64,000 nt of DNA from Oceaniferula marina (lineage in GTDB: Bacteria > Verrucomicrobiota > Verrucomicrobiia > Verrucomicrobiales > Akkermansiaceae), in NCBI RefSeq assembly GCF_013391475.1, contig NZ_JACBAZ010000002.1, positions 612,706 to 676,705 of the forward strand. The letters are read 5' to 3'. The position numbers and the translations under genes are program-made. The notes beneath the pieces were generated by a model that ran no database searches, was not told the origin of the DNA, and was given only the letters and a program-made list of their open reading frames with translations. Shown here one piece after another: positions 1 to 64,000 of this stretch. Position 1 is the stretch's first letter; every line of letters begins with the position of its first letter.

Positions 1-77
1 GCTCTTGTGAGAGGTAATCTTGCATGACGCTATCTAGGGTCGGTGGGCAAAGCTTGATGACAGGTTGGAAACTTCCC

Positions 78-752
78 CTACTTTTTATCGAGCTCTTTGC
101 GGATCATATCGTGTAGGACTTTTTCGGTTTCCTGGTAAACGGCATCACCCTGTTGGCGGGCGCTGTAGAGGTCGCGGCGGCCGACCATTCCCATGTTGCG
201 GTCGTAGACGGCGATGGACATGTTGTGGGCGAGTTCTCCCTTGGTGGCGGCTTCATCCGGGTCTTCGCGTCGTTGGATCGGGTCGTATTTCATTTCATCG
301 ACCATGTAGGATTTCAGTGCCGCGGGGTCACCGGTGAGGAACCACCAGTTCGAGGTATCCGCGCCCAGGCTTTCTGCGTAGGTTTTCATTTTCTCCGGGC
401 TGTCTTCCTCGGGGTTGACGGTGATGCAGACAAGTTGGAACCCGGGCTCGCCTTTGAAGGTCTCGTAGACTTGCTTCAGCCCCTGGGAGTTGCGTTTGGC
501 GCACATCGGGCAGGTGGCATAGAACTGGGCAAAGGCCCAAACCTTGCCTTTGAGATCGGAAAGTTTGACTTCCTTGCCATCTTGATTGGTGAGCGTGAGG
601 TCCTTGCTGAGAACAATGCCGGGTTCACTCGGGGGGAGTTGCAGTGAGGGTTTCACCTGCTGATTTCGCAGGTAAAAAGTGGTGGCCAGAATGAGGGCGG
701 AGGCCGCAGCTACACTGAGGTAGATCAGGGTGATTTTTCCTTTGTCTGTCAT
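78..752 (-). CDS. SCO1/SenC-like thioredoxin-fold protein, membrane-anchored
   Basis: Predicted 224 aa. An N-terminal membrane segment (about residues 7-27) is followed by a thioredoxin-like fold. SCO1/SenC proteins deliver copper or reducing power to the CuA site of cytochrome oxidase. The usual SCO metal motif is CxxxC; here it is CPMC (residues 81-84), closer to a thioredoxin CxxC, while the distal His of the family appears kept in LAHNMSIAVYD (His about 176). I chose the ATG at 752 because the upstream 23 residues are not signal-like. It lies third in a minus-strand set after ctaB and another SCO-like gene, which supports a role in oxidase assembly. Copper binding versus disulfide reduction is undecided. 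Confidence 0.8.
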   Translation of the reverse strand: MTDKGKITLIYLSVAAASALILATTFYLRNQQVKPSLQLPPSEPGIVLSKDLTLTNQDGKEVKLSDLKGKVWAFAQFYATCPMCAKRNSQGLKQVYETFKGEPGFQLVCITVNPEEDSPEKMKTYAESLGADTSNWWFLTGDPAALKSYMVDEMKYDPIQRREDPDEAATKGELAHNMSIAVYDRNMGMVGRRDLYSARQQGDAVYQETEKVLHDMIRKELDKK

Positions 753-872
753 GGGGTGGAAAGTGAATTTTAAGAAAATGAGGGTGGGGTCAGAGGATGC
801 GGTAGGGAGGATTGACCCCAATCCTCCGCGGTTTTGTTCATTCCTGTGTTGTCAGTCTTAATCGATGGCTGA

Positions 873-1646
873 TTAATCGACGTGTCCAGTGCGGGTTTCG
901 CTGAGAACGTAGTCGGTATGCTTGAGCAGTTTGGCTTTTTGATTTTCTACCGCATTGACATAAAACCGGGCTTCTTCGTTATCTTTGAGCGACGGGTCTG
1001 CGGCGACTTTTTGTTTGGCCATTTCCTGGGCCTGATAAATTTCCTTGAAGTCGTAGCGTTGGCGGAGGTGCATTTTACGATCGATCAAGGCGATCTCGGA
1101 TGGAAATTTCCATTTTCCACCTGCTTCGCCTTCTTTCCGCTCAATGACGAGGCCGAGCCGTAGTTGGTCTTTGATATACCCTCGCTGTTTGCCGGTGTCA
1201 CCGGTGGTTAGAAACCAGCAGCGGTCGTCATCGATACCGAGCGATTTCATGGCTGCCATTAACTCTTCTGCTTCGACCCCTTGATCGGCCCCTTCAATTG
1301 ACAAAAACACAAAGCGGACTTGATCGTTGTCGCTGTAGTGCTGCCAGAGCTCTTTCATCATCGCCAAGGCATGTTGGTTTTCATCGAGCTGGCTGACGCA
1401 GATCGGGGCGGCGAACCAGACCTTGCCTTCGAGCTCGGACAGGCTGACGAGTTGGTTATGTTGATTTTTGGCGGCCAGGTTTTTGGAAATTTTGGCAACG
1501 ATGGGAGGTCGTTTGGGGTCTTGGCTTTGTTCGTGTTTGCGGTAGGCGTAGAGCACGAATCCGGCACCAATGATCATGATGGCGACCAGAATGAAGGCGG
1601 TGCGCCGGAGTTCGGCCGGATTACGTTCTGCGGGTTCTAGATCCAT
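873..1646 (-). CDS. SCO-like protein lacking the cysteine pair
   Basis: Predicted 257 aa with one N-terminal membrane segment (about 17-35) and a periplasmic thioredoxin-like domain. It parallels the next gene downstream: a KVWFAAPIC strand sits where KVWAFAQFYATCPMC lies in the neighbour, and CWFLTTGD matches WWFLTGD. Only one Cys (83) remains at the active-site position and the distal His is not evident, so it is probably not a classical copper chaperone or an oxidoreductase. It begins 49 bases after ctaB ends and is followed by the SCO protein with an intact Cys pair. The two may work as a heterodimer or one may be a degenerate copy; that is inference. Confidence 0.72.
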   Translation of the reverse strand: MDLEPAERNPAELRRTAFILVAIMIIGAGFVLYAYRKHEQSQDPKRPPIVAKISKNLAAKNQHNQLVSLSELEGKVWFAAPICVSQLDENQHALAMMKELWQHYSDNDQVRFVFLSIEGADQGVEAEELMAAMKSLGIDDDRCWFLTTGDTGKQRGYIKDQLRLGLVIERKEGEAGGKWKFPSEIALIDRKMHLRQRYDFKEIYQAQEMAKQKVAADPSLKDNEEARFYVNAVENQKAKLLKHTDYVLSETRTGHVD

Positions 1647-1695
1647 GGTTCAGATTCCGTTGAGCTGGTTTCATTGGGTGGGGAAGCGCGGGAAA

Positions 1696-2625
1696 TTAGC
1701 GCACGTTCCAGCCGATAGCAAGTAATCCGAGTGACAGCGGCAGGTAGAGCAGGGTGTAGAAAAAGAGTTTTCGTGCCGATGGTTTATCCGCGTCGGATTT
1801 AAACACCCAGCAGAGCCAGAGCATGACCAAACCTGCGGCGGCTCCGCCAAAACTCCAGATGACGTTGGCATAGCCGAGAGCTTGGGCCAGAGGAGCCAGC
1901 CCGATGAGTAGCAGGGTAAAACCGGTGGCGATGATGGCGGTTTTTTTGCCGGAAGCGTCACCATTGCTCCACATGGCGTAGCCAGCGTCTTCATATTCTT
2001 CCCGGCAGAGCCAGCTGATGGCCACAAAGTGAGGCATTTGCCAGAGGAAGAGGAAGGCAAAGAGGTACCAGCTCTGGCCATCCATCCAGGATCCGGGGTG
2101 GATCGGGTGGCTCGGAGCGATGGCTGCCCAACCGATCATCGGCGGAATTGCCCCTGGGATGGCCCCGATCAGGGTGTTGATCGAGCTGCGGCGTTTCAAG
2201 GGGGTGTAGATAAAGACATAAACCCCGAGGGCGATGGCGGCCAGATACGCTGCGGCGGCATTCACCTTGATTGCCAGATGGATAATACCGAAGGCGGACA
2301 AGCCCCAACCAATACCGAAGGCGTTAACCGGAATCATGCGGCGGGACGGCAGTGGGCGGTCGGCGGTCCGCTCCATCCGTGCGTCTTCCTCGATCTCCAT
2401 CAGTTGGTTGAATGCAGCGGATCCAAAGGCGGTACAGCCGGTGCCAATCAGGGTGTGGGCCAGCAGCCAGCCATCGTGGAGCCAGACGCCGTAGAACCAG
2501 CGTGAACCTAGCAGATAACCAAACAGCGTGGTGATCAGGACAAAGGTGTTTAAGTTCAGCTTGGTGAGAACAGCGAGGTCACTGCGCAGGGTGGGCGCTT
2601 TGTTGGATGTGCGTTTGCGGGCCAT
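1696..2625 (-). CDS. ctaB: Protoheme IX farnesyltransferase (heme O synthase)
   Basis: Predicted 309 aa, usual length for the UbiA-type heme O synthases. It transfers a farnesyl group to the vinyl side chain of heme B to make heme O, an integral inner-membrane reaction. The first prenyl-diphosphate/Mg site is visible as NQLMEIEEDARMERT followed by RPLPS (about 73-93), and the second conserved loop as YTPLKRRSSINTLIGAIPG (about 140-160). About eight or nine hydrophobic segments follow. It leads a minus-strand set with two SCO-like genes, consistent with cytochrome oxidase maturation. The oxidase structural genes are not in the window and may lie before position 1. Confidence 0.93.
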   Translation of the reverse strand: MARKRTSNKAPTLRSDLAVLTKLNLNTFVLITTLFGYLLGSRWFYGVWLHDGWLLAHTLIGTGCTAFGSAAFNQLMEIEEDARMERTADRPLPSRRMIPVNAFGIGWGLSAFGIIHLAIKVNAAAAYLAAIALGVYVFIYTPLKRRSSINTLIGAIPGAIPPMIGWAAIAPSHPIHPGSWMDGQSWYLFAFLFLWQMPHFVAISWLCREEYEDAGYAMWSNGDASGKKTAIIATGFTLLLIGLAPLAQALGYANVIWSFGGAAAGLVMLWLCWVFKSDADKPSARKLFFYTLLYLPLSLGLLAIGWNVR

Positions 2626-2669
2626 GGATGGAGAGGTAAAAAATGTGGAGGAGTCGCGGGGATGCGAGG

Positions 2670-3356
2670 TTATGGAGTGGGGGTGGCCATGGCTTCGATG
2701 GCTTCTTCGCTGCCATAGACCATGACGATGTCGCCAGGTTCGAGCACTTCGTCTTTGTTTGGGGTGCCAACGAAGCTGCCATCCGGTTTGGTGACCCCGA
2801 GAATGGCAATCCCCCGGTCGCTGGGGCGCGATTGGTGAAGTGCTTTGTCGGCAAAGGGGTGACCGGCATGGATTTTAAAATCGGATACCGAATACCCTTG
2901 CTGGACGTTGAGTAGCAGTTCGTAGTCGAGTGCCCGGACCACACCGGCACGTTCCAGCCAGTAGCGCATGAGGACATCGAGCGGTTTTTTGATGAAGGGG
3001 GTGTTGATTAGGAAATAAATGGCGGCAGCACTGACAAAGAGCAGGATAAAAACGACGAGTAGGTTTTGGGTGTCTTCGGTGCTTCCTCGGAACAGGGTGA
3101 TGATCAAAGTGGCGAGTGCGGAGGTGATCCCGATATTGCCAGCGATGATCAGGTTGAGCACAATCTTGCGTCGGACGGCGTGACGGACCACCATTTCTGC
3201 TTCGCTGGTGGTAAAGCCCACCCCAAAAAAGGCGGAGGCTGCCTGAAACTGGGAAGCGGTCAGGGACATGCCGGTCATCATCAGCGCATTGGTGCCGATC
3301 CGGACGATTAGCAGCGAGATAAAGATGATGGCGAGCAGTGCAAACAGCGAACCCAT
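2670..3356 (-). CDS. Membrane protein with C-terminal TrkA_C (RCK_C) domain
   Basis: Predicted 228 aa. The first 125 residues hold three or four membrane segments; the last 75 form a TrkA_C-like regulatory domain (DRGIAILGVTKPDGSFVGTP then LEPGDIVMVYGSEEAIE). TrkA_C domains bind ligands and gate potassium or other ion transporters. Around residues 42-50 the segment FFGVGFTTSEAE resembles the pore loops of TrkH/KtrB potassium transporters, a suggestion from motif likeness only. The ATG start lies just after the membrane segment begins. It ends 44 bases before ctaB starts, so it may be cotranscribed with the oxidase-maturation genes. Confidence 0.78.
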   Translation of the reverse strand: MGSLFALLAIIFISLLIVRIGTNALMMTGMSLTASQFQAASAFFGVGFTTSEAEMVVRHAVRRKIVLNLIIAGNIGITSALATLIITLFRGSTEDTQNLLVVFILLFVSAAAIYFLINTPFIKKPLDVLMRYWLERAGVVRALDYELLLNVQQGYSVSDFKIHAGHPFADKALHQSRPSDRGIAILGVTKPDGSFVGTPNKDEVLEPGDIVMVYGSEEAIEAMATPTP

Positions 3357-3469
3357 GACTGAGATTAAAGCGTGGAGTGGTAGGTGACGAAAACCTCAAA
3401 ATAAGACATCGTGAGGAAAAGTGGAGTGGTGCCGTAGGCGGGAGATCCGTTCTAGATCCGTTCTGTTTC

Positions 3470-4081
3470 TCAGTGCGGTATGTGTTTTTTTCTCATCCTG
3501 GTGATCAGTAAAATCACCAAGACGGATGCCACGACGGCGATGAGTAAGCGGTACCGACCGAGGATACTTTCGGTCCGGAAGGCTTCGCCTGAGGTGTCGC
3601 CGTGGAGTTCGCGGATGCGTGCAACAACGGATTCGATGCTGCCATCGCCGCTCGATCCCGATCCGCGGGCCACGACCTTGCCGGTGCTTAATTCAACCAA
3701 GGTCAATTGGGGGATGCCTCCTTCGGCATAGCGTTCCACTTGCTGGCGTGCCTGCCAGGTGACGGCCGGCCAGGGCATCTTGTAGTGTTGCATGTAGTCG
3801 AGCATCGCTTGCTCGGAGCGATCATCGCCGACGAGCAGGATCTCGACCTTACGGTCGCCCCGTTGCTGCATGCGCTCGTATTCCTTGACCAGTGCCGGGG
3901 TGCTGGCGCGGCAGGGGCCGCACCAGGATGCGGAGAAATACAGTGCGAGGTAGCGGGTTTCTGAGTGTAATGCTGTGGGGGTGACTTTACCGTCCTGAAG
4001 CCGGATGATCGGCAGGGATTCCAGCCCGGCTTGAAGGATTGGGGCGGTAAGCATCAGGGCGCTTAGAAGAAGTCGGATCAT
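3470..4081 (-). CDS. TlpA/nucleoredoxin-like thioredoxin with C-terminal membrane anchor
   Basis: Predicted 203 aa. A signal peptide-like N terminus (1-19) precedes a thioredoxin-like domain with the redox motif WCGPC at 53-57, and GGIPQLTLVE (a cis-Pro loop) at about 122-131. A C-terminal hydrophobic stretch (about 177-196) ends in basic residues RMRKK, so the protein is likely a periplasmic thioredoxin held by a C-terminal anchor. This family reduces or isomerises disulfides, often in cytochrome maturation. It is first in a run of minus-strand redox and oxidase-maturation genes, but 113 bases separate it from the TrkA_C gene. Confidence 0.82.
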   Translation of the reverse strand: MIRLLLSALMLTAPILQAGLESLPIIRLQDGKVTPTALHSETRYLALYFSASWCGPCRASTPALVKEYERMQQRGDRKVEILLVGDDRSEQAMLDYMQHYKMPWPAVTWQARQQVERYAEGGIPQLTLVELSTGKVVARGSGSSGDGSIESVVARIRELHGDTSGEAFRTESILGRYRLLIAVVASVLVILLITRMRKKHIPH

Positions 4082-4375
4082 GATGTGGGCATTTGGAGTG
4101 TTGGACTAGACGAGCGGAAATGAGTGACCCTACTTCGCATTTCCGACTGAGAGGTCAGGGTTGTATAGTTTCATTTGGATCATGAAGAAAAATCCATGAG
4201 AGTCAAGGTTGCTGATAGATGGGGCAAAAGCATCTCTCCACCTGAGTTTCTTGTTGAGCCGTGAGCCTTCGTTATGCAAATGATACCCTTGGTCATCCAA
4301 CTGGCTGGAAGACCAGGGGTGAGGAGGTCAGACTAAGCACTTGTTTGCCTGGATGCTTCCGTGCATGGTTTCTTC

Positions 4376-4969
4376 ATGAACGAGCAACAACGAATTCGGC
4401 TTGCCTTTGAGCGGTTTGATGCGGCGAATGCTGAGGATCCAAATTTGATCGAGGTGGATGGCCAAGCTGCTCCGAAGGAGTTGGTTTTCTCCCGGCGTCT
4501 GACCGACTGGGTGATGGCTCTGCAGCCGGATGCTTCGGAAGCCTTGCAGTTGGCATCGCGATGCCAGCATCTGTGCCGGTGGCAGGTTCCCCGAAGCTCC
4601 CAGCCGATGGGGCGTGCCGGGTACTTGAAATGGCGTGCCGGGCTGAAGCAATTTCACGCAGAAAAATCTGGAGAAATTCTTGAAGCTCTTGGTTTTGACC
4701 AGCAAACGATTGCCCGGGTTCAGGAACTAAACTTAAAAAAGAACCTGAAGAAGGATGCTGAGTGTCAAACAATTGAGGACGCCCTCTGTCTTGTGTTTTT
4801 ACAGTATCAGTTTGATGATTTGATTGCTGATACGGAGTCGGAGAAGATGATCCGTATCGTAAAAAAAACGTGGGCGAAGATGAGTGAGCAGGGGCAGCAG
4901 GCCGCGATGAAACTCGATTACTCCCCGCTTGCGATGCAGATGCTGGAACAAAGTGTGCTGCCGTCTTAG
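4376..4969 (+). CDS. DUF4202 family protein
   Basis: Predicted 197 aa, soluble, helical. It matches the pattern I know for DUF4202: an N-terminal FERFDAANAEDPN, a central RCQHLCRWQVPRSSQPMGR, then YLKWRAGLKQFH, and an acidic DALCLVFLQYQFDD. The order of His, Arg and Asp residues recalls HD-domain-like proteins, so a phosphohydrolase-like fold is possible, but the function is unknown. The GTG at 4361 would add five residues; I prefer the ATG at 4376. It stands alone between divergent and convergent neighbours. Confidence 0.85.
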   Translation: MNEQQRIRLAFERFDAANAEDPNLIEVDGQAAPKELVFSRRLTDWVMALQPDASEALQLASRCQHLCRWQVPRSSQPMGRAGYLKWRAGLKQFHAEKSGEILEALGFDQQTIARVQELNLKKNLKKDAECQTIEDALCLVFLQYQFDDLIADTESEKMIRIVKKTWAKMSEQGQQAAMKLDYSPLAMQMLEQSVLPS

Positions 4970-5019
4970 AGACAAAGGGTTCTGTGTTTCCGTGCTTGCC
5001 GGGCGATTTTCAATCGGCC

Positions 5020-5742
5020 CTACGAAGTTCTAACAATTAACCAGTCGGTTTCCTCTCGATGAAGTCGGCGTGACTCGCCGGGGTCGAGGGCGGGGTCGAG
5101 GTGGATCGGGCCGATGCTGGTGCGGTGGAGTGCGGTCACCCGGTTGCCGACGGCATGGAACATGCGCTTGATCTGGTGGTAGCGTCCTTCGTAGATGGTG
5201 AGTTCACATCGTGTCGGGCTGATGATCTGCAGGTCTGCCGGGCCGGTGGTTAGGTCTTCATAGGCAAAGTAGATTCCTTGTTCGAAACGTATTTTGGTTT
5301 CCTCGGTGATGGGTTCGGCCGTGTCAACCAGATAGGTTTTTCCGATACCTTGGTGGTGTTCGTCGGATGGGTTTGTTAGGTCTCGTGACCAACGACCGTC
5401 GTTGGTGAGGATGAGGAGTCCGGTGCTGGCGCGGTCGAGCCTTCCGGCAATATGTAATTGTTCCGGGTGGTCGCGGGGGTGAAGCAATTCCATGACGGTT
5501 GGGTGGACGGGATCGCTGGTGGCACTGAGAAATCCTGCTGGTTTGTGTAGCATCAGGTAGACCGCTTCCGTGCCAGCTTGCAGAGTTTTTCCGTCCAGCG
5601 TCACCTGTGAGAATGAGGTGATCTGGTGATCCGGATCGCGGGTGATGTGACCGTCGACGCTCACCCGGCAGGCAGACAGCAGTGGGCGGATGCCACGGCG
5701 GCCGTGTGGGGTGTTCTGGCTGAGAAAGCGGTCGAGGCGCAT
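5020..5742 (-). CDS. RsuA/RluB-family rRNA pseudouridine synthase
   Basis: Predicted 240 aa. An N-terminal S4 RNA-binding domain (MRLDRFLSQNTPHGRRGIRPLL, 1-22) precedes the catalytic domain with GRLDRASTGLLIL; the catalytic Asp is residue 103. Then follow KTYLV and EGRYHQIKRMFHAVGN, the RsuA family C-terminal motif. It isomerises a uridine in rRNA, most like the 16S U516 enzyme RsuA, although RluB/E/F are close relatives. An upstream 57-residue in-frame extension is not family-like and overlaps the promoter of the divergent lipoprotein gene, so I chose the ATG at 5742. Confidence 0.88.
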   Translation of the reverse strand: MRLDRFLSQNTPHGRRGIRPLLSACRVSVDGHITRDPDHQITSFSQVTLDGKTLQAGTEAVYLMLHKPAGFLSATSDPVHPTVMELLHPRDHPEQLHIAGRLDRASTGLLILTNDGRWSRDLTNPSDEHHQGIGKTYLVDTAEPITEETKIRFEQGIYFAYEDLTTGPADLQIISPTRCELTIYEGRYHQIKRMFHAVGNRVTALHRTSIGPIHLDPALDPGESRRLHREETDWLIVRTS

Positions 5743-5810
5743 GCCGGCAGACTCTTCGCCGTGGGGCCATCCGTCAAGTGGGGACTTGGACGTTGACAGC
5801 AGGCCGTCCG

Positions 5811-6371
5811 ATGAAGAAGATGCGGCTGATGAAACATCTATGGATATTCGGAATATGGGCAGCGGTGGCTGCATGTGCACCCAGTGGTGGAGGTAATCAT
5901 GACGGGGGGACAAGCGAGACAGGAGGTAGTTGGAACAAGGTGGAGGCCTCTGCCAAATCCAGCGCCATGGGTGGGGAACTGGTTGCCAAGCAGGACGGGC
6001 GTGAGATTGTTGCTGTGATCAAGTGGCGGGCGTATGATGCGGCCAAGGATGCATCGGTAAGTAAATGGTATGGTGACATGGGGACGCCACCACCGGCATT
6101 TGTGGTGGATCGCTTGGTTTTGGCCATTGATGGCAAAGGGGTGTCGATCCCGGCATCAAAGTATCGTTATCTAGGGTCGAAGTGGATGAATCAATACAGT
6201 GCCAATCCCATGAGTTTTAATAAGCAGGGTGATAAAATGCGCTTACTGGTGGATGTTGGCGACGGAGGTGAAGGCTGGACGGCTGTGTATGTTTTTGATC
6301 CGGCTGCGGGTAAGCTTTTGTCTCACTCAGTGGACGATGGCCCGGCTGTGCACGATCAGATCCTTCCGTAA
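5811..6371 (+). CDS. Putative lipoprotein of unknown function
   Basis: Predicted 186 aa. From the ATG at 5811 there is a basic start (MKKMRLMKH), a hydrophobic core and a lipobox ending AVAAC (Cys 22), so the mature protein is probably lipid-anchored. A Gly/Ser-rich linker follows. I recognise no domain. The remainder alternates beta-type segments (EIVAVIKWRAYD, AFVVDRLVLAIDG, KMRLLVDVGDGGEGWTAVYVFD). It lies divergent from the pseudouridine synthase gene and 23 bases before the alkyltransferase gene. Confidence 0.7.
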   Translation: MKKMRLMKHLWIFGIWAAVAACAPSGGGNHDGGTSETGGSWNKVEASAKSSAMGGELVAKQDGREIVAVIKWRAYDAAKDASVSKWYGDMGTPPPAFVVDRLVLAIDGKGVSIPASKYRYLGSKWMNQYSANPMSFNKQGDKMRLLVDVGDGGEGWTAVYVFDPAAGKLLSHSVDDGPAVHDQILP

Positions 6372-6394
6372 ACATGGCATAGAAGCATAGGATC

Positions 6395-6733
6395 ATGGCT
6401 GGTGATGCTGACAGGGTGACCGATTTCCAACGGAGAGTGTATGCGGCTTTGGAGAGGATTCCGCTGGGTAAGGTGACGACCTACCGGGAGTTGGCCCGGG
6501 AGTTGGGATGTGGCTCGGCTCAAGCGATTGGCCAGGCGTTGAAACGCAACCCTTACGCACCGGATGTTCCTTGCCACCGGGTGATTCGAACGGATCTGAG
6601 TATCGGTGGCTACTCCGGCCAGACCGAGGGGGCCAAAATCGAGAAAAAAATCCGTCTGCTTGGTGAGGAGGGGGTTCCCTTTGACGATTCCGGTCGACTG
6701 GTCGATCCGAGCTGCTTGTTTTTTTACGCTTGA
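6395..6733 (+). CDS. MGMT-like methylated-DNA-protein cysteine methyltransferase (short form)
   Basis: Predicted 112 aa. It corresponds to the C-terminal DNA-binding and active-site domain of O6-alkylguanine-DNA alkyltransferases: VYAALERIPLGKVTTYRELA (helix-turn-helix) and the PCHRV acceptor motif with Cys 60, then GGYSG. The N-terminal ribonuclease H-like half of full-length Ogt/Ada is absent. Alkyltransferase-like (ATL) proteins have this short form but a Trp replaces the Cys; here the Cys is present, so direct transfer is chemically possible. It either reverses O6-alkylguanine or marks lesions for excision repair. Confidence 0.85.
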   Translation: MAGDADRVTDFQRRVYAALERIPLGKVTTYRELARELGCGSAQAIGQALKRNPYAPDVPCHRVIRTDLSIGGYSGQTEGAKIEKKIRLLGEEGVPFDDSGRLVDPSCLFFYA

Positions 6734-6792
6734 GTCTCTGGACGGCCCTTTGACTCGAGTGTGAACCAGCTTCGGGGGCGTTGAGTTTGCTC

Positions 6793-7971
6793 TTAGCGTT
6801 TGTTCATCTTGCGGAAAGCCGCAGGTGTCATGCCGGCTTCGCGTTTGAAGAAAACAATAAAGGCCCGCCGGTCTTTGAATCCAATCAGTGGGGCCAGTTG
6901 GGTCATTGGCAGGTCAGTGGTGAGCAGCAGCTCACGAGCCCAGTCGGTGCGGACCTGACGGATTTCCTGCGCCGGGGAATGGCCGGTCAGGGCGATGAAG
7001 TATTTTTCAAAGGTGCTGCGAGAAATGTTGAGCTCATCAACGAGCATATCGACGGTGATCCCGTCTTTGGCCCGGTCACGGATGATGCTACGTGCGCGCA
7101 GGATTTCCATTTCCCCTTTGGACTGGCCGAGAGTGGACCCGCGGACACGGACGCCTCGCGGTGGAATTTTTTCATGTTTGGGCTCGGCGGCTTCGCCAGC
7201 CATGAGTCTTTCCAGTTTGGCGATACCACGGGCACCGATTTCCATGTCTCTCAGCATGACGCTTGATAGCGGAGGGTCACAGAGCTTGGCATCGACGCAA
7301 TCGAAGCAGCCTAACACGCCGACGGTGCCTGGGATATCGATTCCTTTGCGGGTCAGGTAATCGACGATCAGGCGCCCGCGGAGATCGTGGCGGGTGTAGA
7401 TGCCGAGGGTGGAATCATTCTTCAGGGTTTCTTCGATGGCTTTGTCGAGGTCCGGGCAAATTTCTCCCAGTTGACCGATGTCCTTGGTCGTCAGAGCGTC
7501 CGGCATCGTGGTGACGCTGAACTTGATATGGCGTTCTTCGCACATGGGGCCGAGATACTGGTCCATGCGTAGAGCCGGATCGATCCCCATGGTTTCAACA
7601 AAGAGGAGGTTTTTATAATTGAGGGTATCGAAGTGCTCGACGGCCGCTTTTGACGACAGGCGATAGTCCGTGCCCACCGACGGGTGGTGTCCATCGTCGG
7701 AGCCGATCAGGTTGACGACCGGGATATCGAGGTCCTTGAGCCAGAGCTCTTTCTTTTCGTCGTAACAGACAATCATCCCGTCCGGTTTCCAATCTTCGGA
7801 GAAGATATCTTCGTGGCGGGCCTCGAAGAGGGTAAAGTTACGGAAGGCACAGCGTTCCTGAACTCCCGGGTGTGAGAGCAGACCGTGGATCAGGCGGAAC
7901 GGGCGCTCGTAGTCCTTTTCCAGAAGGATCGCGACATTTTTACGTGTTGTTTTGTTTTCTTCCGTATTCAT
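6793..7971 (-). CDS. XylR-type AraC-family transcriptional regulator
   Basis: Predicted 392 aa. Residues 10-275 resemble the LacI/periplasmic-binding fold of XylR (NVAILLEKDYERPFRLIHGLL, PDGMIVCYD, PVVNLIGSDDGHHPSVGTDY, VGVLGCFD), the sugar-binding part. Residues about 285-392 form an AraC-type double helix-turn-helix (LNISRSTFEKYF and LIGFKDRRAFIVFFKREAGMTPAAFR). Such proteins activate sugar-use genes when bound to a ligand. No sugar catabolic operon lies next to it, so the target is unknown. The ATG at 7971 begins a typical linker before the first strand. Confidence 0.88.
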   Translation of the reverse strand: MNTEENKTTRKNVAILLEKDYERPFRLIHGLLSHPGVQERCAFRNFTLFEARHEDIFSEDWKPDGMIVCYDEKKELWLKDLDIPVVNLIGSDDGHHPSVGTDYRLSSKAAVEHFDTLNYKNLLFVETMGIDPALRMDQYLGPMCEERHIKFSVTTMPDALTTKDIGQLGEICPDLDKAIEETLKNDSTLGIYTRHDLRGRLIVDYLTRKGIDIPGTVGVLGCFDCVDAKLCDPPLSSVMLRDMEIGARGIAKLERLMAGEAAEPKHEKIPPRGVRVRGSTLGQSKGEMEILRARSIIRDRAKDGITVDMLVDELNISRSTFEKYFIALTGHSPAQEIRQVRTDWARELLLTTDLPMTQLAPLIGFKDRRAFIVFFKREAGMTPAAFRKMNKR

Positions 7972-8036
7972 GGCGCTGTTGTGGGCGGTTTGACTGTGGA
8001 TGCAGTCTCCGGGAGATCATTCCCGGGGATGCTGGA

Positions 8037-8174
8037 TTAGCGCGAAGCGCTGTTGGAAATGGCGTTGCCTGCCTTTTGAATATCTTGTCCGGCTCCGGCA
8101 ATGGTGTTGCAGGATGAGAGGGCAAGGGCGGAAAGCCCGAGCAGGGCAAGGAGGATCGAGGTCGATTTTTTCAT
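8037..8174 (-). CDS. Entericidin-like small lipoprotein
   Basis: Only 45 aa. The start MKKSTSILLALLGLSALALSSC is a lipoprotein signal with Cys 22, followed by NTIAGAGQDIQKAGNAISNSA, which matches the entericidin A/B signature (C-NT-GxGxDI-xGxxIxxxA). Entericidins are small cell-envelope lipoproteins linked in Enterobacteriaceae to stationary-phase lysis, but the family is widespread and its role here is unknown. A longer upstream reading in the same frame is not needed; the ATG at 8174 gives the full family length. Confidence 0.88.
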   Translation of the reverse strand: MKKSTSILLALLGLSALALSSCNTIAGAGQDIQKAGNAISNSASR

Positions 8175-8653
8175 GGTACAAACAGTAAATATGGAGATGG
8201 AGCCGTAGGGTAATGCTGACGGATTCAGAAAGAGATGGCAGCATGGGGCGGGGCTTTTGTTTGTCTGGACCATGTGATCCAGGGACCCCTCAGCACATAC
8301 TGACTCGTTTCGGTAATCAAATTAGGAATTGAAATCATAGCCTGCAAGCACAATTTTCGTATCGGGGTGAGCTGCAGACGAAGTGTGGGTGAATAGGGAC
8401 GGTGTTTGGAGGGGGGGGCGCAAAATACGCTGAAACCATCGTTCATGCCTCCTCAGAGGTGTGTTTTTTTAGTCATGCTGTGAAAAATGTGCTGCTTTGT
8501 TTGATCAAGGATCGTCATATTTTTGTGCATGTGCTGCATCTCGCAGACCCTCAAGCCCGGGTGTGATGAGCCTGAGCCAGATGATGTTGCCGCCCTGAGA
8601 ACGGTCAAAACTTTCGGATTGGCAATACTAGTGAATGAAAGTAGACTGTCAAT
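8175..8653. other. Intergenic stretch between divergent genes, no gene seen
   Basis: About 480 bases upstream of both the entericidin and the NlpC/P60 genes. I see no credible coding frame, tRNA-like fold or long inverted repeat. It presumably holds the two divergent promoters, which I could not place with confidence. Confidence 0.4.
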
Positions 8654-9193
8654 ATGTCTAAGTATTACAGGCTCATTGTGTTTTGTCTGATTGGCGTATT
8701 ACTTAGTTGTGGCCTGACGAGTTCTTGTTCTTCGCAGTTGAAGGCGAAGGATAGGCATTTGGTGCATCGCTTTGAATACGGTAAAACGGCGTATATTGGA
8801 CCGGATGGTTTGGCTCAGGCGCCACCGCATGCCCCGAAACAGGTGAAGTGGATGGTGGAGGCTGCCAACTCACTGGTGGGTAAACCCTACGTCTATGGTG
8901 GTGGGCACCGTCAGTTTCAGGATCATGGCTACGACTGTTCCGGGGCGGTGTCCTATGTTTTGCGTGCCGGTGGTAAACTGGAGAGACCCTTGGTCTCGCA
9001 GGGGTTTTTTGAGTATGGAAAAAAGGGGTATGGCGACTGGGTGACCATTTATGTTCGGGACGGTCATGTATTTATGACGATTGCCGGCTTGCGGTTTGAC
9101 ACCGGAGGCACTTGGAATTCGACCGGGCCGCGTTGGAAACCGGAGCGTCGCGGCTTAAAGGGGTATTACGTAAGGCACCCGAGGGGTTTGTAG
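8654..9193 (+). CDS. NlpC/P60-family cell-wall peptidase lipoprotein
   Basis: Predicted 179 aa. A hydrophobic N terminus with Cys at residues 19 and 25 suggests a lipoprotein signal. The peptidase domain starts near VKWMVEAANSLVGKPYVYGG (65-84) and carries the nucleophile motif GYDCSGAVSYVL (Cys 95) and the catalytic His in VRDGHVFMTI (His 138). These enzymes cut D-glutamyl or L-alanyl bonds in peptidoglycan stem peptides. The spacing Cys to His is about 43 residues, as expected. It precedes miaB but is separated by about 140 bases. Confidence 0.85.
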   Translation: MSKYYRLIVFCLIGVLLSCGLTSSCSSQLKAKDRHLVHRFEYGKTAYIGPDGLAQAPPHAPKQVKWMVEAANSLVGKPYVYGGGHRQFQDHGYDCSGAVSYVLRAGGKLERPLVSQGFFEYGKKGYGDWVTIYVRDGHVFMTIAGLRFDTGGTWNSTGPRWKPERRGLKGYYVRHPRGL

Positions 9194-9334
9194 CTGCACT
9201 CCGGCATCTGTCGGGACCGGGTTGGCTGTGTTTTATCTGGCTGTCGCCTTGACTCGTGGCATTGATTCGGCTACCTCCGCGCCCGCGGTTCGCACTTGGG
9301 TGGGCCGGGCTAAGCAATAGAACTTACGCGAGTT

Positions 9335-10711
9335 ATGCCGAAGGTATTTATCAAAACATACGGATGTCAGATGAACGAACGTGATTCCGAGCAGGTTGCC
9401 CGGATGTTTGTTGAAGGAGGCTACACGGTCACCGATGAGGAGCGGGACGCAGATGCGATTCTGGTGAATACTTGTAGTGTCCGGGATCAGGCGGAGCAAA
9501 AGGCGCTCGGTAAGATGGGGATGATGGGGAAACACCGACAACGAAAGCCGCATGTGGTGTATGGATACATGGGTTGCATGGCCCAGAGCCGTGGCCCCGA
9601 ATTATTTAAAAACATCCCTCACCTGGATGTGGTGGTGGGAACCCAGAAGTATCACAAGGTGTTCGAATATGTGGACGGCATCTTGAGCCGCCGGATGGAG
9701 CAACGTATGGATGACCCCTCGCTTTCACTTTCCGGTGAAAGTGTCTGTGATATTGATGAAGAGGCGGACAGCCAGAACACGATCCGTGACCATGTCAGTC
9801 AGGAGGATCAGAGCACGGCCTTTGTTTCGATTATGCAGGGCTGCAATATGCGTTGTTCCTTTTGTATTGTGCCAGACACCCGGGGCCGGGAGCGTGGCCG
9901 CCCGATTGCCGATATTGTTACCGAGTGTGAAGAATTGGTGGCCAAGGGGGTGAAGGAAATCACCTTGCTGGGCCAGATTGTGAATTTATATGGTCGGACC
10001 GAGTTTCCGAAGGTTGATGGTAAGTCTCCTTTTGTGCAGCTGCTTGAAGCAGTGCATGCAGTTGAGGGCTTGGAGAGGATTCGTTTTACCTCGCCGCACC
10101 CGATTGGCTATCGCAAGGATCTGGTGGAGGCCTTTACCTATTTACCGAAGCTTTGCAGCCATATTCATTTCCCAATGCAGAGCGGCAGCGACGATATTTT
10201 ACGTCAGATGCGCCGTCCGTATAAAAATGCGAAGTTTATTGAGATCTGTGAGAACATGAAGGCGGCAAGGCCGGATCTTGCGATCACCACCGATATCATT
10301 GTCGGCTTCCCCGGGGAGACCGAAGAGGATTTCCAAAAGACCGTGGAAACGGTCAAACAGCTCGATTTCGACAATGCTTTTGTGTTCCGTTACTCGAAGC
10401 GGCGCAACACACCGGCTGCTGAAATGGAGGACCAAATCTCCGAGCAGGTGAAGGAAGAACGCAACCAGGAGTTGTTGAGAGTTTGTAATGAATTGGCGCT
10501 GCGTAAGAACAAAGCCCTGGTTGGGACACGCCAGCAGGTCCTTTGTCTGGGACCGTCGAAAACGAACAAAGAACGGTTGATGGGGCGGACCACTCAGAAC
10601 AAGATTGTGATTTTCGAAGGCGACGCGAAACGTATGACCGGCGAGATTTTTGATGTGTTGATTGAGGAGACCACCGGGTTTTCGCTTTACGGCACAGCGG
10701 TCATGGATTGA
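9335..10711 (+). CDS. miaB: tRNA-2-methylthio-N6-dimethylallyladenosine synthase
   Basis: Predicted 458 aa. A radical-SAM methylthiotransferase that adds the 2-methylthio group to i6A37 of tRNAs. The N-terminal UPF0004 domain has the three cluster cysteines (TYGCQMN Cys 11, VNTCSVR Cys 47, GCMAQ Cys 81). The radical-SAM motif is CNMRCSFC (Cys 170, 174, 177). SAM-binding segments and a C-terminal TRAM RNA-binding domain (about 380-456) follow. QMN after Cys 11 and SVRDQAEQKA are typical of MiaB rather than RimO or MtaB. The next gene starts 12 bases after its stop. Confidence 0.95.
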   Translation: MPKVFIKTYGCQMNERDSEQVARMFVEGGYTVTDEERDADAILVNTCSVRDQAEQKALGKMGMMGKHRQRKPHVVYGYMGCMAQSRGPELFKNIPHLDVVVGTQKYHKVFEYVDGILSRRMEQRMDDPSLSLSGESVCDIDEEADSQNTIRDHVSQEDQSTAFVSIMQGCNMRCSFCIVPDTRGRERGRPIADIVTECEELVAKGVKEITLLGQIVNLYGRTEFPKVDGKSPFVQLLEAVHAVEGLERIRFTSPHPIGYRKDLVEAFTYLPKLCSHIHFPMQSGSDDILRQMRRPYKNAKFIEICENMKAARPDLAITTDIIVGFPGETEEDFQKTVETVKQLDFDNAFVFRYSKRRNTPAAEMEDQISEQVKEERNQELLRVCNELALRKNKALVGTRQQVLCLGPSKTNKERLMGRTTQNKIVIFEGDAKRMTGEIFDVLIEETTGFSLYGTAVMD

Positions 10712-10722
10712 AATCCGTGGTC

Positions 10723-11799
10723 ATGAAAAGAGCATGCTTGTTGGCGCTTGGATTCTTCTGCACTTGGGCGTTTGCTGACGCTGCTCAACCCATGCTGAAG
10801 ACCCGGACGTGGACGGGGACGAACGGGAAGGCTATCGATGCCTATTTCCAGGCTCAACGACCCGGCATGATTGAGCTGGGCCAGGTCTCCGGGGGCTATT
10901 ATTGCTTGCCACTGCAGGCCCTGTCGCAAACGGATCAGCTATGGTTGCGCAATACGATGCAGTCGTATCTGGTATCGCAAAAGCAATGCCGTCAAGCGGT
11001 GTTCAAAAGGCGGTACCATGCCATGGGCTATGAAGACATACCGAAGGTTTTGCTGAAACCGGGGCAAATACTCGATCTCGCGGGTCGCTCTGAGGTGTTG
11101 GTTTACGCTCGCTCGGTTGTGGAGCCGGGGAGAATGAACCGGAGGAATTTGGTGAGCTTCCGTCCAGAGAAATTGCAGGCGCGATACAGTGCCTGTGTGG
11201 TGGATGCCTATGCATCGGTGATCGGTTGGTGGCATGTGGCCAATGTCGTGTCGTTGCCGGATTCCTTTGAGTATTACGAACAGAAAATGGAGTGGGTCTA
11301 TAACCAACTGTATAAGACATTGCGGGTGGGGGATAACAGTGGGACGGGCGTCAGCCTGACGCCGGATTCCTTGCAGTTGTTTTTTCAGAAGGCTCTGAAG
11401 ACCGACGCCGCATTCACCTATGATTTTTATTACGACTACCGACCCGAGCGTTTAGCTCGGCATGTAAAGGGGGCAAATGCTGCGGTTTTGCATCTGACGC
11501 TCTATCATGGCAAGGAAAAGCAAGGTGGCTATGCTGTTGTCGTCAAGTCCCTGGAGCGGGATGGGCGTATTGAGTTCAATGCCTGGGGGCGGTCGATTCA
11601 GGGTAAACTCGTGCCTACGATGGATCAATCCCATCAGCTGGAAGGCTTGGAGCAACGTTTGGTGAATTATGAATTGAAGGTGGATGACATGGGTTCTTTG
11701 CCTGAGTCTATTCGTGGACAAGGCGTGCGTTTGGTTTTGGATGCCGGGGAGTTTGATGGGCTTGCCGTCCTGGTGCCATACCTGAAAGCCGGGAGCTAG
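10723..11799 (+). CDS. Secreted SHD1-domain protein, copy 1, possible cysteine-peptidase-like C terminus
   Basis: Predicted 358 aa with a signal peptide (MKRACLLALGFFCTWAFADA). Residues about 25-75 fit an SHD1 (SLA1 homology 1) module: RTWTGTNGKAIDAYF ... YYCLPLQALSQTDQLWLR. The central part contains CVVDAYASVIGWWH, which recalls the active-site helix of C39/papain-like proteins, and a later GGYAVVV where such proteins carry the catalytic His. The His is absent, so activity is doubtful. A paralogue follows immediately. The in-frame TTG at 10708 overlaps the miaB stop; the ATG at 10723 gives the better signal peptide. Confidence 0.68.
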   Translation: MKRACLLALGFFCTWAFADAAQPMLKTRTWTGTNGKAIDAYFQAQRPGMIELGQVSGGYYCLPLQALSQTDQLWLRNTMQSYLVSQKQCRQAVFKRRYHAMGYEDIPKVLLKPGQILDLAGRSEVLVYARSVVEPGRMNRRNLVSFRPEKLQARYSACVVDAYASVIGWWHVANVVSLPDSFEYYEQKMEWVYNQLYKTLRVGDNSGTGVSLTPDSLQLFFQKALKTDAAFTYDFYYDYRPERLARHVKGANAAVLHLTLYHGKEKQGGYAVVVKSLERDGRIEFNAWGRSIQGKLVPTMDQSHQLEGLEQRLVNYELKVDDMGSLPESIRGQGVRLVLDAGEFDGLAVLVPYLKAGS

Positions 11800-11856
11800 T
11801 TGATTACTGTTGGATTTTTCTTTACCAGATAGGTCGCTTTGAGTTCATTGGGATCT

Positions 11857-12909
11857 ATGAAACGAACCTGTATGATTGCTTGTGCCGGCCTCTGGATCGG
11901 CCTTGTGTTTTCGTCGGTTGCTGGTCAGGGGCCACTGTATGATTCTCGGGTGTGGCATGGGAAAAATGGGAAACACTTTCGGGGGAAGTTTTTGCAGCGT
12001 GATGGGGAAGTGCTTCAGGTGGCCAGCACGGCGGGGAAGGTGTACAACATTCCGATCACGTCGCTCTCGGAGTCTGACCAAAAGTGGTTCAATGGGATGT
12101 GGCAGAAGCAACAAGTCGCGGAAAGTCAGATTGAGGGGGCTGTCAAAGCCGGAGATGTGGAGGTGGTCAATGCCAGTGCCTTTGCTGGTCTCCCGCCATT
12201 GGGTTTCAAGAAGGTGAGTGGGAAAATGACGGACCGGAAGAATATCCCGGTCATTGACCAGAGTGAGTATTACGATAAGGATTGGTCAAGCTATGGGAGT
12301 GCCCTGGTTCCTTTTATCATGTGGTGGCACGCCAGTGGTGTCATGGAGGTTCCGAGCCGGAGGGATGACAACGAGCGTAGGATTAAGAATCTCTACAAGG
12401 ACCTCAATAAAACAGAATGGGGGGATAACCGTTGGAGCAGGCAAAATGCACAGGATTTACAGACATATTTGAAAGAAGAGTTGAAGGCGAAAGTCGCTTT
12501 CCGTCTGATCCAGACACCGGTCAAATCCCCTGAGCATATCGCCAAATATACTCAGCATGGAAGTGCGGTGATTATGCCGTTAACCGCATCGGAAAACGGC
12601 CGGGGCGGTTATAGCTGGAATGTGCCCGTTAAGCATTGTGATGCGCAGGGGAATATCGAATTTTCAAAGTATGGTCTTAAGCTGGAAGGCAAAATGACCT
12701 TGCTCCCGCCGGACCCGAAGGCAAAGGGGAATGGGAAGCCCGTGTCACAATACCGTATAGAGATTAAGAACCCTGCTGAGCACCCGGATTGGTTCAAAGA
12801 TCGGGAGTATGTCTACACGGTGTCGACGCTTTCTTCCCTCGTGGTCCTTGTTCCCTACCTGCCTGATGTGGAGCCGGAAGACGCGCCGGATGGGAGTAAG
12901 GAAAAATAA
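11857..12909 (+). CDS. Secreted SHD1-domain protein, copy 2 (paralogue of the preceding gene)
   Basis: Predicted 350 aa with a signal peptide (MKRTCMIACAGLWIGLVFSSVAG). SHD1 module at about 26-80 (SRVWHGKNGKHFRGKF ... YNIPITSLSESDQKWF). It keeps the layout of copy 1: a central MWWHASGV helix, a GGYSWNVPVKHCDAQGNIEF strand set aligning with GGYAVVVKSLERDGRIEF, and a final LVVLVPYLP matching LAVLVPYL. The Cys that precedes WWH in copy 1 is Ser or Gly here, so this copy is even less likely to be an active peptidase. An acidic tail ends the protein. Gap of 57 bases after copy 1 suggests one transcript. Confidence 0.68.
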   Translation: MKRTCMIACAGLWIGLVFSSVAGQGPLYDSRVWHGKNGKHFRGKFLQRDGEVLQVASTAGKVYNIPITSLSESDQKWFNGMWQKQQVAESQIEGAVKAGDVEVVNASAFAGLPPLGFKKVSGKMTDRKNIPVIDQSEYYDKDWSSYGSALVPFIMWWHASGVMEVPSRRDDNERRIKNLYKDLNKTEWGDNRWSRQNAQDLQTYLKEELKAKVAFRLIQTPVKSPEHIAKYTQHGSAVIMPLTASENGRGGYSWNVPVKHCDAQGNIEFSKYGLKLEGKMTLLPPDPKAKGNGKPVSQYRIEIKNPAEHPDWFKDREYVYTVSTLSSLVVLVPYLPDVEPEDAPDGSKEK

Positions 12910-12950
12910 GCCTTTCCAGACGGAGATTTCTTCCTACTATCCGCCGCGCA

Positions 12951-13538
12951 ATGCACGTGTACGAACAGATCCCCCTGAATGTGGTTGGCTATGTGTTGGC
13001 TGCCTGGTTGATCAGTCTCCATGTTTGGATGCTGCGTAAGCCTGAGGAAAGTAAGGAGTTTTTTCGTAAGTTACCTCGGAACCGTGAACTGGGGCCGTGG
13101 CTGATGGGGATCGGGATGGCGTGGTTCTGGCTCCTGATTGCGCCGAGCAACCTCGGCATTCTGAGTAAGCTCGAAATGGACCTTGGTGAGTTCAACCGGG
13201 CGAAGAACATTCTGCGTATTTTGGTTCCGATCGCTGCGGCTGGCATGATCATGCACGTGAAGGAGTTTTTGACTGTGCGGGCGATTGGCCTTCTGGCTCT
13301 GATGGCGGCGGCCCCCTTGTTGTATTCGGCCTACCTCGAACCTCCGGTGAGCCGATTGTTGGTGCCGATTTTCGCTTATGCGATGATATTCAAGGGATTG
13401 TTCTGGGTGGGAATGCCATACACCATGCGTGATGCCATCACCTGGGCGACGAAAAGTGACCAACGGTACCGTGTGCTGACATTTGGTGGTTTGGGATACG
13501 GCGTGCTGGTACTGATTTGTGCCGTGCTTTGGTGGTAA
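12951..13538 (+). CDS. Multi-pass inner-membrane protein of unknown function
   Basis: Predicted 195 aa with about six hydrophobic segments (NVVGYVLAAWLISLHVW; LGPWLMGIGMAWFWLLIA; ILRILVPIAAAGMIM; AIGLLALMAAAPLLYSAYL; RLLVPIFAYAMIFKGLFWV; LTFGGLGYGVLVLICAVLWW). No motif tells its function. It begins 41 bases after the second SHD1 protein and could share its transcript. Both ends face the cytoplasm or periplasm unpredictably by eye. Confidence 0.65.
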   Translation: MHVYEQIPLNVVGYVLAAWLISLHVWMLRKPEESKEFFRKLPRNRELGPWLMGIGMAWFWLLIAPSNLGILSKLEMDLGEFNRAKNILRILVPIAAAGMIMHVKEFLTVRAIGLLALMAAAPLLYSAYLEPPVSRLLVPIFAYAMIFKGLFWVGMPYTMRDAITWATKSDQRYRVLTFGGLGYGVLVLICAVLWW

Positions 13539-13701
13539 GGTTCTGGATGTTTGAGCATCGCTTATCCGGAGTGTAAGCTCGGGCATAGTGGTGATTTTCT
13601 GAAAGATGGGGTGAATACAGCTGGTATTCACGGAGCAACTCAACAAGAGTGCTTTCAGGTCCGCAGATTGGACCTCAAGAAACCCAAACACACTGACATC
13701 C

Positions 13702-14847
13702 ATGGAACATTCAATCTCCGCGTATGCTCGCCCACTTTCGTGCATGGCTTCCATTGCCGTGCTTTCCCTGATTCCTGCTGTTGCCAATGCGGCCGGCGAC
13801 AAAAGTACCAAGGCACTGACGGACGCCGAACGTCTCGAAGTCAGCAAAAAAGTGTATGAGCTGATTGCCAAAACCGAGGCCGAATCGAAACCCGAACTCA
13901 AGGCCTACACCGCAGTGGTTCCCAAGGCCAAAAAAGCCGAGCTCGAAATGCTGCCGGTGCAAGGCGGGGAGTTTACTCTGGGTTCTCCGTCATCGGAAAA
14001 AGGGCGCAAGTCGGCCGAGGGACCTCAGGTGAAGGTGAAGATCGAGCCGTTCTGGATGTCCAAGGTCGAAATTCCATGGAAGCTTTACACGCCGTTTTAT
14101 CAGAATGGCAAAGCCCGGAACTCTGATGGTTCTCTGATTTCTCCCAAGAAGAAGGATGATCTGGCGACCATCGTGTGCCAGCCGACGCCCCAGTATCACG
14201 ACATGTTCCTCAACAACAGCTTTGTCAACGATCCAGATCATCCGGCGATGGACATGACTCAGCACGCTGCGAGTAAATTCTGTCAATGGCTCAGTGCCCA
14301 GACCGGTCATTACTATCGACTGCCGACCGAGGCAGAGTGGGAGTATGCCTGCCGTGCTGGCACCACAACGACTTGGTCCTTCGGGGATGATGAGTCCCAG
14401 CTTGGTGACTACGCCTGGTTTGAAGGAAACTCGAACTTCACCTATCAGGCGGTGGGTCAGAAAAAGCCAAACCCCTGGGGGTTCCATGATATGCACGGCA
14501 ATGTTTCCGAGTGGGTGCTCGACCAGTATAGCTCGAAGTTTTACAAGTCGATCAAAGCGGACGAAGTAGGTCCCTGGAACAAACCCAAGACCCGCTACCC
14601 GCGTGTTGTCCGTGGTGGTAGCTGGGACAGCCCGGCTGCTGGAACCCGCAGTGCGGCCCGTGACAAGTCCAGTAAGAAGTGGAAAACTCTCGACCCCCAG
14701 GTGCCGAAAAGCGTCTGGTATCACACCGGAGCCCAGCATGTTGGCTTCCGTATTGTTCGTCCTGTCAAAACTCCGAGCGCCGAGGAGATGCATCAGGCTT
14801 GGAACTCGGATTGGTGGTCCACAGAGCGCAACACCGAGGATTTGTAA
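13702..14847 (+). CDS. FGE/SUMF1-fold protein lacking the catalytic cysteines
   Basis: Predicted 381 aa with an N-terminal signal-like stretch (about 15-30) and a formylglycine-generating-enzyme fold from about 72 to 352. Hallmarks are MLPVQGGEFTLGSP, RLPTEAEWEYACRAGT, NPWGFHDMHGNVSEWVLD, RVVRGGSWDSPAAGTRSAAR and HVGFRIVRP. In true FGEs a Cys pair follows RGGS; here that segment (RGGSWDSPAAGTRS) has no Cys. So it is probably not a sulfatase-maturing enzyme but one of the many secreted C-type-lectin-fold relatives whose role is unknown. A strong terminator follows. Confidence 0.85.
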   Translation: MEHSISAYARPLSCMASIAVLSLIPAVANAAGDKSTKALTDAERLEVSKKVYELIAKTEAESKPELKAYTAVVPKAKKAELEMLPVQGGEFTLGSPSSEKGRKSAEGPQVKVKIEPFWMSKVEIPWKLYTPFYQNGKARNSDGSLISPKKKDDLATIVCQPTPQYHDMFLNNSFVNDPDHPAMDMTQHAASKFCQWLSAQTGHYYRLPTEAEWEYACRAGTTTTWSFGDDESQLGDYAWFEGNSNFTYQAVGQKKPNPWGFHDMHGNVSEWVLDQYSSKFYKSIKADEVGPWNKPKTRYPRVVRGGSWDSPAAGTRSAARDKSSKKWKTLDPQVPKSVWYHTGAQHVGFRIVRPVKTPSAEEMHQAWNSDWWSTERNTEDL

Positions 14848-14897
14848 TCGGTGGACATAGCGTTCCGGCAAGGGCCGGACACGTAGCCTTTTTCAAC

Positions 14898-14937
14898 AAC
14901 CCTGTGAGTGGCCGCTGCTGCTCACAGGGTTTTGTTT
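14898..14937 (+). terminator. Rho-independent terminator after the FGE-like gene
   Basis: An 11-bp perfect stem (AACCCTGTGAG with CTCACAGGGTT) around a 12-base loop, followed by TTTGTTTT. It lies 50 bases after the FGE-like stop codon and before dnaE. Confidence 0.88.
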
Positions 14938-15018
14938 TATCGGATGTTGGATTTTTTTCGACCGAGGGACCCTAGATGATTGCCAAGTCCATATCCCTCT
15001 TTAGAATGCCGCCGCCCT

Positions 15019-18000
15019 ATGTCCGATTCCTTTGTTCATCTTCACGTCCATACTGAGTATTCCACCCTTGATTCCTCGGTCCGCATCAAGGATTTGTGTG
15101 CCAAGGCGGCGGAAATGGGGATGAGTTCGGTGGCGATGACCGACCACGGAAACCTGTATGGTGCGGTTGAATTTTACCAAGGGGCGCATGGCGCTGGCAT
15201 CAAGCCGATCCTCGGATGTGAGATTTATTTGGCTCCCGGCTCGTTGCACCACAAAAAGGAAGTGCCGGGTCGGAACAACTCAAGCCACTTGACGCTGCTG
15301 GCCAAAAATACGACCGGCTGGGAGAATCTGGTTAAATTGATTTCCGTTGGCCACTTGGAAGGTCCGTATTTGGGTGAACCCCGGGTGGACCGTGAGCAGT
15401 TGGCGAAACATGCCGAGGGACTGATTTGCCTGAGCGGTTGTGTCAACGGCGCGGTCAACGAGTGGCTGTTGGCTGGTAAGGACGATGAAGCACGGGCGGA
15501 GGCCCTGGCACTGAGAGATATGTTTGGGCAGGAGGATTTTTACCTCGAACTCAATGACCACTCGCTTGAGCAGAACCAGATGTTGAACGCCAAGCTGAAA
15601 CGTCTCTCGGAAGAACTCGGTATCAAAATGGTCGCCACCAATGATGTGCACTTCCTCAACAAGGAGGATGCCGAAGCTCACGATGTCTTGATCTGCATTG
15701 GCGAAGGCCGGCTGCTGCTCGATGAAAACCGGAAGCGTTATCCGGAGGACCATTACTTCAAATCTCCGGAGCAAATGCGTGCGTTGTTCGCGGACTTCCC
15801 CGGAGCCTGTGATGCCACGCTTGAAATCGCAGAAAAATGCCACGTTGAACTCGTACTCGATCCGACAAGTTCGGAAAAATACCCTCAGTTCGACTCGCCG
15901 GACGGCAGCCCGCGTGAAGAGTATTTTCGTAAGGTGTGTTTCGACGGAATGGCGATGCGCTACCCCGATGAAACCCTGAAAGCTCTGGCCGATCACCAAA
16001 AGGTCAGTGTGGAGGAAATGCAGAAGGTCCTCGACGACCGACTCGATTATGAAATCGGCACGATTAACCAACTTGGCTTTGCTTCTTATTTCTTGATTAC
16101 TGCCGATTTCATCCAGTGGGGACGTGATCACGACATCCCGGTGGGGCCGGGTCGTGGTTCGGCTGCCGGATCGCTGGTGGCCTATACCATGGGGATCACG
16201 GATATCTGCCCGATGCGTTTCGGACTCTTGTTCGAACGATTCCTCAACCCGGAGCGGGTGAGCCCGCCCGATGTGGATATCGATTTCTGCCAGAGTCGAC
16301 GGCCCGAGGTGATTGAATATGTGCGCCAGAAATACGGTGAGCGCAGCGTGTCCCACATTATTACTTACGGAACACTCGGAGCCAAGAGCGTGATCCGTGA
16401 CGTGGCCCGTGTCATGGGGATTGGCTTTGGCGAAGCCAGTGAGCTGGCAAAAATGATTGAAACCAAGCCGGGCGTCAAACTGCAGTCCGAGTTCGATGAA
16501 AAGGAGGAACTCCGGCAGACGATTGAAAACAGCAGCACTTGGCAGGAACTCTGGGATTATGCCCTGAAACTGGAAGGCTTGAACCGCAATACCGGGGTGC
16601 ATGCCGCCGGTGTGGTGATTGGGGACCGGCCTCTCGACCAGCACTGTGCGTTGACACGGGGTAATGAGGGGGAAGTGGTTACCCAGGCCGATATGAACTC
16701 GATCACCGAGTTGGGTTTGCTGAAAATGGACTTCCTCGGGTTGAAGAACATGACGGTGATCCAGGATGCGGTGAACCACATTCGGAAGCATACACCGGAT
16801 TTTGATATCAACACGGTGGCACTCGATGATAAACCGACACTTGAGTTGCTCAACCGTGGCGAGACCATGGGTGTGTTCCAGTTGGAATCCGGTGGCATGG
16901 TTGAAACTTGCCGGAAATACGGGATTGAAAAAATCGAAGATATTATCGATTTGTTAGCTCTCTATCGCCCGGGTGCGATGCAGTACATCGATCAGATGAT
17001 CGAGGTGAAGGAAGGAAAACCTGCCGAGTATGAGCATCCGTTGTTGGAGCAAATCTGTGGTGACACCTACGGTGTGATGATCTATCAGGAGCAGGTGCAG
17101 AATGCGGCAAAAATGCTGGCGGGATACACGCTCGGCGGCGCTGATATTTTGCGTCGTGCGATGGGTAAGAAAAAACCTTCCGAGATGGATAAGCAGCGGA
17201 AGATTTTTGTTGCCGGAGCCAAGGAGACCAATGACATCGAGGCCCCGCTGGCGAATAAGATTTTCGATAAAATTGCCGGCTTTGCCGGATACGGATTCAA
17301 TAAGTCACACTCAGCCTGCTATGGTCACATTTCTTACTGGACCGCGTATTTGAAAGCCAACTTCCCGGTGGAATTCATGTGCGGCGTGCTTTCGAATGAA
17401 CTGAAGGATACCGATAAGATGGGTGTCTTTATCAACGAATGCCATCGGATGGATGTCGAGGTCTTGCCACCGGATTTGAATCGATCCCAAGTCCGTTTTG
17501 CGCCTGAAGCATTGCCGTCTGGTAAGATGGCGATTCGTTACGGATTGGCTGCGATTAAAAACGTCGGGGAGGCGGCCATGACGTCCGCCGTGGCAGACCG
17601 GGAGGAAAAGGGGGAGTTTGAGACCCTCGATGACTTTTCCAATCGACTCGACTCGAAGAGTGTGAACAAACGCATTCTCGAGAACCTTGTCAAAGCCGGA
17701 GCCCTCGACTGGACGGGTGAAACCCGGGCTGGCATGTTCGGTCGGATCGAGTTGGTGGTGGCCTCGGCCAGTTCTGCCCAGCGGGATCGTGCTCAGGGTC
17801 AGGTCTCATTGTTCGACACCATGGACTTTGCTTCGGCTGCCCCCGTCAGTGATTCCGGCAGCCAGTCATCCGAGATTCCGGAGTGGAGCAAGGATGAGCG
17901 CTTGAAAACCGAGAAAGAGCTGTTGGGATATTACACCAGTGGTCACCCGCTGGACAAATTCCGTGGAGTCATTGATTCCGATCGATTCAAACGACTGGGT

Positions 18001-18522
18001 CTTTTGGATGATCTGGATATCAGTGACAAGCGCAACCGCTATTCCTTTGCCGGCATGATTCGCCACGTCGAACATAAGGTGACGCGCAATGGCAAACCCT
18101 TTGGAGTGCTCTACATCGAGGACTTTACCGGAGTGAGTGAAGCGGTGTGCTGGGGGGAAAGTTATTCCCCGGCGAAAGAAGCGGATTTACTCAATCCGGG
18201 AACAGCTATCCAATTCAAGGCCAACGTTTCGGTGGATGAACGCACCGAAACCCGGAGGCTGACCGCCTCCCAAATCAAGGGACTCAAGGTGAAGGCTCCC
18301 AGTAAAAGTGGCCCCTTACAGATCGGACTGTGGACCGCGCGGCATGGGGAAAAGGACCTCATTGCAATTAGGACGATTCTCGCCCAGCATCCGGGGAAGT
18401 CACCGGTGGAGCTGCATATGCAAAGTGGCACCGGCAAACGTGCGACCATCCTCTGCGGTGACCACCTCCAAGTAAAAAAGTGCGAGTCCCTTAACCAGGC
18501 ACTCGCACCATGGATGGATTGA
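15019..18522 (+). CDS. dnaE: DNA polymerase III alpha subunit
   Basis: Predicted 1167 aa, usual size for DnaE1. It is the replicative polymerase. An N-terminal PHP domain opens with FVHLHVHTEYSTLDSSVRI; the polymerase core has the catalytic acidic motif PPDVDIDFCQSRR (about 415) and GRGSAAGSLVAY; the tandem helix-hairpin-helix and the OB fold (YSFAGMIRHVEHKVTRNG) are near the C terminus. The TTG at 14980 would add 13 residues; the ATG at 15019 starts right at the PHP domain. The last codons (18480-18508) also form a terminator hairpin for the convergent gene. Confidence 0.97.
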   Translation: MSDSFVHLHVHTEYSTLDSSVRIKDLCAKAAEMGMSSVAMTDHGNLYGAVEFYQGAHGAGIKPILGCEIYLAPGSLHHKKEVPGRNNSSHLTLLAKNTTGWENLVKLISVGHLEGPYLGEPRVDREQLAKHAEGLICLSGCVNGAVNEWLLAGKDDEARAEALALRDMFGQEDFYLELNDHSLEQNQMLNAKLKRLSEELGIKMVATNDVHFLNKEDAEAHDVLICIGEGRLLLDENRKRYPEDHYFKSPEQMRALFADFPGACDATLEIAEKCHVELVLDPTSSEKYPQFDSPDGSPREEYFRKVCFDGMAMRYPDETLKALADHQKVSVEEMQKVLDDRLDYEIGTINQLGFASYFLITADFIQWGRDHDIPVGPGRGSAAGSLVAYTMGITDICPMRFGLLFERFLNPERVSPPDVDIDFCQSRRPEVIEYVRQKYGERSVSHIITYGTLGAKSVIRDVARVMGIGFGEASELAKMIETKPGVKLQSEFDEKEELRQTIENSSTWQELWDYALKLEGLNRNTGVHAAGVVIGDRPLDQHCALTRGNEGEVVTQADMNSITELGLLKMDFLGLKNMTVIQDAVNHIRKHTPDFDINTVALDDKPTLELLNRGETMGVFQLESGGMVETCRKYGIEKIEDIIDLLALYRPGAMQYIDQMIEVKEGKPAEYEHPLLEQICGDTYGVMIYQEQVQNAAKMLAGYTLGGADILRRAMGKKKPSEMDKQRKIFVAGAKETNDIEAPLANKIFDKIAGFAGYGFNKSHSACYGHISYWTAYLKANFPVEFMCGVLSNELKDTDKMGVFINECHRMDVEVLPPDLNRSQVRFAPEALPSGKMAIRYGLAAIKNVGEAAMTSAVADREEKGEFETLDDFSNRLDSKSVNKRILENLVKAGALDWTGETRAGMFGRIELVVASASSAQRDRAQGQVSLFDTMDFASAAPVSDSGSQSSEIPEWSKDERLKTEKELLGYYTSGHPLDKFRGVIDSDRFKRLGLLDDLDISDKRNRYSFAGMIRHVEHKVTRNGKPFGVLYIEDFTGVSEAVCWGESYSPAKEADLLNPGTAIQFKANVSVDERTETRRLTASQIKGLKVKAPSKSGPLQIGLWTARHGEKDLIAIRTILAQHPGKSPVELHMQSGTGKRATILCGDHLQVKKCESLNQALAPWMD
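18474..18508 (-). terminator. Terminator for the convergent PEP-CTERM gene, inside the dnaE coding end
   Basis: GTGCGAGT (18480-18487) pairs with ACTCGCAC (18501-18508). On the minus strand the stem is followed by a run of T (complement of A 18474-18479), so it would end transcripts of the gene at 18542-19381. It sits wholly in the last codons of dnaE. Confidence 0.75.
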
Positions 18523-18541
18523 TATGTGATGCAGGTTCGCT

Positions 18542-19381
18542 TTACGCCTTCCGCCGACGGAACATCAGGAGGATGCCAAGTGCGCTTAGCATAGCCGTCC
18601 CAGGTTCAGGTAGAGGGTTGGGCCCGGGGTCATCCGGTAGCAAGCCTCGTTCTGGTGAAAGGTGAAGCTCAATACCGTTGTCAGTCATATATTGCACGAT
18701 CTGGGCGTTATCAACTGCATCCACAGCAAACTGAAATTCGAATGCCATCGGGGTGGTTCGAGCTAGGCTCAAGGCTTCGGTGCTGATCCCGTTTTCCAGC
18801 AGGTAGTTCGAAGAGTCTTTGTATCCGACAATGTTGAATAGATCGTCAGCGTCGCCTGCGAGATCGGCTTCAAAGACACCATCACCGGACGAGTCTACGA
18901 TGACCAGTTTTTCACTGCCTGTGGCTCCTCCAAAGTCGAGTTTTAAGTCGCCGGGCTTGTGGTGGGTTTCATGGTGGGTTCGGTAGGAGTCAACGTCGGT
19001 TGCTGTGAGTCCAACAGTTGGATCGGTATTGGCAACCGGGTAGTTGTCTTTGTTGACGTTGCTTTGCCAAATCATGTTCTTGGCATACAGGGGGGCTTCA
19101 ACGTAGAGAAAGAAGAATTCTTCTCCTGGTTTTCCTCCCTCTAGCTCGGCGATGCCATAACGGATGGTTGTTGTATGGCTTTGACTGTCGAAGTCGCCAT
19201 AGATGCTCTCGTCCGCTTTGTGGCCATTGTACCAAGTGACCGTTTCCGTATTGGTGTAGCCGCTTTCGCCGCTATAGATTCCGTCGAGATCGACGCTCAA
19301 GGCAATTCCGTAGGATGTTGCCATACTGGTAAGCATGACCGAAGCCGCTACGGCGTACTTCATGGGGGTGTTGGGGGGCAT
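18542..19381 (-). CDS. Secreted protein with PEP-CTERM sorting signal
   Basis: Predicted 279 aa. A signal peptide (about 7-25) and a C-terminal sorting tag: LPEPGTAMLSALGILLMFRRRKA, that is a PEP motif, a hydrophobic helix and a basic end. PEP-CTERM tags direct cleavage and surface or EPS-linked sorting by exosortase. The body (VTWYNGHKADES, FFFLYVEAPLYAKNMIW, DGVFEADLAGDADDLFN) has no domain I know. The ATG at 19381 has AAAGGA eight bases upstream, better than the internal Met 7. Its terminator lies in dnaE. Confidence 0.85.
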   Translation of the reverse strand: MPPNTPMKYAVAASVMLTSMATSYGIALSVDLDGIYSGESGYTNTETVTWYNGHKADESIYGDFDSQSHTTTIRYGIAELEGGKPGEEFFFLYVEAPLYAKNMIWQSNVNKDNYPVANTDPTVGLTATDVDSYRTHHETHHKPGDLKLDFGGATGSEKLVIVDSSGDGVFEADLAGDADDLFNIVGYKDSSNYLLENGISTEALSLARTTPMAFEFQFAVDAVDNAQIVQYMTDNGIELHLSPERGLLPDDPGPNPLPEPGTAMLSALGILLMFRRRKA

Positions 19382-19959
19382 TGGGGGTGTCCTTTCTAGT
19401 TGGGGGTTAAACCAGAGGACCTCAGCTGTATCTTTTTATGTCTGTTGTTCCGTTTTAAGTAAGTATTATTTGATCGCTGATACAGGGGGGGGTCATCCAG
19501 CATTCGAATGTATCATCATGTATTTCATGGGTATCGTAAAGATATTTTGCTTGAAGGGTGATTTTTTTTAAATGGAATACATGAATATCAGAAAAAATTA
19601 ATTATTTTCTCTGATGCGAAAAAATTACGATGAATCCTTGTTTTAAGGTGGTTAGAAGGTGTGGAGAGCTCGGCTCAATGCGCTTGTTGAGGTGGAGCTC
19701 AACGAAGAGTGTTCACGGAGTTGATTTTCGAGTTATACGTTTAATTAATCTTAAATGAATGGCATTCAGAGCTTTCTGGTTTGTGTCCTACCCGCTGGTA
19801 AATCGTTGATCGGCATTGTATTCGACATGCGTCAGGAAAGACGAGGCGACATCGCTACGTAGTGGACGGGGCTGGTAAGGTATACTCTGGATTCACAATG
19901 TGTGGATGTATGGAATTTGGGTGTGACGCATCTGCAATTGTTGGAATAAGAAAGTGTTA
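19382..19959. other. Long AT-rich intergenic region between divergent genes
   Basis: About 575 bases upstream of both the PEP-CTERM gene (minus) and the sulfatase (plus). Base composition is more AT-rich than the neighbours, above all 19550-19650 and 19730-19760. I find no coding frame, tRNA fold or clear inverted repeat. It likely holds both promoters. Confidence 0.4.
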
Positions 19960-21819
19960 ATGAAATTGGAACGAATGAAGAGAACATGGATTTTTAGTGG
20001 CTTGTTGCTGGCCTCTCCGCTAGCGGCAGAGGATCGGCCGAATTTTGTCTGGGTGATTTCGGAGGATAATTCGAAGCACCATATGAAGCTTTTTGATGAG
20101 ACGGGGGTTGAAACACCACATATCGAAGCGATGGCCAAAGATGGTGTTATTTTTGATGCCGTTTGTTCCAATGCTCCGGTGTGTTCGGTGGCCCGAAGCA
20201 CGCTGCTGACCGGGTGTTATGCACCGCGGATTGGTGCGCAATATCATCGCAAGCAGATGCCGGTTCCGATGCCCGATGGCTTGAAGCCATTTCCCGCTTA
20301 TCTGAAGCAGGCCGGTTATTTCACATCCAACAAGGGAAAAACCGATTATAATGTGTCGATTCCCTTTCGTTCGGTCTGGAGTGGTAAGAGCGATTGGAAA
20401 AAGCGGGCCAAGGGGCAGCCGTTTTTCTATCAGCTTTCGTCATTGGCACAATCGCATGAAAGTCGCGGACACTTCAATAAAGAGGCAATGCTGAAAACAC
20501 CACTGGCGGACCTTGTAAGCAAGGTCCAGATTCCCCCCTTGCATCCGGACACTCCATTGATGCGTTATAGCTATGCGTCGTATCAGGACAAAATTCAAAT
20601 CATTGACGGACAGGTGGGTGATTTGATTCAAAAGCTCAAGGATGACGGAGTCTATGATAACACGATCATCTTTTACTTTGGTGACCATGGCGGGATTCTT
20701 CCCCGGAGTAAGGGCTATGCTTACGAGACTGGTTTGAACGCGCCGCTGGTGATTCGTTTCCCTGATAAATGGAAACATTTAATTCCCTTTGCCAAGGGAT
20801 CGCGAACCAGCGTGCCAGTTAATTTTTACGACTTTGGCCCTTCTTTGCTGATGGCAGCAGGGATCGAACCGGATAAGCGCTTCGATGGTCAGCCGTTTCT
20901 TGGTAAGGGGGTGACTAAGGCATCATTGGAGGGGCGGCCCGCTTTTGGATATGCCGATCGCTTTGATGAAAAATACGATCTCGTCCGGACTTTGCGTCGG
21001 GGCAAGATGAAATATATGCGGAATTACCAGCCGTTCAATCAGGATGCCTTGCATAGTTTTTACCGGTATAAAGCATTGGCCTACCAAGATCTCAGGGAGA
21101 TGTATTATGCGGGGACCTTGAATAAGCAACAGGCTCTCTTTTTTAACAAGAAGGCACCTGAGGCACTCTATGATTTGGAAAAAGACCCGTATGAATTAAA
21201 CAACCTCGCAGCCGACCCCGCACACCGGGACACACTCCTGAAGATGCGTAAGGAGTTGGCCGGGCACGTCAAATCCAGTCATGACCTTAGTTTGTTTCCC
21301 GAGAGTGTGTTGATTGAGCATGCCTTTGCCAACCCGGTGGAGTATGGCAATCAACACGCAGCATTGATCGCGACCCTTGTGGATATTGCCGATTTACAAT
21401 TGCAGGAGTTTGCCTCGGTGAAGTCGGCTTTGTTAGCGGCTTTGAAGAATGAGCATCCCCTGAACCAATACTGGGCACTGATCACCGCGACATCTTTCGC
21501 TGCCCAGGGAGTAGAGGATGCCAAACTGACTGCCGCGGTTGAGGCTTTGCTCAAGAACAAGTCCGTGACACGTCTGAATCGAACCAGAGCGGGTGAGTAT
21601 TTCGCACACATCCATCAGATGGATCGGGCGGTTGAACTGATCACCGAAGCTGCCTATGCTAGCAAAAATAAAGTGGAGCTGAACCTGATTCTGAATTCGG
21701 CGGCGATGGTTTACGAAACGAGCGGACGAAAGAAGACATTTCAGCTTGATGCTTCCAAGTTGAATGCCAGTTCATCCTTGGTGAAGGAGCGCCTGAGCTA
21801 TTTGCGTCAGGCTGAGTGA
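19960..21819 (+). CDS. Secreted arylsulfatase-family (S1) sulfatase
   Basis: Predicted 619 aa with a signal peptide (MKRTWIFSGLLLASPLAA after a short basic start). The alkaline-phosphatase-fold sulfatase core has RPNFVWVISEDN (metal loop), the activation motif CSVARSTLLTG with Cys 75, and YFGDHGGILPRSKG. The usual sulfatase signature is C-x-P-x-R; here the third residue is Val, a variant I recall from planctomycete and verrucomicrobial sulfatases. Cys 75 would be converted to formylglycine. A C-terminal helical region follows the catalytic domain after ALYDLEKDPYELNNLA. Starts at 19954 (GTG) and 19975 (ATG) are alternatives. Confidence 0.88.
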   Translation: MKLERMKRTWIFSGLLLASPLAAEDRPNFVWVISEDNSKHHMKLFDETGVETPHIEAMAKDGVIFDAVCSNAPVCSVARSTLLTGCYAPRIGAQYHRKQMPVPMPDGLKPFPAYLKQAGYFTSNKGKTDYNVSIPFRSVWSGKSDWKKRAKGQPFFYQLSSLAQSHESRGHFNKEAMLKTPLADLVSKVQIPPLHPDTPLMRYSYASYQDKIQIIDGQVGDLIQKLKDDGVYDNTIIFYFGDHGGILPRSKGYAYETGLNAPLVIRFPDKWKHLIPFAKGSRTSVPVNFYDFGPSLLMAAGIEPDKRFDGQPFLGKGVTKASLEGRPAFGYADRFDEKYDLVRTLRRGKMKYMRNYQPFNQDALHSFYRYKALAYQDLREMYYAGTLNKQQALFFNKKAPEALYDLEKDPYELNNLAADPAHRDTLLKMRKELAGHVKSSHDLSLFPESVLIEHAFANPVEYGNQHAALIATLVDIADLQLQEFASVKSALLAALKNEHPLNQYWALITATSFAAQGVEDAKLTAAVEALLKNKSVTRLNRTRAGEYFAHIHQMDRAVELITEAAYASKNKVELNLILNSAAMVYETSGRKKTFQLDASKLNASSSLVKERLSYLRQAE

Positions 21820-21844
21820 TACTTCAAGTGAGGTCTTGGCTTAC

Positions 21845-21871
21845 CCGGTTGATCCGGTTGATCCGGTTGAT
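21845..21871. repeat. 9-bp tandem repeat, three units
   Basis: CCGGTTGAT is present three times head to tail with a partial fourth unit, 26 bases after the sulfatase stop codon. Its role is unknown; such short arrays expand by slippage. Confidence 0.85.
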
Positions 21872-21890
21872 TCGGCTTGGTGAAAAGGCA

Positions 21891-21926
21891 AAAAAAATCG
21901 CGGAACCATGGATACGGTTCCGCGAT
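21891..21926 (-). terminator. Rho-independent terminator for the small secreted protein
   Basis: ATCGCGGAACC pairs with GGTTCCGCGAT around an 8-base loop. An A run at 21891-21897 gives the T tail on the minus strand, so it serves the gene at 21955-22305. It may also stop the convergent sulfatase transcript. Confidence 0.88.
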
Positions 21927-21954
21927 GGTTTGGTTGGAAAAATGGCGTTTGTCC

Positions 21955-22305
21955 CTAGTTGATGCTCAAGGTGACGGTGGCGGTGCTGGCTCCCTTTGGT
22001 AGGTTTGGATAGACGTAGTAGGTTCCTGCGGGGAGCACGGTTCCGACAGCGCTTGGGTCATTTTTTTTGTAGAAGCGGGCAACGACCTGGCCGTCTTTCA
22101 TGATCCAAAAGCCGGCATTGTTGCCGCTGATGGCACTGATGCGCTTGTTGCCGCTGATTTTCAGTGGTGAGCATTCGAGTTTGGCCTGGCTTTGGGCACT
22201 GGTGCCTTTTGTTTGTTTACCACTTAGTGACGCCGCGTGGGCGGTGTGGAGTGAGAACAGGCAGACCAGAGTGAGGATGGCGAATTGGGCGAGTTTGGTT
22301 TTCAT
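21955..22305 (-). CDS. Small secreted protein of unknown function
   Basis: Predicted 116 aa. A clear signal peptide (MKTKLAQFAILTLVCLFSLHTAHA) is followed by a basic linker and a beta-rich domain (GFWIMKDGQVVARFYK, GTVLPAGTYYVYPNLPKG, ATVTLSIN). The last part looks like a small beta-sandwich, but I recognise no family. A terminator follows it directly and about 280 bases separate it from the next gene. Confidence 0.75.
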   Translation of the reverse strand: MKTKLAQFAILTLVCLFSLHTAHAASLSGKQTKGTSAQSQAKLECSPLKISGNKRISAISGNNAGFWIMKDGQVVARFYKKNDPSAVGTVLPAGTYYVYPNLPKGASTATVTLSIN

Positions 22306-22585
22306 ACTTGGGTGGGTTGGTTTGGTTTTTATTTTTTGTATTTGTTTGCCTTGGGATAGGATCCGAAAGGATTACTTCAGGCAATGCCTGTTTATGATAC
22401 CCTTTGTCAAGATTCATCACTGCGGGAGTCAGCGCGCGCCATGAAATGAGCAAAATATGCACAGTTGTGGTTGTGCAATCAGAGGAGATAAAGAGGAGTG
22501 AAAATCACCTCCTGTACATGCAAAAATAGATCTTTTCCTGTCTGGTAAATCTCTGTATGAATGGACCACTGAAAACTACACATCT

Positions 22586-23629
22586 ATGGAACTAGGAAAA
22601 CAATATCAATCAGAAGTCCAATCGGCTACCGAGACCCTGCTGAACACACTCAAAAATAATCCTGAAATATGGAGCATTCGCAAGGAGGCGACCCGCTTGC
22701 TGTTTGATAACGGGAGTTACCGAAAGGCGGCGGATTTGATCTGGACCGCACCTGAAATTCCGGCGATTGACCTGGATATTGCTTTTGCCGCGAGAGTGCT
22801 GTCCCGGGCCCAACCAAGGCGCGCCATTCGTCTGCTCCAGCATGTGATGGAAAAAGCCGTCGGGAATCCTGCCAAGCTACTGGCGATCGCGAATGCCTTG
22901 ATGCACTATGGGATGGTGATGCAAGCGGCTCGATTCTATGGAGCGGCAACCGCTTGTGACAAAGAACTAGCCAATGGTGACCTCGAGCATTTTTTGCTTT
23001 GGCTGGACGATTCTCACCGACTCTGGGGGGATTGGGAAAAAGATGATCAGCAAATGAACGAGTTGCCCTGGGTTCGTCGTGATCAGGCGAAGGACGAGAA
23101 CTACGAGAAATCGATGAAGGGTCTAACCACTCCGATCAAGGTGCCAGGGCTGGAGCGCTCCAGCGGAGAGCATTTACAGAATGAATATTACCGGCAGGTG
23201 CCAATCCGGGATGCTGACCCGAGCGCCCCTCCGGCGGTGACGGTTCCGTTGGATCAGATCGACCCCGATGATGCCATCATTGATGAAGAGCGCGGAGCTG
23301 CCGGAACATCCTGGGGTGAAGTGCCACAAAAAGATAACAAACAACCCCGGCCTATGGTGCGGCCCGAAAAGTCAGAGGTTGATATGACCTTGCCTCCTGC
23401 TCCAGGCGATTCGCCGGCATCTTCTCAGTCTGAGGCGCCAAAGAGGCCAGTGGCTCCGGGAAAGCCGGTGCCTTTGGCCCAGTCTGCAGATGAAGACCAA
23501 CCAGCCAAGCTGGCCACACCGGTCCAGGCAGTCACGCCGGTCGCGGATGATGGTGAGGCTCCCAAAGTGCCAAAGATCGTGGCGGAACAGGCCGATGAAG
23601 AACCGAAAAAGCCGAAGTTTTTATTCTAA
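22586..23629 (+). CDS. TPR-like helical protein with disordered Pro/acid-rich tail
   Basis: Predicted 347 aa, no signal peptide. Residues 1-150 form helical repeats typical of TPR proteins (NPEIWSIRKEATRLLFDNGSYRKAADLI; AFAARVLSRAQPRRAIRLLQHVMEKA; AIANALMHYGMVMQAARFYGAA). From about 195 to the end the composition is rich in Pro, Asp, Glu and Ala and looks disordered (PPAPGDSPASSQSEAPKRPV). It ends in a basic KKPKFLF. I recognise no named family. It may be a scaffold for protein contacts. A solo repeat end lies 14 bases after the stop. Confidence 0.72.
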   Translation: MELGKQYQSEVQSATETLLNTLKNNPEIWSIRKEATRLLFDNGSYRKAADLIWTAPEIPAIDLDIAFAARVLSRAQPRRAIRLLQHVMEKAVGNPAKLLAIANALMHYGMVMQAARFYGAATACDKELANGDLEHFLLWLDDSHRLWGDWEKDDQQMNELPWVRRDQAKDENYEKSMKGLTTPIKVPGLERSSGEHLQNEYYRQVPIRDADPSAPPAVTVPLDQIDPDDAIIDEERGAAGTSWGEVPQKDNKQPRPMVRPEKSEVDMTLPPAPGDSPASSQSEAPKRPVAPGKPVPLAQSADEDQPAKLATPVQAVTPVADDGEAPKVPKIVAEQADEEPKKPKFLF

Positions 23630-23642
23630 CGAATGATATTCT

Positions 23643-23664
23643 CCTGTTTTGCGGAGTGGTATTA
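23643..23664 (-). repeat. Solo end of repeat family A
   Basis: CTGTTTTGCGGAGTGGTATTA matches the outer end of the family A elements near 42.4, 43.9 and 61.4 kb. The other end and the body are not visible here, so it is a remnant or a chance short match. Confidence 0.55.
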
Positions 23665-23681
23665 GGCAGTGAATCGGGGGC

Positions 23682-25379
23682 CTAAAATCTGAAGATGTTG
23701 CCGCTGCGTTTTCCGAGAATGACAAAGGCTCCCATGATGGAGATGCCGAGGAAGACCATGGCCCAGACACCCAGGGCCGAGGCCAGTTCGTGACCGTTGC
23801 CCAAGGTGTTGAGCAGTGAGTAGATGGCTTTGGTGATCGGAAAATGTTCTGATTGCTGTGCCAGGATCAGACTGTCGGAAACTTCGAGCATGGCGAAGGC
23901 AAAGGCGAGGATGCCGCCGGCGATGAGGTTGGCCCCGATCAGTGGCAGGGCAATACGTCTGACAGTGCGAGAGGGACTGGCACCCATACTGCGTGCGGCT
24001 TCCTCCAGTGTCGGGTTGCTTTGTTGGAGCCCGGCGACAGCGGCGCGGACGACGTAGGGTAGTCGGCGCACGGCATAAGCGGCGATCAGCAGGAACATCG
24101 GGTTGTTTGCCTCGCCAACCAGCCAGTGCAGAGCTTCTCCTTTTTGGCTGACCGCGATGTAGCCGAAGGCGAGAACCAGACCGGGAACGGCCAGCGGCAG
24201 CATCATCAGGGCGTCGAGCAAGACCCGTCCGCGAATGGTGCTACGGACAATCACCCAGGCGATTGCGGTGCCCAGCAGGATGTCGAGCAGGGTGGATCCC
24301 GTGGCGTAGAGCAGGCTGTTTTTAATGGAAGGAACGACCAGCGGGTGCCCGAGAGCTTCGCTGTAGTGGGCGAGGGTCATGGACTCAGGTAGGATGCTAC
24401 CATACCAGTCGCCGGAGAGGGAGAGCAGCACGACGCCAATGTGCGGGACGCAGGCGATGCCGATGACACTGAGGAAAGCCAGGGAGACGGCGATGCCTTG
24501 CCCGATTGGTAAACGGCGTTCCCCGGTGTGGGTTTTGGGTCGGGGAGCTGAGCCCAGTCCAGAGCGTCCCAGGATCATTTTGGAAAAAGTAAACACCGCT
24601 GCGGAAACCAGTAGCATGATTCCGACCAAGGCGTAGGGCATCGGGTTGGTGTGCAGGTCCTTGATGCCGTCATAGATTTGAACCGAGGCCACACGGGTGT
24701 AGTCGAAAACCAGAGGAACCCCGAGTTCGGTGAACGACCAAATGAAAACGATGGCCGAGCCGGCAAAGACGCCGGGCATGCAAAGTGGCAGGGTGATTTT
24801 TCGGAGTCGCCGCCAGGGTGAGCAGCCGAGGTTCTGCGCGGCTTGTTCCATCGCCGGATCGAGATGTGACAGAGCCGCGGCAATGTTCATGTAGAGAATC
24901 GGGTAGAGGTGCAGGGCGTTCATGATGATCACCCCCCAGAGCCGCCCTTCACCGAGCCAATCCATCGGGGCGTAGGGGTTCATCAATCCGAGTTCGATCA
25001 GGCAGGCGTTGAGTGAACCACTCACACCGAGGATCTGTTTGATTCCGACGGCTCCGACAAAGGGAGGGAGGACCAGAGGGGCGAGGATCAGAATCGAGAG
25101 TAATTTTTTTCCTGGAAACACCCAGCGGTGGGTGGCCAGAGCGAGGGGAAAGGCAATCAGTAGGGCCGCCAAGGTGCTGCCGATGCCCATCAAAAATGAG
25201 TTCCACAATCCTTCCAGATAAACCGGATTGCGAAATACGCCGATCAGGTAGTCGAGGGTGAAACCTCCATCTTGGTTTCGGAACGCCACCGCGAGGGTCA
25301 TCCCTACCGGATAGAGGAAAAACACTCCGAACAGGGCGACGATGATCACGGTGATCAGACTGGCCACGGAGCGGTTCAC
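23682..25379 (-). CDS. Iron-type ABC transporter permease (fused double domain)
   Basis: Predicted 565 aa with about 12 membrane segments in two homologous halves, as in FbpB/SfuB permeases. Each half has an EAA loop: MEQAAQNLGCSPWRRLRKITLPLCMPG and LEEAARSMGASPSRTVRRIALPLIGAN, which contact the ATPase. It forms the membrane channel for Fe(III) or a similar substrate delivered by the binding protein encoded upstream. The GTG start overlaps the stop of that gene by four bases (GTGA), showing translational coupling. Thiamine or 2-aminoethylphosphonate transporters share this form and cannot be excluded. Confidence 0.88.
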   Translation of the reverse strand: MNRSVASLITVIIVALFGVFFLYPVGMTLAVAFRNQDGGFTLDYLIGVFRNPVYLEGLWNSFLMGIGSTLAALLIAFPLALATHRWVFPGKKLLSILILAPLVLPPFVGAVGIKQILGVSGSLNACLIELGLMNPYAPMDWLGEGRLWGVIIMNALHLYPILYMNIAAALSHLDPAMEQAAQNLGCSPWRRLRKITLPLCMPGVFAGSAIVFIWSFTELGVPLVFDYTRVASVQIYDGIKDLHTNPMPYALVGIMLLVSAAVFTFSKMILGRSGLGSAPRPKTHTGERRLPIGQGIAVSLAFLSVIGIACVPHIGVVLLSLSGDWYGSILPESMTLAHYSEALGHPLVVPSIKNSLLYATGSTLLDILLGTAIAWVIVRSTIRGRVLLDALMMLPLAVPGLVLAFGYIAVSQKGEALHWLVGEANNPMFLLIAAYAVRRLPYVVRAAVAGLQQSNPTLEEAARSMGASPSRTVRRIALPLIGANLIAGGILAFAFAMLEVSDSLILAQQSEHFPITKAIYSLLNTLGNGHELASALGVWAMVFLGISIMGAFVILGKRSGNIFRF

Positions 25380-26938
25380 GGTTTTTTCTCTCCCTTCCGT
25401 GCAAATTTGCCCGCTCGTTCATAGTTCTGGCGGAAGAAACGGCCGAGGCGAACGGCCATCGCCGCGGTTTCGAGTTTGTTTTCGCTGGCGACCTGACTAC
25501 GGATCCCTCCCATGGCATTCTGATAGGATACCACGGTGAGATCGGAGAACATCTTGTGCGCCCGGTCCGGGATGCCGGCATCCGCGAGTTCCTTCCAGGC
25601 ATGCTTGAGTTCATCATGGCAGTCGAGGCACATCACGCGGATGATAAAGCGCAGGGCTCCAAAGCCTCGTTGGGTGAGTTCCGGTCGATAGACAAAGCCA
25701 CCGGTTGCAAGGTAGGGGTTTTCCGGGTCGGCAAAATGCTGCATGTTTTCCGGGGTGTACACATCCTTGCGGACGGGCATCCTGCGTAGTGAGCGGAACT
25801 TCGGGCCTCCAGGTGTGCCGGGCTTGGCATTCCAGAGGAGTTGCCCTTGTTTGCTGAGTAGGAAGGTAACAAAGGCCTGGGCCAGTTCGGGGTCGGGGGC
25901 TCCGCGCATCACCCCAACGGGGTCGACGCAGAGTGAAGTGCCGCCCTCGGGCGAAATCCACCGCAAGCGTGAGCTACCATCGTCTTGTTTCAGCATTTCC
26001 TCATAACTGAGGCCGTAAAAATCAATGCACAAGCCGGCGGCGGCATCCCCCTGGGCGACATCGCGTGGAATCTTGGTTGCGCTGTCGGTGAAATAGCGAG
26101 CGTTGCCGGCAATTTTCTGGATCAGGTTGAGGCCTTTTTCCCAGCCTTCACTACGGACGCGCATTTGGAATTGCTTCTGGGTTTTTCCCGGTCGCCGGCG
26201 TCCCTTGGCAATGGTGTCGTGCATCTGTTGCTGAACGAGCATTTCGAAGGCCCGGGCGACGGAGCCACTTTTGGTTGGATCGGCCATGGCGATGGTTCCA
26301 AAGTACTTGGGGTCGGCCAAATCACTCCAGCGGGTTGGGGGCTCGATTCCCAGGCGCTTCAGAGTATCCGTGTTGTAGCAAATGCCGAACCGGGTCAGGC
26401 AGACACCGACCCATTGATGTTCGGCGTCGTAGTATTGTTCACCGGTGAAGGATTGGGGGATGACTTTTTGATCGAACCACTCCGGGTGCTGTTCGAAGAC
26501 CTCGAGCTTGGCCAAGCGTCCTTTTTCCGCCTGCTTACTGAAGACATAGTCGCCACCGCCAAAAAAGACATCGATACCCACCCCCTCGTCTCCATTTTTT
26601 TCAGCTGCGGCAAACTGGCTGTCGAGCACCATTCGGATTTCAGACGTCCCGCCCGGGGTGAGCCAGTTGACATAGACGCTTTCGCCGGTTTTCTCCTGCC
26701 ACCAGGACTGGAAGGCCTCCCCGAACTCGCGCCGAATGGTTTCGTTGTGCGGGGTGATGATGTTGATTCTGCGCTGGGCATCCTCGGGTGCAACCTGCGG
26801 GTTCTCCTTCATCCGGCTCAGAACCAGTGGCGTGAGCACGCAGGCGAGCATGGCGACCGCTACTGCGGTCTTGCGGTTCAGCCATGAGCTCAAGCTTTTC
26901 CATCTCGGCCAATTGAGCCATGTCGGTTTACGCATCAT
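25376..26938 (-). CDS. ABC transporter substrate-binding protein, iron/ThiB-like (type 2)
   Basis: Predicted 520 aa, longer than the usual 330-350 of FbpA. It begins with a membrane segment (about 29-45) and then a type-2 binding fold: INIITPHNETIRREFGEAFQSWW, GIDVFFGGGDYVF, WVGVCLTRFGICYNTDTL, GTIAMADPTKSGSV, and PVGVMRGAPDPELAQAFVTFLLS. A further 110 residues at the C terminus, including VMCLDCHDELKHAW, are not in standard FbpA. The anchor is a membrane segment, so it is likely tethered to the inner membrane. It lies between the permease and ATPase genes of the same operon. Confidence 0.88.
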   Translation of the reverse strand: MMRKPTWLNWPRWKSLSSWLNRKTAVAVAMLACVLTPLVLSRMKENPQVAPEDAQRRINIITPHNETIRREFGEAFQSWWQEKTGESVYVNWLTPGGTSEIRMVLDSQFAAAEKNGDEGVGIDVFFGGGDYVFSKQAEKGRLAKLEVFEQHPEWFDQKVIPQSFTGEQYYDAEHQWVGVCLTRFGICYNTDTLKRLGIEPPTRWSDLADPKYFGTIAMADPTKSGSVARAFEMLVQQQMHDTIAKGRRRPGKTQKQFQMRVRSEGWEKGLNLIQKIAGNARYFTDSATKIPRDVAQGDAAAGLCIDFYGLSYEEMLKQDDGSSRLRWISPEGGTSLCVDPVGVMRGAPDPELAQAFVTFLLSKQGQLLWNAKPGTPGGPKFRSLRRMPVRKDVYTPENMQHFADPENPYLATGGFVYRPELTQRGFGALRFIIRVMCLDCHDELKHAWKELADAGIPDRAHKMFSDLTVVSYQNAMGGIRSQVASENKLETAAMAVRLGRFFRQNYERAGKFARKGEKKP

Positions 26939-26958
26939 CGGGCGGAGAGCTGGTAAGA

Positions 26959-28047
26959 TTAGGACTGGAGGATGACCACGTCGCTGGGATCCACGCTGAG
27001 GATGACCGGTTCACCGATCTCCCGCATCTGGTGGGGGTTCATGTCGGTGACATGCCAGAGGTGGCCGCCGTCTCCGCGGATGCTGTATTGAACAAAGCCA
27101 CCTAGGTAGGTGCGGTCTTCGACATGGCCGGTCAATCGGTTGACAGGAACTCCTCCGTGGTACGGGTGAAACGCTTCGGGGCGGATCGAGAGGAAGACCT
27201 TTTCGCCGTCGGCAGGACGCCAGTTGCGGCGGGTGATGCGGCCTTCAAAGCGGCCGGCTGGACAGGCGACCCGGACACTCAGATGGTCGTCGTCATCATC
27301 CCAGACCAATCGGGTGACCTCCGCTTCCAGTAAATTGGTTTTTCCGACAAAGCTCGCGACATGGGCGCTGAGCGGATTGCGGTAAATATCCTCCGGCGTA
27401 CCGACTTGTTCGATGTGACCTTGGTCGATGATGGCAATGCGGTCGGCCATGGAGAGTGCTTCTTCCTGATCGTGGGTGACGTAGGCGGCGGTCAGGCCGT
27501 TGTCTTTGACGATGCGTCGGATTTCTTCGCGCATTTCGGTGCGGAGTTTGGCATCGAGGTTAGACAGGGGTTCGTCCAGCAGCAGGCAGGCGGGGCGCAC
27601 GACCAGTGCCCGGGCCAGGGCGACCCGTTGCTGTTGTCCTCCGGAGAGTTGGTCGATTTGGCGGTCGGCATAGCCGTCGAGGTGCACGGTGGAGAGTGCT
27701 TCATTGACTCGCTCGTCAATTTCGTCTGGGTCGATTTTTCGTTCTTCCAGGCCGAAAGCGATGTTTTCGCCCACGGACATGTGGGGCCAGAGTGCGTAGC
27801 TTTGGAAGACCATGGCGGCTTCCCGTTTGTGGGTTGGAACCGAGGTGACATCCCGATCGCCAAACAAAATCCGCCCGCTGTCCGGGGTTTCCAGTCCGGC
27901 GATGCAGCGCAGCAGCGTGGTTTTGCCACATCCACTTGAGCCGAGCAGGAAAAACAATTCCCCCTGCTCAATCGAGATGCTCGCTTGGTTGAGTGCCTGC
28001 ACCTTGCCAAAGCTCTTAGCAATTGATTCTACCCGTATCGCCTCCAT
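26959..28047 (-). CDS. ABC transporter ATP-binding protein (FbpC/PotA-like)
   Basis: Predicted 362 aa. Walker A GSSGCGKTT at 36-44, signature LSGGQQQR at 134-141, Walker B CLLLDEP at 154-160, D-loop SNLDAKLR, and H-loop THDQEE. The last 120 residues match a TOBE regulatory domain (DDDHLSVRVACPAGRFEGRI, VFLSIRPEAFHPY). It powers the importer encoded by the next two genes; spacing to the binding-protein gene is 20 bases. The longer start at 28083 would add 12 residues. No metal-responsive operator is obvious in the 250 bases upstream. Confidence 0.93.
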   Translation of the reverse strand: MEAIRVESIAKSFGKVQALNQASISIEQGELFFLLGSSGCGKTTLLRCIAGLETPDSGRILFGDRDVTSVPTHKREAAMVFQSYALWPHMSVGENIAFGLEERKIDPDEIDERVNEALSTVHLDGYADRQIDQLSGGQQQRVALARALVVRPACLLLDEPLSNLDAKLRTEMREEIRRIVKDNGLTAAYVTHDQEEALSMADRIAIIDQGHIEQVGTPEDIYRNPLSAHVASFVGKTNLLEAEVTRLVWDDDDDHLSVRVACPAGRFEGRITRRNWRPADGEKVFLSIRPEAFHPYHGGVPVNRLTGHVEDRTYLGGFVQYSIRGDGGHLWHVTDMNPHQMREIGEPVILSVDPSDVVILQS

Positions 28048-28230
28048 GGTTTCGGGCTCATCCTTGCGAAGCGATGCGGGCATTGCAAGCCCTTAGCTGG
28101 TCGGATGTGTCAGGATTTGGAGGAAATGCAGAGACCGTCACCAGCATCGGTGGAAGGACTGCAAAAATGTCTGCAGTGGCTGACGCAATGTGTTGTTTTT
28201 TTGAAATGAATAGCCGCCTGAGGACGAGGG

Positions 28231-28267
28231 AAATAAAAAGCCCCCGGAAGGGTTCTTCCGGGGGCTT
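28231..28267 (-). terminator. Rho-independent terminator after bamA
   Basis: AAGCCCCCGGAAG pairs with CTTCCGGGGGCTT, a 13-bp perfect stem with a 4-base loop (28238-28267). The A-rich stretch 28231-28238 gives the T tail for minus-strand transcripts. It lies just beyond the bamA stop at 28298. Confidence 0.92.
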
Positions 28268-28297
28268 GGGTGATGAGAATGTTCAAACGTGCTCGTC

Positions 28298-30616
28298 TTA
28301 GAACGCGTAGTCCAGATAGAAACTGAACTGGCCACCGTTGTCGGCTTCGTCATCCGGTGACTCGAGCGGGAAGGCGTAGTCAACGGCGAGAGGGCCGAAG
28401 GGCAGGTTCAGTCGCAGGCCGAGACCGGCATCGTGATAGAGGTCACTGGAGAAGTCCCAGGAGTCGGCGTTACAGAGACCGACATCGTAGAAGACTGCTC
28501 CACGAACGCGCTCGATCAGCGGGAAGGTGTATTCCAGAACAAAGAAGGCAGCAGTGTTACCGCCGACAACTTCACCGGAGACGGGGTCGCGGGGGCCGAC
28601 GTCGCGGTTCTCGAAGCCACGCAGTGAGTGAGCACCACCGAGGGCCTTTTTATCGAAGATTTCGACGTCCTCATCACCATCGGCGATGTAGAAGTTTCCT
28701 TCGATGGAAAGGATGCTGTCACCCCAGAGGTTCCAATACTGGGAGCCAGTCAGGGTGTAGATCGGGGTGTCGACGTCGCCGCCGAGGCCTGCGTATTCAA
28801 TGCCGACACTGACTTTGTGTCCCTTGCGGGGCAGTTGGTTGCTGTCACGGGTGTCGTGCACGTAGTTCACGCTGAGGGCGCTGCGGATATAGTCGCCGTC
28901 GTATTGCTCAAACAGGGAAGGTCCACCTTGAGCAGGAGGCACGCCGATGTTGTCGCTGTCGACATCAATTTCGATGTCTTCGATGCGGTATTCAGCGCGG
29001 ATATAACCCCGTTTGCCAAGTGGCTTACGCAGGGAGATGGCGCCACCGTATTGGCCTTGGTCGTATTCCGAGCTGTAGTAAAGGGCACTGCGGTAGAAGA
29101 GCTCGGTTCCGAGGGCAAGGCGGCGTCCGAGGAACCATGGCTCGGTCCAGTTGAGGCTGATGTCCTGACGCTCGTTACCGTATTGCACCTTGGCGTTGAA
29201 GCGTTGGCCGGCACCGGTGAAGCTTGGCCAGTCGGTGATGTCGAAGTTGGTTTGCTCGAGGGTGACGTAACCGACGATGCTGTCCACGGAGCTAAACCCG
29301 AGACCGAAACTAACGGATCCGGTTTGTTTCTCGTTGACCAGGATATTGATATCGCGGTAGCCCTTTTGGTTTCCGGGTGAGCCGCTGACCTGAACGTCGT
29401 TGAAGTAGTTCATGTTGCGCAGGCGGCGCTTGGTGGTTTCCATTTCCACTGAGTTGAGGTAGTCGCCTGGCTTGAGTGGAAGTTCGCGGCGGATGACGCG
29501 ATCCTGGGTTTTGTCGTTTCCTTCGATGGTGACGCGACCGACGCGGTAGCGGCCACCTTCGACAATGCGGTATGTGATGCTTACGCTGGTGGCGGAGGCG
29601 TTGCGGATGTCGGGGCTGACGGCAGCATCGGCATATCCACGGGACCCGTAGTAGCTACGGATGGTGCGGATGTCGTTGTGCATTTTCTTCGCTGAGTAGG
29701 CTTGACCAGCGGTCAGGGTGAGGGCGGAGGCCAGATCGGAGGCCTTGAAGACGGTCATTTTACCGAAACCGACGGCGGCTACGGTGTATTTGTTGCCTTC
29801 GGTGATGGCAATCACGAGGTCGACCCGCTCGTCGTCGACTGGAGCGCGGCGGATGTCGGCTTTGACCCGGAGGTAGCCGCGGTCGCGGTAGTAGTCGAGC
29901 ACGCGGTCGATGTCTTCATCCAGCTTGGCGGAATCGATACGGCCGGATTTGGTGAAAAATGAGAACCATCCTTTTTGTTTGGTTTTCATTTCGTTGCGCA
30001 GCTTGTGGGAGGCGATCGAGTGATTGCCTTCGAAGCGGATCTTGCGGACTTCGGCGCGGGCGCCTTCGTCGATCAGGAAGACGAGGTCGGATGTCCCCTG
30101 GGCGCCGGCGGACGGTTGGATCATGTGGTCGACACCGACGTCGGCGTATCCGTAGCCACGGTAGTGGTCGAGGATGTTGCGGCGGGCATCGAGGATGGCT
30201 TGGTCGCTCATGACACCACCGGCTTTGAGCTTGGTGACGGAGGCGAGTTTTTTGTCGGAGAACTTGATGTTGCCGTCAAAGGCAACGGCGACGATTTTCC
30301 CACGGGTGGAAACTTCGGCAATGACTTTGACCCCACCGCCTACTTCTTCGGCAAAAAAGCGGATGTCGTCGACCAGTCCGCTTTCGTAGAGGGTGCGGAC
30401 GTCGTCGTCGAGGCGTGACGCGCTGTATTTTTGTCCGGCTTTGACGGACATGTGTCCGCGGAGTCGGGCTTCATCGACGGTGCGTGCACCCTTGTAGCGG
30501 ATGCTGACCGAGCTGATGTTTTTTCCTTCAAAATCCTGGGCGAGGCTGGTGACCGTGCCGCTCAGGAACAAAATAAATCCCGCAAGCGCAGTAGCGTATT
30601 GCGGGATGCTTTTCAT
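28298..30616 (-). CDS. bamA: Outer-membrane protein assembly factor BamA
   Basis: Predicted 772 aa. A signal peptide (MKSIPQYATALAGFILFLSGTVTSLAQ) precedes five POTRA repeats (about 30-370), then a 16-strand beta-barrel ending in the outer-membrane Phe (SFYLDYAF). Barrel signatures include SFGLGFSSVDS, GKRGYIRAEYRIEDIEI and LRGFENRDVGPRDP (the L6 VRGF-like motif). It folds and inserts barrel proteins in the outer membrane. The ATG at 30616 has AAAGG seven bases upstream and starts a proper signal peptide. A longer in-frame reading to 30772 is not signal-like and overlaps azgA. Confidence 0.95.
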   Translation of the reverse strand: MKSIPQYATALAGFILFLSGTVTSLAQDFEGKNISSVSIRYKGARTVDEARLRGHMSVKAGQKYSASRLDDDVRTLYESGLVDDIRFFAEEVGGGVKVIAEVSTRGKIVAVAFDGNIKFSDKKLASVTKLKAGGVMSDQAILDARRNILDHYRGYGYADVGVDHMIQPSAGAQGTSDLVFLIDEGARAEVRKIRFEGNHSIASHKLRNEMKTKQKGWFSFFTKSGRIDSAKLDEDIDRVLDYYRDRGYLRVKADIRRAPVDDERVDLVIAITEGNKYTVAAVGFGKMTVFKASDLASALTLTAGQAYSAKKMHNDIRTIRSYYGSRGYADAAVSPDIRNASATSVSITYRIVEGGRYRVGRVTIEGNDKTQDRVIRRELPLKPGDYLNSVEMETTKRRLRNMNYFNDVQVSGSPGNQKGYRDINILVNEKQTGSVSFGLGFSSVDSIVGYVTLEQTNFDITDWPSFTGAGQRFNAKVQYGNERQDISLNWTEPWFLGRRLALGTELFYRSALYYSSEYDQGQYGGAISLRKPLGKRGYIRAEYRIEDIEIDVDSDNIGVPPAQGGPSLFEQYDGDYIRSALSVNYVHDTRDSNQLPRKGHKVSVGIEYAGLGGDVDTPIYTLTGSQYWNLWGDSILSIEGNFYIADGDEDVEIFDKKALGGAHSLRGFENRDVGPRDPVSGEVVGGNTAAFFVLEYTFPLIERVRGAVFYDVGLCNADSWDFSSDLYHDAGLGLRLNLPFGPLAVDYAFPLESPDDEADNGGQFSFYLDYAF

Positions 30617-30725
30617 AATACCTTTGAACATTCGTTGGGTTAGTGTGGGTTGACAGGAACCGAACCCAGCACCTAACGTGTGAGACGTCAAGTTTAAACC
30701 CAAGAATGACAAGGGCTGTTGGACA

Positions 30726-32024
30726 TTACATGCCCACGGATACGCAAAGGTTGATCGCCGAGAGTAGACCAACGACCCACATCACTGGAGAGATCTGTTT
30801 GGCGTCTCCGCTGAACAGGGCAATCACGATGTAGGAAAGGAAGCCAACTGTGAGCCCGGTGGCGATGCTGAAGGTCAGGGGCATCAGTAGCATCGTGAGG
30901 AAGGCCGGAACTGCCGATTTGAGATCGGTGAAGTCGATTTCCCGGATATTGCGGAACATGAAGACGCCGACGATGATCAGCGCCGGTGCCGTGGCAAAGG
31001 AAGGTACGGCTTTGATGAGCGGAGAGAAAAACAGGGCGAGTAGGAAGAGCCCGGCGGTGACCATCGAGGCCAGTCCGGTTCGCGCTCCGTCCGCGATGCC
31101 AGATGCGGATTCGATATAGGTGGTGGTGGTGCTGGTTCCCAGCAGGGAGCCGGCGACGGTGGCGATGGCATCGGCTTCGAGGATTTTGTCGATTTTACGG
31201 ATGGAGCCATCTTCTTCGACGTGTCCGGCTTCGTAGGAACAGGCGACAATGGTTCCGATGGAGTCGAAGAGGTCGACAAACATGAAGGAGAACACGGCTC
31301 CGATCAGCCCCCATTGCAAGGCTCCGAGAATATCCAGCTGGAGGGCCACCGGGGCAATCGACGGGGGCATGGATGTCAGGCTTTCGGGCAGGGCTGTCTC
31401 TCCGAGTGCCATGCCGGCGGCTGTGGCTGCCGCGATTCCGATCAGGATCGAGCCTTTGATGCGGCGGATTTCCAGGATGGCGATCAGGGCGAGGGCGGCA
31501 AGGCCGATCAAGACGGGGGTGGTCAGTGGTCCGATGGTGACCAGAGTGGCAGGATTGGAGACAATCAGGCCGAGTTTTTGCATGCCGATGAAGGAGATGA
31601 AGAGGCCGATGCCGGCGGCTGTGGCAATACGCAGGCTAAGCGGGATGGCATTCACAATTTTCTCCCGGATGCCGAGGATGGTGAGAATCAGGAAAGCGAC
31701 ACCGGAAACAAAGACGACGCCGAGGGCGGTTTGCCAGGAGATTTGTTGCCCGAGGACCAGTGTGTAGGCAAAAAAGGCATTGAGTCCCATGCCCGGGGCC
31801 ATGGCAAAGGGGGCATTCGCCCAGAGGCCAACCAAAATAGTTCCGAGAAAGGCTGCCAGACAGGTGGCCGTGATCACGGCTCCGGTGTCCATACCCGTTT
31901 TGCTGAGGATGTCCGGGTTGACAAAAATGATGTAAGCCATGGTGAGGAAGGTGGTTATTCCTCCGATCACCTCTGATTTTGGATTGCTGCCGTTTGCGTT
32001 GAGTTTAAAAAATGATTGGATCAT
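30726..32024 (-). CDS. AzgA/PbuG-type NCS2 purine permease
   Basis: Predicted 432 aa with about 12-14 membrane segments. It has family hallmarks ITTFLTMAYIIFVNPDILS, APGMGLNAFFAY, ATAAGIGLFISFIGMQ, FSFMFVDLFDSIGT and GTSTTTTYIESASGIADGARTG, which match hypoxanthine/guanine/adenine permeases of the AzgA branch. It is a proton-coupled uptake system in the inner membrane. No purine riboswitch was seen in the 100 bases upstream. It lies 110 bases upstream of bamA on the same strand. Confidence 0.92.
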   Translation of the reverse strand: MIQSFFKLNANGSNPKSEVIGGITTFLTMAYIIFVNPDILSKTGMDTGAVITATCLAAFLGTILVGLWANAPFAMAPGMGLNAFFAYTLVLGQQISWQTALGVVFVSGVAFLILTILGIREKIVNAIPLSLRIATAAGIGLFISFIGMQKLGLIVSNPATLVTIGPLTTPVLIGLAALALIAILEIRRIKGSILIGIAAATAAGMALGETALPESLTSMPPSIAPVALQLDILGALQWGLIGAVFSFMFVDLFDSIGTIVACSYEAGHVEEDGSIRKIDKILEADAIATVAGSLLGTSTTTTYIESASGIADGARTGLASMVTAGLFLLALFFSPLIKAVPSFATAPALIIVGVFMFRNIREIDFTDLKSAVPAFLTMLLMPLTFSIATGLTVGFLSYIVIALFSGDAKQISPVMWVVGLLSAINLCVSVGM

Positions 32025-32132
32025 GGTGGCTGCCTGCGGTTCGATGCCTGAACAGACTGAAGATCCGAATGAATACTGTCAATGGCAGATGGGCCCGTGG
32101 GGGGGGCAAGGCGGGGCCCGGACGGTTAGCGA

Positions 32133-32789
32133 TCAATGAACGCGGGAACGGGCGAGACTTTTGCCTTGGGCGTTCGAGCGGCCAGATTGGCTAGATCGGC
32201 TCGAGCGCGCACCGCTGGTGGGCTTCGAGTTTCCGCGGGAGCGGGTGAAGCTTTGCCTCGAGCCTTGGCTGGAGCGGGTTGCTTGGCTTGGTGGTCGGCT
32301 GGACGGGCGTTTTCTGCTGACCGTTGACGGCAGTGATTTCGGGCGAGAGGACGGACGACGGTATTGGTTGTTCTCTTTCTTTCCTCCGGTTGAAACGTAG
32401 CGGGGGTCGGGGCGAGAGGATCTGGGAGGTGTCGCCTTGGATCCTGGCTTGGATGGACGGTGTTGGTAATTGCCGTGGTTTTTGTGGCGGGTTTTCCCGT
32501 GGTGTTTCGAGTAATGCTTCGAATGGTGCTTATGGTGGGCGTAGTGTGCCGGCTTGTGGTGGCGGTAGTGGCTACCGGTGTAATAGGTGGGACTGTAGTA
32601 GGAAACGCTGGCGTACCCACCACCGTAGTATGGGTAGCCGCTATCGTAACAGGCCGGGGCATAGCTCGTGGAGTAGGAAGAGCCGTAGTAGGACGAGCTG
32701 TCGTAGAGGTAAGGGTCGCAGGAGTTGAGCAAGCAGAGCATGCCAATGGCGGCGAGGGAATAGAGCAATGGTTTTTTAATGGCAATCAT
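32133..32789 (-). CDS. Low-complexity Tyr/His/Ser/Arg-rich lipoprotein
   Basis: Predicted 218 aa. A lipoprotein signal (MIAIKKPLLYSLAAIGMLCLLNSC, Cys 24) is followed by a Tyr/Ser/Gly-rich stretch (YDSSSYYGSSYSTSY), then a His-rich, Lys-rich block (about 68-98) and a Ser/Arg/Pro-rich tail to the end. No domain is present. The His cluster could bind metal and the basic tail could bind peptidoglycan, nucleic acid or polysaccharide; both are guesses from composition. The shift in composition makes other frames stay open here, which I treat as shadows. It lies between azgA and tsaB on the same strand. Confidence 0.7.
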   Translation of the reverse strand: MIAIKKPLLYSLAAIGMLCLLNSCDPYLYDSSSYYGSSYSTSYAPACYDSGYPYYGGGYASVSYYSPTYYTGSHYRHHKPAHYAHHKHHSKHYSKHHGKTRHKNHGNYQHRPSKPGSKATPPRSSRPDPRYVSTGGKKENNQYRRPSSRPKSLPSTVSRKRPSSRPPSQATRSSQGSRQSFTRSRGNSKPTSGARSSRSSQSGRSNAQGKSLARSRVH

Positions 32790-32872
32790 AGCGTGGGAGA
32801 CGGCAGTTCGTCCATGGGACGGCAAGTCGTGCGCATCTATTCAATCGGGCCACGCTTTTTTTTGTGAAAAAA

Positions 32873-33541
32873 TCAGCGGAGTAGTGGATGTCCCGGTTTG
32901 GCTTTGGAAGTGAATGGAGGTCTGAGATATGCCGGAGCCAGAGGTGTGGTGTGCAATGCTTGTTGGCGGTCTGCGGGTAAGTGCAGCCAGAGGTCGAGCA
33001 GCCAGCGGGCTTCCGGCCGACTGCGAATGACCCGGGCGCGGAGGTTTTCATCGAGGCCGAGCTTGTCCGGGTCGTCCAAGGTGAACAAGCGGTGGTCGGC
33101 GGCTTCAGTGAGTCGTTGTTGGAAAGCTGCCGCGTCCATCAGCTCGGGTTCGCTGGCTTCTCCGCTGTTCTGGATGGTGGAAAGGTAATACAAACCGCGA
33201 CGGGCGTCACCTATGGCTATACTGGGGCCTTCGGCTCTCGCTTCCGGGGTGGCTCCGAGTGATCCGATGCCAACGGCCGGGCACTTGTGGGCGATGGCGA
33301 GCCCTTGGCCGGCGGCGATGCCGACCCGGGTGCCGCTGTAACTGCCCGGGCCGGTTCCGGCGACAACGAGGTCGAGTCGCTTTTTGCCCAGGATGCCGAG
33401 AGCTTCTTCCAAGGGGTCGAAAATCATCGAATTGTGGCTGCGATCGGTGGTGAATGTTTGTTCAAAATGAATCCCTCCGTCGAGCCAGAGGACCACACTG
33501 GCTTGGGCGACCGATGTTTCGAGGGCGAGGATGGCGTGCAT
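32873..33541 (-). CDS. tsaB: tRNA threonylcarbamoyladenosine biosynthesis protein TsaB
   Basis: Predicted 222 aa, ASKHA fold. N-terminal ILALETSVAQASVVLW, the conserved GTGPGSYSGTRVGIAAGQGLA, and AIGDARRGLYYLS are diagnostic. TsaB scaffolds TsaD and TsaE to make t6A37 of ANN-decoding tRNAs; it has no own catalytic metal site. A second t6A-related gene, trmO, is at 54.0 kb. Nothing in the nearby gene order couples it to an operon except the lipoprotein 83 bases downstream. Confidence 0.93.
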   Translation of the reverse strand: MHAILALETSVAQASVVLWLDGGIHFEQTFTTDRSHNSMIFDPLEEALGILGKKRLDLVVAGTGPGSYSGTRVGIAAGQGLAIAHKCPAVGIGSLGATPEARAEGPSIAIGDARRGLYYLSTIQNSGEASEPELMDAAAFQQRLTEAADHRLFTLDDPDKLGLDENLRARVIRSRPEARWLLDLWLHLPADRQQALHTTPLAPAYLRPPFTSKAKPGHPLLR

Positions 33542-33753
33542 GCCTGAATCCTAGTGGGATCAATACCTGTGCCAATGCTGGAATGGAAAAAAATTGATTT
33601 TTAGAACAAGCTCCAGTAAGCATGACACAGAATTTAAAATGGATGGACTGATTCCTCCTTGCATGGCTGGAATTCTTGGTTTTACCTTGCGGCCCGCTAT
33701 TTGGAAGAAATTTAACTTGATTGATTGATTAAAAAACCTACCAAAATTTTATT

Positions 33754-34884
33754 ATGAGTGACTACGCAAAAGGACTCGAAGGAGTCATCGCCAATGAATC
33801 CGCCCTCAGTGATGTGAAGGGCCTCGAGGGGAAGCTTTCCTACCTCGGATATGACATCGACGACCTGGTTGACCAGTGTTGTTTCGGTGAAGTTTGTTAT
33901 CTTCTACTGAACGGACGTCTTCCGAATGCCCGTGAACTGAAGAATTTCCAACAGAAGCTCCGCCACAGCCGCGACCTGCCACCACAGGTAATCGAGTTCC
34001 TTAAAAATGCACCGCACGATGCCAGCCCGATGGATGTGTTGCGCACCGGTGTTTCCATGCTGGGTCTTTACGACAAGCGTTCCAAGATCGGCGAGCCTGA
34101 TCATGACGCGCTCTACGAAGCTGCGATTTCCATCATGGCCCGTGTGCCCGTGATTGTGGCATACTACCACCGTGCCCGTATGGGGCTCGACCTGCCACCG
34201 ATCCGCACTGACCTGTCCGGCGCAGCTCACTTCCTTTATCTGATCAACGGCGAAGAGCCAACGGAAGCTGCAGTGAAGACCCTCGACATTGCTTACATTA
34301 TCCACGCTGACCACGGCATGAACGCCTCCACGTTCTCTGCCCGTGTGACTTGCGGAACCCTTTCCGACATCTACTCCGCCATGACGGCAGCTATCGGAAC
34401 CTTGAAAGGACCTCTTCACGGTGGTGCCAACGAAGGTGTGATCCACATGCTGGAAAAAATCGGCAGAGAGGACAAGGTGGATGCTTTTGTCGAGGATTGC
34501 CTTGAGAGGAAGAAAAAGATCATGGGAATTGGACACCGCGTTTACAAGGTGCTCGACCCCCGTGCTCCGCACCTTCAGAAAATGGCAATCGAGCTTACTG
34601 AAGAGCTTGGTGAGCCAAAGTGGATCAACATGTCGAACCGGATTGCTGAGATTATGCTCGAGCGTAAGGGCCTGAACGCCAACGTCGATTTCTACTCTGC
34701 CACGGTGTATTACTCGCTTGGTATCCCGACCGATTTGTTTACGCCGATCTTTGCCATCGCACGGACCGCCGGATGGGCTGCTCAGATTTTGGAACAGCTG
34801 CGTGACAACCGTCTCTACCGTCCGCTGACCAAATACGTCGGACCTCAGGAAACCATGCCGGTTCCTCCGATGAGCGAGCGATAG
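33754..34884 (+). CDS. gltA: Citrate synthase
   Basis: Predicted 376 aa, the short form of type II citrate synthases. Motifs HADHGMNASTFSARV, GPLHGGANEGVIHML (with the catalytic His), GIGHRVYKVLDPRA and NVDFYSATVYYSLGIP (Asp of the active site) are all present. It condenses acetyl-CoA and oxaloacetate at the start of the TCA cycle. The related 2-methylcitrate synthase cannot be ruled out by eye, but no prp genes are near. A terminator follows 32 bases after the stop. Confidence 0.93.
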   Translation: MSDYAKGLEGVIANESALSDVKGLEGKLSYLGYDIDDLVDQCCFGEVCYLLLNGRLPNARELKNFQQKLRHSRDLPPQVIEFLKNAPHDASPMDVLRTGVSMLGLYDKRSKIGEPDHDALYEAAISIMARVPVIVAYYHRARMGLDLPPIRTDLSGAAHFLYLINGEEPTEAAVKTLDIAYIIHADHGMNASTFSARVTCGTLSDIYSAMTAAIGTLKGPLHGGANEGVIHMLEKIGREDKVDAFVEDCLERKKKIMGIGHRVYKVLDPRAPHLQKMAIELTEELGEPKWINMSNRIAEIMLERKGLNANVDFYSATVYYSLGIPTDLFTPIFAIARTAGWAAQILEQLRDNRLYRPLTKYVGPQETMPVPPMSER

Positions 34885-34915
34885 GCGATTGATCGTTTTT
34901 TGATTTTATTACCCA

Positions 34916-34950
34916 ACGGGGCAGGTCGTTTGACTTGCCCCGTTTTGTTT
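34916..34950 (+). terminator. Rho-independent terminator after gltA
   Basis: ACGGGGCAGGT pairs with ACTTGCCCCGT (one G-U pair), loop of five, then TTTTGTTT. It follows the citrate synthase stop by about 30 bases. Confidence 0.9.
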
Positions 34951-35283
34951 GGCTGCGCCCGGCTTGGTTTGAGACGGAGCCCCTTGTTTTTTTTGGGGGG
35001 GGCTCATGGGATGCCGACAGGATGCAATCCTGTCATCCTTTGCGGCTGCCCACATTCGGTTTCTACCAAGTGGTGAAATGCGCGTTACCTGCTTTGTTAC
35101 GACGGTGGGGGAGGATAGCTTTTTAAGCTGACGGCAGGCTTCCCTGTCTCGATCGCGTGCTGGGATGTCGACCGAATACCTAACTTGGTGAATTCCCGAC
35201 TTGCTTCGTTAGCGAAATTAGCTGAAATACCCCCACTCTGGTTTTCGTATTGAGCCAAGTATTCCACCCTTCTATCCATTGTT
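34951..35283. other. Intergenic region with two inverted repeats, possibly a degenerate repeat element
   Basis: No coding frame is credible. GACAGGAT-GCA-ATCCTGTC forms a hairpin at 35016-35034. A second inverted pair, ACCAAGT (35065-35071) and ACTTGGT (35183-35189), bounds about 125 bases. The left part (TACCAAGTGGTGAAA) resembles the TACCAAGTAGTAAAA end of family A repeats seen at 42.4 kb. It could be a related, older element; one copy alone does not prove it. The rest presumably holds the promoter of the MFS gene. Confidence 0.4.
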
Positions 35284-36642
35284 ATGAGTCAATCTGCCAC
35301 GTTAAACCAATCGTCGAGTCCTGTAACCAGGCTGTCTATCATGATGTTTCTCCAGTTTTTCATCTGGGGTGCTTGGTATGTTGCGATGTGGGGATTCATG
35401 GATAAAAATGGGATGACCGCCAACAGTGGTTCGGGTGCTTTTGTGGATGCCGCCTATACGGTAGCTCCGATCGCTGCGATTCTTGCGCCACTCACTTTGG
35501 GGCTGATTGCCGACCGCTTTTTGAATACCGAGAAGGTGCTCTCGATTCTTTTTCTCGTTGGGGCTGTGCTTCTTTATGTGGCGCCCGGATTGGCCAAAGG
35601 GGGGGCTCCTGAGTCCGTTATGGACCAGTTTAGTCACCCGATGATTCTTTGCCTTTTGGCTTACATGATCTGTTTCATGCCAACTCTTGGACTCACGGCT
35701 AGTTTGTCCTTCAGTCACCTTGCCAACGGTGAAAAGCAGTTTCCCGTTGTTCGCGTGATGGGAACCATTGGCTGGATTGTCGGTAACTGGGCGATGTGGT
35801 TTTGTCGTTCGATCGGGCTCGACGCCGAACAGTTTGCTGATAATTCACCGCATATTTTCACCGCTGCGGCGATTGCGTCTGCGTTACTTGGCATTTACTG
35901 CCTGAGTTTGCCCAAAACTGCACCACCGTCGAAGGGTAAGAAAATTTCCATCGGTGAAATCGTGGGCATTGATGCATGGGGGCTGTTGAAAAATAGAAGT
36001 TTCCTTGTGTTCGCTCTTGCCAGTTTCCTTATCTGTATTCCCTTGGCTGGTTATTATTCCAAAGGGGCCGGCTATGTCGGTGAAATGGGTGTGAGTCTGT
36101 TTGGTTCCACCACGGGTGCGATGAGCACCGGTCAGATGTCGGAGATCTTCTTCATGCTGATTATGCCATTCTGTTTTGCCCGTCTTGGTGTGAAGTGGAT
36201 GCTTACCATTGGCATGAGTGCCTGGGTGGTTCGTTATGGCTTGTGGGGATTTGCCTTTGGTCAGGAGGGGCCACTGCTGACGCTGCCTATCTTTATCGGT
36301 ATTTTATTACACGGTATTTGTTATGATTTCTTCTTTGTTACAGGGATGATCTACACAGACAAAAAGGCTCCTGCTGCGATCCGCAGTCAGGCCCAGTCCT
36401 TGGTCGTGATGCTCACCCAAGGTTTGGGCTTGGGTATTGGCGCCCAGTTGTTTGGGCGGTGGACGGCGGCGTGCACGGTTGATGGTAAAGTTGATTTCAC
36501 CAAGTTTTGGTATGCTCCGGCAGTCTTTGCGTTTGGAGTGATGGTGCTGTTTTTCCTCTTGTTCTGGGATAAATTGAAGCCGGATACCAGTGCGGAAGAA
36601 GTAGCGAAGGCCGCCACTCCCGATGAAGAAAGTGCGATGTAG
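35284..36642 (+). CDS. MFS transporter, nucleoside/sugar:proton symporter-like
   Basis: Predicted 452 aa with about 12 membrane segments. The start RLSIMMFLQFFIWGAWYVAMW and LIADRFLNTEKVLSILFLVGA resemble the NupG/XapB nucleoside:H+ symporter branch, and the FPVVRVMGTIGWIVGNWA segment is conserved in a planctomycete/verrucomicrobial/bacteroidete subgroup often placed beside Gfo/Idh and DUF1080 genes. In this context a sugar or glycoside substrate is more likely than a nucleoside; that is inference. Three sugar-related genes follow on the same strand within 45 bases each. Confidence 0.85.
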   Translation: MSQSATLNQSSSPVTRLSIMMFLQFFIWGAWYVAMWGFMDKNGMTANSGSGAFVDAAYTVAPIAAILAPLTLGLIADRFLNTEKVLSILFLVGAVLLYVAPGLAKGGAPESVMDQFSHPMILCLLAYMICFMPTLGLTASLSFSHLANGEKQFPVVRVMGTIGWIVGNWAMWFCRSIGLDAEQFADNSPHIFTAAAIASALLGIYCLSLPKTAPPSKGKKISIGEIVGIDAWGLLKNRSFLVFALASFLICIPLAGYYSKGAGYVGEMGVSLFGSTTGAMSTGQMSEIFFMLIMPFCFARLGVKWMLTIGMSAWVVRYGLWGFAFGQEGPLLTLPIFIGILLHGICYDFFFVTGMIYTDKKAPAAIRSQAQSLVVMLTQGLGLGIGAQLFGRWTAACTVDGKVDFTKFWYAPAVFAFGVMVLFFLLFWDKLKPDTSAEEVAKAATPDEESAM

Positions 36643-36687
36643 GTATTTTTTCGAAATATTGGGAGTTTGGATCACGTAGTTTGCTGC

Positions 36688-37983
36688 ATGATTCAGCCAA
36701 GTCCGACCAATCAGCAGAATTTACATAGTCGTCGATCCGTGCTCAAGGGCCTTGCCGCCCTTGCCACGGTTCAAATTGTTCCCAGCCACATTGCCCTGGG
36801 TGGGCCGAAAGCTCCGAGTAATCAACTGACCAAGGGGATTATCGGTTGTGGTGGCATCTCCCGCTCCCATTTGCGGATGCCGGGCACCTTGCTCGCGCTT
36901 TGTGACGTGGATAGCCACCGTCTCCGGGACCGGATGGCGGAGGCCAAAAAGATGGGAACCAAGGACGTCAAAGGCTATGCGGATTTTCGTGACCTGATCG
37001 CACGTAAGGATATCGATATTGTGCATGTGGCGACTCCGCCTCATTGGCACGCCTTGCAAGCGATTGCCGCAGCCAAGGCCGGTAAGGATGTATGGTGTGA
37101 AAAACCGATGTCTCGCACGATTGGTGAAGGTCAGGCGATGATCGCCGCCGTAGAGGAGCAGGAGCGGATTTTCCGTCTGAATACTTGGTTCCGCTTCAAG
37201 TCACGCTACTACGGACTCAGCCGCCCGGCATCGGAAGCCTGGAAGGTGGTTCATCACAAGCTGCTTGGTGACGGTCCATATACCTTTAACCTCGGAACCT
37301 CCTTTGTGGGGAACTGGAAACTTGGTCAATGGTCAGGCCGTACGGATCTTACAGAGCAGCCGATCCCGGAAAACCTTGACTACAATTTCTGGCTTGGGCC
37401 TGCACCGATGAAGCCATACCACCCTCACCGGGTTCATGGTTCTTTCCGTGGATACTGGGACTACGATGGTGGCGGCCTCGGCGACATGGGTCAGCACTAC
37501 CTCGACCCTTGTCAGTTTGTTCTGGGTAAGGATAATGAAAGTCCGGTTCATATCGAAGTGGACACCCAGAAGCAGGATATCGACGCCGTGCTTCCGTGGC
37601 GCCGGATTGAGATGACTTATGCGGATGGCACCAAGATCATTCTCGATGCAGAGAATAAACCGAAGGATCCGATTATTTCCGGACCCAAAGGAAACATCTA
37701 CCGTCACTTCCGTTCCGATGTGGATGGTCTGAATGAGAAACTCAAGGAACTGCCTGGACCTCCGCCAATGATTACGGATTTCCATCAGTCGGTTCGCGAA
37801 CGCAAGCCGTTTGCCCTCAACGAGCACAATGGATTCCGCTCTTGCACCTTGATCAATCTGGGCAAAATTGCCTTGCGTCTTGGTCGTCCTTTGCACTTTG
37901 ATTCGAAGAAGCTGAAGTTCGTCAACGATCCGGAAGCCGACAAGTACATCAATCAGCCGATGCGTGGTCCTTGGAAAATCTAG
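36688..37983 (+). CDS. Gfo/Idh/MocA oxidoreductase with Tat-like signal
   Basis: Predicted 431 aa. A twin-arginine-like start (HSRRSVLKGLAALATVQ, Arg 15-16) indicates export in a folded state with bound cofactor. The Rossmann motif GIIGCGGISRSHL, then HVATPPHWHALQAIAAAKAGKDVWCEKPMSRT with EKP, define the family, and a GGGLGDMGQHYLDPCQ helix carries the catalytic His. Members of this type in Bacteroidetes and Verrucomicrobia oxidise the C3 hydroxyl of glycosides or act on 3-keto sugars. It is 45 bases after the MFS gene and 46 before a second family member. Confidence 0.88.
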   Translation: MIQPSPTNQQNLHSRRSVLKGLAALATVQIVPSHIALGGPKAPSNQLTKGIIGCGGISRSHLRMPGTLLALCDVDSHRLRDRMAEAKKMGTKDVKGYADFRDLIARKDIDIVHVATPPHWHALQAIAAAKAGKDVWCEKPMSRTIGEGQAMIAAVEEQERIFRLNTWFRFKSRYYGLSRPASEAWKVVHHKLLGDGPYTFNLGTSFVGNWKLGQWSGRTDLTEQPIPENLDYNFWLGPAPMKPYHPHRVHGSFRGYWDYDGGGLGDMGQHYLDPCQFVLGKDNESPVHIEVDTQKQDIDAVLPWRRIEMTYADGTKIILDAENKPKDPIISGPKGNIYRHFRSDVDGLNEKLKELPGPPPMITDFHQSVRERKPFALNEHNGFRSCTLINLGKIALRLGRPLHFDSKKLKFVNDPEADKYINQPMRGPWKI

Positions 37984-38029
37984 GCGAGCATTCAAATAAT
38001 CGAATCAGAATCAGACCAATTATTATTAT

Positions 38030-39100
38030 ATGACAACAAAAATTCTCTGTGCCGGTGCCGGCCACATGGGCCGATCCCACGCACTTGCTTATCACAATAT
38101 CCCCGAATTCGAAATTGTAGGTATCTGTACCCGTAACGATGGTTCGGGAGATAAACTTAATGCGGAACTCGGTGTGGATTATCCATTGTTCGAGGACTTT
38201 TACGAGGCATTGAAAGAAACCAAACCCGATGCGGTTTCTATCTCAACCTACCCGGATACGCACGCTGCCTTTGCGATTGCAGCTCTTGAGGCTGGATGCC
38301 ACGTGTTTGTCGAAAAACCACTCGCAGAAACCGTGGAAGAGGCTGAGAGCATTGCCGCTGCCGCTAAGGCCAACAACCGTAAACTGGTGATTGGTTACAT
38401 CCTCAGGCATCATCCAAGTTGGCAGAAGTTTATCGAGATGTCCCATGAGCTTGGGAAGCCGCTGGTGATGCGCATGAACCTGAACCAGCAATCGTTCGGG
38501 GGCAACTGGGAGACGCATAAGAACCTGATGTCTTCCATCTCACCTATCGTCGATTGCGGAGTGCACTACGTCGATGTGATGTGTCAAATGACCCGCTCCA
38601 AACCCGTGCGTGTGTCTGGACTCGGAGCGCGTTTGAGTGATGAACTACCCGAAGGAAAAATCAACTACGGCCATTTGCAGGTCACCTTTGAAGACGGATC
38701 GGTCGGTTGGTATGAAGCCGGTTGGGGCCCGATGATGAGTGAGACTGCCTTTTTCGTGAAGGATGTGGTCGGACCCAAAGGCTGTGTGACCATTGAGGCC
38801 AAAGAGGCCGCTGGTGAAGGTGCCTCCGCGGATGTGGATGCCCATACCAAGACCAATACCCTGCGTCGTCACTTCTCGGACCTTGATGAGAATAATCAGT
38901 TTGTTCGCAAGGACGAGTGGACGGAAACCGGGGATGAACCCGATCACGATGCGCTGTGCCAGCGCGAGCAGGAGTTTTTCCTGAATGCGATCCAGAATGA
39001 CGTTGATCTCAGTGATCATGTCGGGGACGCCGTCAACTCGATGAAGATCGTGGTGGCTGCAGACAAGTCATTCCGCACCGGTGAGACGATCACTTTGTAG
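38030..39100 (+). CDS. Gfo/Idh/MocA oxidoreductase (cytoplasmic)
   Basis: Predicted 356 aa, no signal. [19 protein letters not shown] is the NAD-binding motif and [15 protein letters not shown] contains the EKP triad. [13 protein letters not shown] carries the conserved D-x-G-x-H catalytic motif. It likely oxidises or reduces a sugar or sugar acid with NAD(P). With the exported paralogue before it and the DUF1080 hydrolase after, the set fits a 3-keto-sugar route. A strong terminator follows it, so the DUF1080 gene may have its own promoter. Confidence 0.9.
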
Positions 39101-39123
39101 TTTTTTGCCTGCTTATTTTTTCA

Positions 39124-39154
39124 AACCCACTGGTGTTCTGCCAGTGGGTTTTTT
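39124..39154 (+). terminator. Rho-independent terminator after the second Gfo/Idh gene
   Basis: AACCCACTGG pairs with CCAGTGGGTT across a seven-base loop and continues into a run of T. It lies 23 bases after the Gfo/Idh stop codon. Confidence 0.92.
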
Positions 39155-39213
39155 ATGGGACGAGCCGATCGATTGGCATGGCGTGTAAGGATTGCGGGAG
39201 ACTCAGGGTATTG

Positions 39214-39969
39214 ATGGTGATGAAAATGAGTAAACGGATACTGATCCGGCTGAGTGTGTGTTGGCTGGGCCTTGCGCCCATTGCCGGCGCTGGTGAAGAG
39301 CTGCCTACTTGGAAACCCTTGTTCAATGGTAAGGATCTCAGCGGTTGGGTGGACGTCAATACCTCGCCTGATACTTGGAACGTAAAAGATGGGCTGTTAG
39401 TTTGCGAAGGAAAGCCTATCGGGGTGATGCGTAGTGAAAAACAGTATGAGAATTTTATTCTGCATATTGAGTGGCGGCACATGGAACCCGGTGGAAACTC
39501 GGGGGTCTTCGTCTGGAGTGATGGATCTCCGGCGAAGGGACAGCGCTTGCCCAAGGGGGTGGAAGTGCAGATGCTGGAGCTCGATTGGCCGAAGCTCCAT
39601 CCGGATAAACAAGGGAATCCACGTCCGATGGCATACGTGCACGGTGAAGTGTGGGGGACCAACGGATTAGTGACCAAACCCGATAATCCAAGGGGGATTC
39701 GGAGCCAGTCGATTGAGAACCGGTGCAAGCCGAGGGGACAGTGGAATGTATATCAGGTGGTTTGCGTGGATGGGGTGATCAAGCTATCTGTGAATGGTAA
39801 ATTCGTAAATGGGGTAAGTCAGGCAAGCCAGAAAAAGGGCTACCTGTGCCTTGAGTCCGAAGGTGCGGAAATTCATTTCAGGAATATCAGAATTCTCGAA
39901 CTTCCTCCCGGGGTGACCCGTTCTGACCAGATCGCTCCGGATGTGACTGTGGAACCAACATCCAAATAG
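39214..39969 (+). CDS. Secreted DUF1080 protein, 3-keto-disaccharide hydrolase type
   Basis: Predicted 251 aa. A signal peptide ([21 protein letters not shown]) precedes a beta-jelly-roll DUF1080 domain: [67 protein letters not shown] and [14 protein letters not shown]1080 enzymes hydrolyse 3-keto-glycosides, products of Gfo/Idh-type oxidases. It lies directly after two Gfo/Idh genes. The ATG at 39214 has AGGG five bases upstream; the ATGs at 39220 and 39226 are alternatives. Confidence 0.9.
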
Positions 39970-40116
39970 AGGCTCAAAGAATAAGAGATTCGAATGGCAT
40001 TCAGCCCGGCATAAGGCTCAATTTTATTGACGAATGCCTAATTTCCTTCATTTTCTAGCAAACGTCACCCCCTGAAAACCACCGGACTTGATCCGGGCAG
40101 ATCCAGAACACCTACG

Positions 40117-41955
40117 ATGGACGATCGATATCAAATCATACAGCGCACGGCCGAGTTACCTTACGGGGTTCGGTATGAAGCAACCGACACCTTGATTAAC
40201 CGCAAAGCGGAAATTCATCGATTTAAAAAACCGGGTGAGGATGCACCCAAGGACTGGGAAAAAACGTTTAATAAATACTCGGGTGCCCTGACGACCCTGA
40301 GTCACATGGGCTTGCAGATCATTTATGACCGCGGCGTGGATGAAGAGGGCCCCTATTTGATTCGACAGCTTGTGGATGAGCCTAACCTTACCTCCCGGCT
40401 GAAAGAGGGGCCACTGAGTGAGTATGAATTTTGGGAACTGGCCCAGCAATTACTGGATATCCACACGGCGGGTTTACCCAAGGACTTTTTCCACGGGGCT
40501 CTGGATCTGGATCAGATTTGTTATGCCACTCGCCCAGGGGGGGAAAAACGTTACTACATTTCCAACTTCGGCTTGCCCGAGTTACACAACCAAATCAATG
40601 GAAGTCAGGAGTATTTTGGCTCACCCTGTTTAGTTTCTTTGGAGCAGGCGGATGGTGAGGGGCCAAGCGAATCCGCTGAAATTTTCTCGATTGGACAACT
40701 GCTGTACATGAGTTTGTCCGACAACCATCCTTTCGCGGCCAACCGGGTGGATGAAATGGCTGAACTCCATAAAAATTATCCGCTCGCACCCATCCATTTG
40801 AGTCGTCAGGACATTCCCAAGGCGATGTCCGACTGGCTTTACCGGATGACGACCATTGATGCGAAGGATCGTTTTGCCACCTACGCGGATGCTTTGCATC
40901 ACCTTCCGGCGCCGCAACAGACGGCTCCGGTTCCGGTGATCCCTACCACGACTACCCAGCAGCAAGTGAACACCCCGCTTGGGCAGACGACCACGGTACA
41001 GCAAACGGTGAACCCATTGACCGCAGCCCAGGCGGTGAATCCACAGACCGGAACCCAGGCTGTTGGGTTTACGACCACAACCCAAGCCGTGACAGCATCA
41101 GCCGGTGCAAGTTCGGCCAAACAAGGAAATGCTCTCAAGCAACTTCTTCAGGAGCCTCTGATTATAGGGGGTGCGGTGCTGGTGATTATTCTCATCGTCG
41201 TTGGTGCCATGGTGTTCTCCGGGGATGACGATCCGGCGACGGCTGACGCCAAAGAAAAAGTAGAAGAGAACAATGTCAGTGGCGATTCCCTTGATGATGG
41301 AAAAGTCGACGACAAGGATGACCAGCGCTCGACCTTGGCGAAGGGCTTGATTGCGGCATTGAACTTTGATGACAGTTTGCTGGCAAAGAATGACCGGAAA
41401 ATCAAAGTGGAGGCATTGAAGTCAGCACCAAAATTTGAAAAAGGACTCTATCAAAAAGGTTTGGTGCTCGATAAGGAACATTACTATCGCTTGCCGATGG
41501 CCGATGTTTTATCCGATGATACCTCGTCCGGTTTTAGTATTTCCTTTTGGGTGAAAAACCTCAACCAGCAGGAACCGGCATTCATTAGTGACAAGCCATG
41601 GAGCGATGGTGAGTCGACCAAGGTCGCAGGAAAGGATGATAAGGAAATGTGGCAGTGGACCCCGGAAAATGCCGCAGCCAGAGAGAAAGCTCGTCGTAAC
41701 TGGAGCATGGTGACGATGGTGTTTTCCCAGAAGAACAAAAAGGTGACGGTCTATACCAATGGTGAAATGGTGGGAGCTTCCAGCACGGATGCCATCAAGT
41801 CTCTGGATGAGGAAAAGTATCTCTACATCGGTTGTGACAGCCGGCAGCAGTTTAATTTTGCGGCTCCGACGGTGATTGACCAGCTTTACATTTGGAACCG
41901 CAAGCTGAGCTCCAGAGAAATCCGGACGATGTTCAAGGAAGATTTCACCTACTGA
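40117..41955 (+). CDS. Pseudokinase-transmembrane-LamG fusion protein
   Basis: Predicted 612 aa. Residues 1-265 resemble a Ser/Thr protein kinase of the bacterial type, but key residues are changed: the HRD loop reads HGALDLDQI and the DFG motif reads NFG (ISNFGLPEL), and no glycine-rich loop is clear. So it is probably a pseudokinase. A Thr/Gln-rich linker (about 270-340) leads to one membrane segment (EPLIIGGAVLVIILIVVGAMVF, about 346-367), an acidic spacer, and a C-terminal LamG/concanavalin-like domain (about 410-612; SFWVKNLN, ARRNWSMVTMVFS, VTVYTNGEMVGAS, IDQLYIWNRKLSSREI). The lectin domain would lie outside the cytoplasm. Confidence 0.8.
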   Translation: MDDRYQIIQRTAELPYGVRYEATDTLINRKAEIHRFKKPGEDAPKDWEKTFNKYSGALTTLSHMGLQIIYDRGVDEEGPYLIRQLVDEPNLTSRLKEGPLSEYEFWELAQQLLDIHTAGLPKDFFHGALDLDQICYATRPGGEKRYYISNFGLPELHNQINGSQEYFGSPCLVSLEQADGEGPSESAEIFSIGQLLYMSLSDNHPFAANRVDEMAELHKNYPLAPIHLSRQDIPKAMSDWLYRMTTIDAKDRFATYADALHHLPAPQQTAPVPVIPTTTTQQQVNTPLGQTTTVQQTVNPLTAAQAVNPQTGTQAVGFTTTTQAVTASAGASSAKQGNALKQLLQEPLIIGGAVLVIILIVVGAMVFSGDDDPATADAKEKVEENNVSGDSLDDGKVDDKDDQRSTLAKGLIAALNFDDSLLAKNDRKIKVEALKSAPKFEKGLYQKGLVLDKEHYYRLPMADVLSDDTSSGFSISFWVKNLNQQEPAFISDKPWSDGESTKVAGKDDKEMWQWTPENAAAREKARRNWSMVTMVFSQKNKKVTVYTNGEMVGASSTDAIKSLDEEKYLYIGCDSRQQFNFAAPTVIDQLYIWNRKLSSREIRTMFKEDFTY

Positions 41956-42035
41956 TTGAGGGCGACACTTCCACTGCTTTTGCGAGAGCTTAAATGAGCT
42001 TGGGAGTGGATAGATGGATCGCAAGGGGGTGCCAT

Positions 42036-42125
42036 GAACTCAGGGATACTCGTTGACCACGAAGTGCTTTTCCTCACAGCATAACGAGGTTCCAATCGTC
42101 TCGTGTGTTTTGCGGAGTGGTATAG
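42036..42125 (-). repeat. Diverged partial copy of repeat family A (A4)
   Basis: Contains CAATCGTCTCGT and TGTTTTGCGGAGTGGTAT plus an internal GTGCTTTTCC at matching spacing, as in the complement of the copy at 43.9 kb. The middle has diverged and the distal end is missing. Confidence 0.65.
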
Positions 42126-42200
42126 TGCCCCTGCCGCGAGTTATGATTGGGCAAGCTCTGTAGTTCTCGTGCTCCATCATCAGCCCTTCAGCTGACCCTT

Positions 42201-42239
42201 AAAAAAACCACCCCTCGGGTCCGAAGACCCAAGAGGTGG
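42201..42239 (-). terminator. Terminator-like hairpin without an adjacent gene
   Basis: CCACCCCTCGGGTC pairs with GACCCAAGAGGTGG (two non-perfect pairs) around CGAA; the A run at 42201-42207 gives a T tail on the minus strand. The nearest minus-strand gene upstream ends 485 bases away at 42724, with repeats A3 and B between. It may be its original terminator, now displaced. Confidence 0.7.
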
Positions 42240-42365
42240 AAAACACGTTATTGAAAATGAAATAACACTTATATATGTCAGCAAATGGCAAAAGGTTACA
42301 TAAAAAGTGCAACTTTTTTTTCGTTGCGACTCGAGTTGAGTTCGGTAAATCAGCGGGAATGAGTC

Positions 42366-42476
42366 ATACCAAGTAGTAAAACATCCGGAACTCTCATGGA
42401 TCACGCAGTGCTTTTCCAAGTATCTCAATAACGATCAATCGTCTCGTCTGTTTTGCGGAGTGGCATCACTTCTGAC
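42366..42476 (-). repeat. Internally deleted copy of repeat family A (A3)
   Basis: Starts ATACCAAGTAGTAAAACA and ends CGTCTCGTCTGTTTTGCGGAGTGGCATCA, the two ends of family A in reverse orientation to the copy at 43.9 kb. About 90 bases of the body, including the GGTGCCCGCACC region, are missing. Confidence 0.8.
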
Positions 42477-42517
42477 TGAATGTTAACGACTTGTGTCGTT
42501 TTCTTTCGAGTGGCATT

Positions 42518-42726
42518 ATACCATTCTCCCAGTTAAATTGGCAGAATGGTTTAAATTTAAGATGATGAGTCAGTCAGCAAGCTGAACGGCAAGGGGGCAC
42601 TGAATCTTTTAGATTTTATCGTTGTTGCGCGTCGGTTGCATAGCCCGCTATGCGCCTTCCTTGCGCCTAGTTAAAATCGAAAACCTTCAGTGCCATTCAG
42701 CCAATTTAACTGATCAAATGGTATTA
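42518..42726. repeat. Repeat element B: inverted-repeat ends around a nested palindrome
   Basis: About 209 bp. The left end ATACCATT-n4-CAGTTAAATTGGC-n-GAATGG (42518-42549) is the inverse complement of the right end (42693-42724). Between them an inner palindrome (about 42596-42694) has GGCACTGAA and TTCAGTGCC as outer arms, GATTTTA and TAAAATC further in, and GCATAG-CCCG-CTATGC in the centre. The right edge reads TAATACC when taken on the minus strand; its TAA is the stop codon of the DUF5009 gene. A MITE-like origin is inferred. Confidence 0.8.
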
Positions 42727-43839
42727 GATGCGGAGGAAAATCCGCTTCCGATAGAGAAATACAAGCAGGATGAATTCGACAACCAATATGCCCAGTGCCA
42801 GAACCACCGGCTCCCACGTTGATGAGAGCCTCCCGACTCCGCCGAAAAAGAACCCGGACACTGATGCCATCGGAACGATGCGACAGATCAGGTAAATCGT
42901 CAGCGGGTTCATTCCGACAATCTGCAGAGGAAGACTCCAATCAGGGCGTGGTTTGAAATCGATGCCGAGGTGGAAGATCCCCAGTAGAATCATGGCAATG
43001 CCTCCGGCTAGTAAATTGAAGGAGCTGGTCCAAGCTGCCTTGATCGGTGGATAACCCAGGTGCCAACAAAGAGCTCCTAGTGAAATCAGCAGTCCTCCTC
43101 CCAGCAGTAGTTGAATGACACTTTTGAATTGAGGCACGGCCCTATTGCGGAGCTGTTCGCCGCACAGACAGCCAAGCAAGGCGAGAAAACCGGCGGAGAA
43201 GGCACAAAGCCACCCTTCCGGATCGAAACTTCCTCCATACAGGTGGCCAGGAAGCCATTGTTGGTCGATCCAGGCGTTGATGATGCCGTCCGGTGTGAAC
43301 TGACCGGCTCCATGACCTGGCACGGGCACAAGCAGCTGAAGAGCTGCAACGGCTAGCAGAATTCCCCCTGTCCATAGACAACGTGCACGAAATGAACGGG
43401 TGAACAAAAAGACGAGGGCGGCTGTTCCATAGGCAATGCCGATGGTTCCGAGTACGCTGGCAAAGCGGGTTTGATCCCCTTTGAAATCGAGTAGGCCGTT
43501 GTAAAGTAACCCTAACAGAATGAGGATGGCTACGCGTTTGAAGGTTTGAATTGTTAGTTTTTTTCTACTGATTCCACGATCTTGTTTATTTTTGAGGGCG
43601 TAGGGAATGGCCACCCCTGAGACGAAGACAAAGATAGGGAAAATCAGATCGTAGGCACGCAAGCCGTCCCAGGATACATGATGCATCTGCTTCCCCCACC
43701 AGACGAGGGCCGGATGATTCGTGGTGTGGGCCAAGGCTCGAAACAAGGTATCCAGACCGATGATCCATAACATGTCAAATCCCCGGAGGGCATCAAGCGA
43801 GCGCAGTCTGACCGGAGGCGATGATCTGTTGGTTTCCAT
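42724..43839 (-). CDS. DUF5009/NagX-type membrane acyltransferase
   Basis: Predicted 371 aa with about 10 membrane segments. RLRSLDALRGFDMLWIIGLD is the start of the heparan-alpha-glucosaminide N-acetyltransferase-like (DUF5009/DUF1624) family; YDLIFPIFVFVSGVAIPYAL, WGKQMHHVSWDGLR and MNPLTIYLICRI are further conserved parts. Relatives acetylate sugars across the membrane using cytosolic acetyl-CoA, or transport N-acetylglucosamine-related compounds. The gene is enclosed by repeats: element B gives its stop codon and element A1 starts about 60 bases upstream of its ATG. Confidence 0.87.
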   Translation of the reverse strand: METNRSSPPVRLRSLDALRGFDMLWIIGLDTLFRALAHTTNHPALVWWGKQMHHVSWDGLRAYDLIFPIFVFVSGVAIPYALKNKQDRGISRKKLTIQTFKRVAILILLGLLYNGLLDFKGDQTRFASVLGTIGIAYGTAALVFLFTRSFRARCLWTGGILLAVAALQLLVPVPGHGAGQFTPDGIINAWIDQQWLPGHLYGGSFDPEGWLCAFSAGFLALLGCLCGEQLRNRAVPQFKSVIQLLLGGGLLISLGALCWHLGYPPIKAAWTSSFNLLAGGIAMILLGIFHLGIDFKPRPDWSLPLQIVGMNPLTIYLICRIVPMASVSGFFFGGVGRLSSTWEPVVLALGILVVEFILLVFLYRKRIFLRI

Positions 43840-43897
43840 AACGTGCCATCATTTTTGGCAATGCCGTGGTTTAGGCAAGAAAAACCATTGGCGGAGC

Positions 43898-44103
43898 TAA
43901 TACCACTCCGCAAAACAGACGAGACGATTGATCGTTGTTGAGGTATTTGGAAAAGCACTGCGTGATCCATGAGAGTTCCGGATGAATGACTCCTTTGGCT
44001 TTGTTTCTCCTTAGTCATGGTGCCCGCACCATTCCTTCGTCGTGCCTTACCAAAGAACGCATTCATCTCGGCCATCGCCCCGTCTGTTTACTACTTGGTG
44101 TTA
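43898..44103 (+). repeat. Full-length repeat family A element (A1), MITE-like
   Basis: About 205 bp. The left end TAATACCACTCCGCAAAACAGACGAG and the inverse complement of the right end (TAACACCAAGTAGTAAACAGACGGG) share TAAyACCA, then AAA-CAGACG-rG-CGAT, an imperfect inverted repeat of about 33 bp. The body has TGGTGC-CC-GCACCA in the middle. The copy at 61.4 kb is about 95 per cent identical by eye. No transposase is coded. It lies between the DUF5009 start and the LamG gene terminator. Confidence 0.88.
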
Positions 44104-44120
44104 GGCTGAGAAGCCAAGGA

Positions 44121-44158
44121 CAAAAAATTCTCCGGCCATGTTTCCATAGCCGGAGAAT
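44121..44158 (-). terminator. Rho-independent terminator of the LamG PEP-CTERM gene
   Basis: ATTCTCCGGC pairs with GCCGGAGAAT around a 12-base loop; the A run at 44122-44127 is the T tail on the minus strand. It follows the stop at 44181. Confidence 0.9.
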
Positions 44159-44180
44159 GAAAGGCGTGGAGATTGGTCGG

Positions 44181-45023
44181 TTATTTCCGACGGCGGAGGA
44201 TCAGTGCGAGACCACCCAGCCCGAGGAGAGTCACAGCGCTTGGCTCGGGAACCGACATGGCGTCTGCGATGGAAAGACCGGTTCCTCCGTTGTAGATCTC
44301 GCCGATTTCGGCATTGCTGAGAGCTCTGCGGAAGATGGCGGCGTCATCATGCGCTGCGTTGGATACGGCATCATCGGTGCCGAAGTTGGCTTCTCTCCAC
44401 CAGACACCATCCTGAACGGCGATGTTGAATGAAGGGCTGAGAGTGTCGTTGACGGCGACGGCCCCATTGACCCAGAGCGAAAGATCGGTGCCTGTTCGAA
44501 CCAGTGCAATGTGGTTCCAAGAGCTTCCATCCCATGTCCCGGCAGCCCCGGTGCTGGAACTGAGTGAGGTGGTTCCGTCGGGTTGTTGGGCTCGGACTTC
44601 AATGCCGCCGCTGCCAAGCAGATAAATTTGAAGCCCGCCCGAGTTTCCTCCTGCATTCCGTCCACCGGCATTCCATAAACGGTTACCGGTGGTTGCGTCT
44701 TGTTTGGTCCAGAAGGTGAGTGAATAGTCTCCGGTTCCGGGGAGAAAGGTGCTGTTGATGATGGACGGATCACTGGCTGAGCGAGGTGTTCCGGCACTGG
44801 TCGAGGTATCGAGAGCGCTGCCAAATTTGCCACTTACTGTCGAGAGGGGATTCCTGCTGACATTGTCCTCGTTGCCGTCGCCAGTCCATTGGTCGGTGAC
44901 GGTGGTGGAGGTGACGGTATCGGACTCAAAGGTGTAGTAGAGTTCTAATCCGGTGGATGAGACGGCCCCGATGGCTGCTTGCGTCAAGGATGCAAGCGCG
45001 GCTAGCGTTGTGGTTTTTTTCAT
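44181..45023 (-). CDS. Secreted LamG-domain protein with PEP-CTERM sorting signal
   Basis: Predicted 280 aa. Signal peptide MKKTTTLAALASLTQAAIGAVSS, then a LamG/concanavalin-like jelly roll (LELYYTFESDTVTSTTVTDQW, DYSLTFWTKQD, SWNHIALVRTGTDLSLWVNGAVA, DDAAIFRRALSNAEIGEIYNGG), ending SVPEPSAVTLLGLGGLALILRRRK, a full PEP-CTERM tail. The fold binds sugars or other ligands in many proteins. It follows the FecR-LamG anti-sigma gene by 120 bases on the same strand, so it may be a target or partner of that regulator. The ATG at 45023 gives the signal peptide. Confidence 0.87.
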   Translation of the reverse strand: MKKTTTLAALASLTQAAIGAVSSTGLELYYTFESDTVTSTTVTDQWTGDGNEDNVSRNPLSTVSGKFGSALDTSTSAGTPRSASDPSIINSTFLPGTGDYSLTFWTKQDATTGNRLWNAGGRNAGGNSGGLQIYLLGSGGIEVRAQQPDGTTSLSSSTGAAGTWDGSSWNHIALVRTGTDLSLWVNGAVAVNDTLSPSFNIAVQDGVWWREANFGTDDAVSNAAHDDAAIFRRALSNAEIGEIYNGGTGLSIADAMSVPEPSAVTLLGLGGLALILRRRK

Positions 45024-45143
45024 ATATACGTGGATTGTTCGTTTTTCGATATCATCACCAGGCATAAAACCCATGGTGATCAACCCATATACATGCCGAT
45101 TGAAAAAAGGTAACGGGGGGGAGATGAGATTTTTTCGAACAAA

Positions 45144-46721
45144 TCATGGTGCCAGAGGAAGCACGGACTCCCAGGTCAACCCAACCCGGATTTCATCGAA
45201 TTTGACCGGGAAGTTGGCTGAGGAACTTCCGGAACGCACCATGAGTCGATCAAAATCTGGAACATTTTGATAGCGGATTTGAGGGCGTTGTTTGGTGTCG
45301 GGCTGATTCAGGTCGGGGTCAAAAAAGACATCGGTGAGCTTTTTTGTTTGATTGAGCCGGATGACAAAGAGGTGGGTTTGGTCGTCGGTAGGGATGGAGA
45401 AAATGTCTTGGTCTTTGCTGGTTGCGTATCGGGAACCGTAAGAGTTGACGGGGCTGAGTTCTCCGCAGAATAATTGCTCACGGAACTCATTTTGGTAGAG
45501 CAAAAAACCAGAAAATGAGTTGGATAGGTCATTGGCCGGCTGTTGCATCAGAAAACTGATGTAGATGGTGCCATCTTTTGGTAATTCATCATGATCGGGG
45601 ATGATGACAGCTCCTGCACCAGTGACGCCGGTCGATTGGATACACCCGCCAACGCTGGCTAGTGTGTGCCCACTTTTTTTGTAGCTCAGACCTTGGTTGA
45701 GAAAGTGTCCTCTCCCTTGCCATTGGGAAACCTTCCCCTTTCCACGATAGGGGGTATTGTGAATGGGCCCTTCTTTATAGTGTTCAAAGCTTTCGGCAAT
45801 ACGGAGTAGGGCCGGGGTAGATGCGGGGTCACGAGGATCGGTTCCATAATGCTTTTCGATGACGTCAGGAACTCCGTCCTTATCCGAGTCTATCAGATTG
45901 GGGTCCAGAGGGATCTTGAGGCGGTGGGCGAGATATTCCGTGCCTTTCATTTGGCCGTTTTTGAGGATGGCAGCTTGTTGGCCAGCGATGAAGGATGTTT
46001 TTTGATCGTTGGATGCCTTGGCCTTGACCAGGCCTTCGATGACGTGGATCTCAGTCCCCAAATGGGTTCCCGTGGATGTGACAAATCGGGTGCCGAGGTC
46101 GACAACCTTGCCTTCATTGGTATTGATGACGAAGCCGTGGGCATATTCAGGGGCATAGGTTTTAACTCGCCCCTTGTGGAGGAATACCTGATCCGGGCCG
46201 TCGATGCGTAAGTTGGCCGGGCCATTGATATCGAGCCGTGCACCGCCTCGCATGGCAAGTCCGATTTCAGCACCTTTTGGGATCGTTAGTTCACCTTGAT
46301 TGACAAGAGCCCCGATGCGCAGCCCTGCTTCATCAGCCAGGATGTTGGTGTCGGTGATGGTGGCGACACTACTCGACTCCGTGATGGTGCTTGGATCCGT
46401 GTGATTGCCCCGTGTGAGAAAATAGGCCAGCGTGAGGGCCGTGGCCAAACAAGCCGCAGCAGGGAGCATCCACGTTGTTTTCTTGGAGGCATGTGGTGTG
46501 ATATTGTCCGTTGATGGTGACCCAGAGCTGCTTTGGCGGGGGGTGAGTGGTGCTGGCAGCGGGTCTTCCAGCTCAAGGCTGGTTTCCGTCATCAGAGCCT
46601 GCATGTATTCCTTCATATGTTCCGGCGACTCGTTGAGCGCTTCTTGAAAGGCACGCAACTCGTCCTCGGAGACGTCATCACGCCCGATGCGGTCGATCCA
46701 TTCTGGCCAATTATGATTCAT
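45144..46721 (-). CDS. FecR-type anti-sigma factor fused to Tsp3-like and LamG-like domains
   Basis: Predicted 525 aa. Residues 1-80 are an acidic cytosolic anti-sigma-like region (WPEWIDRIGRDDVSEDELRAFQEALN). One membrane segment follows (84-103). Residues about 130-260 are a FecR domain (GARLDINGPANLRIDGPDQVFLHKG, GTRFVTSTGTHLGTEIHVIEGLV, FIAGQQAAI). A calcium-type thrombospondin repeat is at 275-298 (DSDKDGVPDVIEKHYGTDPRDP). The last 220 residues are a LamG-like beta fold. The sigma factor gene lies 54 bases upstream; the pair is a trans-envelope signal set. The ligand is unknown. Confidence 0.87.
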   Translation of the reverse strand: MNHNWPEWIDRIGRDDVSEDELRAFQEALNESPEHMKEYMQALMTETSLELEDPLPAPLTPRQSSSGSPSTDNITPHASKKTTWMLPAAACLATALTLAYFLTRGNHTDPSTITESSSVATITDTNILADEAGLRIGALVNQGELTIPKGAEIGLAMRGGARLDINGPANLRIDGPDQVFLHKGRVKTYAPEYAHGFVINTNEGKVVDLGTRFVTSTGTHLGTEIHVIEGLVKAKASNDQKTSFIAGQQAAILKNGQMKGTEYLAHRLKIPLDPNLIDSDKDGVPDVIEKHYGTDPRDPASTPALLRIAESFEHYKEGPIHNTPYRGKGKVSQWQGRGHFLNQGLSYKKSGHTLASVGGCIQSTGVTGAGAVIIPDHDELPKDGTIYISFLMQQPANDLSNSFSGFLLYQNEFREQLFCGELSPVNSYGSRYATSKDQDIFSIPTDDQTHLFVIRLNQTKKLTDVFFDPDLNQPDTKQRPQIRYQNVPDFDRLMVRSGSSSANFPVKFDEIRVGLTWESVLPLAP

Positions 46722-46775
46722 GATGGGTGATGTGGTTAATGTTTATACTTGTGATCGGGCGCAGGGTAACGGGGT

Positions 46776-47336
46776 TTATGGAGAATTCGTTGAATTCTTT
46801 TGTTCCTCGAGACGTGTGAGAATACATTTTCTCAGGCGGTTCCGGACGCGGTAGAGTTTTTGTTTGAGTGCCGGGATGCTGAGGTTTTCAGTGACGGCGG
46901 TATGTTCCATCGGGATTTGTTGGCGATAGCGCTTGTCGATGAGTTGTTGTGCGTTTTCGGGTAGAATCTGGACACATTGTTTGAGGGCTGCCAGCCAAGG
47001 TTGGATGTCATGGGTTTCCTCTTCCGCCATATCAGCCAGCGATTCAAGCAAGCCGGTATCGAGAGTGGTCCATTGTGTTTTTTTATGCCGGCTGAGGTAA
47101 TTGAGACATTCAAACCGGGCGACGGTAAAGGCCCAGGCTTTGAAATTGGTCCCAGGTATAAAGGCCTCCTGCTTGCGATAGAGGATGATGTTGACATCCT
47201 GCAGGGTGTCGCGGGCATCCTGCGGGTTGAAGATCATCGAGCGGATGAAGGCGTAGAGTGCAGCTTGGTGATCGATGACCAGCTGGTCAAAGGGTTCAGG
47301 TTCATCCTTACTTTGGTTGGTGAATTCTGCGGGCAT
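46776..47336 (-). CDS. ECF sigma factor, Rhodopirellula/Verrucomicrobium type
   Basis: Predicted 186 aa. Region 2 reads DQLVIDHQAALYAFIRSMIFNPQDARDTLQDVNIILYRK with NFKAWAFTVARFECLNYLSRHK as region 2.4; region 4 reads LPENAQQLIDKRYRQ and LSIPALKQKLYRVRNRLRKCI. This fits the sigma-70 group first described in Rhodopirellula and Verrucomicrobium. It would turn on its own operon and others when the FecR-type partner releases it. Start: a 14-residue upstream reading is not conserved, so ATG at 47336. It runs into the FecR-LamG gene and then the LamG PEP-CTERM gene. Confidence 0.9.
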   Translation of the reverse strand: MPAEFTNQSKDEPEPFDQLVIDHQAALYAFIRSMIFNPQDARDTLQDVNIILYRKQEAFIPGTNFKAWAFTVARFECLNYLSRHKKTQWTTLDTGLLESLADMAEEETHDIQPWLAALKQCVQILPENAQQLIDKRYRQQIPMEHTAVTENLSIPALKQKLYRVRNRLRKCILTRLEEQKNSTNSP

Positions 47337-47509
47337 GAGCAAGGAAGAAGAAAAGCACCGAATTGTGCGACAGCGCACGACCTTATGCGATATGCATCAG
47401 TAGCACAAAGCAAATTGTGGCATACGTGTGGTCACAAAGAGAGAAATACATAAAACGCGATAGACCGTGATCTGACGCGTTCGAAAATGCCCAGTCGTAG
47501 GGGGGCGAC

Positions 47510-48313
47510 TTACCTGCGTCGGCGTATGATCAGAGACATGCCGCAGAGAGCCAGTAGGCTAGAGGATGATGGTTCTGGGATTGCAACTTCAGAAAGGCTG
47601 GTCGCGACAATCAGGTTGTCCCAAGTGGCGGATCCTCCACTGCCCAAGCGAACCGCGGTGCTCCAGTTGGTGCGGGTGAATGCCATGGTGACATCCGCAG
47701 TTCCTCCGGTGCCGTCCCAAGAATCGGCCCCATCCGGATCCACCCATAATCCGAGCAAGTCATTATCGAAATCAACGACCGCCGCAATGCGGTAGCTGAC
47801 ACCGTCAGTGAGGCTGATCGAACCGGTGACGTTGGTTCCACTGATCGAGTCTTGAATACCGATGGTATCAGTGGCCGCTCCGCCACCGTGGACGCCAAAG
47901 AATATACGTTCGGCTCCGAAGTCATAAGAGCTCATGCCGCTCCATGAAGCACTGGCTGACCGGGTCATGTCACTGGCAAAATAGACAGCCCCACTCCCTC
48001 GGAAGCCTCCTGAGCGTTCGGTTGTATCACCATCCCCCGTCCCTGATCCTTCATCGGGTCCGTTGAATTCACGTTTAGCGCTGCTGTTATTGGTTGTTAG
48101 TATTCCGCCACTGACTGCAGGGCTTCCCGATGTGCTATCCCAGTCAGATGTCGTGGCGGTATGCATTTGGGTCAGGTTGTTCCAGTCCCAATGGGTTCCT
48201 CCGTTTTGATTATTGATAGCTCCGTCTGTATCAAAGGTTTCGATGCCGATGGTAGCAGCTCCAGAGATGGCGGAACTTAAAGCGAGAATACTGGTAATCG
48301 TTCTGAGTGTCAT
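47510..48313 (-). CDS. Secreted protein with PEP-CTERM sorting signal
   Basis: Predicted 267 aa. Signal peptide MTLRTITSILALSSAISGAATIG, a beta-rich body (GGFRGSGAVYFASDMTRSAS, RIFFGVHGGGAATDTIG, SYRIAAVVDFDNDLLGLWVDPDG, TNWSTAVRLGSGGSATWDNLIV) that looks like a concanavalin/LamG-type lectin fold, and AIPEPSSSSLLALCGMSLIIRRRR as the PEP-CTERM tail. It lies upstream of the sigma factor on the same strand. The leader before its ATG contains TGTGTTTGGGGTG (as read on plus), identical to that of the PEP-CTERM gene at 52.8 kb. Confidence 0.87.
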   Translation of the reverse strand: MTLRTITSILALSSAISGAATIGIETFDTDGAINNQNGGTHWDWNNLTQMHTATTSDWDSTSGSPAVSGGILTTNNSSAKREFNGPDEGSGTGDGDTTERSGGFRGSGAVYFASDMTRSASASWSGMSSYDFGAERIFFGVHGGGAATDTIGIQDSISGTNVTGSISLTDGVSYRIAAVVDFDNDLLGLWVDPDGADSWDGTGGTADVTMAFTRTNWSTAVRLGSGGSATWDNLIVATSLSEVAIPEPSSSSLLALCGMSLIIRRRR

Positions 48314-48320
48314 GGAAGGG

Positions 48321-48333
48321 TGTGTTTGGGGTG
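48321..48333 (-). promoter_or_regulatory. 13-nt leader motif shared by two PEP-CTERM genes (copy 1)
   Basis: The plus-strand text TGTGTTTGGGGTG (CACCCCAAACACA on the coding strand) ends seven bases before the ATG. The same 13 bases precede the PEP-CTERM gene at 53.5 kb. No Shine-Dalgarno sequence is seen between. It may act at translation or mRNA stability; unproven. Confidence 0.6.
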
Positions 48334-48472
48334 AACCCCATGGAATGAATCCAGTCGGGGACAAGTTGTATCCTCGGGAGAAAGGATACTGAGTAATCCT
48401 GACTATGATAATTTTTCCTGCTGAGACAAGAAAAAAGTTACTAGCACAATGCTTGCGTTGTTGAAGGCTGGT

Positions 48473-50317
48473 TTATTCCACCGTCACACTCTTGGCGAGG
48501 TTGCGTGGTTGGTCGATGGCACAGCCACGGATCCGGGCGACGTGATAGGCGAAGAGTTGAAGGGCAACTGCCGCTGGAATGACGGCGGTGTAATGTGGGC
48601 ATTCCGGGATTTCGATGACATGGTCACATGCCTTGCGCGCTTCTTCATTGCCCTTGGTAATCACGCCCAACACTGGAGCGCTTCGGGCTTTGCATTCGGC
48701 AACATTGCCCAAGGACTTGTCCTGCCCCGGGCCATTATTGAGTAGCGCAATAACAGGCATGGATTCTTCTAACAGAGCTATTGGCCCATGTTTGAGTTCC
48801 GCAGAGTGATACCCTTCGGCGTGAATGTAGGAGATCTCTTTGAGCTTGAGGGCGCCCTCAAGTGCGACCGGGTACATGTATCCACGACCGATGTAGAAGG
48901 CATTATCGTAGTGGGCGTATTCGGCTGCAACCTTGGCAATTTCATCGTTGTTTGCCAAGACGGCTTCAACGAGTGAGGGGATGGCTTCGATCGCTCGGGC
49001 GATTTGGATGCCGTTCTCACGGGAAAGCCGGTGGGCGCGGGCAAGTTTGAGTGCCACCATGAGTAAGACGGAGACTTGGCTGGTAAAGGCCTTGGTTGAC
49101 GCCACACTGATTTCCGGTCCGGCATGCAGGTAAATTCCACGTCCCGTTTCACGGGCGATGGTGGATCCGACCACGTTGACGAGAGCAGCGACCAGGGAGC
49201 CTTTGTCGACGGCTTCGCGCACTGCGGCCAGGGTGTCAGCCGTTTCGCCTGACTGGCTGATGGCGAGCACCATGTCCCGGCTGCCGACGATTGGGTTGCG
49301 GTAGCGGAATTCGGCGGCTTGTTCGACCTCAGCCGGGATGCCGGCAAAGTCCTCGACGGCATATTCTCCGATGAGACCGGCATTCATCGAGGTGCCACAG
49401 CCAACCACCAGAAGGCGTCGGATGTCGACCAACTCTCTGGGGCTGAGGTTGAGGCCGGAAAGGATGGCGGTTCCACGGGTGGTATCGATCCGCCCACGGA
49501 TGGTGTTGCGGATGGCTTCGGGTTGTTCGAAGACTTCCTTGAGCATGTAGTGCTCGTAGCCACCTTTTTCGGCGGCATCAGGTGACCAGTCGATTTCTGC
49601 CGGCGTGCGGGTTACAGTGCCGGCACCGAGGCTGCGGATATCTACCTGACTTCCTTCAATTCGGGCGATATCATCGTCGTCAAGATAGATGGCCTGGCGG
49701 GTATGGGTGATGATGGCGGAAGCATCCGATGCGATGATGGTTTCATCTTTTCCCAGACCGATGACGATGGGTGAGCCCCTTCGGGCGACAATCAGAACCC
49801 CGGGGCGATCGACGGCCATGCAGGTGATGCCGAAGGTTCCCTCTACTTCTTTTAAGGCCGCGGTAACCGCTCCGAGTAGATCCTCACCATTGTAATGGTG
49901 TTCGATCAGGTGGGCGAGCACTTCGGAGTCGGTTTGGGAGCTGAAGCTGTTGCCTTCCGCTTTCAAGCGATCGCGCAGGGCGTTATGGTTTTCGATGATG
50001 CCATTATGAACGAGAGCAATTTTTCGCTTTGGCCCTTGGTGAGGGTGGGCATTGTCGGTTGTTGGCGGTCCATGCGTTGCCCAGCGGGTGTGGGCGATGC
50101 CGGACTTGGCTTGGTTGAGTCTGCTGAGTTGTTCGTCTTGTTCGATCAGTTCGCTGAGCCCGGAGACCTTTCCGCTTTGTTTACGGATAAAGATCTCTTC
50201 ATTGCTTGCCAGAGCGACTCCTGCGGAGTCATAGCCGCGATATTCGAGTTTTTTCAGGCCGCTGATCAGGACGGGCATGGCGGCGCGTTTGCCGGTGTAT
50301 CCTACGATTCCACACAT
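48473..50317 (-). CDS. glmS: Glutamine-fructose-6-phosphate aminotransferase (isomerising)
   Basis: Predicted 614 aa. It makes glucosamine-6-phosphate from fructose-6-phosphate and glutamine. The Ntn-glutaminase domain opens with MCGIVGYTGKR (Cys 2 nucleophile) and AHTRWATHGPP; two SIS isomerase domains follow (VGCGTSMNAGLIGEYA, SQSGETADTLAAVREA, SYIHAEGYHSAELKHGPIALL), ending DQPRNLAKSVTVE. It is the third gene of a glmM-acetyltransferase-glmS set, 42 bases after the acetyltransferase gene. I see no glmS ribozyme in the short gap. Confidence 0.96.
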   Translation of the reverse strand: MCGIVGYTGKRAAMPVLISGLKKLEYRGYDSAGVALASNEEIFIRKQSGKVSGLSELIEQDEQLSRLNQAKSGIAHTRWATHGPPTTDNAHPHQGPKRKIALVHNGIIENHNALRDRLKAEGNSFSSQTDSEVLAHLIEHHYNGEDLLGAVTAALKEVEGTFGITCMAVDRPGVLIVARRGSPIVIGLGKDETIIASDASAIITHTRQAIYLDDDDIARIEGSQVDIRSLGAGTVTRTPAEIDWSPDAAEKGGYEHYMLKEVFEQPEAIRNTIRGRIDTTRGTAILSGLNLSPRELVDIRRLLVVGCGTSMNAGLIGEYAVEDFAGIPAEVEQAAEFRYRNPIVGSRDMVLAISQSGETADTLAAVREAVDKGSLVAALVNVVGSTIARETGRGIYLHAGPEISVASTKAFTSQVSVLLMVALKLARAHRLSRENGIQIARAIEAIPSLVEAVLANNDEIAKVAAEYAHYDNAFYIGRGYMYPVALEGALKLKEISYIHAEGYHSAELKHGPIALLEESMPVIALLNNGPGQDKSLGNVAECKARSAPVLGVITKGNEEARKACDHVIEIPECPHYTAVIPAAVALQLFAYHVARIRGCAIDQPRNLAKSVTVE

Positions 50318-50359
50318 GGTAAATTGGGTTGTTCGTTAATAAGTGATGAGGGTTTGTAT

Positions 50360-51238
50360 TTACGACTCAAGGTCGCGCTGCACGGTTTCGTTAGGACGGG
50401 TGCTGGAGTTCGGGCCGAGTTTTCGGCCGGGGTAGATCGCAGTGTGGATCCCGGTATGAGTTCCGTCACCGACGATGGCTCCAAACTTGCGTCTGCCGGT
50501 ATCGATCAGAGACCCCTTCACGGTGCTTCGGTGGTTGAGTCCGTCGTGACGAAGGTTTGAGGTGATGGTTCCAGCTCCGAAGTTTACGTGATTGCCAATG
50601 ACTGAGTCACCAACGTAGCTGAGATGTCCGATCGAGCTTCCGTGTCCGACGATCGAGTTTTTGATTTCGACCGCTTGACCGATGTGGCATTGGTCGCCGA
50701 TGGTGGTGGAACCACGCAGGTAGCAATTCGGGCCGATTTTGCAGTTTTCTCCGATTACACAATTGCCTTCAATGACAACGCCCGGGAGAATCCTTGAGCC
50801 TTTACCGAGATGCACGATGCCATCGATATGAGCTGCCGGGCTGATATCGCCGGAGTGATTATTCTGATCTAACTTTGAAACAATCTGCTCGTTGACCTGA
50901 ATGAACTGCCAGGGGAAGAGGATGAGGAATGAATCGTCAGATGCAGTGACCGCCGGCCCACTGGGGTCTCCGGCCCACGCGAGGATGTCTCCATCCGCCG
51001 ATTTGAGAACGAAGCAGGCTGTGGAGGTGCTGAGTTGCCGGGCAAAGGCCTCCCAGTCGGCTCGACTGATCCATGCGTTTTCGATTTGGCTGGCATGCTC
51101 GATATGGGAAACCGATGACGCTTGTTGCGTTTGTTGGTTGCGCAAGGTGGTGCCGGCAATGAGCTGTTGGCTGCATGGGGTGTTCTGGTGTAGTGGCCAG
51201 AGTTGCTCTCCCTTGGCAGGTATGAATGTGAGTTCCAT
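50360..51238 (-). CDS. Stand-alone GlmU-like left-handed beta-helix acetyltransferase
   Basis: Predicted 292 aa. From about 135 to 285 it is a hexapeptide-repeat beta-helix matching the acetyltransferase half of GlmU: EIKNSIVGHGSSIGHLSYVGDSVIGNHVNFGAGTITSN, with the catalytic His of the GHLSYVGD motif. The first 110 residues are too short for the GlmU uridylyltransferase half and lack its GGxGTRM motif; they may be a remnant or a different module. With glmM on one side and glmS on the other, it probably acetylates glucosamine-1-phosphate, with UDP-transfer done by another protein. The name GlmU is not justified in full. Confidence 0.82.
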   Translation of the reverse strand: MELTFIPAKGEQLWPLHQNTPCSQQLIAGTTLRNQQTQQASSVSHIEHASQIENAWISRADWEAFARQLSTSTACFVLKSADGDILAWAGDPSGPAVTASDDSFLILFPWQFIQVNEQIVSKLDQNNHSGDISPAAHIDGIVHLGKGSRILPGVVIEGNCVIGENCKIGPNCYLRGSTTIGDQCHIGQAVEIKNSIVGHGSSIGHLSYVGDSVIGNHVNFGAGTITSNLRHDGLNHRSTVKGSLIDTGRRKFGAIVGDGTHTGIHTAIYPGRKLGPNSSTRPNETVQRDLES

Positions 51239-51250
51239 AGCTTGTATGTG

Positions 51251-52597
51251 TTAGGCTCCGATGGTGTTTTGAATGGCATTGGCGATGAGTTCAGCCTGAG
51301 TCTTGGCAAGTTCGGCGTCTGAGCACTCGGTGAGCACGCGAATTTTGCGTTCGGTTCCCGAGTAGCGGACCAGCACGCGGCCTTTGTCGGCGAAGCGTGT
51401 CTCAGCTTCTTGAATGGCTTTGTGAACCTCCGGAATACTTTCGATCGGTGGCTTTTCCTGAACGTCGAGCCCCAACAGAACCTGAGGATAGATGTCCATA
51501 CAATCGGCTAACTCGGATAAGGCGCTTCCGCTTTCGCGCATCATCGCCAGCAACATCAGTGCACTCATGATGCCATCGCCGGTGGTGGCGTGATCGGAGT
51601 AGATGATATGGCCGGAATTTTCCCCACCGAGATTGTATCCTTTTTCGCGCATGCGTTCTAACACAAGTCGGTCGCCGACCCCGGTTGTTTCCAGAGTGAT
51701 GCCATCTTGGCTGAGTGCATCACGCAGGCCGAGGTTGCTCATGACCGTCGCCACCAGCGTGTTCCCTCTGAGTTTGCCCTGGGCATGGAGGGCCTTGGCA
51801 CAGAGGCAAAGCACGCGGTCGCCATCGACCACGGATCCGGTTTCATCACAGAAGATCACGCGGTCGGCATCTCCATCGAAACAGATGCCAACATGGGCAC
51901 CGTGCTGTTTGACGGCCGCTGCCGCATTTTCAGGATGTAGGGCACCGCAGTTTTCGTTGATGTTCTGACCGTCCGGACGGGTCGATAGTTTGATGACTTC
52001 CGCTCCGAGTTCTTCAAAAATCAGAGGGCCGACGTAGTAGCCGGCACCATTGGCGCAATCGATGACGATTTTCAACCCGCGCAGGGAGTTGGCACCGACC
52101 GCATTTTTGGTGAATTCAATGTAGCGGCCCATGGCGTCATCGATCCGGATCGCTTTGCCGAGATCGTTTTCCGGATGGGGGAGTTCTTCGCCGAGGATGA
52201 GTTTTTCGATTTCCAGTTCCAAGGCGTCGCTGAGTTTGTATCCGTCCGGGCCGAAAATCTTGATGCCATTGTCTTGGTAGGGGTTGTGGGAGGCGGTGAG
52301 CATGATGCCGGCATCACAGCTCATCGAGCGGGTTAGGTGGGCCACCGCGGGGGTGGGAGCGGGGCCAGTAAGCAGGACGGTCGAGCCCTCGGAAACCAGT
52401 CCGCTGGTGATCGCTGTTTCAAGCATGTATCCCGAGAGTCGGGTGTCTTTTCCAATCACCACCTTGTGGCGGCGGTGGCCATTGGTGTCGAGGACGCGTG
52501 CGACGGCGCGTCCGATTCTGAGGGCTACTTCCGGTGTGATCGGCCATTGGTTGGCGATCCCCCGGATTCCGTCGGTTCCAAAGAGTTGGGTGTTCAT
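51251..52597 (-). CDS. glmM: Phosphoglucosamine mutase
   Basis: Predicted 448 aa. It interconverts glucosamine-6-phosphate and glucosamine-1-phosphate. LFGTDGIRGIAN at the start, the phosphoserine motif MLTASHNPYQDNGIK (Ser about 101), the metal loop DGDADRVIFCDE, the sugar loop GGENSGHIIYSDHATTGDG and the phosphate loop RYSGTERKIRVL are all present. It is the first gene of the glm set; the acetyltransferase starts 12 bases after it. Confidence 0.96.
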   Translation of the reverse strand: MNTQLFGTDGIRGIANQWPITPEVALRIGRAVARVLDTNGHRRHKVVIGKDTRLSGYMLETAITSGLVSEGSTVLLTGPAPTPAVAHLTRSMSCDAGIMLTASHNPYQDNGIKIFGPDGYKLSDALELEIEKLILGEELPHPENDLGKAIRIDDAMGRYIEFTKNAVGANSLRGLKIVIDCANGAGYYVGPLIFEELGAEVIKLSTRPDGQNINENCGALHPENAAAAVKQHGAHVGICFDGDADRVIFCDETGSVVDGDRVLCLCAKALHAQGKLRGNTLVATVMSNLGLRDALSQDGITLETTGVGDRLVLERMREKGYNLGGENSGHIIYSDHATTGDGIMSALMLLAMMRESGSALSELADCMDIYPQVLLGLDVQEKPPIESIPEVHKAIQEAETRFADKGRVLVRYSGTERKIRVLTECSDAELAKTQAELIANAIQNTIGA

Positions 52598-52742
52598 TTG
52601 TTCGTGTTGTGTTTTTTTGAAGTGATATTGCGCTTAAAAACGTAAAATGACGCTTCGTGCTGACCATGCCAGAACATCTGCTGTAAGTAAAGATATTTAG
52701 TTCAAAAAAAAATGAACCTAATGGGGGTGCTGGACACAAAAG

Positions 52743-52768
52743 AGCGGACAAGGTTTCCCTTGCCCGCT
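52743..52768 (-). terminator. Probable terminator of the PEP-CTERM gene at 52.8 kb
   Basis: AGCGGACAAGG pairs with CCTTGCCCGCT (one mismatch) around a short loop. The T-tail on the minus strand is weak (CTCTTTTGTG), so efficiency is uncertain. Confidence 0.65.
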
Positions 52769-52817
52769 GTGATTTGTATTTGGCTGGTTGTTTGCTGCCA
52801 GCAATGGGGTTCTGAGC

Positions 52818-53546
52818 TTACCTGCGTCGGCGAAGAAGCAGGCTGAGTCCTCCGAGCCCAAGTAGGCTGATGGATGAGGGTTCTGGCACGGATTCGATGA
52901 TGATGCCGGCAACGGAACCGCGGAGCGTGCCATTTCTGGTGAAGGTCAGGGCGATACCATCCTGGTCGCCAGTGAATACGTCACTTTCGTAGGTGTGGGC
53001 ACCTTGGCTTCCTAGTGCGACTCCCGCAAATGAGGTGTCACTGGTATTTCCTCCACTCGGCGTGCTTGAGGAGAGCCAACCGCTTTCTCCGGTGACGTCC
53101 CCCGTAGTGACGGTGAGTGGGTTGAAGCCAGTGGCATTATCTGTCGATCGGAGAATAACCATGCGGTAGCTTGTCGCTCCCACAGTCGTCAACCAGTTGC
53201 TGATGCCCGTCAGGTGAATATCGTTTTGAGAGTCGTTTCCATTATCGTCGAGGTATCCGCGGAAGACACTCTGGTCAGATGCTGTGCTACTATTGATGTA
53301 AGTTCCTCCGGCATCGTGGCGGATGTTGATCGTTGCTCCGTCGGCTGCAAAACTTGTGCCATCGCCAGACCAGTCGTTGACACTTTGATAATCCCATGAG
53401 GTGACGGTGCCGATCGCACTGACGTAGCCGTCTGTGTTGGCGGGTTGCCCTTGCCGTTGGGTTCCGAAGTTAATCGCGATTTGGGCGGCCTGTGAAGCGG
53501 CACAGCTCAATGCCATGAACACGGCGATACTTGTGGTTTTCATCAT
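52818..53546 (-). CDS. Secreted protein with PEP-CTERM sorting signal
   Basis: Predicted 242 aa. Signal peptide MMKTTSIAVFMALSCAASQAAQ, a beta-rich body without a known domain (AQIAINFGTQRQGQPANTD, GATINIRHDAGGTYINSSTA, SYRMVILRSTDNATGFNPL, GIALTFTRNGTLRGSVAG) and SVPEPSSISLLGLGGLSLLLRRRR. It starts at the ATG 53546 or 53543; an upstream reading to 53633 is not signal-like. The leader carries the 13-nt motif shared with the gene at 47.5 kb. A 166-bp repeat element lies about 140 bases upstream. Confidence 0.85.
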   Translation of the reverse strand: MMKTTSIAVFMALSCAASQAAQIAINFGTQRQGQPANTDGYVSAIGTVTSWDYQSVNDWSGDGTSFAADGATINIRHDAGGTYINSSTASDQSVFRGYLDDNGNDSQNDIHLTGISNWLTTVGATSYRMVILRSTDNATGFNPLTVTTGDVTGESGWLSSSTPSGGNTSDTSFAGVALGSQGAHTYESDVFTGDQDGIALTFTRNGTLRGSVAGIIIESVPEPSSISLLGLGGLSLLLRRRR

Positions 53547-53551
53547 GATCT

Positions 53552-53564
53552 TGTGTTTGGGGTG
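53552..53564 (-). promoter_or_regulatory. 13-nt leader motif shared by two PEP-CTERM genes (copy 2)
   Basis: TGTGTTTGGGGTG on the plus strand, five bases upstream of the ATG at 53546 (eight upstream of the one at 53543). It is identical to the motif at 48321-48333. Confidence 0.6.
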
Positions 53565-53682
53565 GGTAGGGGCTGCGGATAACAGCCATGATCCGAATAG
53601 CTGGGATTTTAGACAGGGTGTGGGGGATGACAAGTTTAAAAGTGATTGCAGGATGGCAGGGCGAATGCACTAGGGGCTAACA

Positions 53683-53848
53683 GCCTGCGGCGCTGACAGG
53701 ATTCACATGATTGAAGAGGATTTACAGGAATTTTTAAGAAGTAATCGATAGATTTTGGGCAAATCTTGATCTTTGTCAATGAAAGGGCACCTCTAAGAAT
53801 CCTGTAAAAACTTGAAAAAATCCTGACAATCCTGTCAGCGCCGCAGGC
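53683..53848. repeat. Repeat element C with perfect 21-bp inverted ends
   Basis: GCCTGCGGCGCTGACAGGATT at 53683-53703 is the exact inverse complement of 53828-53848. The interior contains ACAGGA-ATTTTTA type half-repeats near both ends (about 53724-53737 and 53795-53812), so the inverted homology extends imperfectly inwards. There is no open frame. It lies upstream of a PEP-CTERM gene and downstream of trmO. Only one copy is in the window, so mobility is not shown. The rest of the 53547-54023 gap has no feature I can name. Confidence 0.8.
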
Positions 53849-54023
53849 ATCACCATGATAATCTCCCTAATGTAGGAGCCCTGTGCAGGAGGGGCGCATC
53901 CCAAAAGAGAACCAAAATCATGTTTTGTTCCTCCAGCTTGTCGATAGCTTGAAAAGCTGTCCCACGTTGCGTTATCATGGCAACAAGGCATGAAACGGGT
54001 TGATACCTCGTATTGAGGATTCC

Positions 54024-54695
54024 TTAGCCTTGGCACGAAAGGATGTGGATTTGTTTGTCCCGCACTTTCCATTGGATGTTATATCCATCAATCAGGCATC
54101 CATAGGTTCTTGATGCATCATCTTGGTAGGCGGGGCGGGGGTCGATGGCGATGGTGGCTTCGATAACCGCACGGCTTGTATCACTCAGCCCCTGATCGGC
54201 ATTATTGATCCAATGGACGCTGAGCTTCTCCGGGGCATGTGGAGCAAACCCAGCTGCGGCCTCGGGCAGGGCATCAGCGTAGGGAATGTAGGGTTTGATG
54301 TCGATGATGGGGGTTCCATCCACGAGGTCGACGCCGCGTAGTTTGATCATCGGGCCCTCGGGGTGGGTGGTATCGATACTTTCGAGTCGAACGACCGATA
54401 GCCCGATCGGGTTGGGGCGGAAGGGGGAGCGGGAGGCAAAAACACCAACCCGCTTGTTGCCACCGAGCCGAGGCGGGCGCACAGTCGGTTTCCAGTCTGT
54501 GCGTATCGCTTGATGGAAGAGGAACACCAGCCAGAGGTGGGAAAAATCTTCGAGGCCGCGAAGGGCGTCCGGATCGCGAAATTCCGGGGTGAAGATCAGT
54601 TCGCCCCATGCCTCGTCCACGATGCCCGATTGTCTCGGGACACCGAATTTTTCACCGTAACAGGTGCGGACGTGGGCGATGGCCTCAAGCTTCAT
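54024..54695 (-). CDS. trmO: tRNA (t6A37) methyltransferase TrmO/TsaA
   Basis: Predicted 223 aa. TrmO methylates N6 of t6A37 in tRNA-Thr to m6t6A. Hallmarks: an AIAHVRTCYGEKFGVPRQSG start, GLEDFSHLWLVFLFH, GVFASRSPFRPNPIGLSVVRL and LRGVDLVDGTPIIDIKPYIPYAD. The fold is a beta-barrel that binds SAM at the SRSPFRPN loop. It is the last gene of the zinc-uptake operon, 25 bases after the outer-membrane gene, an unusual place for a tRNA enzyme. Confidence 0.92.
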   Translation of the reverse strand: MKLEAIAHVRTCYGEKFGVPRQSGIVDEAWGELIFTPEFRDPDALRGLEDFSHLWLVFLFHQAIRTDWKPTVRPPRLGGNKRVGVFASRSPFRPNPIGLSVVRLESIDTTHPEGPMIKLRGVDLVDGTPIIDIKPYIPYADALPEAAAGFAPHAPEKLSVHWINNADQGLSDTSRAVIEATIAIDPRPAYQDDASRTYGCLIDGYNIQWKVRDKQIHILSCQG

Positions 54696-54720
54696 TTTTT
54701 ATCGGTGGGTTCGATGGCTC

Positions 54721-55929
54721 TTAGTGCACATGATTATCACCAGGTCCCCACTCAAAGCCGAACTGGAGCCAGATGCTGTGGTCGCTATGACGCTCTTCAC
54801 TGTAGTCATAGTTATACTGGAGCCGTGCAAGGACGTCAATGGGGCCAGCTTCGAAGTGTCGGGTGAGGGATGGAGAAATCCGGTGGCGTTCGACCAGTTC
54901 GGGGTCTTCAACCCCTTCCAGATAATCGTAGCGAAGGCCAATGTCCCAGTCGCTGTTAGGGCTGTAGATGGCACTTGAGTTAAAGCCAAACTCATCGAAG
55001 TCTCCTTCATCGGTTTCGACATCGCGCCACATCAATTCATTGCGCCAGACAAGGCGTTCCCCGTCGACTTCGTCTTTGATCCATGAATAAGTGATGTCCG
55101 CTCCATAGACGCGGGTCCATCGGTCAAAATCATTTTTCCCTTGAGCGTAGCTGGTGCCGTAGAGAAAATGACGGCTGTCAGCGGGCCAGAAGGAAGCTTC
55201 GTAGCGGGCGGTGAAAACGGCATCGTTCCAGAGCGCCATCTCGGCTTCTTCACTGTGCCCCCCGTGATCGTCATCATGATCATCATCATGATCATCATCG
55301 TGGTCATCATCATGCTCGTTATCGTGGGCGTGATCATGTTCGAGCGCTTTACCGTAGGAAAAGATCAGTCGGTTGTTCCATGATGTGGGTAGCACCCATT
55401 CGAGCTCAGCTCCTTCGGAGATCAGTCCATCATCACCGAGGAATCGAATGTTGGAAAGGTTGGCATCGGCAAAATCCCAGGCGTGGCTATGCAGGCCGTT
55501 CTGGGTGCCGTAGGCAGCGAGAAAGCGTCCGGCTTTGATGTCGATGTCACCGGGCAGGTTGAGTGCCTGGGCGTAGATCTCCTCGAGTTCGGCGTCCCAT
55601 CCGTCTTCATTGTTCCAGGTGATAATACCTTCGGCGTATCCGGCGATATGTTCGTTGTATCGTAGGTCGAGTCCGATGGAGAGTCCGGGGATGCTGAACC
55701 CTGAATGAATCGGGTCGTGGGCTCCTTGCTCCAGCCCACCTCCTTCGATACCTGAGTATCCCATGGTTGTGTTGAGAAAGAGGAAGGGGTCCAGACTCAG
55801 TCCGGATGGCTTGTGATCATGGGCACAGCCACTTTGGTGGCAATCCAGAGTGTTGTGAGCGTCGTCGGTTTCGGCGGATAGTGTGGTGGCGCTGAGCGTT
55901 GTGCAGATGAAGTAAGGAATGTGTTTCAT
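54721..55929 (-). CDS. Outer-membrane beta-barrel protein with Asp/His repeat, zinc-associated
   Basis: Predicted 402 aa. Signal peptide (1-19), then a Cys/His-rich patch (CHQSGCAHDHKPSG) and a barrel of alternating strands (NTTMGYSGIEGG, IAGYAEGIITWN, RLIFSYGKALEHD, DWDIGLRYDYLEGVED, IDVLARLQYNYDYS, SIWLQFGFEWGPGDN). Residues 198-225 contain four DDDH-type units, an exposed loop able to bind zinc. It follows znuB by 22 bases. Similar His-rich barrels next to znuABC have been taken as zinc porins; direct function here is inferred. It ends in HVH, not the usual Phe. Confidence 0.82.
   Translation of the reverse strand: MKHIPYFICTTLSATTLSAETDDAHNTLDCHQSGCAHDHKPSGLSLDPFLFLNTTMGYSGIEGGGLEQGAHDPIHSGFSIPGLSIGLDLRYNEHIAGYAEGIITWNNEDGWDAELEEIYAQALNLPGDIDIKAGRFLAAYGTQNGLHSHAWDFADANLSNIRFLGDDGLISEGAELEWVLPTSWNNRLIFSYGKALEHDHAHDNEHDDDHDDDHDDDHDDDHGGHSEEAEMALWNDAVFTARYEASFWPADSRHFLYGTSYAQGKNDFDRWTRVYGADITYSWIKDEVDGERLVWRNELMWRDVETDEGDFDEFGFNSSAIYSPNSDWDIGLRYDYLEGVEDPELVERHRISPSLTRHFEAGPIDVLARLQYNYDYSEERHSDHSIWLQFGFEWGPGDNHVH
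55269..55316 (-). repeat. 12-bp tandem repeat coding for (DDDH)n
   Basis: Four 12-bp units of the type CATCATCATGAT, with a few substitutions, inside the outer-membrane protein gene. Each unit codes for Asp-Asp-Asp-His or close variants. The number of units may vary by slippage. Confidence 0.9.
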
Positions 55930-55951
55930 GGTATGAAATAAAGGTGGGTTA

Positions 55952-56827
55952 TTACGATTGATGGTGTCGAGTGGGGCGGAGGGAAATAGCTTTCCTGCGT
56001 CGGAGTCCGTAGCGAGGGCTGAAGATGCAGGCGAGAATGAAGATGCAACCTAACACGATGACGATGCTAGGGCCGGTTGGGGTTTCCGCTGCTGCGGATA
56101 GAAGGATGGCGATGACGGATCCGAGACTGCCGATGATGCCGCCTCCCCAGAAGAGCCAGGAGGTTTTGTTCGTGAACAGGGAGACGATGGCAGCCGGGGC
56201 TACCAGGAGTCCGATGGACAAGACACTGCCCAGAGCTTGGAAGCTGGCGACCAAGGCTAAAATCAGCAGGCCGAAGAGTAGGTATTGCATGGATCTAACC
56301 TTCACCCCTTGGGCTGCGGCGACGTGGGGCTCAAACAAGGTGATCAAGAGCGGGCGCATAAAGAGAGTGGAGAGTGTCAGGGTCACGGTGGCAATGATCA
56401 GAAAAGTCCAGAGGTCGCTATTGCTGACCGCCAGAATGTTGCCAAATAGCCAGTTTTCCAGTTCTGCCGCGGTTCCTGTGTGGCGTTGGATAATGATGCC
56501 GGCAGCAAAGGCGGTGGTAAAAAAAATGGCGAGGGCTGTGCCTTGGGGGATACGGCTACCTCGGGCAACCGCAACAGACCCCAGACCAACAATGAGGGCA
56601 GCGAACAAAGCTCCAACAAAAGCCCCTAACTGGCTCAATACCCCGGTGATCAGCACAACCGTCGCAATCCCCGGAAGCATGGTGTGTGAGAGCGCTCCGA
56701 TGGATAGGGCGCTGCGTTGGAGTAGAACAAAGCCGCTGAAAAATCCATTGGTAAAACCGATCACCGCAGCTGCCAGCAAAGCGCGCTGGAAGAAGAGGGT
56801 GTCGAGAGTTTGGAAAAAATCGGTCAC
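55952..56827 (-). CDS. znuB: Zinc/manganese ABC transporter permease
   Basis: Predicted 291 aa from a GTG at 56827; about eight or nine membrane segments. FFSGFVLLQRSALSIGALSHTMLPGI, QGTALAIFFTTAFAAGIII and QALGSVLSIGLLVAPAAIVSL are typical of the ABC-3 (ZnuB/MntB) family. It forms the channel for ions brought by ZnuA. A TTG at 56866 would overlap the znuC stop by 17 bases; the GTG lies 22 bases after that stop. The gene order in the operon leaves no doubt about the role. Confidence 0.92.
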   Translation of the reverse strand: MTDFFQTLDTLFFQRALLAAAVIGFTNGFFSGFVLLQRSALSIGALSHTMLPGIATVVLITGVLSQLGAFVGALFAALIVGLGSVAVARGSRIPQGTALAIFFTTAFAAGIIIQRHTGTAAELENWLFGNILAVSNSDLWTFLIIATVTLTLSTLFMRPLLITLFEPHVAAAQGVKVRSMQYLLFGLLILALVASFQALGSVLSIGLLVAPAAIVSLFTNKTSWLFWGGGIIGSLGSVIAILLSAAAETPTGPSIVIVLGCIFILACIFSPRYGLRRRKAISLRPTRHHQS

Positions 56828-56849
56828 AGATATCGGGTTGAGTCGTTGA

Positions 56850-57608
56850 TTAGTTGGTGAAGGCAAGGTTCAGATTGGCTTCACTCAGCGTGGTGGCTGT
56901 CGGGCCGTAAGCGATGACCTCTTGGTTGATCAGTAGCGTGTGATCAAAAATGTCAGCTGCGGTGTTGAGGTCATGATGCGAGGCAATAACCAGGCGACCT
57001 TCATGGGTGATGTTGCGCAGTAAGTCTGAGAGTTGGGCCGAGTGGTCCCGATCAAGTCCGGTGAATGGCTCGTCGAGAAGCAGCACATGAGCTTCCTGGG
57101 CGATGGAGCGTGCGAGGAAGGCTCGTTGTTGTTGGCCGCCGGAAAGCTCTCTGATTTGGCGATCCTGCAAGGGTTCCAGTCGCATCAGAGCGAGGGCTCG
57201 TTCGACGACCTCGTCATCGTGAGCGCTGTAACGTTTCCATGGTCCAAGGTGAGGATAGCGGCCCATTTCCACCATGCCGCGCACAGTGATGGGGAAATCC
57301 CAGTTGACCTCTTCGCTTTGGGGGAGGTAGGCAAACTCGCGGCTCCAGCGTTGGATGGGTTCATTACGCCAGAGGATCGAGCCCTTGTCTTTGCGTTGCA
57401 GTCCGGCAATGGCTTTGAGCAAGGTGCTTTTTCCTGCTCCGTTTGGCCCGACCAAGGCCACGCTGTTGCCGCAGGATGTGGCGAGTTCGATTTCTCGCAG
57501 TGCCGGGGTTTTGTGATAGCTGACACAGAGCCCCTCAATCACCAGTTCGTGGTGGTGATGGTGCTGGTGAGGACAGTCGCCCTTGGTGCTGTGTTGGCAA
57601 TCGCTCAT
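56850..57608 (-). CDS. znuC: Zinc ABC transporter ATP-binding protein
   Basis: Predicted 252 aa. Walker A GPNGAGKS at 54-61, signature LSGGQQQR, Walker B VLLLDEP and ASHHD as the switch His loop. Residues 1-20 form a Cys/His-rich tail (CQHSTKGDCPHQHHHHH) not needed for ATP binding; it may sense or hold zinc in the cytoplasm. It supplies energy for ZnuB. The gene follows the 147-aa membrane protein by 30 bases. Confidence 0.94.
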   Translation of the reverse strand: MSDCQHSTKGDCPHQHHHHHELVIEGLCVSYHKTPALREIELATSCGNSVALVGPNGAGKSTLLKAIAGLQRKDKGSILWRNEPIQRWSREFAYLPQSEEVNWDFPITVRGMVEMGRYPHLGPWKRYSAHDDEVVERALALMRLEPLQDRQIRELSGGQQQRAFLARSIAQEAHVLLLDEPFTGLDRDHSAQLSDLLRNITHEGRLVIASHHDLNTAADIFDHTLLINQEVIAYGPTATTLSEANLNLAFTN

Positions 57609-57638
57609 GGTGTCGGAATCAGTGAGGCTTCGTGGATG

Positions 57639-58082
57639 TTATCGGGTGTCGATTTCGAAGGTGTCGGCAAAGTCGGCAAACTGGTCAGTGAAGTGAATCT
57701 TCTGTTCCTCCTTGCCGGCTTGAGTGAGGGTAATCTGGGTAAAATACTTGTTGTTTTCACTCGCCTCGAGCCATTGGATGTCGATGAGGAATTCCGTGCT
57801 TTGTTTGGCTGGGAGTGTGAGGCTCAGATCGATTTCATTGCTGGCTGGCTGGCAATCGAGTAATGGCTTGTCTTGATCGGCACGCTGGATGCGGATGTGT
57901 GTCGGTCTGTGGGAAAAGAGGATTTTGGCCTCAACCGATGTGTGATGGCTTGGGTTTGGTGATGCGTGTTTACTGGTGGGAATGCTTGTTTCTTCTTTGT
58001 GGGTAAGCAGGGTGATTCCCAGTCCCATCAAACCGAGCAGGATGAGGACGCAGATGAAATCGATGAGAGGAGCCCGGCGCAT
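57639..58082 (-). CDS. Unknown membrane-anchored protein in the zinc operon
   Basis: Predicted 147 aa. One N-terminal membrane segment (IDFICVLILLGLMGLGITLLT, about 8-28), then a Ser/His/Pro-rich linker (about 36-50) and a beta-rich domain (VEAKILFSHRPTHIRIQRAD, NEIDLSLTLPAKQSTEFLIDIQW, NKYFTQITLTQAGKEEQKIHF). I recognise no family. It lies between znuA (25 bases) and znuC (30 bases), same strand, so it is surely cotranscribed. Position suggests an accessory to zinc delivery or a link across the periplasm to the outer-membrane barrel. Confidence 0.8.
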   Translation of the reverse strand: MRRAPLIDFICVLILLGLMGLGITLLTHKEETSIPTSKHASPNPSHHTSVEAKILFSHRPTHIRIQRADQDKPLLDCQPASNEIDLSLTLPAKQSTEFLIDIQWLEASENNKYFTQITLTQAGKEEQKIHFTDQFADFADTFEIDTR

Positions 58083-58107
58083 AAGAGATGGTGGGTGGGG
58101 GCCGTGT

Positions 58108-59004
58108 TTATTCCACGAGGGCCTTGGTGATGGTGTTGACGTTGTGCCGCATCATTTTGGTATAGGACTCGCTTCCATCGGCGATCAGGGTTCCTCCGAT
58201 GCGGATGCCGGTTTCCTTGCTGAGAGTCTTCAAGGCCTTGGGATTTGATCGCTGTTCGGGAAAAACCGCAGGGATGTTTTTTGTCCGGATGGTGTTGATG
58301 ATTTCCGCGAGTTCCTTGGCCGTGGGAGCGCTGCTTTTATTGATGCCTTGCACAGCAAGTGACTGCATACCGTATTCATCACAGAAATAGCCAAAAGAAT
58401 CGTGGGCGGTTGCCAGCTTCCGTTTCTCTTTGGGGATCCGGATCAGCTCGCGCCGGATCCATGAGTGGAGCTGGGCCAGCTCTTTACGGTAAGCTTTGGC
58501 GTTGGCTTGAAAATCCTGCGCGTGCGCCGGGTCCAATTTGCTCAATGTCCGTGCCAGATGATCGGCAGCCCGTTGCATGTTGGATACCCGGTGCCACCAG
58601 TGTGGATCGGTCGGGCCATGGTTGCAATGCTCGCCATGCTCATGGTCGTGCTGGTGGGCGTCACCGCTGTTGGTTCTTGCCGGGAGCGTATTGCCAACTT
58701 CGAGAATCGTTGCCGAGTTGCCGAGGGTGTCCCGTAGCTTGTCGAGATAGGTTTCCAGTCCCATACCACTTGCCAGATACAGGGAAGCTCCCCGGGCCTG
58801 ATTCAGCATCGTCGGGCTGGGAGTGAAGTGATGCGGGTCGTCACCGGCACGCATCAGTGAGACCACTTCCACGTGCTCTCCCCCGACCTGTTTCGCCAAA
58901 TCCGCCATCAGCGGGTGTAAGGCTACCACCTTGGTCTGCGCAGATGCTGTAGCCAGACAGAGAAAACTGAAGAGCGTGACGAGTCGATGATGTCGTTGCT
59001 GCAT
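58108..59004 (-). CDS. znuA: Zinc ABC transporter substrate-binding protein
   Basis: Predicted 298 aa. Signal peptide (1-22), then a cluster A-I binding fold. Zinc ligands: His in VVALHPLMADLAKQVGG, His in GDDPHHFTPSP, and His in LATAHDSFGYFCDEYG, plus a His-rich loop (DAHQHDHEHGEHCNHGPTDPHWWHR, about 117-141) typical of zinc rather than manganese carriers. It captures periplasmic zinc and hands it to ZnuB. It is the first gene of the six-gene operon; a palindrome upstream is a candidate operator. Confidence 0.94.
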   Translation of the reverse strand: MQQRHHRLVTLFSFLCLATASAQTKVVALHPLMADLAKQVGGEHVEVVSLMRAGDDPHHFTPSPTMLNQARGASLYLASGMGLETYLDKLRDTLGNSATILEVGNTLPARTNSGDAHQHDHEHGEHCNHGPTDPHWWHRVSNMQRAADHLARTLSKLDPAHAQDFQANAKAYRKELAQLHSWIRRELIRIPKEKRKLATAHDSFGYFCDEYGMQSLAVQGINKSSAPTAKELAEIINTIRTKNIPAVFPEQRSNPKALKTLSKETGIRIGGTLIADGSESYTKMMRHNVNTITKALVE

Positions 59005-59016
59005 GAACAGCTTCTT

Positions 59017-59052
59017 AACGCAAGAAAGTAGCTAATGCAAGTAATTTGCGTT
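59017..59052 (-). promoter_or_regulatory. Candidate zinc-responsive operator upstream of znuA
   Basis: AATGCAA-GTAAT-TTGCGTT (59034-59052) is a 19-bp inverted repeat with one mismatch. A third half-site, AACGCAA, lies at 59017-59023. All are in the 58 bases between znuA and the gene before it, where the promoter must be. A Fur-family (Zur) repressor is the likely binder, but the sequence differs from the well-known Zur boxes, so this is inference. Confidence 0.5.
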
Positions 59053-59062
59053 TAATGATTCT

Positions 59063-60001
59063 TTAATTGGTTTTGCTTGGTTTTGGCCCTTTGGCTTGGT
59101 TGATCTGTAGTCGTTGCAGGCCGACAACGGCCGCGATGACAACCGAGCCTCCGATATAGATACCGATGCCCGGGGATTCTCCGGCGACCAGAAGCGAGGA
59201 CAAGCTGACGGCACAGACCGGGATGAGAAAGCGGTAGCCGGCGAGCAGGTTGACTGGGAATAGCTGGGTCAGGTGGTTCCAAAGCCCGAAGCCTGTGGCG
59301 GAGACGAGGGCCAGATAGACGGTGAGCCAGATGACTTTGGGTGGAAAGAGAGAGGCGAGTTCCGGCCAGGCGGCGAAACCGCAACAAGCGAGCATGGCCC
59401 CTCCGATGGAGAGGCCGAAGCCGGTAGCGGCTCTGGCCCCCATACTGGGGAGGATACGTTGCAGGATGATCACGCCGATGGATCCACTGAGGGTGGAGCA
59501 GCAGAAGAGCAGGGCTCCGAGGGCCGGGTTGCCGCTGCCGGCTCCAGGACGGTAAACGGCGAAGAGAACACCGCAGGCACCCAGAGCGATCAAGAGCCAC
59601 TGTGATTTGCTGGGCCAAGGGGTTTTGAGGATGATCGGAGCGAGCAGCAGCCACCAGAAGCTGCCGGTGGCGACCAGAAGTCCGCCCATCACTGCACTGG
59701 AGATGGCGAGCGCGGAGTAGAAAAGTAAGTACTGGATTCCCGTTTGGGTGGCGGCGAACCAGAACAAGCTGGCTTTATCGGTCTGTTTCCATTCCTTCCA
59801 TGGTTGCTTGGCGAGAAGCAGGAGAATCATCCCCCCTGCCATAAAGCGAATACCTGCAAGGAGCATACGGTTGGCCAGCGTGGGTTCCACACCAACCCGC
59901 TCCCATTCGGCATAAATGGCTTTGATCCCGGGGAAGGCACTTCCCCAGAGCAGGGCACAGGTCAACACCGCGAAGGGGAGCGTGCGTGCGGTGATGGTCA
60001 T
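59063..60001 (-). CDS. EamA/DMT-family transporter
   Basis: Predicted 312 aa with ten membrane segments in two EamA repeats: TCALLWGSAFPGIKAIYAEW at the start and SVVIAAVVGLQR at the end. Members export amino acids, nucleosides or drugs. The substrate cannot be told. Its stop codon lies 58 bases before znuA on the same strand; the palindrome in that gap suggests znuA has its own promoter. A basic tail (QLQINQAKGPKPSKTN) ends it. Confidence 0.88.
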   Translation of the reverse strand: MTITARTLPFAVLTCALLWGSAFPGIKAIYAEWERVGVEPTLANRMLLAGIRFMAGGMILLLLAKQPWKEWKQTDKASLFWFAATQTGIQYLLFYSALAISSAVMGGLLVATGSFWWLLLAPIILKTPWPSKSQWLLIALGACGVLFAVYRPGAGSGNPALGALLFCCSTLSGSIGVIILQRILPSMGARAATGFGLSIGGAMLACCGFAAWPELASLFPPKVIWLTVYLALVSATGFGLWNHLTQLFPVNLLAGYRFLIPVCAVSLSSLLVAGESPGIGIYIGGSVVIAAVVGLQRLQINQAKGPKPSKTN

Positions 60002-60067
60002 GCCCGACTTGTCGCACAGTCGCCGGATTTGGCAAGGCCGGATGGCCCGGGGGCGTGACTTCTGCCG

Positions 60068-61300
60068 TTAGGAAATGGAGATGTCTTTTCCCTGCTTGCG
60101 CCACAGGGAAAACTCGGCGACAGCCGTAAACAGAGCATCGGTTGAGGAGTTCAGGGCTGTTTCCACAGAGTCTTGCACGACGCCAATCACAAAACCGACA
60201 GCGACAACCTGCATCGCCACCTCGTTGGGGATGCCAAACTGGCTGGCGGCCATGGGGATGAGTAGCAGGGATCCTCCGGCGACTCCCGAGGCTCCACAGG
60301 CACTGACGGCGGCGAGCAGGCTGAGGATCAGGGCGGAACCGAAGGTGATCTCGATACCGAGGGTGTTAACGGCTGCGAGCGTGAGGACCGAGATGGTGAT
60401 CGCAGCCCCAGCCATATTGATGGTGGCACCGAGTGGGATCGAGACCGAATACATATCTTTGTCGAGTTTCAGCTCTTCGCAGAGTTCCATGTTGATTGGG
60501 ATATTGGCGGCCGAGCTGCGGGTGAAAAAGGCAGTGATCCCACTTTGGCGCAGGCATTTGAATACCAGTGGGTAGGGGTTTTTGCGAATCATCAGCCAGG
60601 CGATCAGGGGGTTGACGACCAGAGCCATGAATGCCATGCAGCCGAGCAGGAGTCCGAGCAGTTGGCCGTATTCCCTCAGTGATTCGAGGCCTTGTTCGGC
60701 GACCACGGCAAAGACCAAGCCCATGATGCCAAACGGGGCGAGGTTGATGACCCAATGTACAATTTTGGAAAGGGCATTCGCAAAATCATTGACCACGGTT
60801 TTGGTCGTGGCTGGAGCCTTGCGAAGAGCAATCCCTATCAACACGGCCCACATCAATATTCCGATGTAGTTAGCATTGGCCAGAGCATTGACGGGGTTGT
60901 CGACCAGATTCATCAGTAGGTTTCTGAGGATCTCGACAATGCTTTCGGGCGGAGTGATGTCCTGGCTTCCTGTGGACAAGGTGATGGTGACGGGAAACAA
61001 AAAACTACCTGCGACTGCCACCAGTCCGGCGAGGAACGTGCCACCGAGGTAGAGCATCACGACACCTTTCATGTTGGATTGATGATGTTCCTCATGTTGG
61101 GAAATGGCAGACATTACCAGAAAAAACACCAGGATCGGAGCCACCGCCTTGAGCGCTCCGACAAAGAGGGTTCCCAGCACCGCGACGGGTGCCAGGGTAT
61201 CGGGAAGGGTCACCCCGAGTAGAATCCCGGCCAGCAGGCCGATGATGATCCGCTTGACTAAGCTGAGGTCGGACCAGAAAAAGTGAAAGGGTCTTTTCAT
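60068..61300 (-). CDS. sstT: Na+/serine-threonine symporter SstT
   Basis: Predicted 410 aa, DAACS family. The start [60 protein letters not shown] (serine-rich reentrant loop) and [24 protein letters not shown] (NMxG type motif) match SstT. It takes up serine and threonine with sodium. It is followed after about 66 bases by the DMT gene on the same strand. Element A2 lies upstream, in the divergent promoter region with xerC. Confidence 0.93.
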
Positions 61301-61366
61301 ATCAACATCCTAGGGTATGGCAGGTGTCAGGTCGATGATAATGTGGTTGGGCAATACGGTGATCTT

Positions 61367-61574
61367 ATAACCACTCCGCAAAACAGACGAGACGATTGAT
61401 CGTTGTTGAGGTATGTTGAAAAGCACTGAGTGATCGATGAGAGTTCCGGATGAATGACTCCTTTGGCTTTGTTTCTCCTTAGTCATGGTGCCCGCACCAT
61501 TCCTTCGTCGCGCCTTACCAAAGAACTCATTCATCTCGGCTATCGTCCCGTCTGTTTTACTACTTGGTATTACA
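61367..61574 (+). repeat. Full-length repeat family A element (A2), MITE-like
   Basis: About 205 bp, nearly the same as A1 at 43.9 kb (about ten differences by eye), with the same inverted ends (CCACTCCGCAAAACAGACGAG and CGTCTGTTTTACTACTTGGTATTA). It lies between sstT and xerC. An open frame runs from inside it into xerC, but this is not part of the real protein. Confidence 0.88.
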
Positions 61575-61625
61575 GCTCGGGTTCCTACGTTGTTGCGCTT
61601 GTCCTTCTGTGTTATACTCTCGGTC

Positions 61626-62522
61626 GTGAGTGACGAGGTAGCAGGTTTTTTGGAATTTATGCGGGTCGAGAGAAATGCGTCTGAGCGGACATTACGCAAC
61701 TACAGTCACGCCTTGAATACATACCAGGATTGGCGGGGTGATGCCTTTGTTTCGTGGCGCGAAGCCACGGCGGATGAGTTCCGTTTGTATTTGTTTGAGT
61801 TGATGAAGCAGGAGCTTTCCCGTGCCACGATCCGTCTTCGTTTTGCCGCGTTGCGCTCGTTTTATAAGTACATGGTGCATCGTCGGGGGCTGGGTGTTAG
61901 TCCGTTGGCCGAGGTTCAGTTGCCGAAGCAGGAACGGAAGCTGCCGGTGGTGTTGAACCTGTCGCAGATGGAGCAGCTGCTGGAGATGCCCATGAAGTTA
62001 GATCCCGGGCCGAGAGCAAAACCCTGGCAAGCTCAGCGTGACACGGCGGTGATGGAATTGTTTTATTCCAGTGGTTTGCGGGTGTCCGAGCTCGTGGCTC
62101 TTGATGTATCCGATGTTGATTTTATTTCGGAAACCCTCCGGGTTGTGGGTAAAGGCAATAAGGAGAGGTTGGTCCCGGTCGGGACACATGCGATGAAGGC
62201 GATCCAGCAATACCGGCATGCTGCGGGGGTGAACGATGCGGCTTTATTTCGAAACAAAAGTATGAAACGGATCTCAGCGCGGTCGGTGCAGATGTTGCTG
62301 AAAAAATACTTGGCAGCATCCGATATTGGCTTTGAGGTAACGCCCCATAAATTGCGCCATACCTTTGCTACCCATCTCTTGGACCATGGTGCGGATTTGC
62401 GCAGCGTGCAGACCTTGCTCGGGCATGCGTCACTTTCAACCACCCAGATTTACACCCATGTGAGCAAGGAGCGTATGCGTGAAGCTTACGATGCCGCCCA
62501 CCCTCGTGCAGGAGAGGATTGA
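61626..62522 (+). CDS. xerC: Tyrosine recombinase XerC/XerD type
   Basis: Predicted 298 aa, as usual for XerC/D. N-terminal SAM-like core-binding domain (EVAGFLEFMRVERNASERTLRNYSHALNTYQDW) and the catalytic domain with Arg in SGLRVSELVALDVSD, Lys in VVGKGNKERLVP, HKLRHTFATHLL (His, Arg), GHASLSTTQIYTHVS (His and Tyr nucleophile). It resolves chromosome dimers at dif. XerC versus XerD is not certain. The start is a GTG; the in-frame ORF reaches back to 61485 only because repeat A2 happens to be open. A second Xer gene is not in the window. Confidence 0.9.
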   Translation: MSDEVAGFLEFMRVERNASERTLRNYSHALNTYQDWRGDAFVSWREATADEFRLYLFELMKQELSRATIRLRFAALRSFYKYMVHRRGLGVSPLAEVQLPKQERKLPVVLNLSQMEQLLEMPMKLDPGPRAKPWQAQRDTAVMELFYSSGLRVSELVALDVSDVDFISETLRVVGKGNKERLVPVGTHAMKAIQQYRHAAGVNDAALFRNKSMKRISARSVQMLLKKYLAASDIGFEVTPHKLRHTFATHLLDHGADLRSVQTLLGHASLSTTQIYTHVSKERMREAYDAAHPRAGED

Positions 62523-62532
62523 GGAGCTCGCT

Positions 62533-63132
62533 TCAAACCATGGGGACAAAACGAACCGGGATGTGGTTGCTGTGGCTTAGGGATCCGTCGGGTTTTCGTT
62601 GGTAGTCTGTTAGTGTTTGATAGGGGTGGGTGCCTGAGATCGGGATGATGAGATGGCCATTCGGCTTGAGTTGTCGAAGCAGAGCCTCCGGAGCTTGATG
62701 GCTGGCGCAGGAAACGAGAATGGCATCGAAGCTTTTGTCCTCCGGCCATCCGAGTTTGGCATCACCCGTGCGAGCATCAATGTGTGATATTCCGAGCGTT
62801 TGAAAATGTTGCATGGCGGCTTGGGTGAGTTCCGGAATGGTTTCGATGGTGCAAACGTGCGGGCTGATCCCGGCAACCACGGCCGCCATGTAGCCGCAAC
62901 CGGTGCCCACATCCAGAACCCTGGACTCCGGGGTGATTTGGGCTAACTGAAGCATCAGCGCAACGATGTATGGCTGGGAGATTGTTTGGCCGTGGCCGAT
63001 GGGAAGTGGGCGGTCTTCGTAGGCTTGACCGGTGAGCTCCTTGGGGAGGAAGGATTCCCGGGGAGTGGTGCGCATGGCTTCGAGGACCAAGGGATCATGG
63101 ATTCCTCGATCCTGAAGCTGGCGCTTGATCAT
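62533..63132 (-). CDS. pcm: Protein-L-isoaspartate O-methyltransferase
   Basis: Predicted 199 aa. It repairs isoaspartyl residues in aged proteins using SAM. MIKRQLQDRGIHDPLVLEAM is the usual start; RESFLP, YEDRPLPIGHGQTISQPYIVALM, VLDVGTGCGYMAAVVAGI (SAM site) and FDAILVSCASHQAPEALLRQLKPNGHLIIPI are diagnostic. A GTG at 63153 would add seven residues; I prefer the ATG at 63132. It ends ten bases from the convergent xerC stop. Confidence 0.93.
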   Translation of the reverse strand: MIKRQLQDRGIHDPLVLEAMRTTPRESFLPKELTGQAYEDRPLPIGHGQTISQPYIVALMLQLAQITPESRVLDVGTGCGYMAAVVAGISPHVCTIETIPELTQAAMQHFQTLGISHIDARTGDAKLGWPEDKSFDAILVSCASHQAPEALLRQLKPNGHLIIPISGTHPYQTLTDYQRKPDGSLSHSNHIPVRFVPMV

Positions 63133-63222
63133 GATGTCGACCGGTGAGATCACAGCTGGAGAAGATACTTCCCAATTGCTGAAATTTCCAGTGGAGATGA
63201 GGGCCCTGCACTTGGTGCTGGG

Positions 63223-64000
63223 TTATCGTGACTCGATTATTTGATTCCAAGCTGCGGATTTACGTGATTGCAGCTGTTGATGGTCGTCCTCGCTGATGAC
63301 GAGAAGGGCGACGTCGGCGAGCTTGAGATCCGGTTGGACGCAAAGGGCGGTGGCCAGGGCGTCTGCGGTTGAGGAGTCCGGATGGATGACGGTGGCGGAG
63401 ACGCGCCGAGTCAGGCCGAGTCCGGTTTGAGGGTCACAGATGTGGGAGTAGCGCTGGCCGTCGATGTTGATCGACTGATGTAGGTCGCCTGAGGTGGAGA
63501 TCGCGCAATCGGCGAGCGTCAGGGTTCGGGGACTGAGTTGGTGTTGCGCATCAAGAGTTTTCAGGCTGACTTGCCAGCCAGATGTCCCAGGTGGAGGATC
63601 GCCGAGACGGACCTCGCCACCTGCTGTGATGGATGCCCGGGTGATCCCGTGTTTTTTTAAAACTTCTAACATCTTGGTGGCGGCGTAGCCCTTGGCGATG
63701 CCTCCGAGGTCGATGCGCATTCTCTCTTTTGTTTTGGTGACACTGTGGGTGTCCGTGTCGAGCTGAAGGTATTGCCATCCGCTGGCTTCTTTGGCGGTGG
63801 TGATGGCCTCTTTGGTGGGGAGCGTTCCTTTTTTGCGGGCCATACGCCAGTTGTAGGAGTGGTGGCCGAGTGTGGGGTCGTAGGCTCCGTTGGTGGATCG
63901 GGCGATTTCAATCGATGATTGCAGCACTTCGAAGAGTATGGGGCTGAGGCGGGCGGCTTTGTGAGCGGGGGCCGCGTTGAGTTTCATGAGCTCACTGGTG
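63223..64000 (-). CDS. apbE: FAD:protein FMN transferase (ApbE family), N terminus outside the window
   Basis: The visible 258 residues lack the beginning; the frame stays open to the window edge and reads TSELMKLNAAPAHKAARLSP, the equivalent of the SEISRLN motif of ApbE, so the Met at 63987 is not the true start. GAYDPTLGHH, RIDLGGIAKGYAATKM, SITAGGEVRLGD, CAISTSGD and HICDPQTGLG with SADALATAL are typical. ApbE attaches FMN to Thr of Nqr/Rnf subunits and other periplasmic flavoproteins using FAD and Mg. Activity is probable. Confidence 0.9.
   Translation of the reverse strand, partial: TSELMKLNAAPAHKAARLSPILFEVLQSSIEIARSTNGAYDPTLGHHSYNWRMARKKGTLPTKEAITTAKEASGWQYLQLDTDTHSVTKTKERMRIDLGGIAKGYAATKMLEVLKKHGITRASITAGGEVRLGDPPPGTSGWQVSLKTLDAQHQLSPRTLTLADCAISTSGDLHQSINIDGQRYSHICDPQTGLGLTRRVSATVIHPDSSTADALATALCVQPDLKLADVALLVISEDDHQQLQSRKSAAWNQIIESR

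Follow-up and report, generated by a model that had tools for sequence, protein, structure and literature searches.

A candidate zinc import operon of Verrucomicrobiota with a porin-like outer-membrane barrel, a membrane-anchored accessory protein and a predicted Zur operator

Organization of the locus

The window, a stretch of 64 000 nucleotides from Oceaniferula marina, carries six consecutive genes that all read from the minus strand, according to its open reading frames: znuA, U147, znuC, znuB, a barrel gene and trmO. U147 designates the 147-amino-acid protein encoded between znuA and znuC. The features of the locus are as follows.

59034–59052, plus strand: candidate Zur operator AATGCAAGTAATTTGCGTT (AAYGCAA-N5-TTGCRTT, 0 mismatches)
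58108–59004, minus strand: znuA, zinc/manganese-type ABC substrate-binding protein with a His-rich loop (PF01297, E 7e-77)
57639–58082, minus strand: U147, predicted single-span membrane-anchored beta-sandwich of an unnamed family (AF2 model and synteny)
56850–57608, minus strand: znuC, ABC ATPase with a His-rich N-terminus (PF00005, ABC_tran, E 2e-30)
55952–56866, minus strand: znuB, ABC-3 permease (PF00950, E 3e-47)
54721–55929, minus strand: predicted outer-membrane 16-stranded porin-like barrel with a His/Asp-rich loop at residues ~196–233 (AF2, VIA-align and conservation)
54024–54695, minus strand: trmO, tRNA t6A37 methyltransferase, probable passenger (TrmO_N, E 1e-46; TIGR00104, 162 bits against a cut-off of 93)

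All six frames were found in the positions and order given by the original prediction. From znuA to trmO the intergenic gaps are 25, 30, 22, 22 and 25 bp. The third depends on the start of znuB: a GTG at 56827 leaves 22 bp after znuC, while a TTG at 56866 gives a 17-bp overlap; with the GTG start, the predicted spacing of 22–30 bases is recovered. The His clusters noted earlier for ZnuA, ZnuC (at its N-terminus) and the barrel are visible in the translations, and the U147 linker carries one as well. Scans for sigma-70 promoters and terminators yielded not clearly more candidates than shuffled sequences. The arrangement recurs across Verrucomicrobiota, more than chance would give.

The last gene is probably a passenger. 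In the genus of the window, ten further loci extend past the barrel, and in nine of them (L067–L074 and L078) trmO comes next, L079 lacking it; no case was found outside the genus among the loci surveyed. A link between zinc and tRNA modification, suggested earlier, was set aside because this wider synteny is lacking.

Importer genes and their distribution

A substrate-binding protein, an ATPase and an ABC-3 permease are all present with Pfam scores above cut-off and constitute a ZnuABC-type set. At E ≤ 0.001, a search with ZnuA finds 52 different sequences in the PDB, 8svc being the best. In the phylum, an ABC-3 permease was detected in 240 of 288 genomes and U147 in 52, so most such importers lack a detectable U147.

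Where U147 occurs, its position is fixed. It lies just upstream of znuC at every locus checked (22/22, 33/33, 42/42 and 22/22 in overlapping sets), as the idea of a conserved association with znu genes requires, and it keeps this place where znuA is not adjacent (L117–L122, L124–L126). One further match (G016, L086), a 781-aa frame without znu genes, was judged spurious and dropped.

The outer-membrane barrel

The AF2 model of the barrel has 16 strands (pLDDT 83.4, pTM 0.82). The best VIA-align matches are OprP and OprO (Z 27.3 and 27.2; 294 and 293 aligned residues; rmsd 4.0 for OprP), so that the model has the 16-stranded porin fold of the OprP/OprO type, a fold common to many other porins. 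Pfam, NCBIfam and PDB sequence searches with the barrel gave no usable match, the Pfam result being a sub-threshold DUF2490 (E 0.0054). Among 18 barrel members, neither Porin_O_P nor a Plug or TonB-receptor domain was matched; the reading as a TonB-dependent receptor was rejected on the missing Plug/TonB match and the 16 modelled strands. Matches to DUF2490 (3/18 members, best 0.0023), ZrgA (3/18, best 0.13, probably due to the His-rich loop) and BBP2 (1/18, 6.5e-5) were set aside as weak.

At 52 of 79 loci, the barrel has a znu gene as its immediate neighbour on the same strand: znuB at 19 and znuA at 33. There are 26 barrel loci without any znu gene, some of them cut by contig ends. Related barrels adjoin more distant ABC systems (L197, L209, L222), and the metal specificity of these barrels may therefore vary.

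Candidate operator and regulator

The palindrome AAYGCAA-N5-TTGCRTT, found in the present analysis, precedes the znuA start by 29 bp, and the operator upstream of znuA is conserved in relatives. A third half-site, TTGCGTT, is located at 59017–59023 on the minus strand. In 117 genomes of the family there are 85 exact sites, against none for the reversed control. Their neighbours include znuA, U147–znuC, COG0523 GTPases, MerC-like genes and hisI; one of the COG0523 GTPases is ZigA-like (1.5e-48, below the cut-off of that model) and one hisI passes its NCBIfam cut-off. An exact operator common to znuA, COG0523, hisI and U147–znuC is the pattern of a Zur regulon, and excerpts of two earlier publications report COG0523 and HisI paralogues in Zur regulons (PMC2770081, PMC6103462).

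When up to two mismatches are allowed, 50 of 79 barrel loci have the operator in the 220 bp ahead of their first gene, compared with 1.3 per cent of 5153 background windows. Lone barrels carry it in 18 of 27 cases (regrouped count). The phylum sample shows no enrichment (33 exact sites in 25 of 288 genomes versus 63 reversed-control matches in nine), and we therefore restrict the operator to the family and to the upstream regions of the first genes of barrel loci. In an Akkermansia-like genus (g3; 13 genomes of the family sample), U147 is present; the exact operator and a barrel match were each found in none of the 13. A second exact site in the window genome (C1:911603) lies inside a reading frame and was taken as chance.

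The third Fur paralogue of the window genome (G000:C2:599657–600013, about 12.7 kb before the window) is a candidate Zur, judged by its gene neighbourhood, because its orthologues sit directly behind znuB in three relatives (L171, L184, L195). These three loci have no exact operator; L184 has one at two mismatches, and L171 and L195 only at four. Near lone barrels (L227, L062), Fur orthologues are found about 1.2 kb away and divergent.

Roles of U147 and the barrel, and the transported metal

U147 has no Pfam match at E ≤ 1 and no NCBIfam match, and no named family was found for the 20 members scanned; a PDB sequence search gave nothing usable. The AF2 model (pLDDT 88.8) has one helix (5–27) and eight strands within residues 47–145, in agreement with the single membrane helix and beta domain read from the sequence. 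The original prediction also had U147 helping to hand zinc on; a hand-on through its His-rich linker is not supported by conservation. Of 42 aligned members, only two, including the window protein, have three or more His in the linker; position H58 keeps its His in 21, and no invariant His is found among the tabulated beta-domain positions. We regard it as quite unlikely that U147 loads ZnuA via His residues as a zinc chaperone of the ZinT or AztD kind, even though the linker is much longer and His-rich in L157 and also has His clusters in L124–L126, which belong to relatives within the same taxonomic order. ZinT itself was rejected, no ZinT domain being matched among the 20 members. By analogy with MmpS beside MmpL, U147 may instead be a subunit that serves the ZnuBC channel in docking, assembly or gating, a reading to which we give a little under an even chance. 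The constant place before znuC and the residue P5, identical in all 42 aligned members, fit such a subunit, as does the anchored beta-sandwich, for which MmpS5 is the top Foldseek match (E 2.9e-3). No Foldseek match reached E 0.001, however, the MmpS domain was not matched in the 20 members, and the structure alignment (Z 6.9 over 95 residues, rmsd 3.5) stays below the Z of 8 under which a likeness may reflect a common arrangement only.

The barrel could likewise be a general cation-attracting porin without zinc selectivity, which relatives happen to keep in their zinc operons, the operon then raising outer-membrane permeability when zinc is scarce. The porin fold, the lack of a plug match and the span of the nearest solved structures over specific and general porins (OprP; OmpF at Z ~24; Campylobacter MOMP first in Foldseek, OprP at rank 14) are compatible with this. 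We nevertheless find it doubtful, since H71 D72 P73, E116 E117 and H147/H149 (HDP, EE and HxH) are identical in 49 of 49 sequences, the loop contains 21 per cent His against 3.8 per cent elsewhere, and the operator accompanies lone barrels. That the transporter serves manganese or iron rather than zinc seems improbable. In NCBIfam, the highest scores of the three Znu proteins do come from a mixture of zinc (Azt) and manganese/iron models, none over cut-off, and elsewhere a FeoB-like gene and a siderophore-type TonB receptor stand behind the operator; but the regulon mates are of zinc type (COG0523/ZigA-like, hisI), the ZnuA loop is His-rich, and the genome has three ABC-3 permease matches in all, at least one other being on contig C4. 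The gene context favours zinc over manganese.

Proposed zinc route

We read the cluster as a Zur-controlled trans-envelope zinc importer composed of a dedicated porin, ZnuABC and the anchored accessory subunit U147, with a probability of roughly 0.7. Of the trans-envelope route proposed originally, the importer set with its outer-membrane channel is supported, because of the synteny, the operator shared with zinc-type genes and the Fur-family gene in three related operons; the hand-on by U147 is not. At low zinc, the candidate Fur-family repressor would leave the palindrome and the six genes would be read together. Zinc would enter through the 16-stranded porin, where the His/Asp-rich loop, whose sidedness we infer, and the invariant HDP, EE and HxH residues may attract the metal and pass it on. 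ZnuA would then take zinc in the periplasm and ZnuBC pump it inward. U147, with its predicted one-helix anchor in the inner membrane, would act as an accessory of ZnuABC, most likely docking or tethering ZnuA/ZnuB and not carrying zinc.

A more far-reaching version is unlikely in our estimation. In it, U147 would be the obligatory fourth subunit of a distinct ZnuABC branch that spans several classes of Verrucomicrobiota and also takes in the Akkermansia-like genus. Where the His-rich porin is present, porin, ZnuA and U147–ZnuBC would together make an unbroken path for zinc from surface to cytoplasm, independent of TonB and controlled by a Zur that has its own operator.

Comparison with known systems

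The passage of zinc over the outer membrane is little known, as stated in part of an earlier paper (PMC4176598). Many Verrucomicrobiota appear to pair a dedicated porin with an inner-membrane importer and an undescribed importer subunit, and the operator and candidate Zur make their zinc regulon directly testable. Titles and abstract openings in the literature revealed no zinc porin and no zinc operon or Zur of Verrucomicrobia or Akkermansia.

ZinT, AztD and ZrgA are periplasmic zinc accessory proteins. U147 resembles them as a putative accessory gene of a zinc ABC importer, but it is membrane-anchored by prediction, matches neither ZinT nor ZrgA models and has no conserved His cluster. With MmpS, the accessory of MmpL transporters, the U147 model may share an N-terminal helix and a periplasmic beta-sandwich, whereas its partner is an ABC importer and the sequences do not match. 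ZepA is a different, secreted protein according to excerpts of its description (PMC10957091).

Zur-regulated outer-membrane proteins include TonB-dependent receptors (ZnuD), OprD and MspD of Mycobacterium smegmatis, many being TonB-dependent receptors, in the excerpts considered (PMC6103462, PMC13098993; the last point PMC6103462). Like them, the barrel described here would be an outer-membrane component of a zinc regulon; it differs from them in having no Plug/TonB match and no sequence match to a known porin family above cut-off, and in lying in an operon with znu genes. The phosphate-specific porins OprP and OprO have the same 16-stranded architecture, but identity is 13 per cent, and the His/Asp-rich loop and zinc-operon context distinguish the present barrel. 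ZnuABC and AztABC importers share with this locus the PF01297 binding protein with its His-rich loop, the PF00005 ATPase and the PF00950 permease; here, in contrast, znuC has an additional gene in front of it, for a predicted anchored beta-sandwich, and the operon includes a porin-like barrel.

Gene content of the operon

The six genes run on the minus strand as originally predicted: znuA, U147 (a 147-aa protein), znuC, znuB, the barrel (a porin-like, putatively outer-membrane protein) and trmO. Intergenic gaps of 22–30 bp, part of the same prediction, hold if znuB starts at the GTG at 56827, but not if it starts at the TTG at 56866, which creates a 17-bp overlap with znuC. The following features of the window are referred to below.

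59034–59052: candidate operator, palindrome AAYGCAA-N5-TTGCRTT, no mismatch
57639–58082 (−): U147
54721–55929 (−): barrel
52818–53633: secreted protein downstream of trmO, with a C-terminal PEP-CTERM-like sorting signal recognized by eye

Pfam membership is clear for ZnuA, ZnuC, ZnuB and TrmO, and TrmO alone among the six proteins passes an NCBIfam cut-off. U147 of the window has no match at E ≤ 1 in Pfam or NCBIfam, and the best Pfam E-value among 20 members of its family is 0.04. The sole match of the window's barrel is a sub-threshold one to DUF2490; among 18 barrel members, the best Pfam result is a single BBP2 match (6.5e-5). The operon, probably for zinc import, is real and conserved, and contains two unnamed families. 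The genome has three permease matches overall, including a second ABC-3 permease (G000:C4:754782-755555).

For trmO, both a chance passenger and a link between zinc and tRNA modification had been envisaged. The gene comes next after the barrel (gap about 20–315 bp) in the window and, among the 10 other loci of the genus that extend far enough, in nine; no surveyed locus of another genus has this order. On this gene order, seen in the window's genus only, trmO is probably a passenger.

Distribution and predicted structure of U147

A single-sequence search matched U147 in 15 of the 117 genomes of the family sample; one match (L086) was judged spurious. In all 22 loci with a strong znuC, the gene just upstream of it is an ORF of similar size; seven of these loci were not flagged by that search. 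A profile of 20 sequences found U147 in 36 of the 288 genomes of the phylum sample, directly upstream of znuC in 33/33 neighbourhoods (the two loci already counted, L054 and L055, and the window being left out). It is present in 42 of 79 loci recruited through the barrel, again directly upstream of znuC in all 42, and none of the 79 has a strong znuC without it. A profile of 42 sequences extended the family to 52/288 genomes in 10 families, and the order U147–znuC is kept in all 22 newly added loci. These sets overlap, later profiles include some of the sequences that they recover, and the synteny counts cover all but about ten of the 52 genomes, the weakest match (G312) being one of the ten. 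ABC-3 permeases were found in 240/288 genomes, so U147 goes undetected in most importers of this kind.

The predicted synteny with znu genes stands for znuC, but znuA is not always a neighbour: it is not adjacent to U147–znuC–znuB in L117–L122 and L124–L126 (some g7 and g13 genomes, and family f2). In g7 and g13 genomes it lies elsewhere, behind its own operator (L264, L265, L267, L269, L270). The gene for U147 thus accompanies znuCB rather than znuA.

The AF2 model of U147 (42 sequences, pLDDT 88.8) has a helix at 5–27 followed by eight strands within 47–145. Foldseek gave no match at E ≤ 0.001; the top match is MmpS5 (E 2.9e-3, Z 6.9), followed by DUF4425 proteins, SoxZ and other beta-sandwiches. 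P5 is identical in 42/42 members. The proposal that U147 hands on zinc is not borne out: only 2/42 members have at least three His in the linker, and position 58 is His in 21/42. From the fold comparison and the poorly conserved linker His, we infer that U147 is more likely to act in docking or assembly than to carry zinc.

The barrel family

Barrel homologues occur in 64/117 family genomes. A scan of genome contigs, restricted to the best 80 of 100 confirmed stretches, yielded 79 loci in all, with Verrucomicrobiota titles apart from single ones for Lentisphaerae, Kiritimatiellae and a plain 'Bacterium'. The same-strand neighbour is znuB in 19 and znuA in 33; 26 loci have no znu gene, some being cut by contig ends, and L222 has a divergent pair on the opposite strand. 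Two tandem barrel genes follow znuB in four loci of the window's genus (L067, L068, L069, L075). Relatives in L197, L209 and L222 adjoin metal ABC systems that are more distantly related, and the family may therefore handle more than one metal.

The AF2 model (49 sequences, pLDDT 83.4, pTM 0.82) has 16 strands, counted by hand from the listed elements. VIA-align ranks OprP (Z 27.3) and OprO (Z 27.2) first, with OmpF-type porins near 24; Foldseek gives another order, in which Campylobacter MOMP leads (3.9e-9) and OprP comes 14th. H71, D72, P73, E116, E117, H147, H149 and D251 are identical in 49/49 barrels. Loop 196–233 is 21% His and 44% Asp/Glu (His elsewhere, 3.8%) and holds at least three His in 40/49 members. 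Read from strand order, not coordinates, H147 and H149 would lie in an L3-like constriction and the loop would face outward.

The candidate operator and its neighbouring genes

In Persicirhabdus and the window's genus alike, the palindrome is conserved ahead of znuA. In the 220 bp preceding the first gene, the best match has at most two mismatches in 50/79 barrel loci (barrel–znuA, 18/31; znuA..barrel, 14/18; remaining, 18/30) and at most three in 62/79, the motif having been derived from loci within this set (L150–L157, L180). The background is 1.3% and 3.1%, respectively, of 5153 windows, true operator sites included. Three members of the remaining class (L152, L154, L168) are znu operons truncated at contig ends; with these removed and L222 included, lone barrels give 18/27 and 25/27.

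The exact operator has 85 sites (summed from the table) in 54/117 family genomes, and the reversed pattern has none. In the phylum sample, 33 sites in 25/288 genomes stand against 63 control matches in nine genomes; with no excess over the control there, the exact operator is a family-level feature. Four of six f2 genomes have some sites.

Neighbouring genes were examined at 61 of the 85 sites (60 loci), among the sites listed.

Table. Genes beside 60 operator loci, 30 as output by the search and 30 chosen for distance from known znu or barrel places (first 30; second 30). Labels without family-search confirmation rest on shared motifs spotted by eye.
znuA: 11; 9
U147: 2; 2
MerC-like: 8; 4
COG0523: 1; 3
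hisI: 1; –
GLKGTSCYR family: 1; 4
His-rich lipoprotein: 1; –
FeoB-like: –; 2
TonB receptor: –; 1
His-rich barrel-like: –; 1
unassigned: 5; 4

The labels borne out by family searches are those of one MerC-like protein, three COG0523 proteins (one ZigA-like, 1.5e-48), hisI, the TonB receptor and one FeoB-like protein. Zur regulons are reported to contain COG0523 and HisI paralogues (PMC2770081, PMC6103462).

A GLKGTSCYR-like motif marks a family of roughly 200-aa proteins whose genes lie behind the exact operator in L281, L298, L304, L305, L321 and L323; in L298, the gene is divergent from a COG0523 gene. One member was searched, with no Pfam match. The family is a candidate new member of the zinc regulon. 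MerC-like inner-membrane proteins, named for mercury, follow the operator in a number of genera (L272, L275, L277, L278, L282, L285, L286, L292, L310, L313, L318, L319; one Pfam-confirmed), which suggests a role in zinc. FeoB-like GTPase permeases adjoining the exact operator (L282, L294, L306; one Pfam-confirmed) are possibly a zinc-linked relative of FeoB.

The candidate regulator and the proposed import path

Among three Fur-family genes of the genome, the paralogue at C2:599657-600013 is the candidate Zur. A search of about 260 loci found five relatives (E ≤ 3.3e-30, 37–43% identity). Three directly follow znuB (L171, L184, L195), in loci lacking the exact operator (L184 carries a version with two mismatches); the others (L227, L062) are divergent and about 1.2 kb from a lone barrel, with an exact operator just before the barrel in L227. 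In L187, a different Fur-type gene, closer to another paralogue, is divergent to the barrel.

Taken as a whole, the data point to a Zur-controlled zinc-import path across both membranes, at a probability of roughly 0.73. A stricter reading, with U147 as an obligatory fourth ZnuABC subunit forming with the porin a continuous non-TonB zinc conduit under a Zur with its own operator, appears unlikely. Trust in both is slightly lowered by two points: where Fur genes occur near lone barrels they are not next to them, and the Akkermansia-like genus has neither a barrel homologue nor the exact operator in any of its 13 genomes in the family sample.

Comparison with known systems

The literature search found no paper on a zinc porin. 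Papers on Zur and porins, or on Zur, znuA or zinc uptake in Verrucomicrobia or Akkermansia, do not describe this system as far as their titles and abstract openings show, and the candidate Zur operator of the operon was not found in the literature searched. Porins do have precedents in zinc regulons: MspD (PMC13098993) and OprD, which appears among the table abbreviations of PMC6103462.
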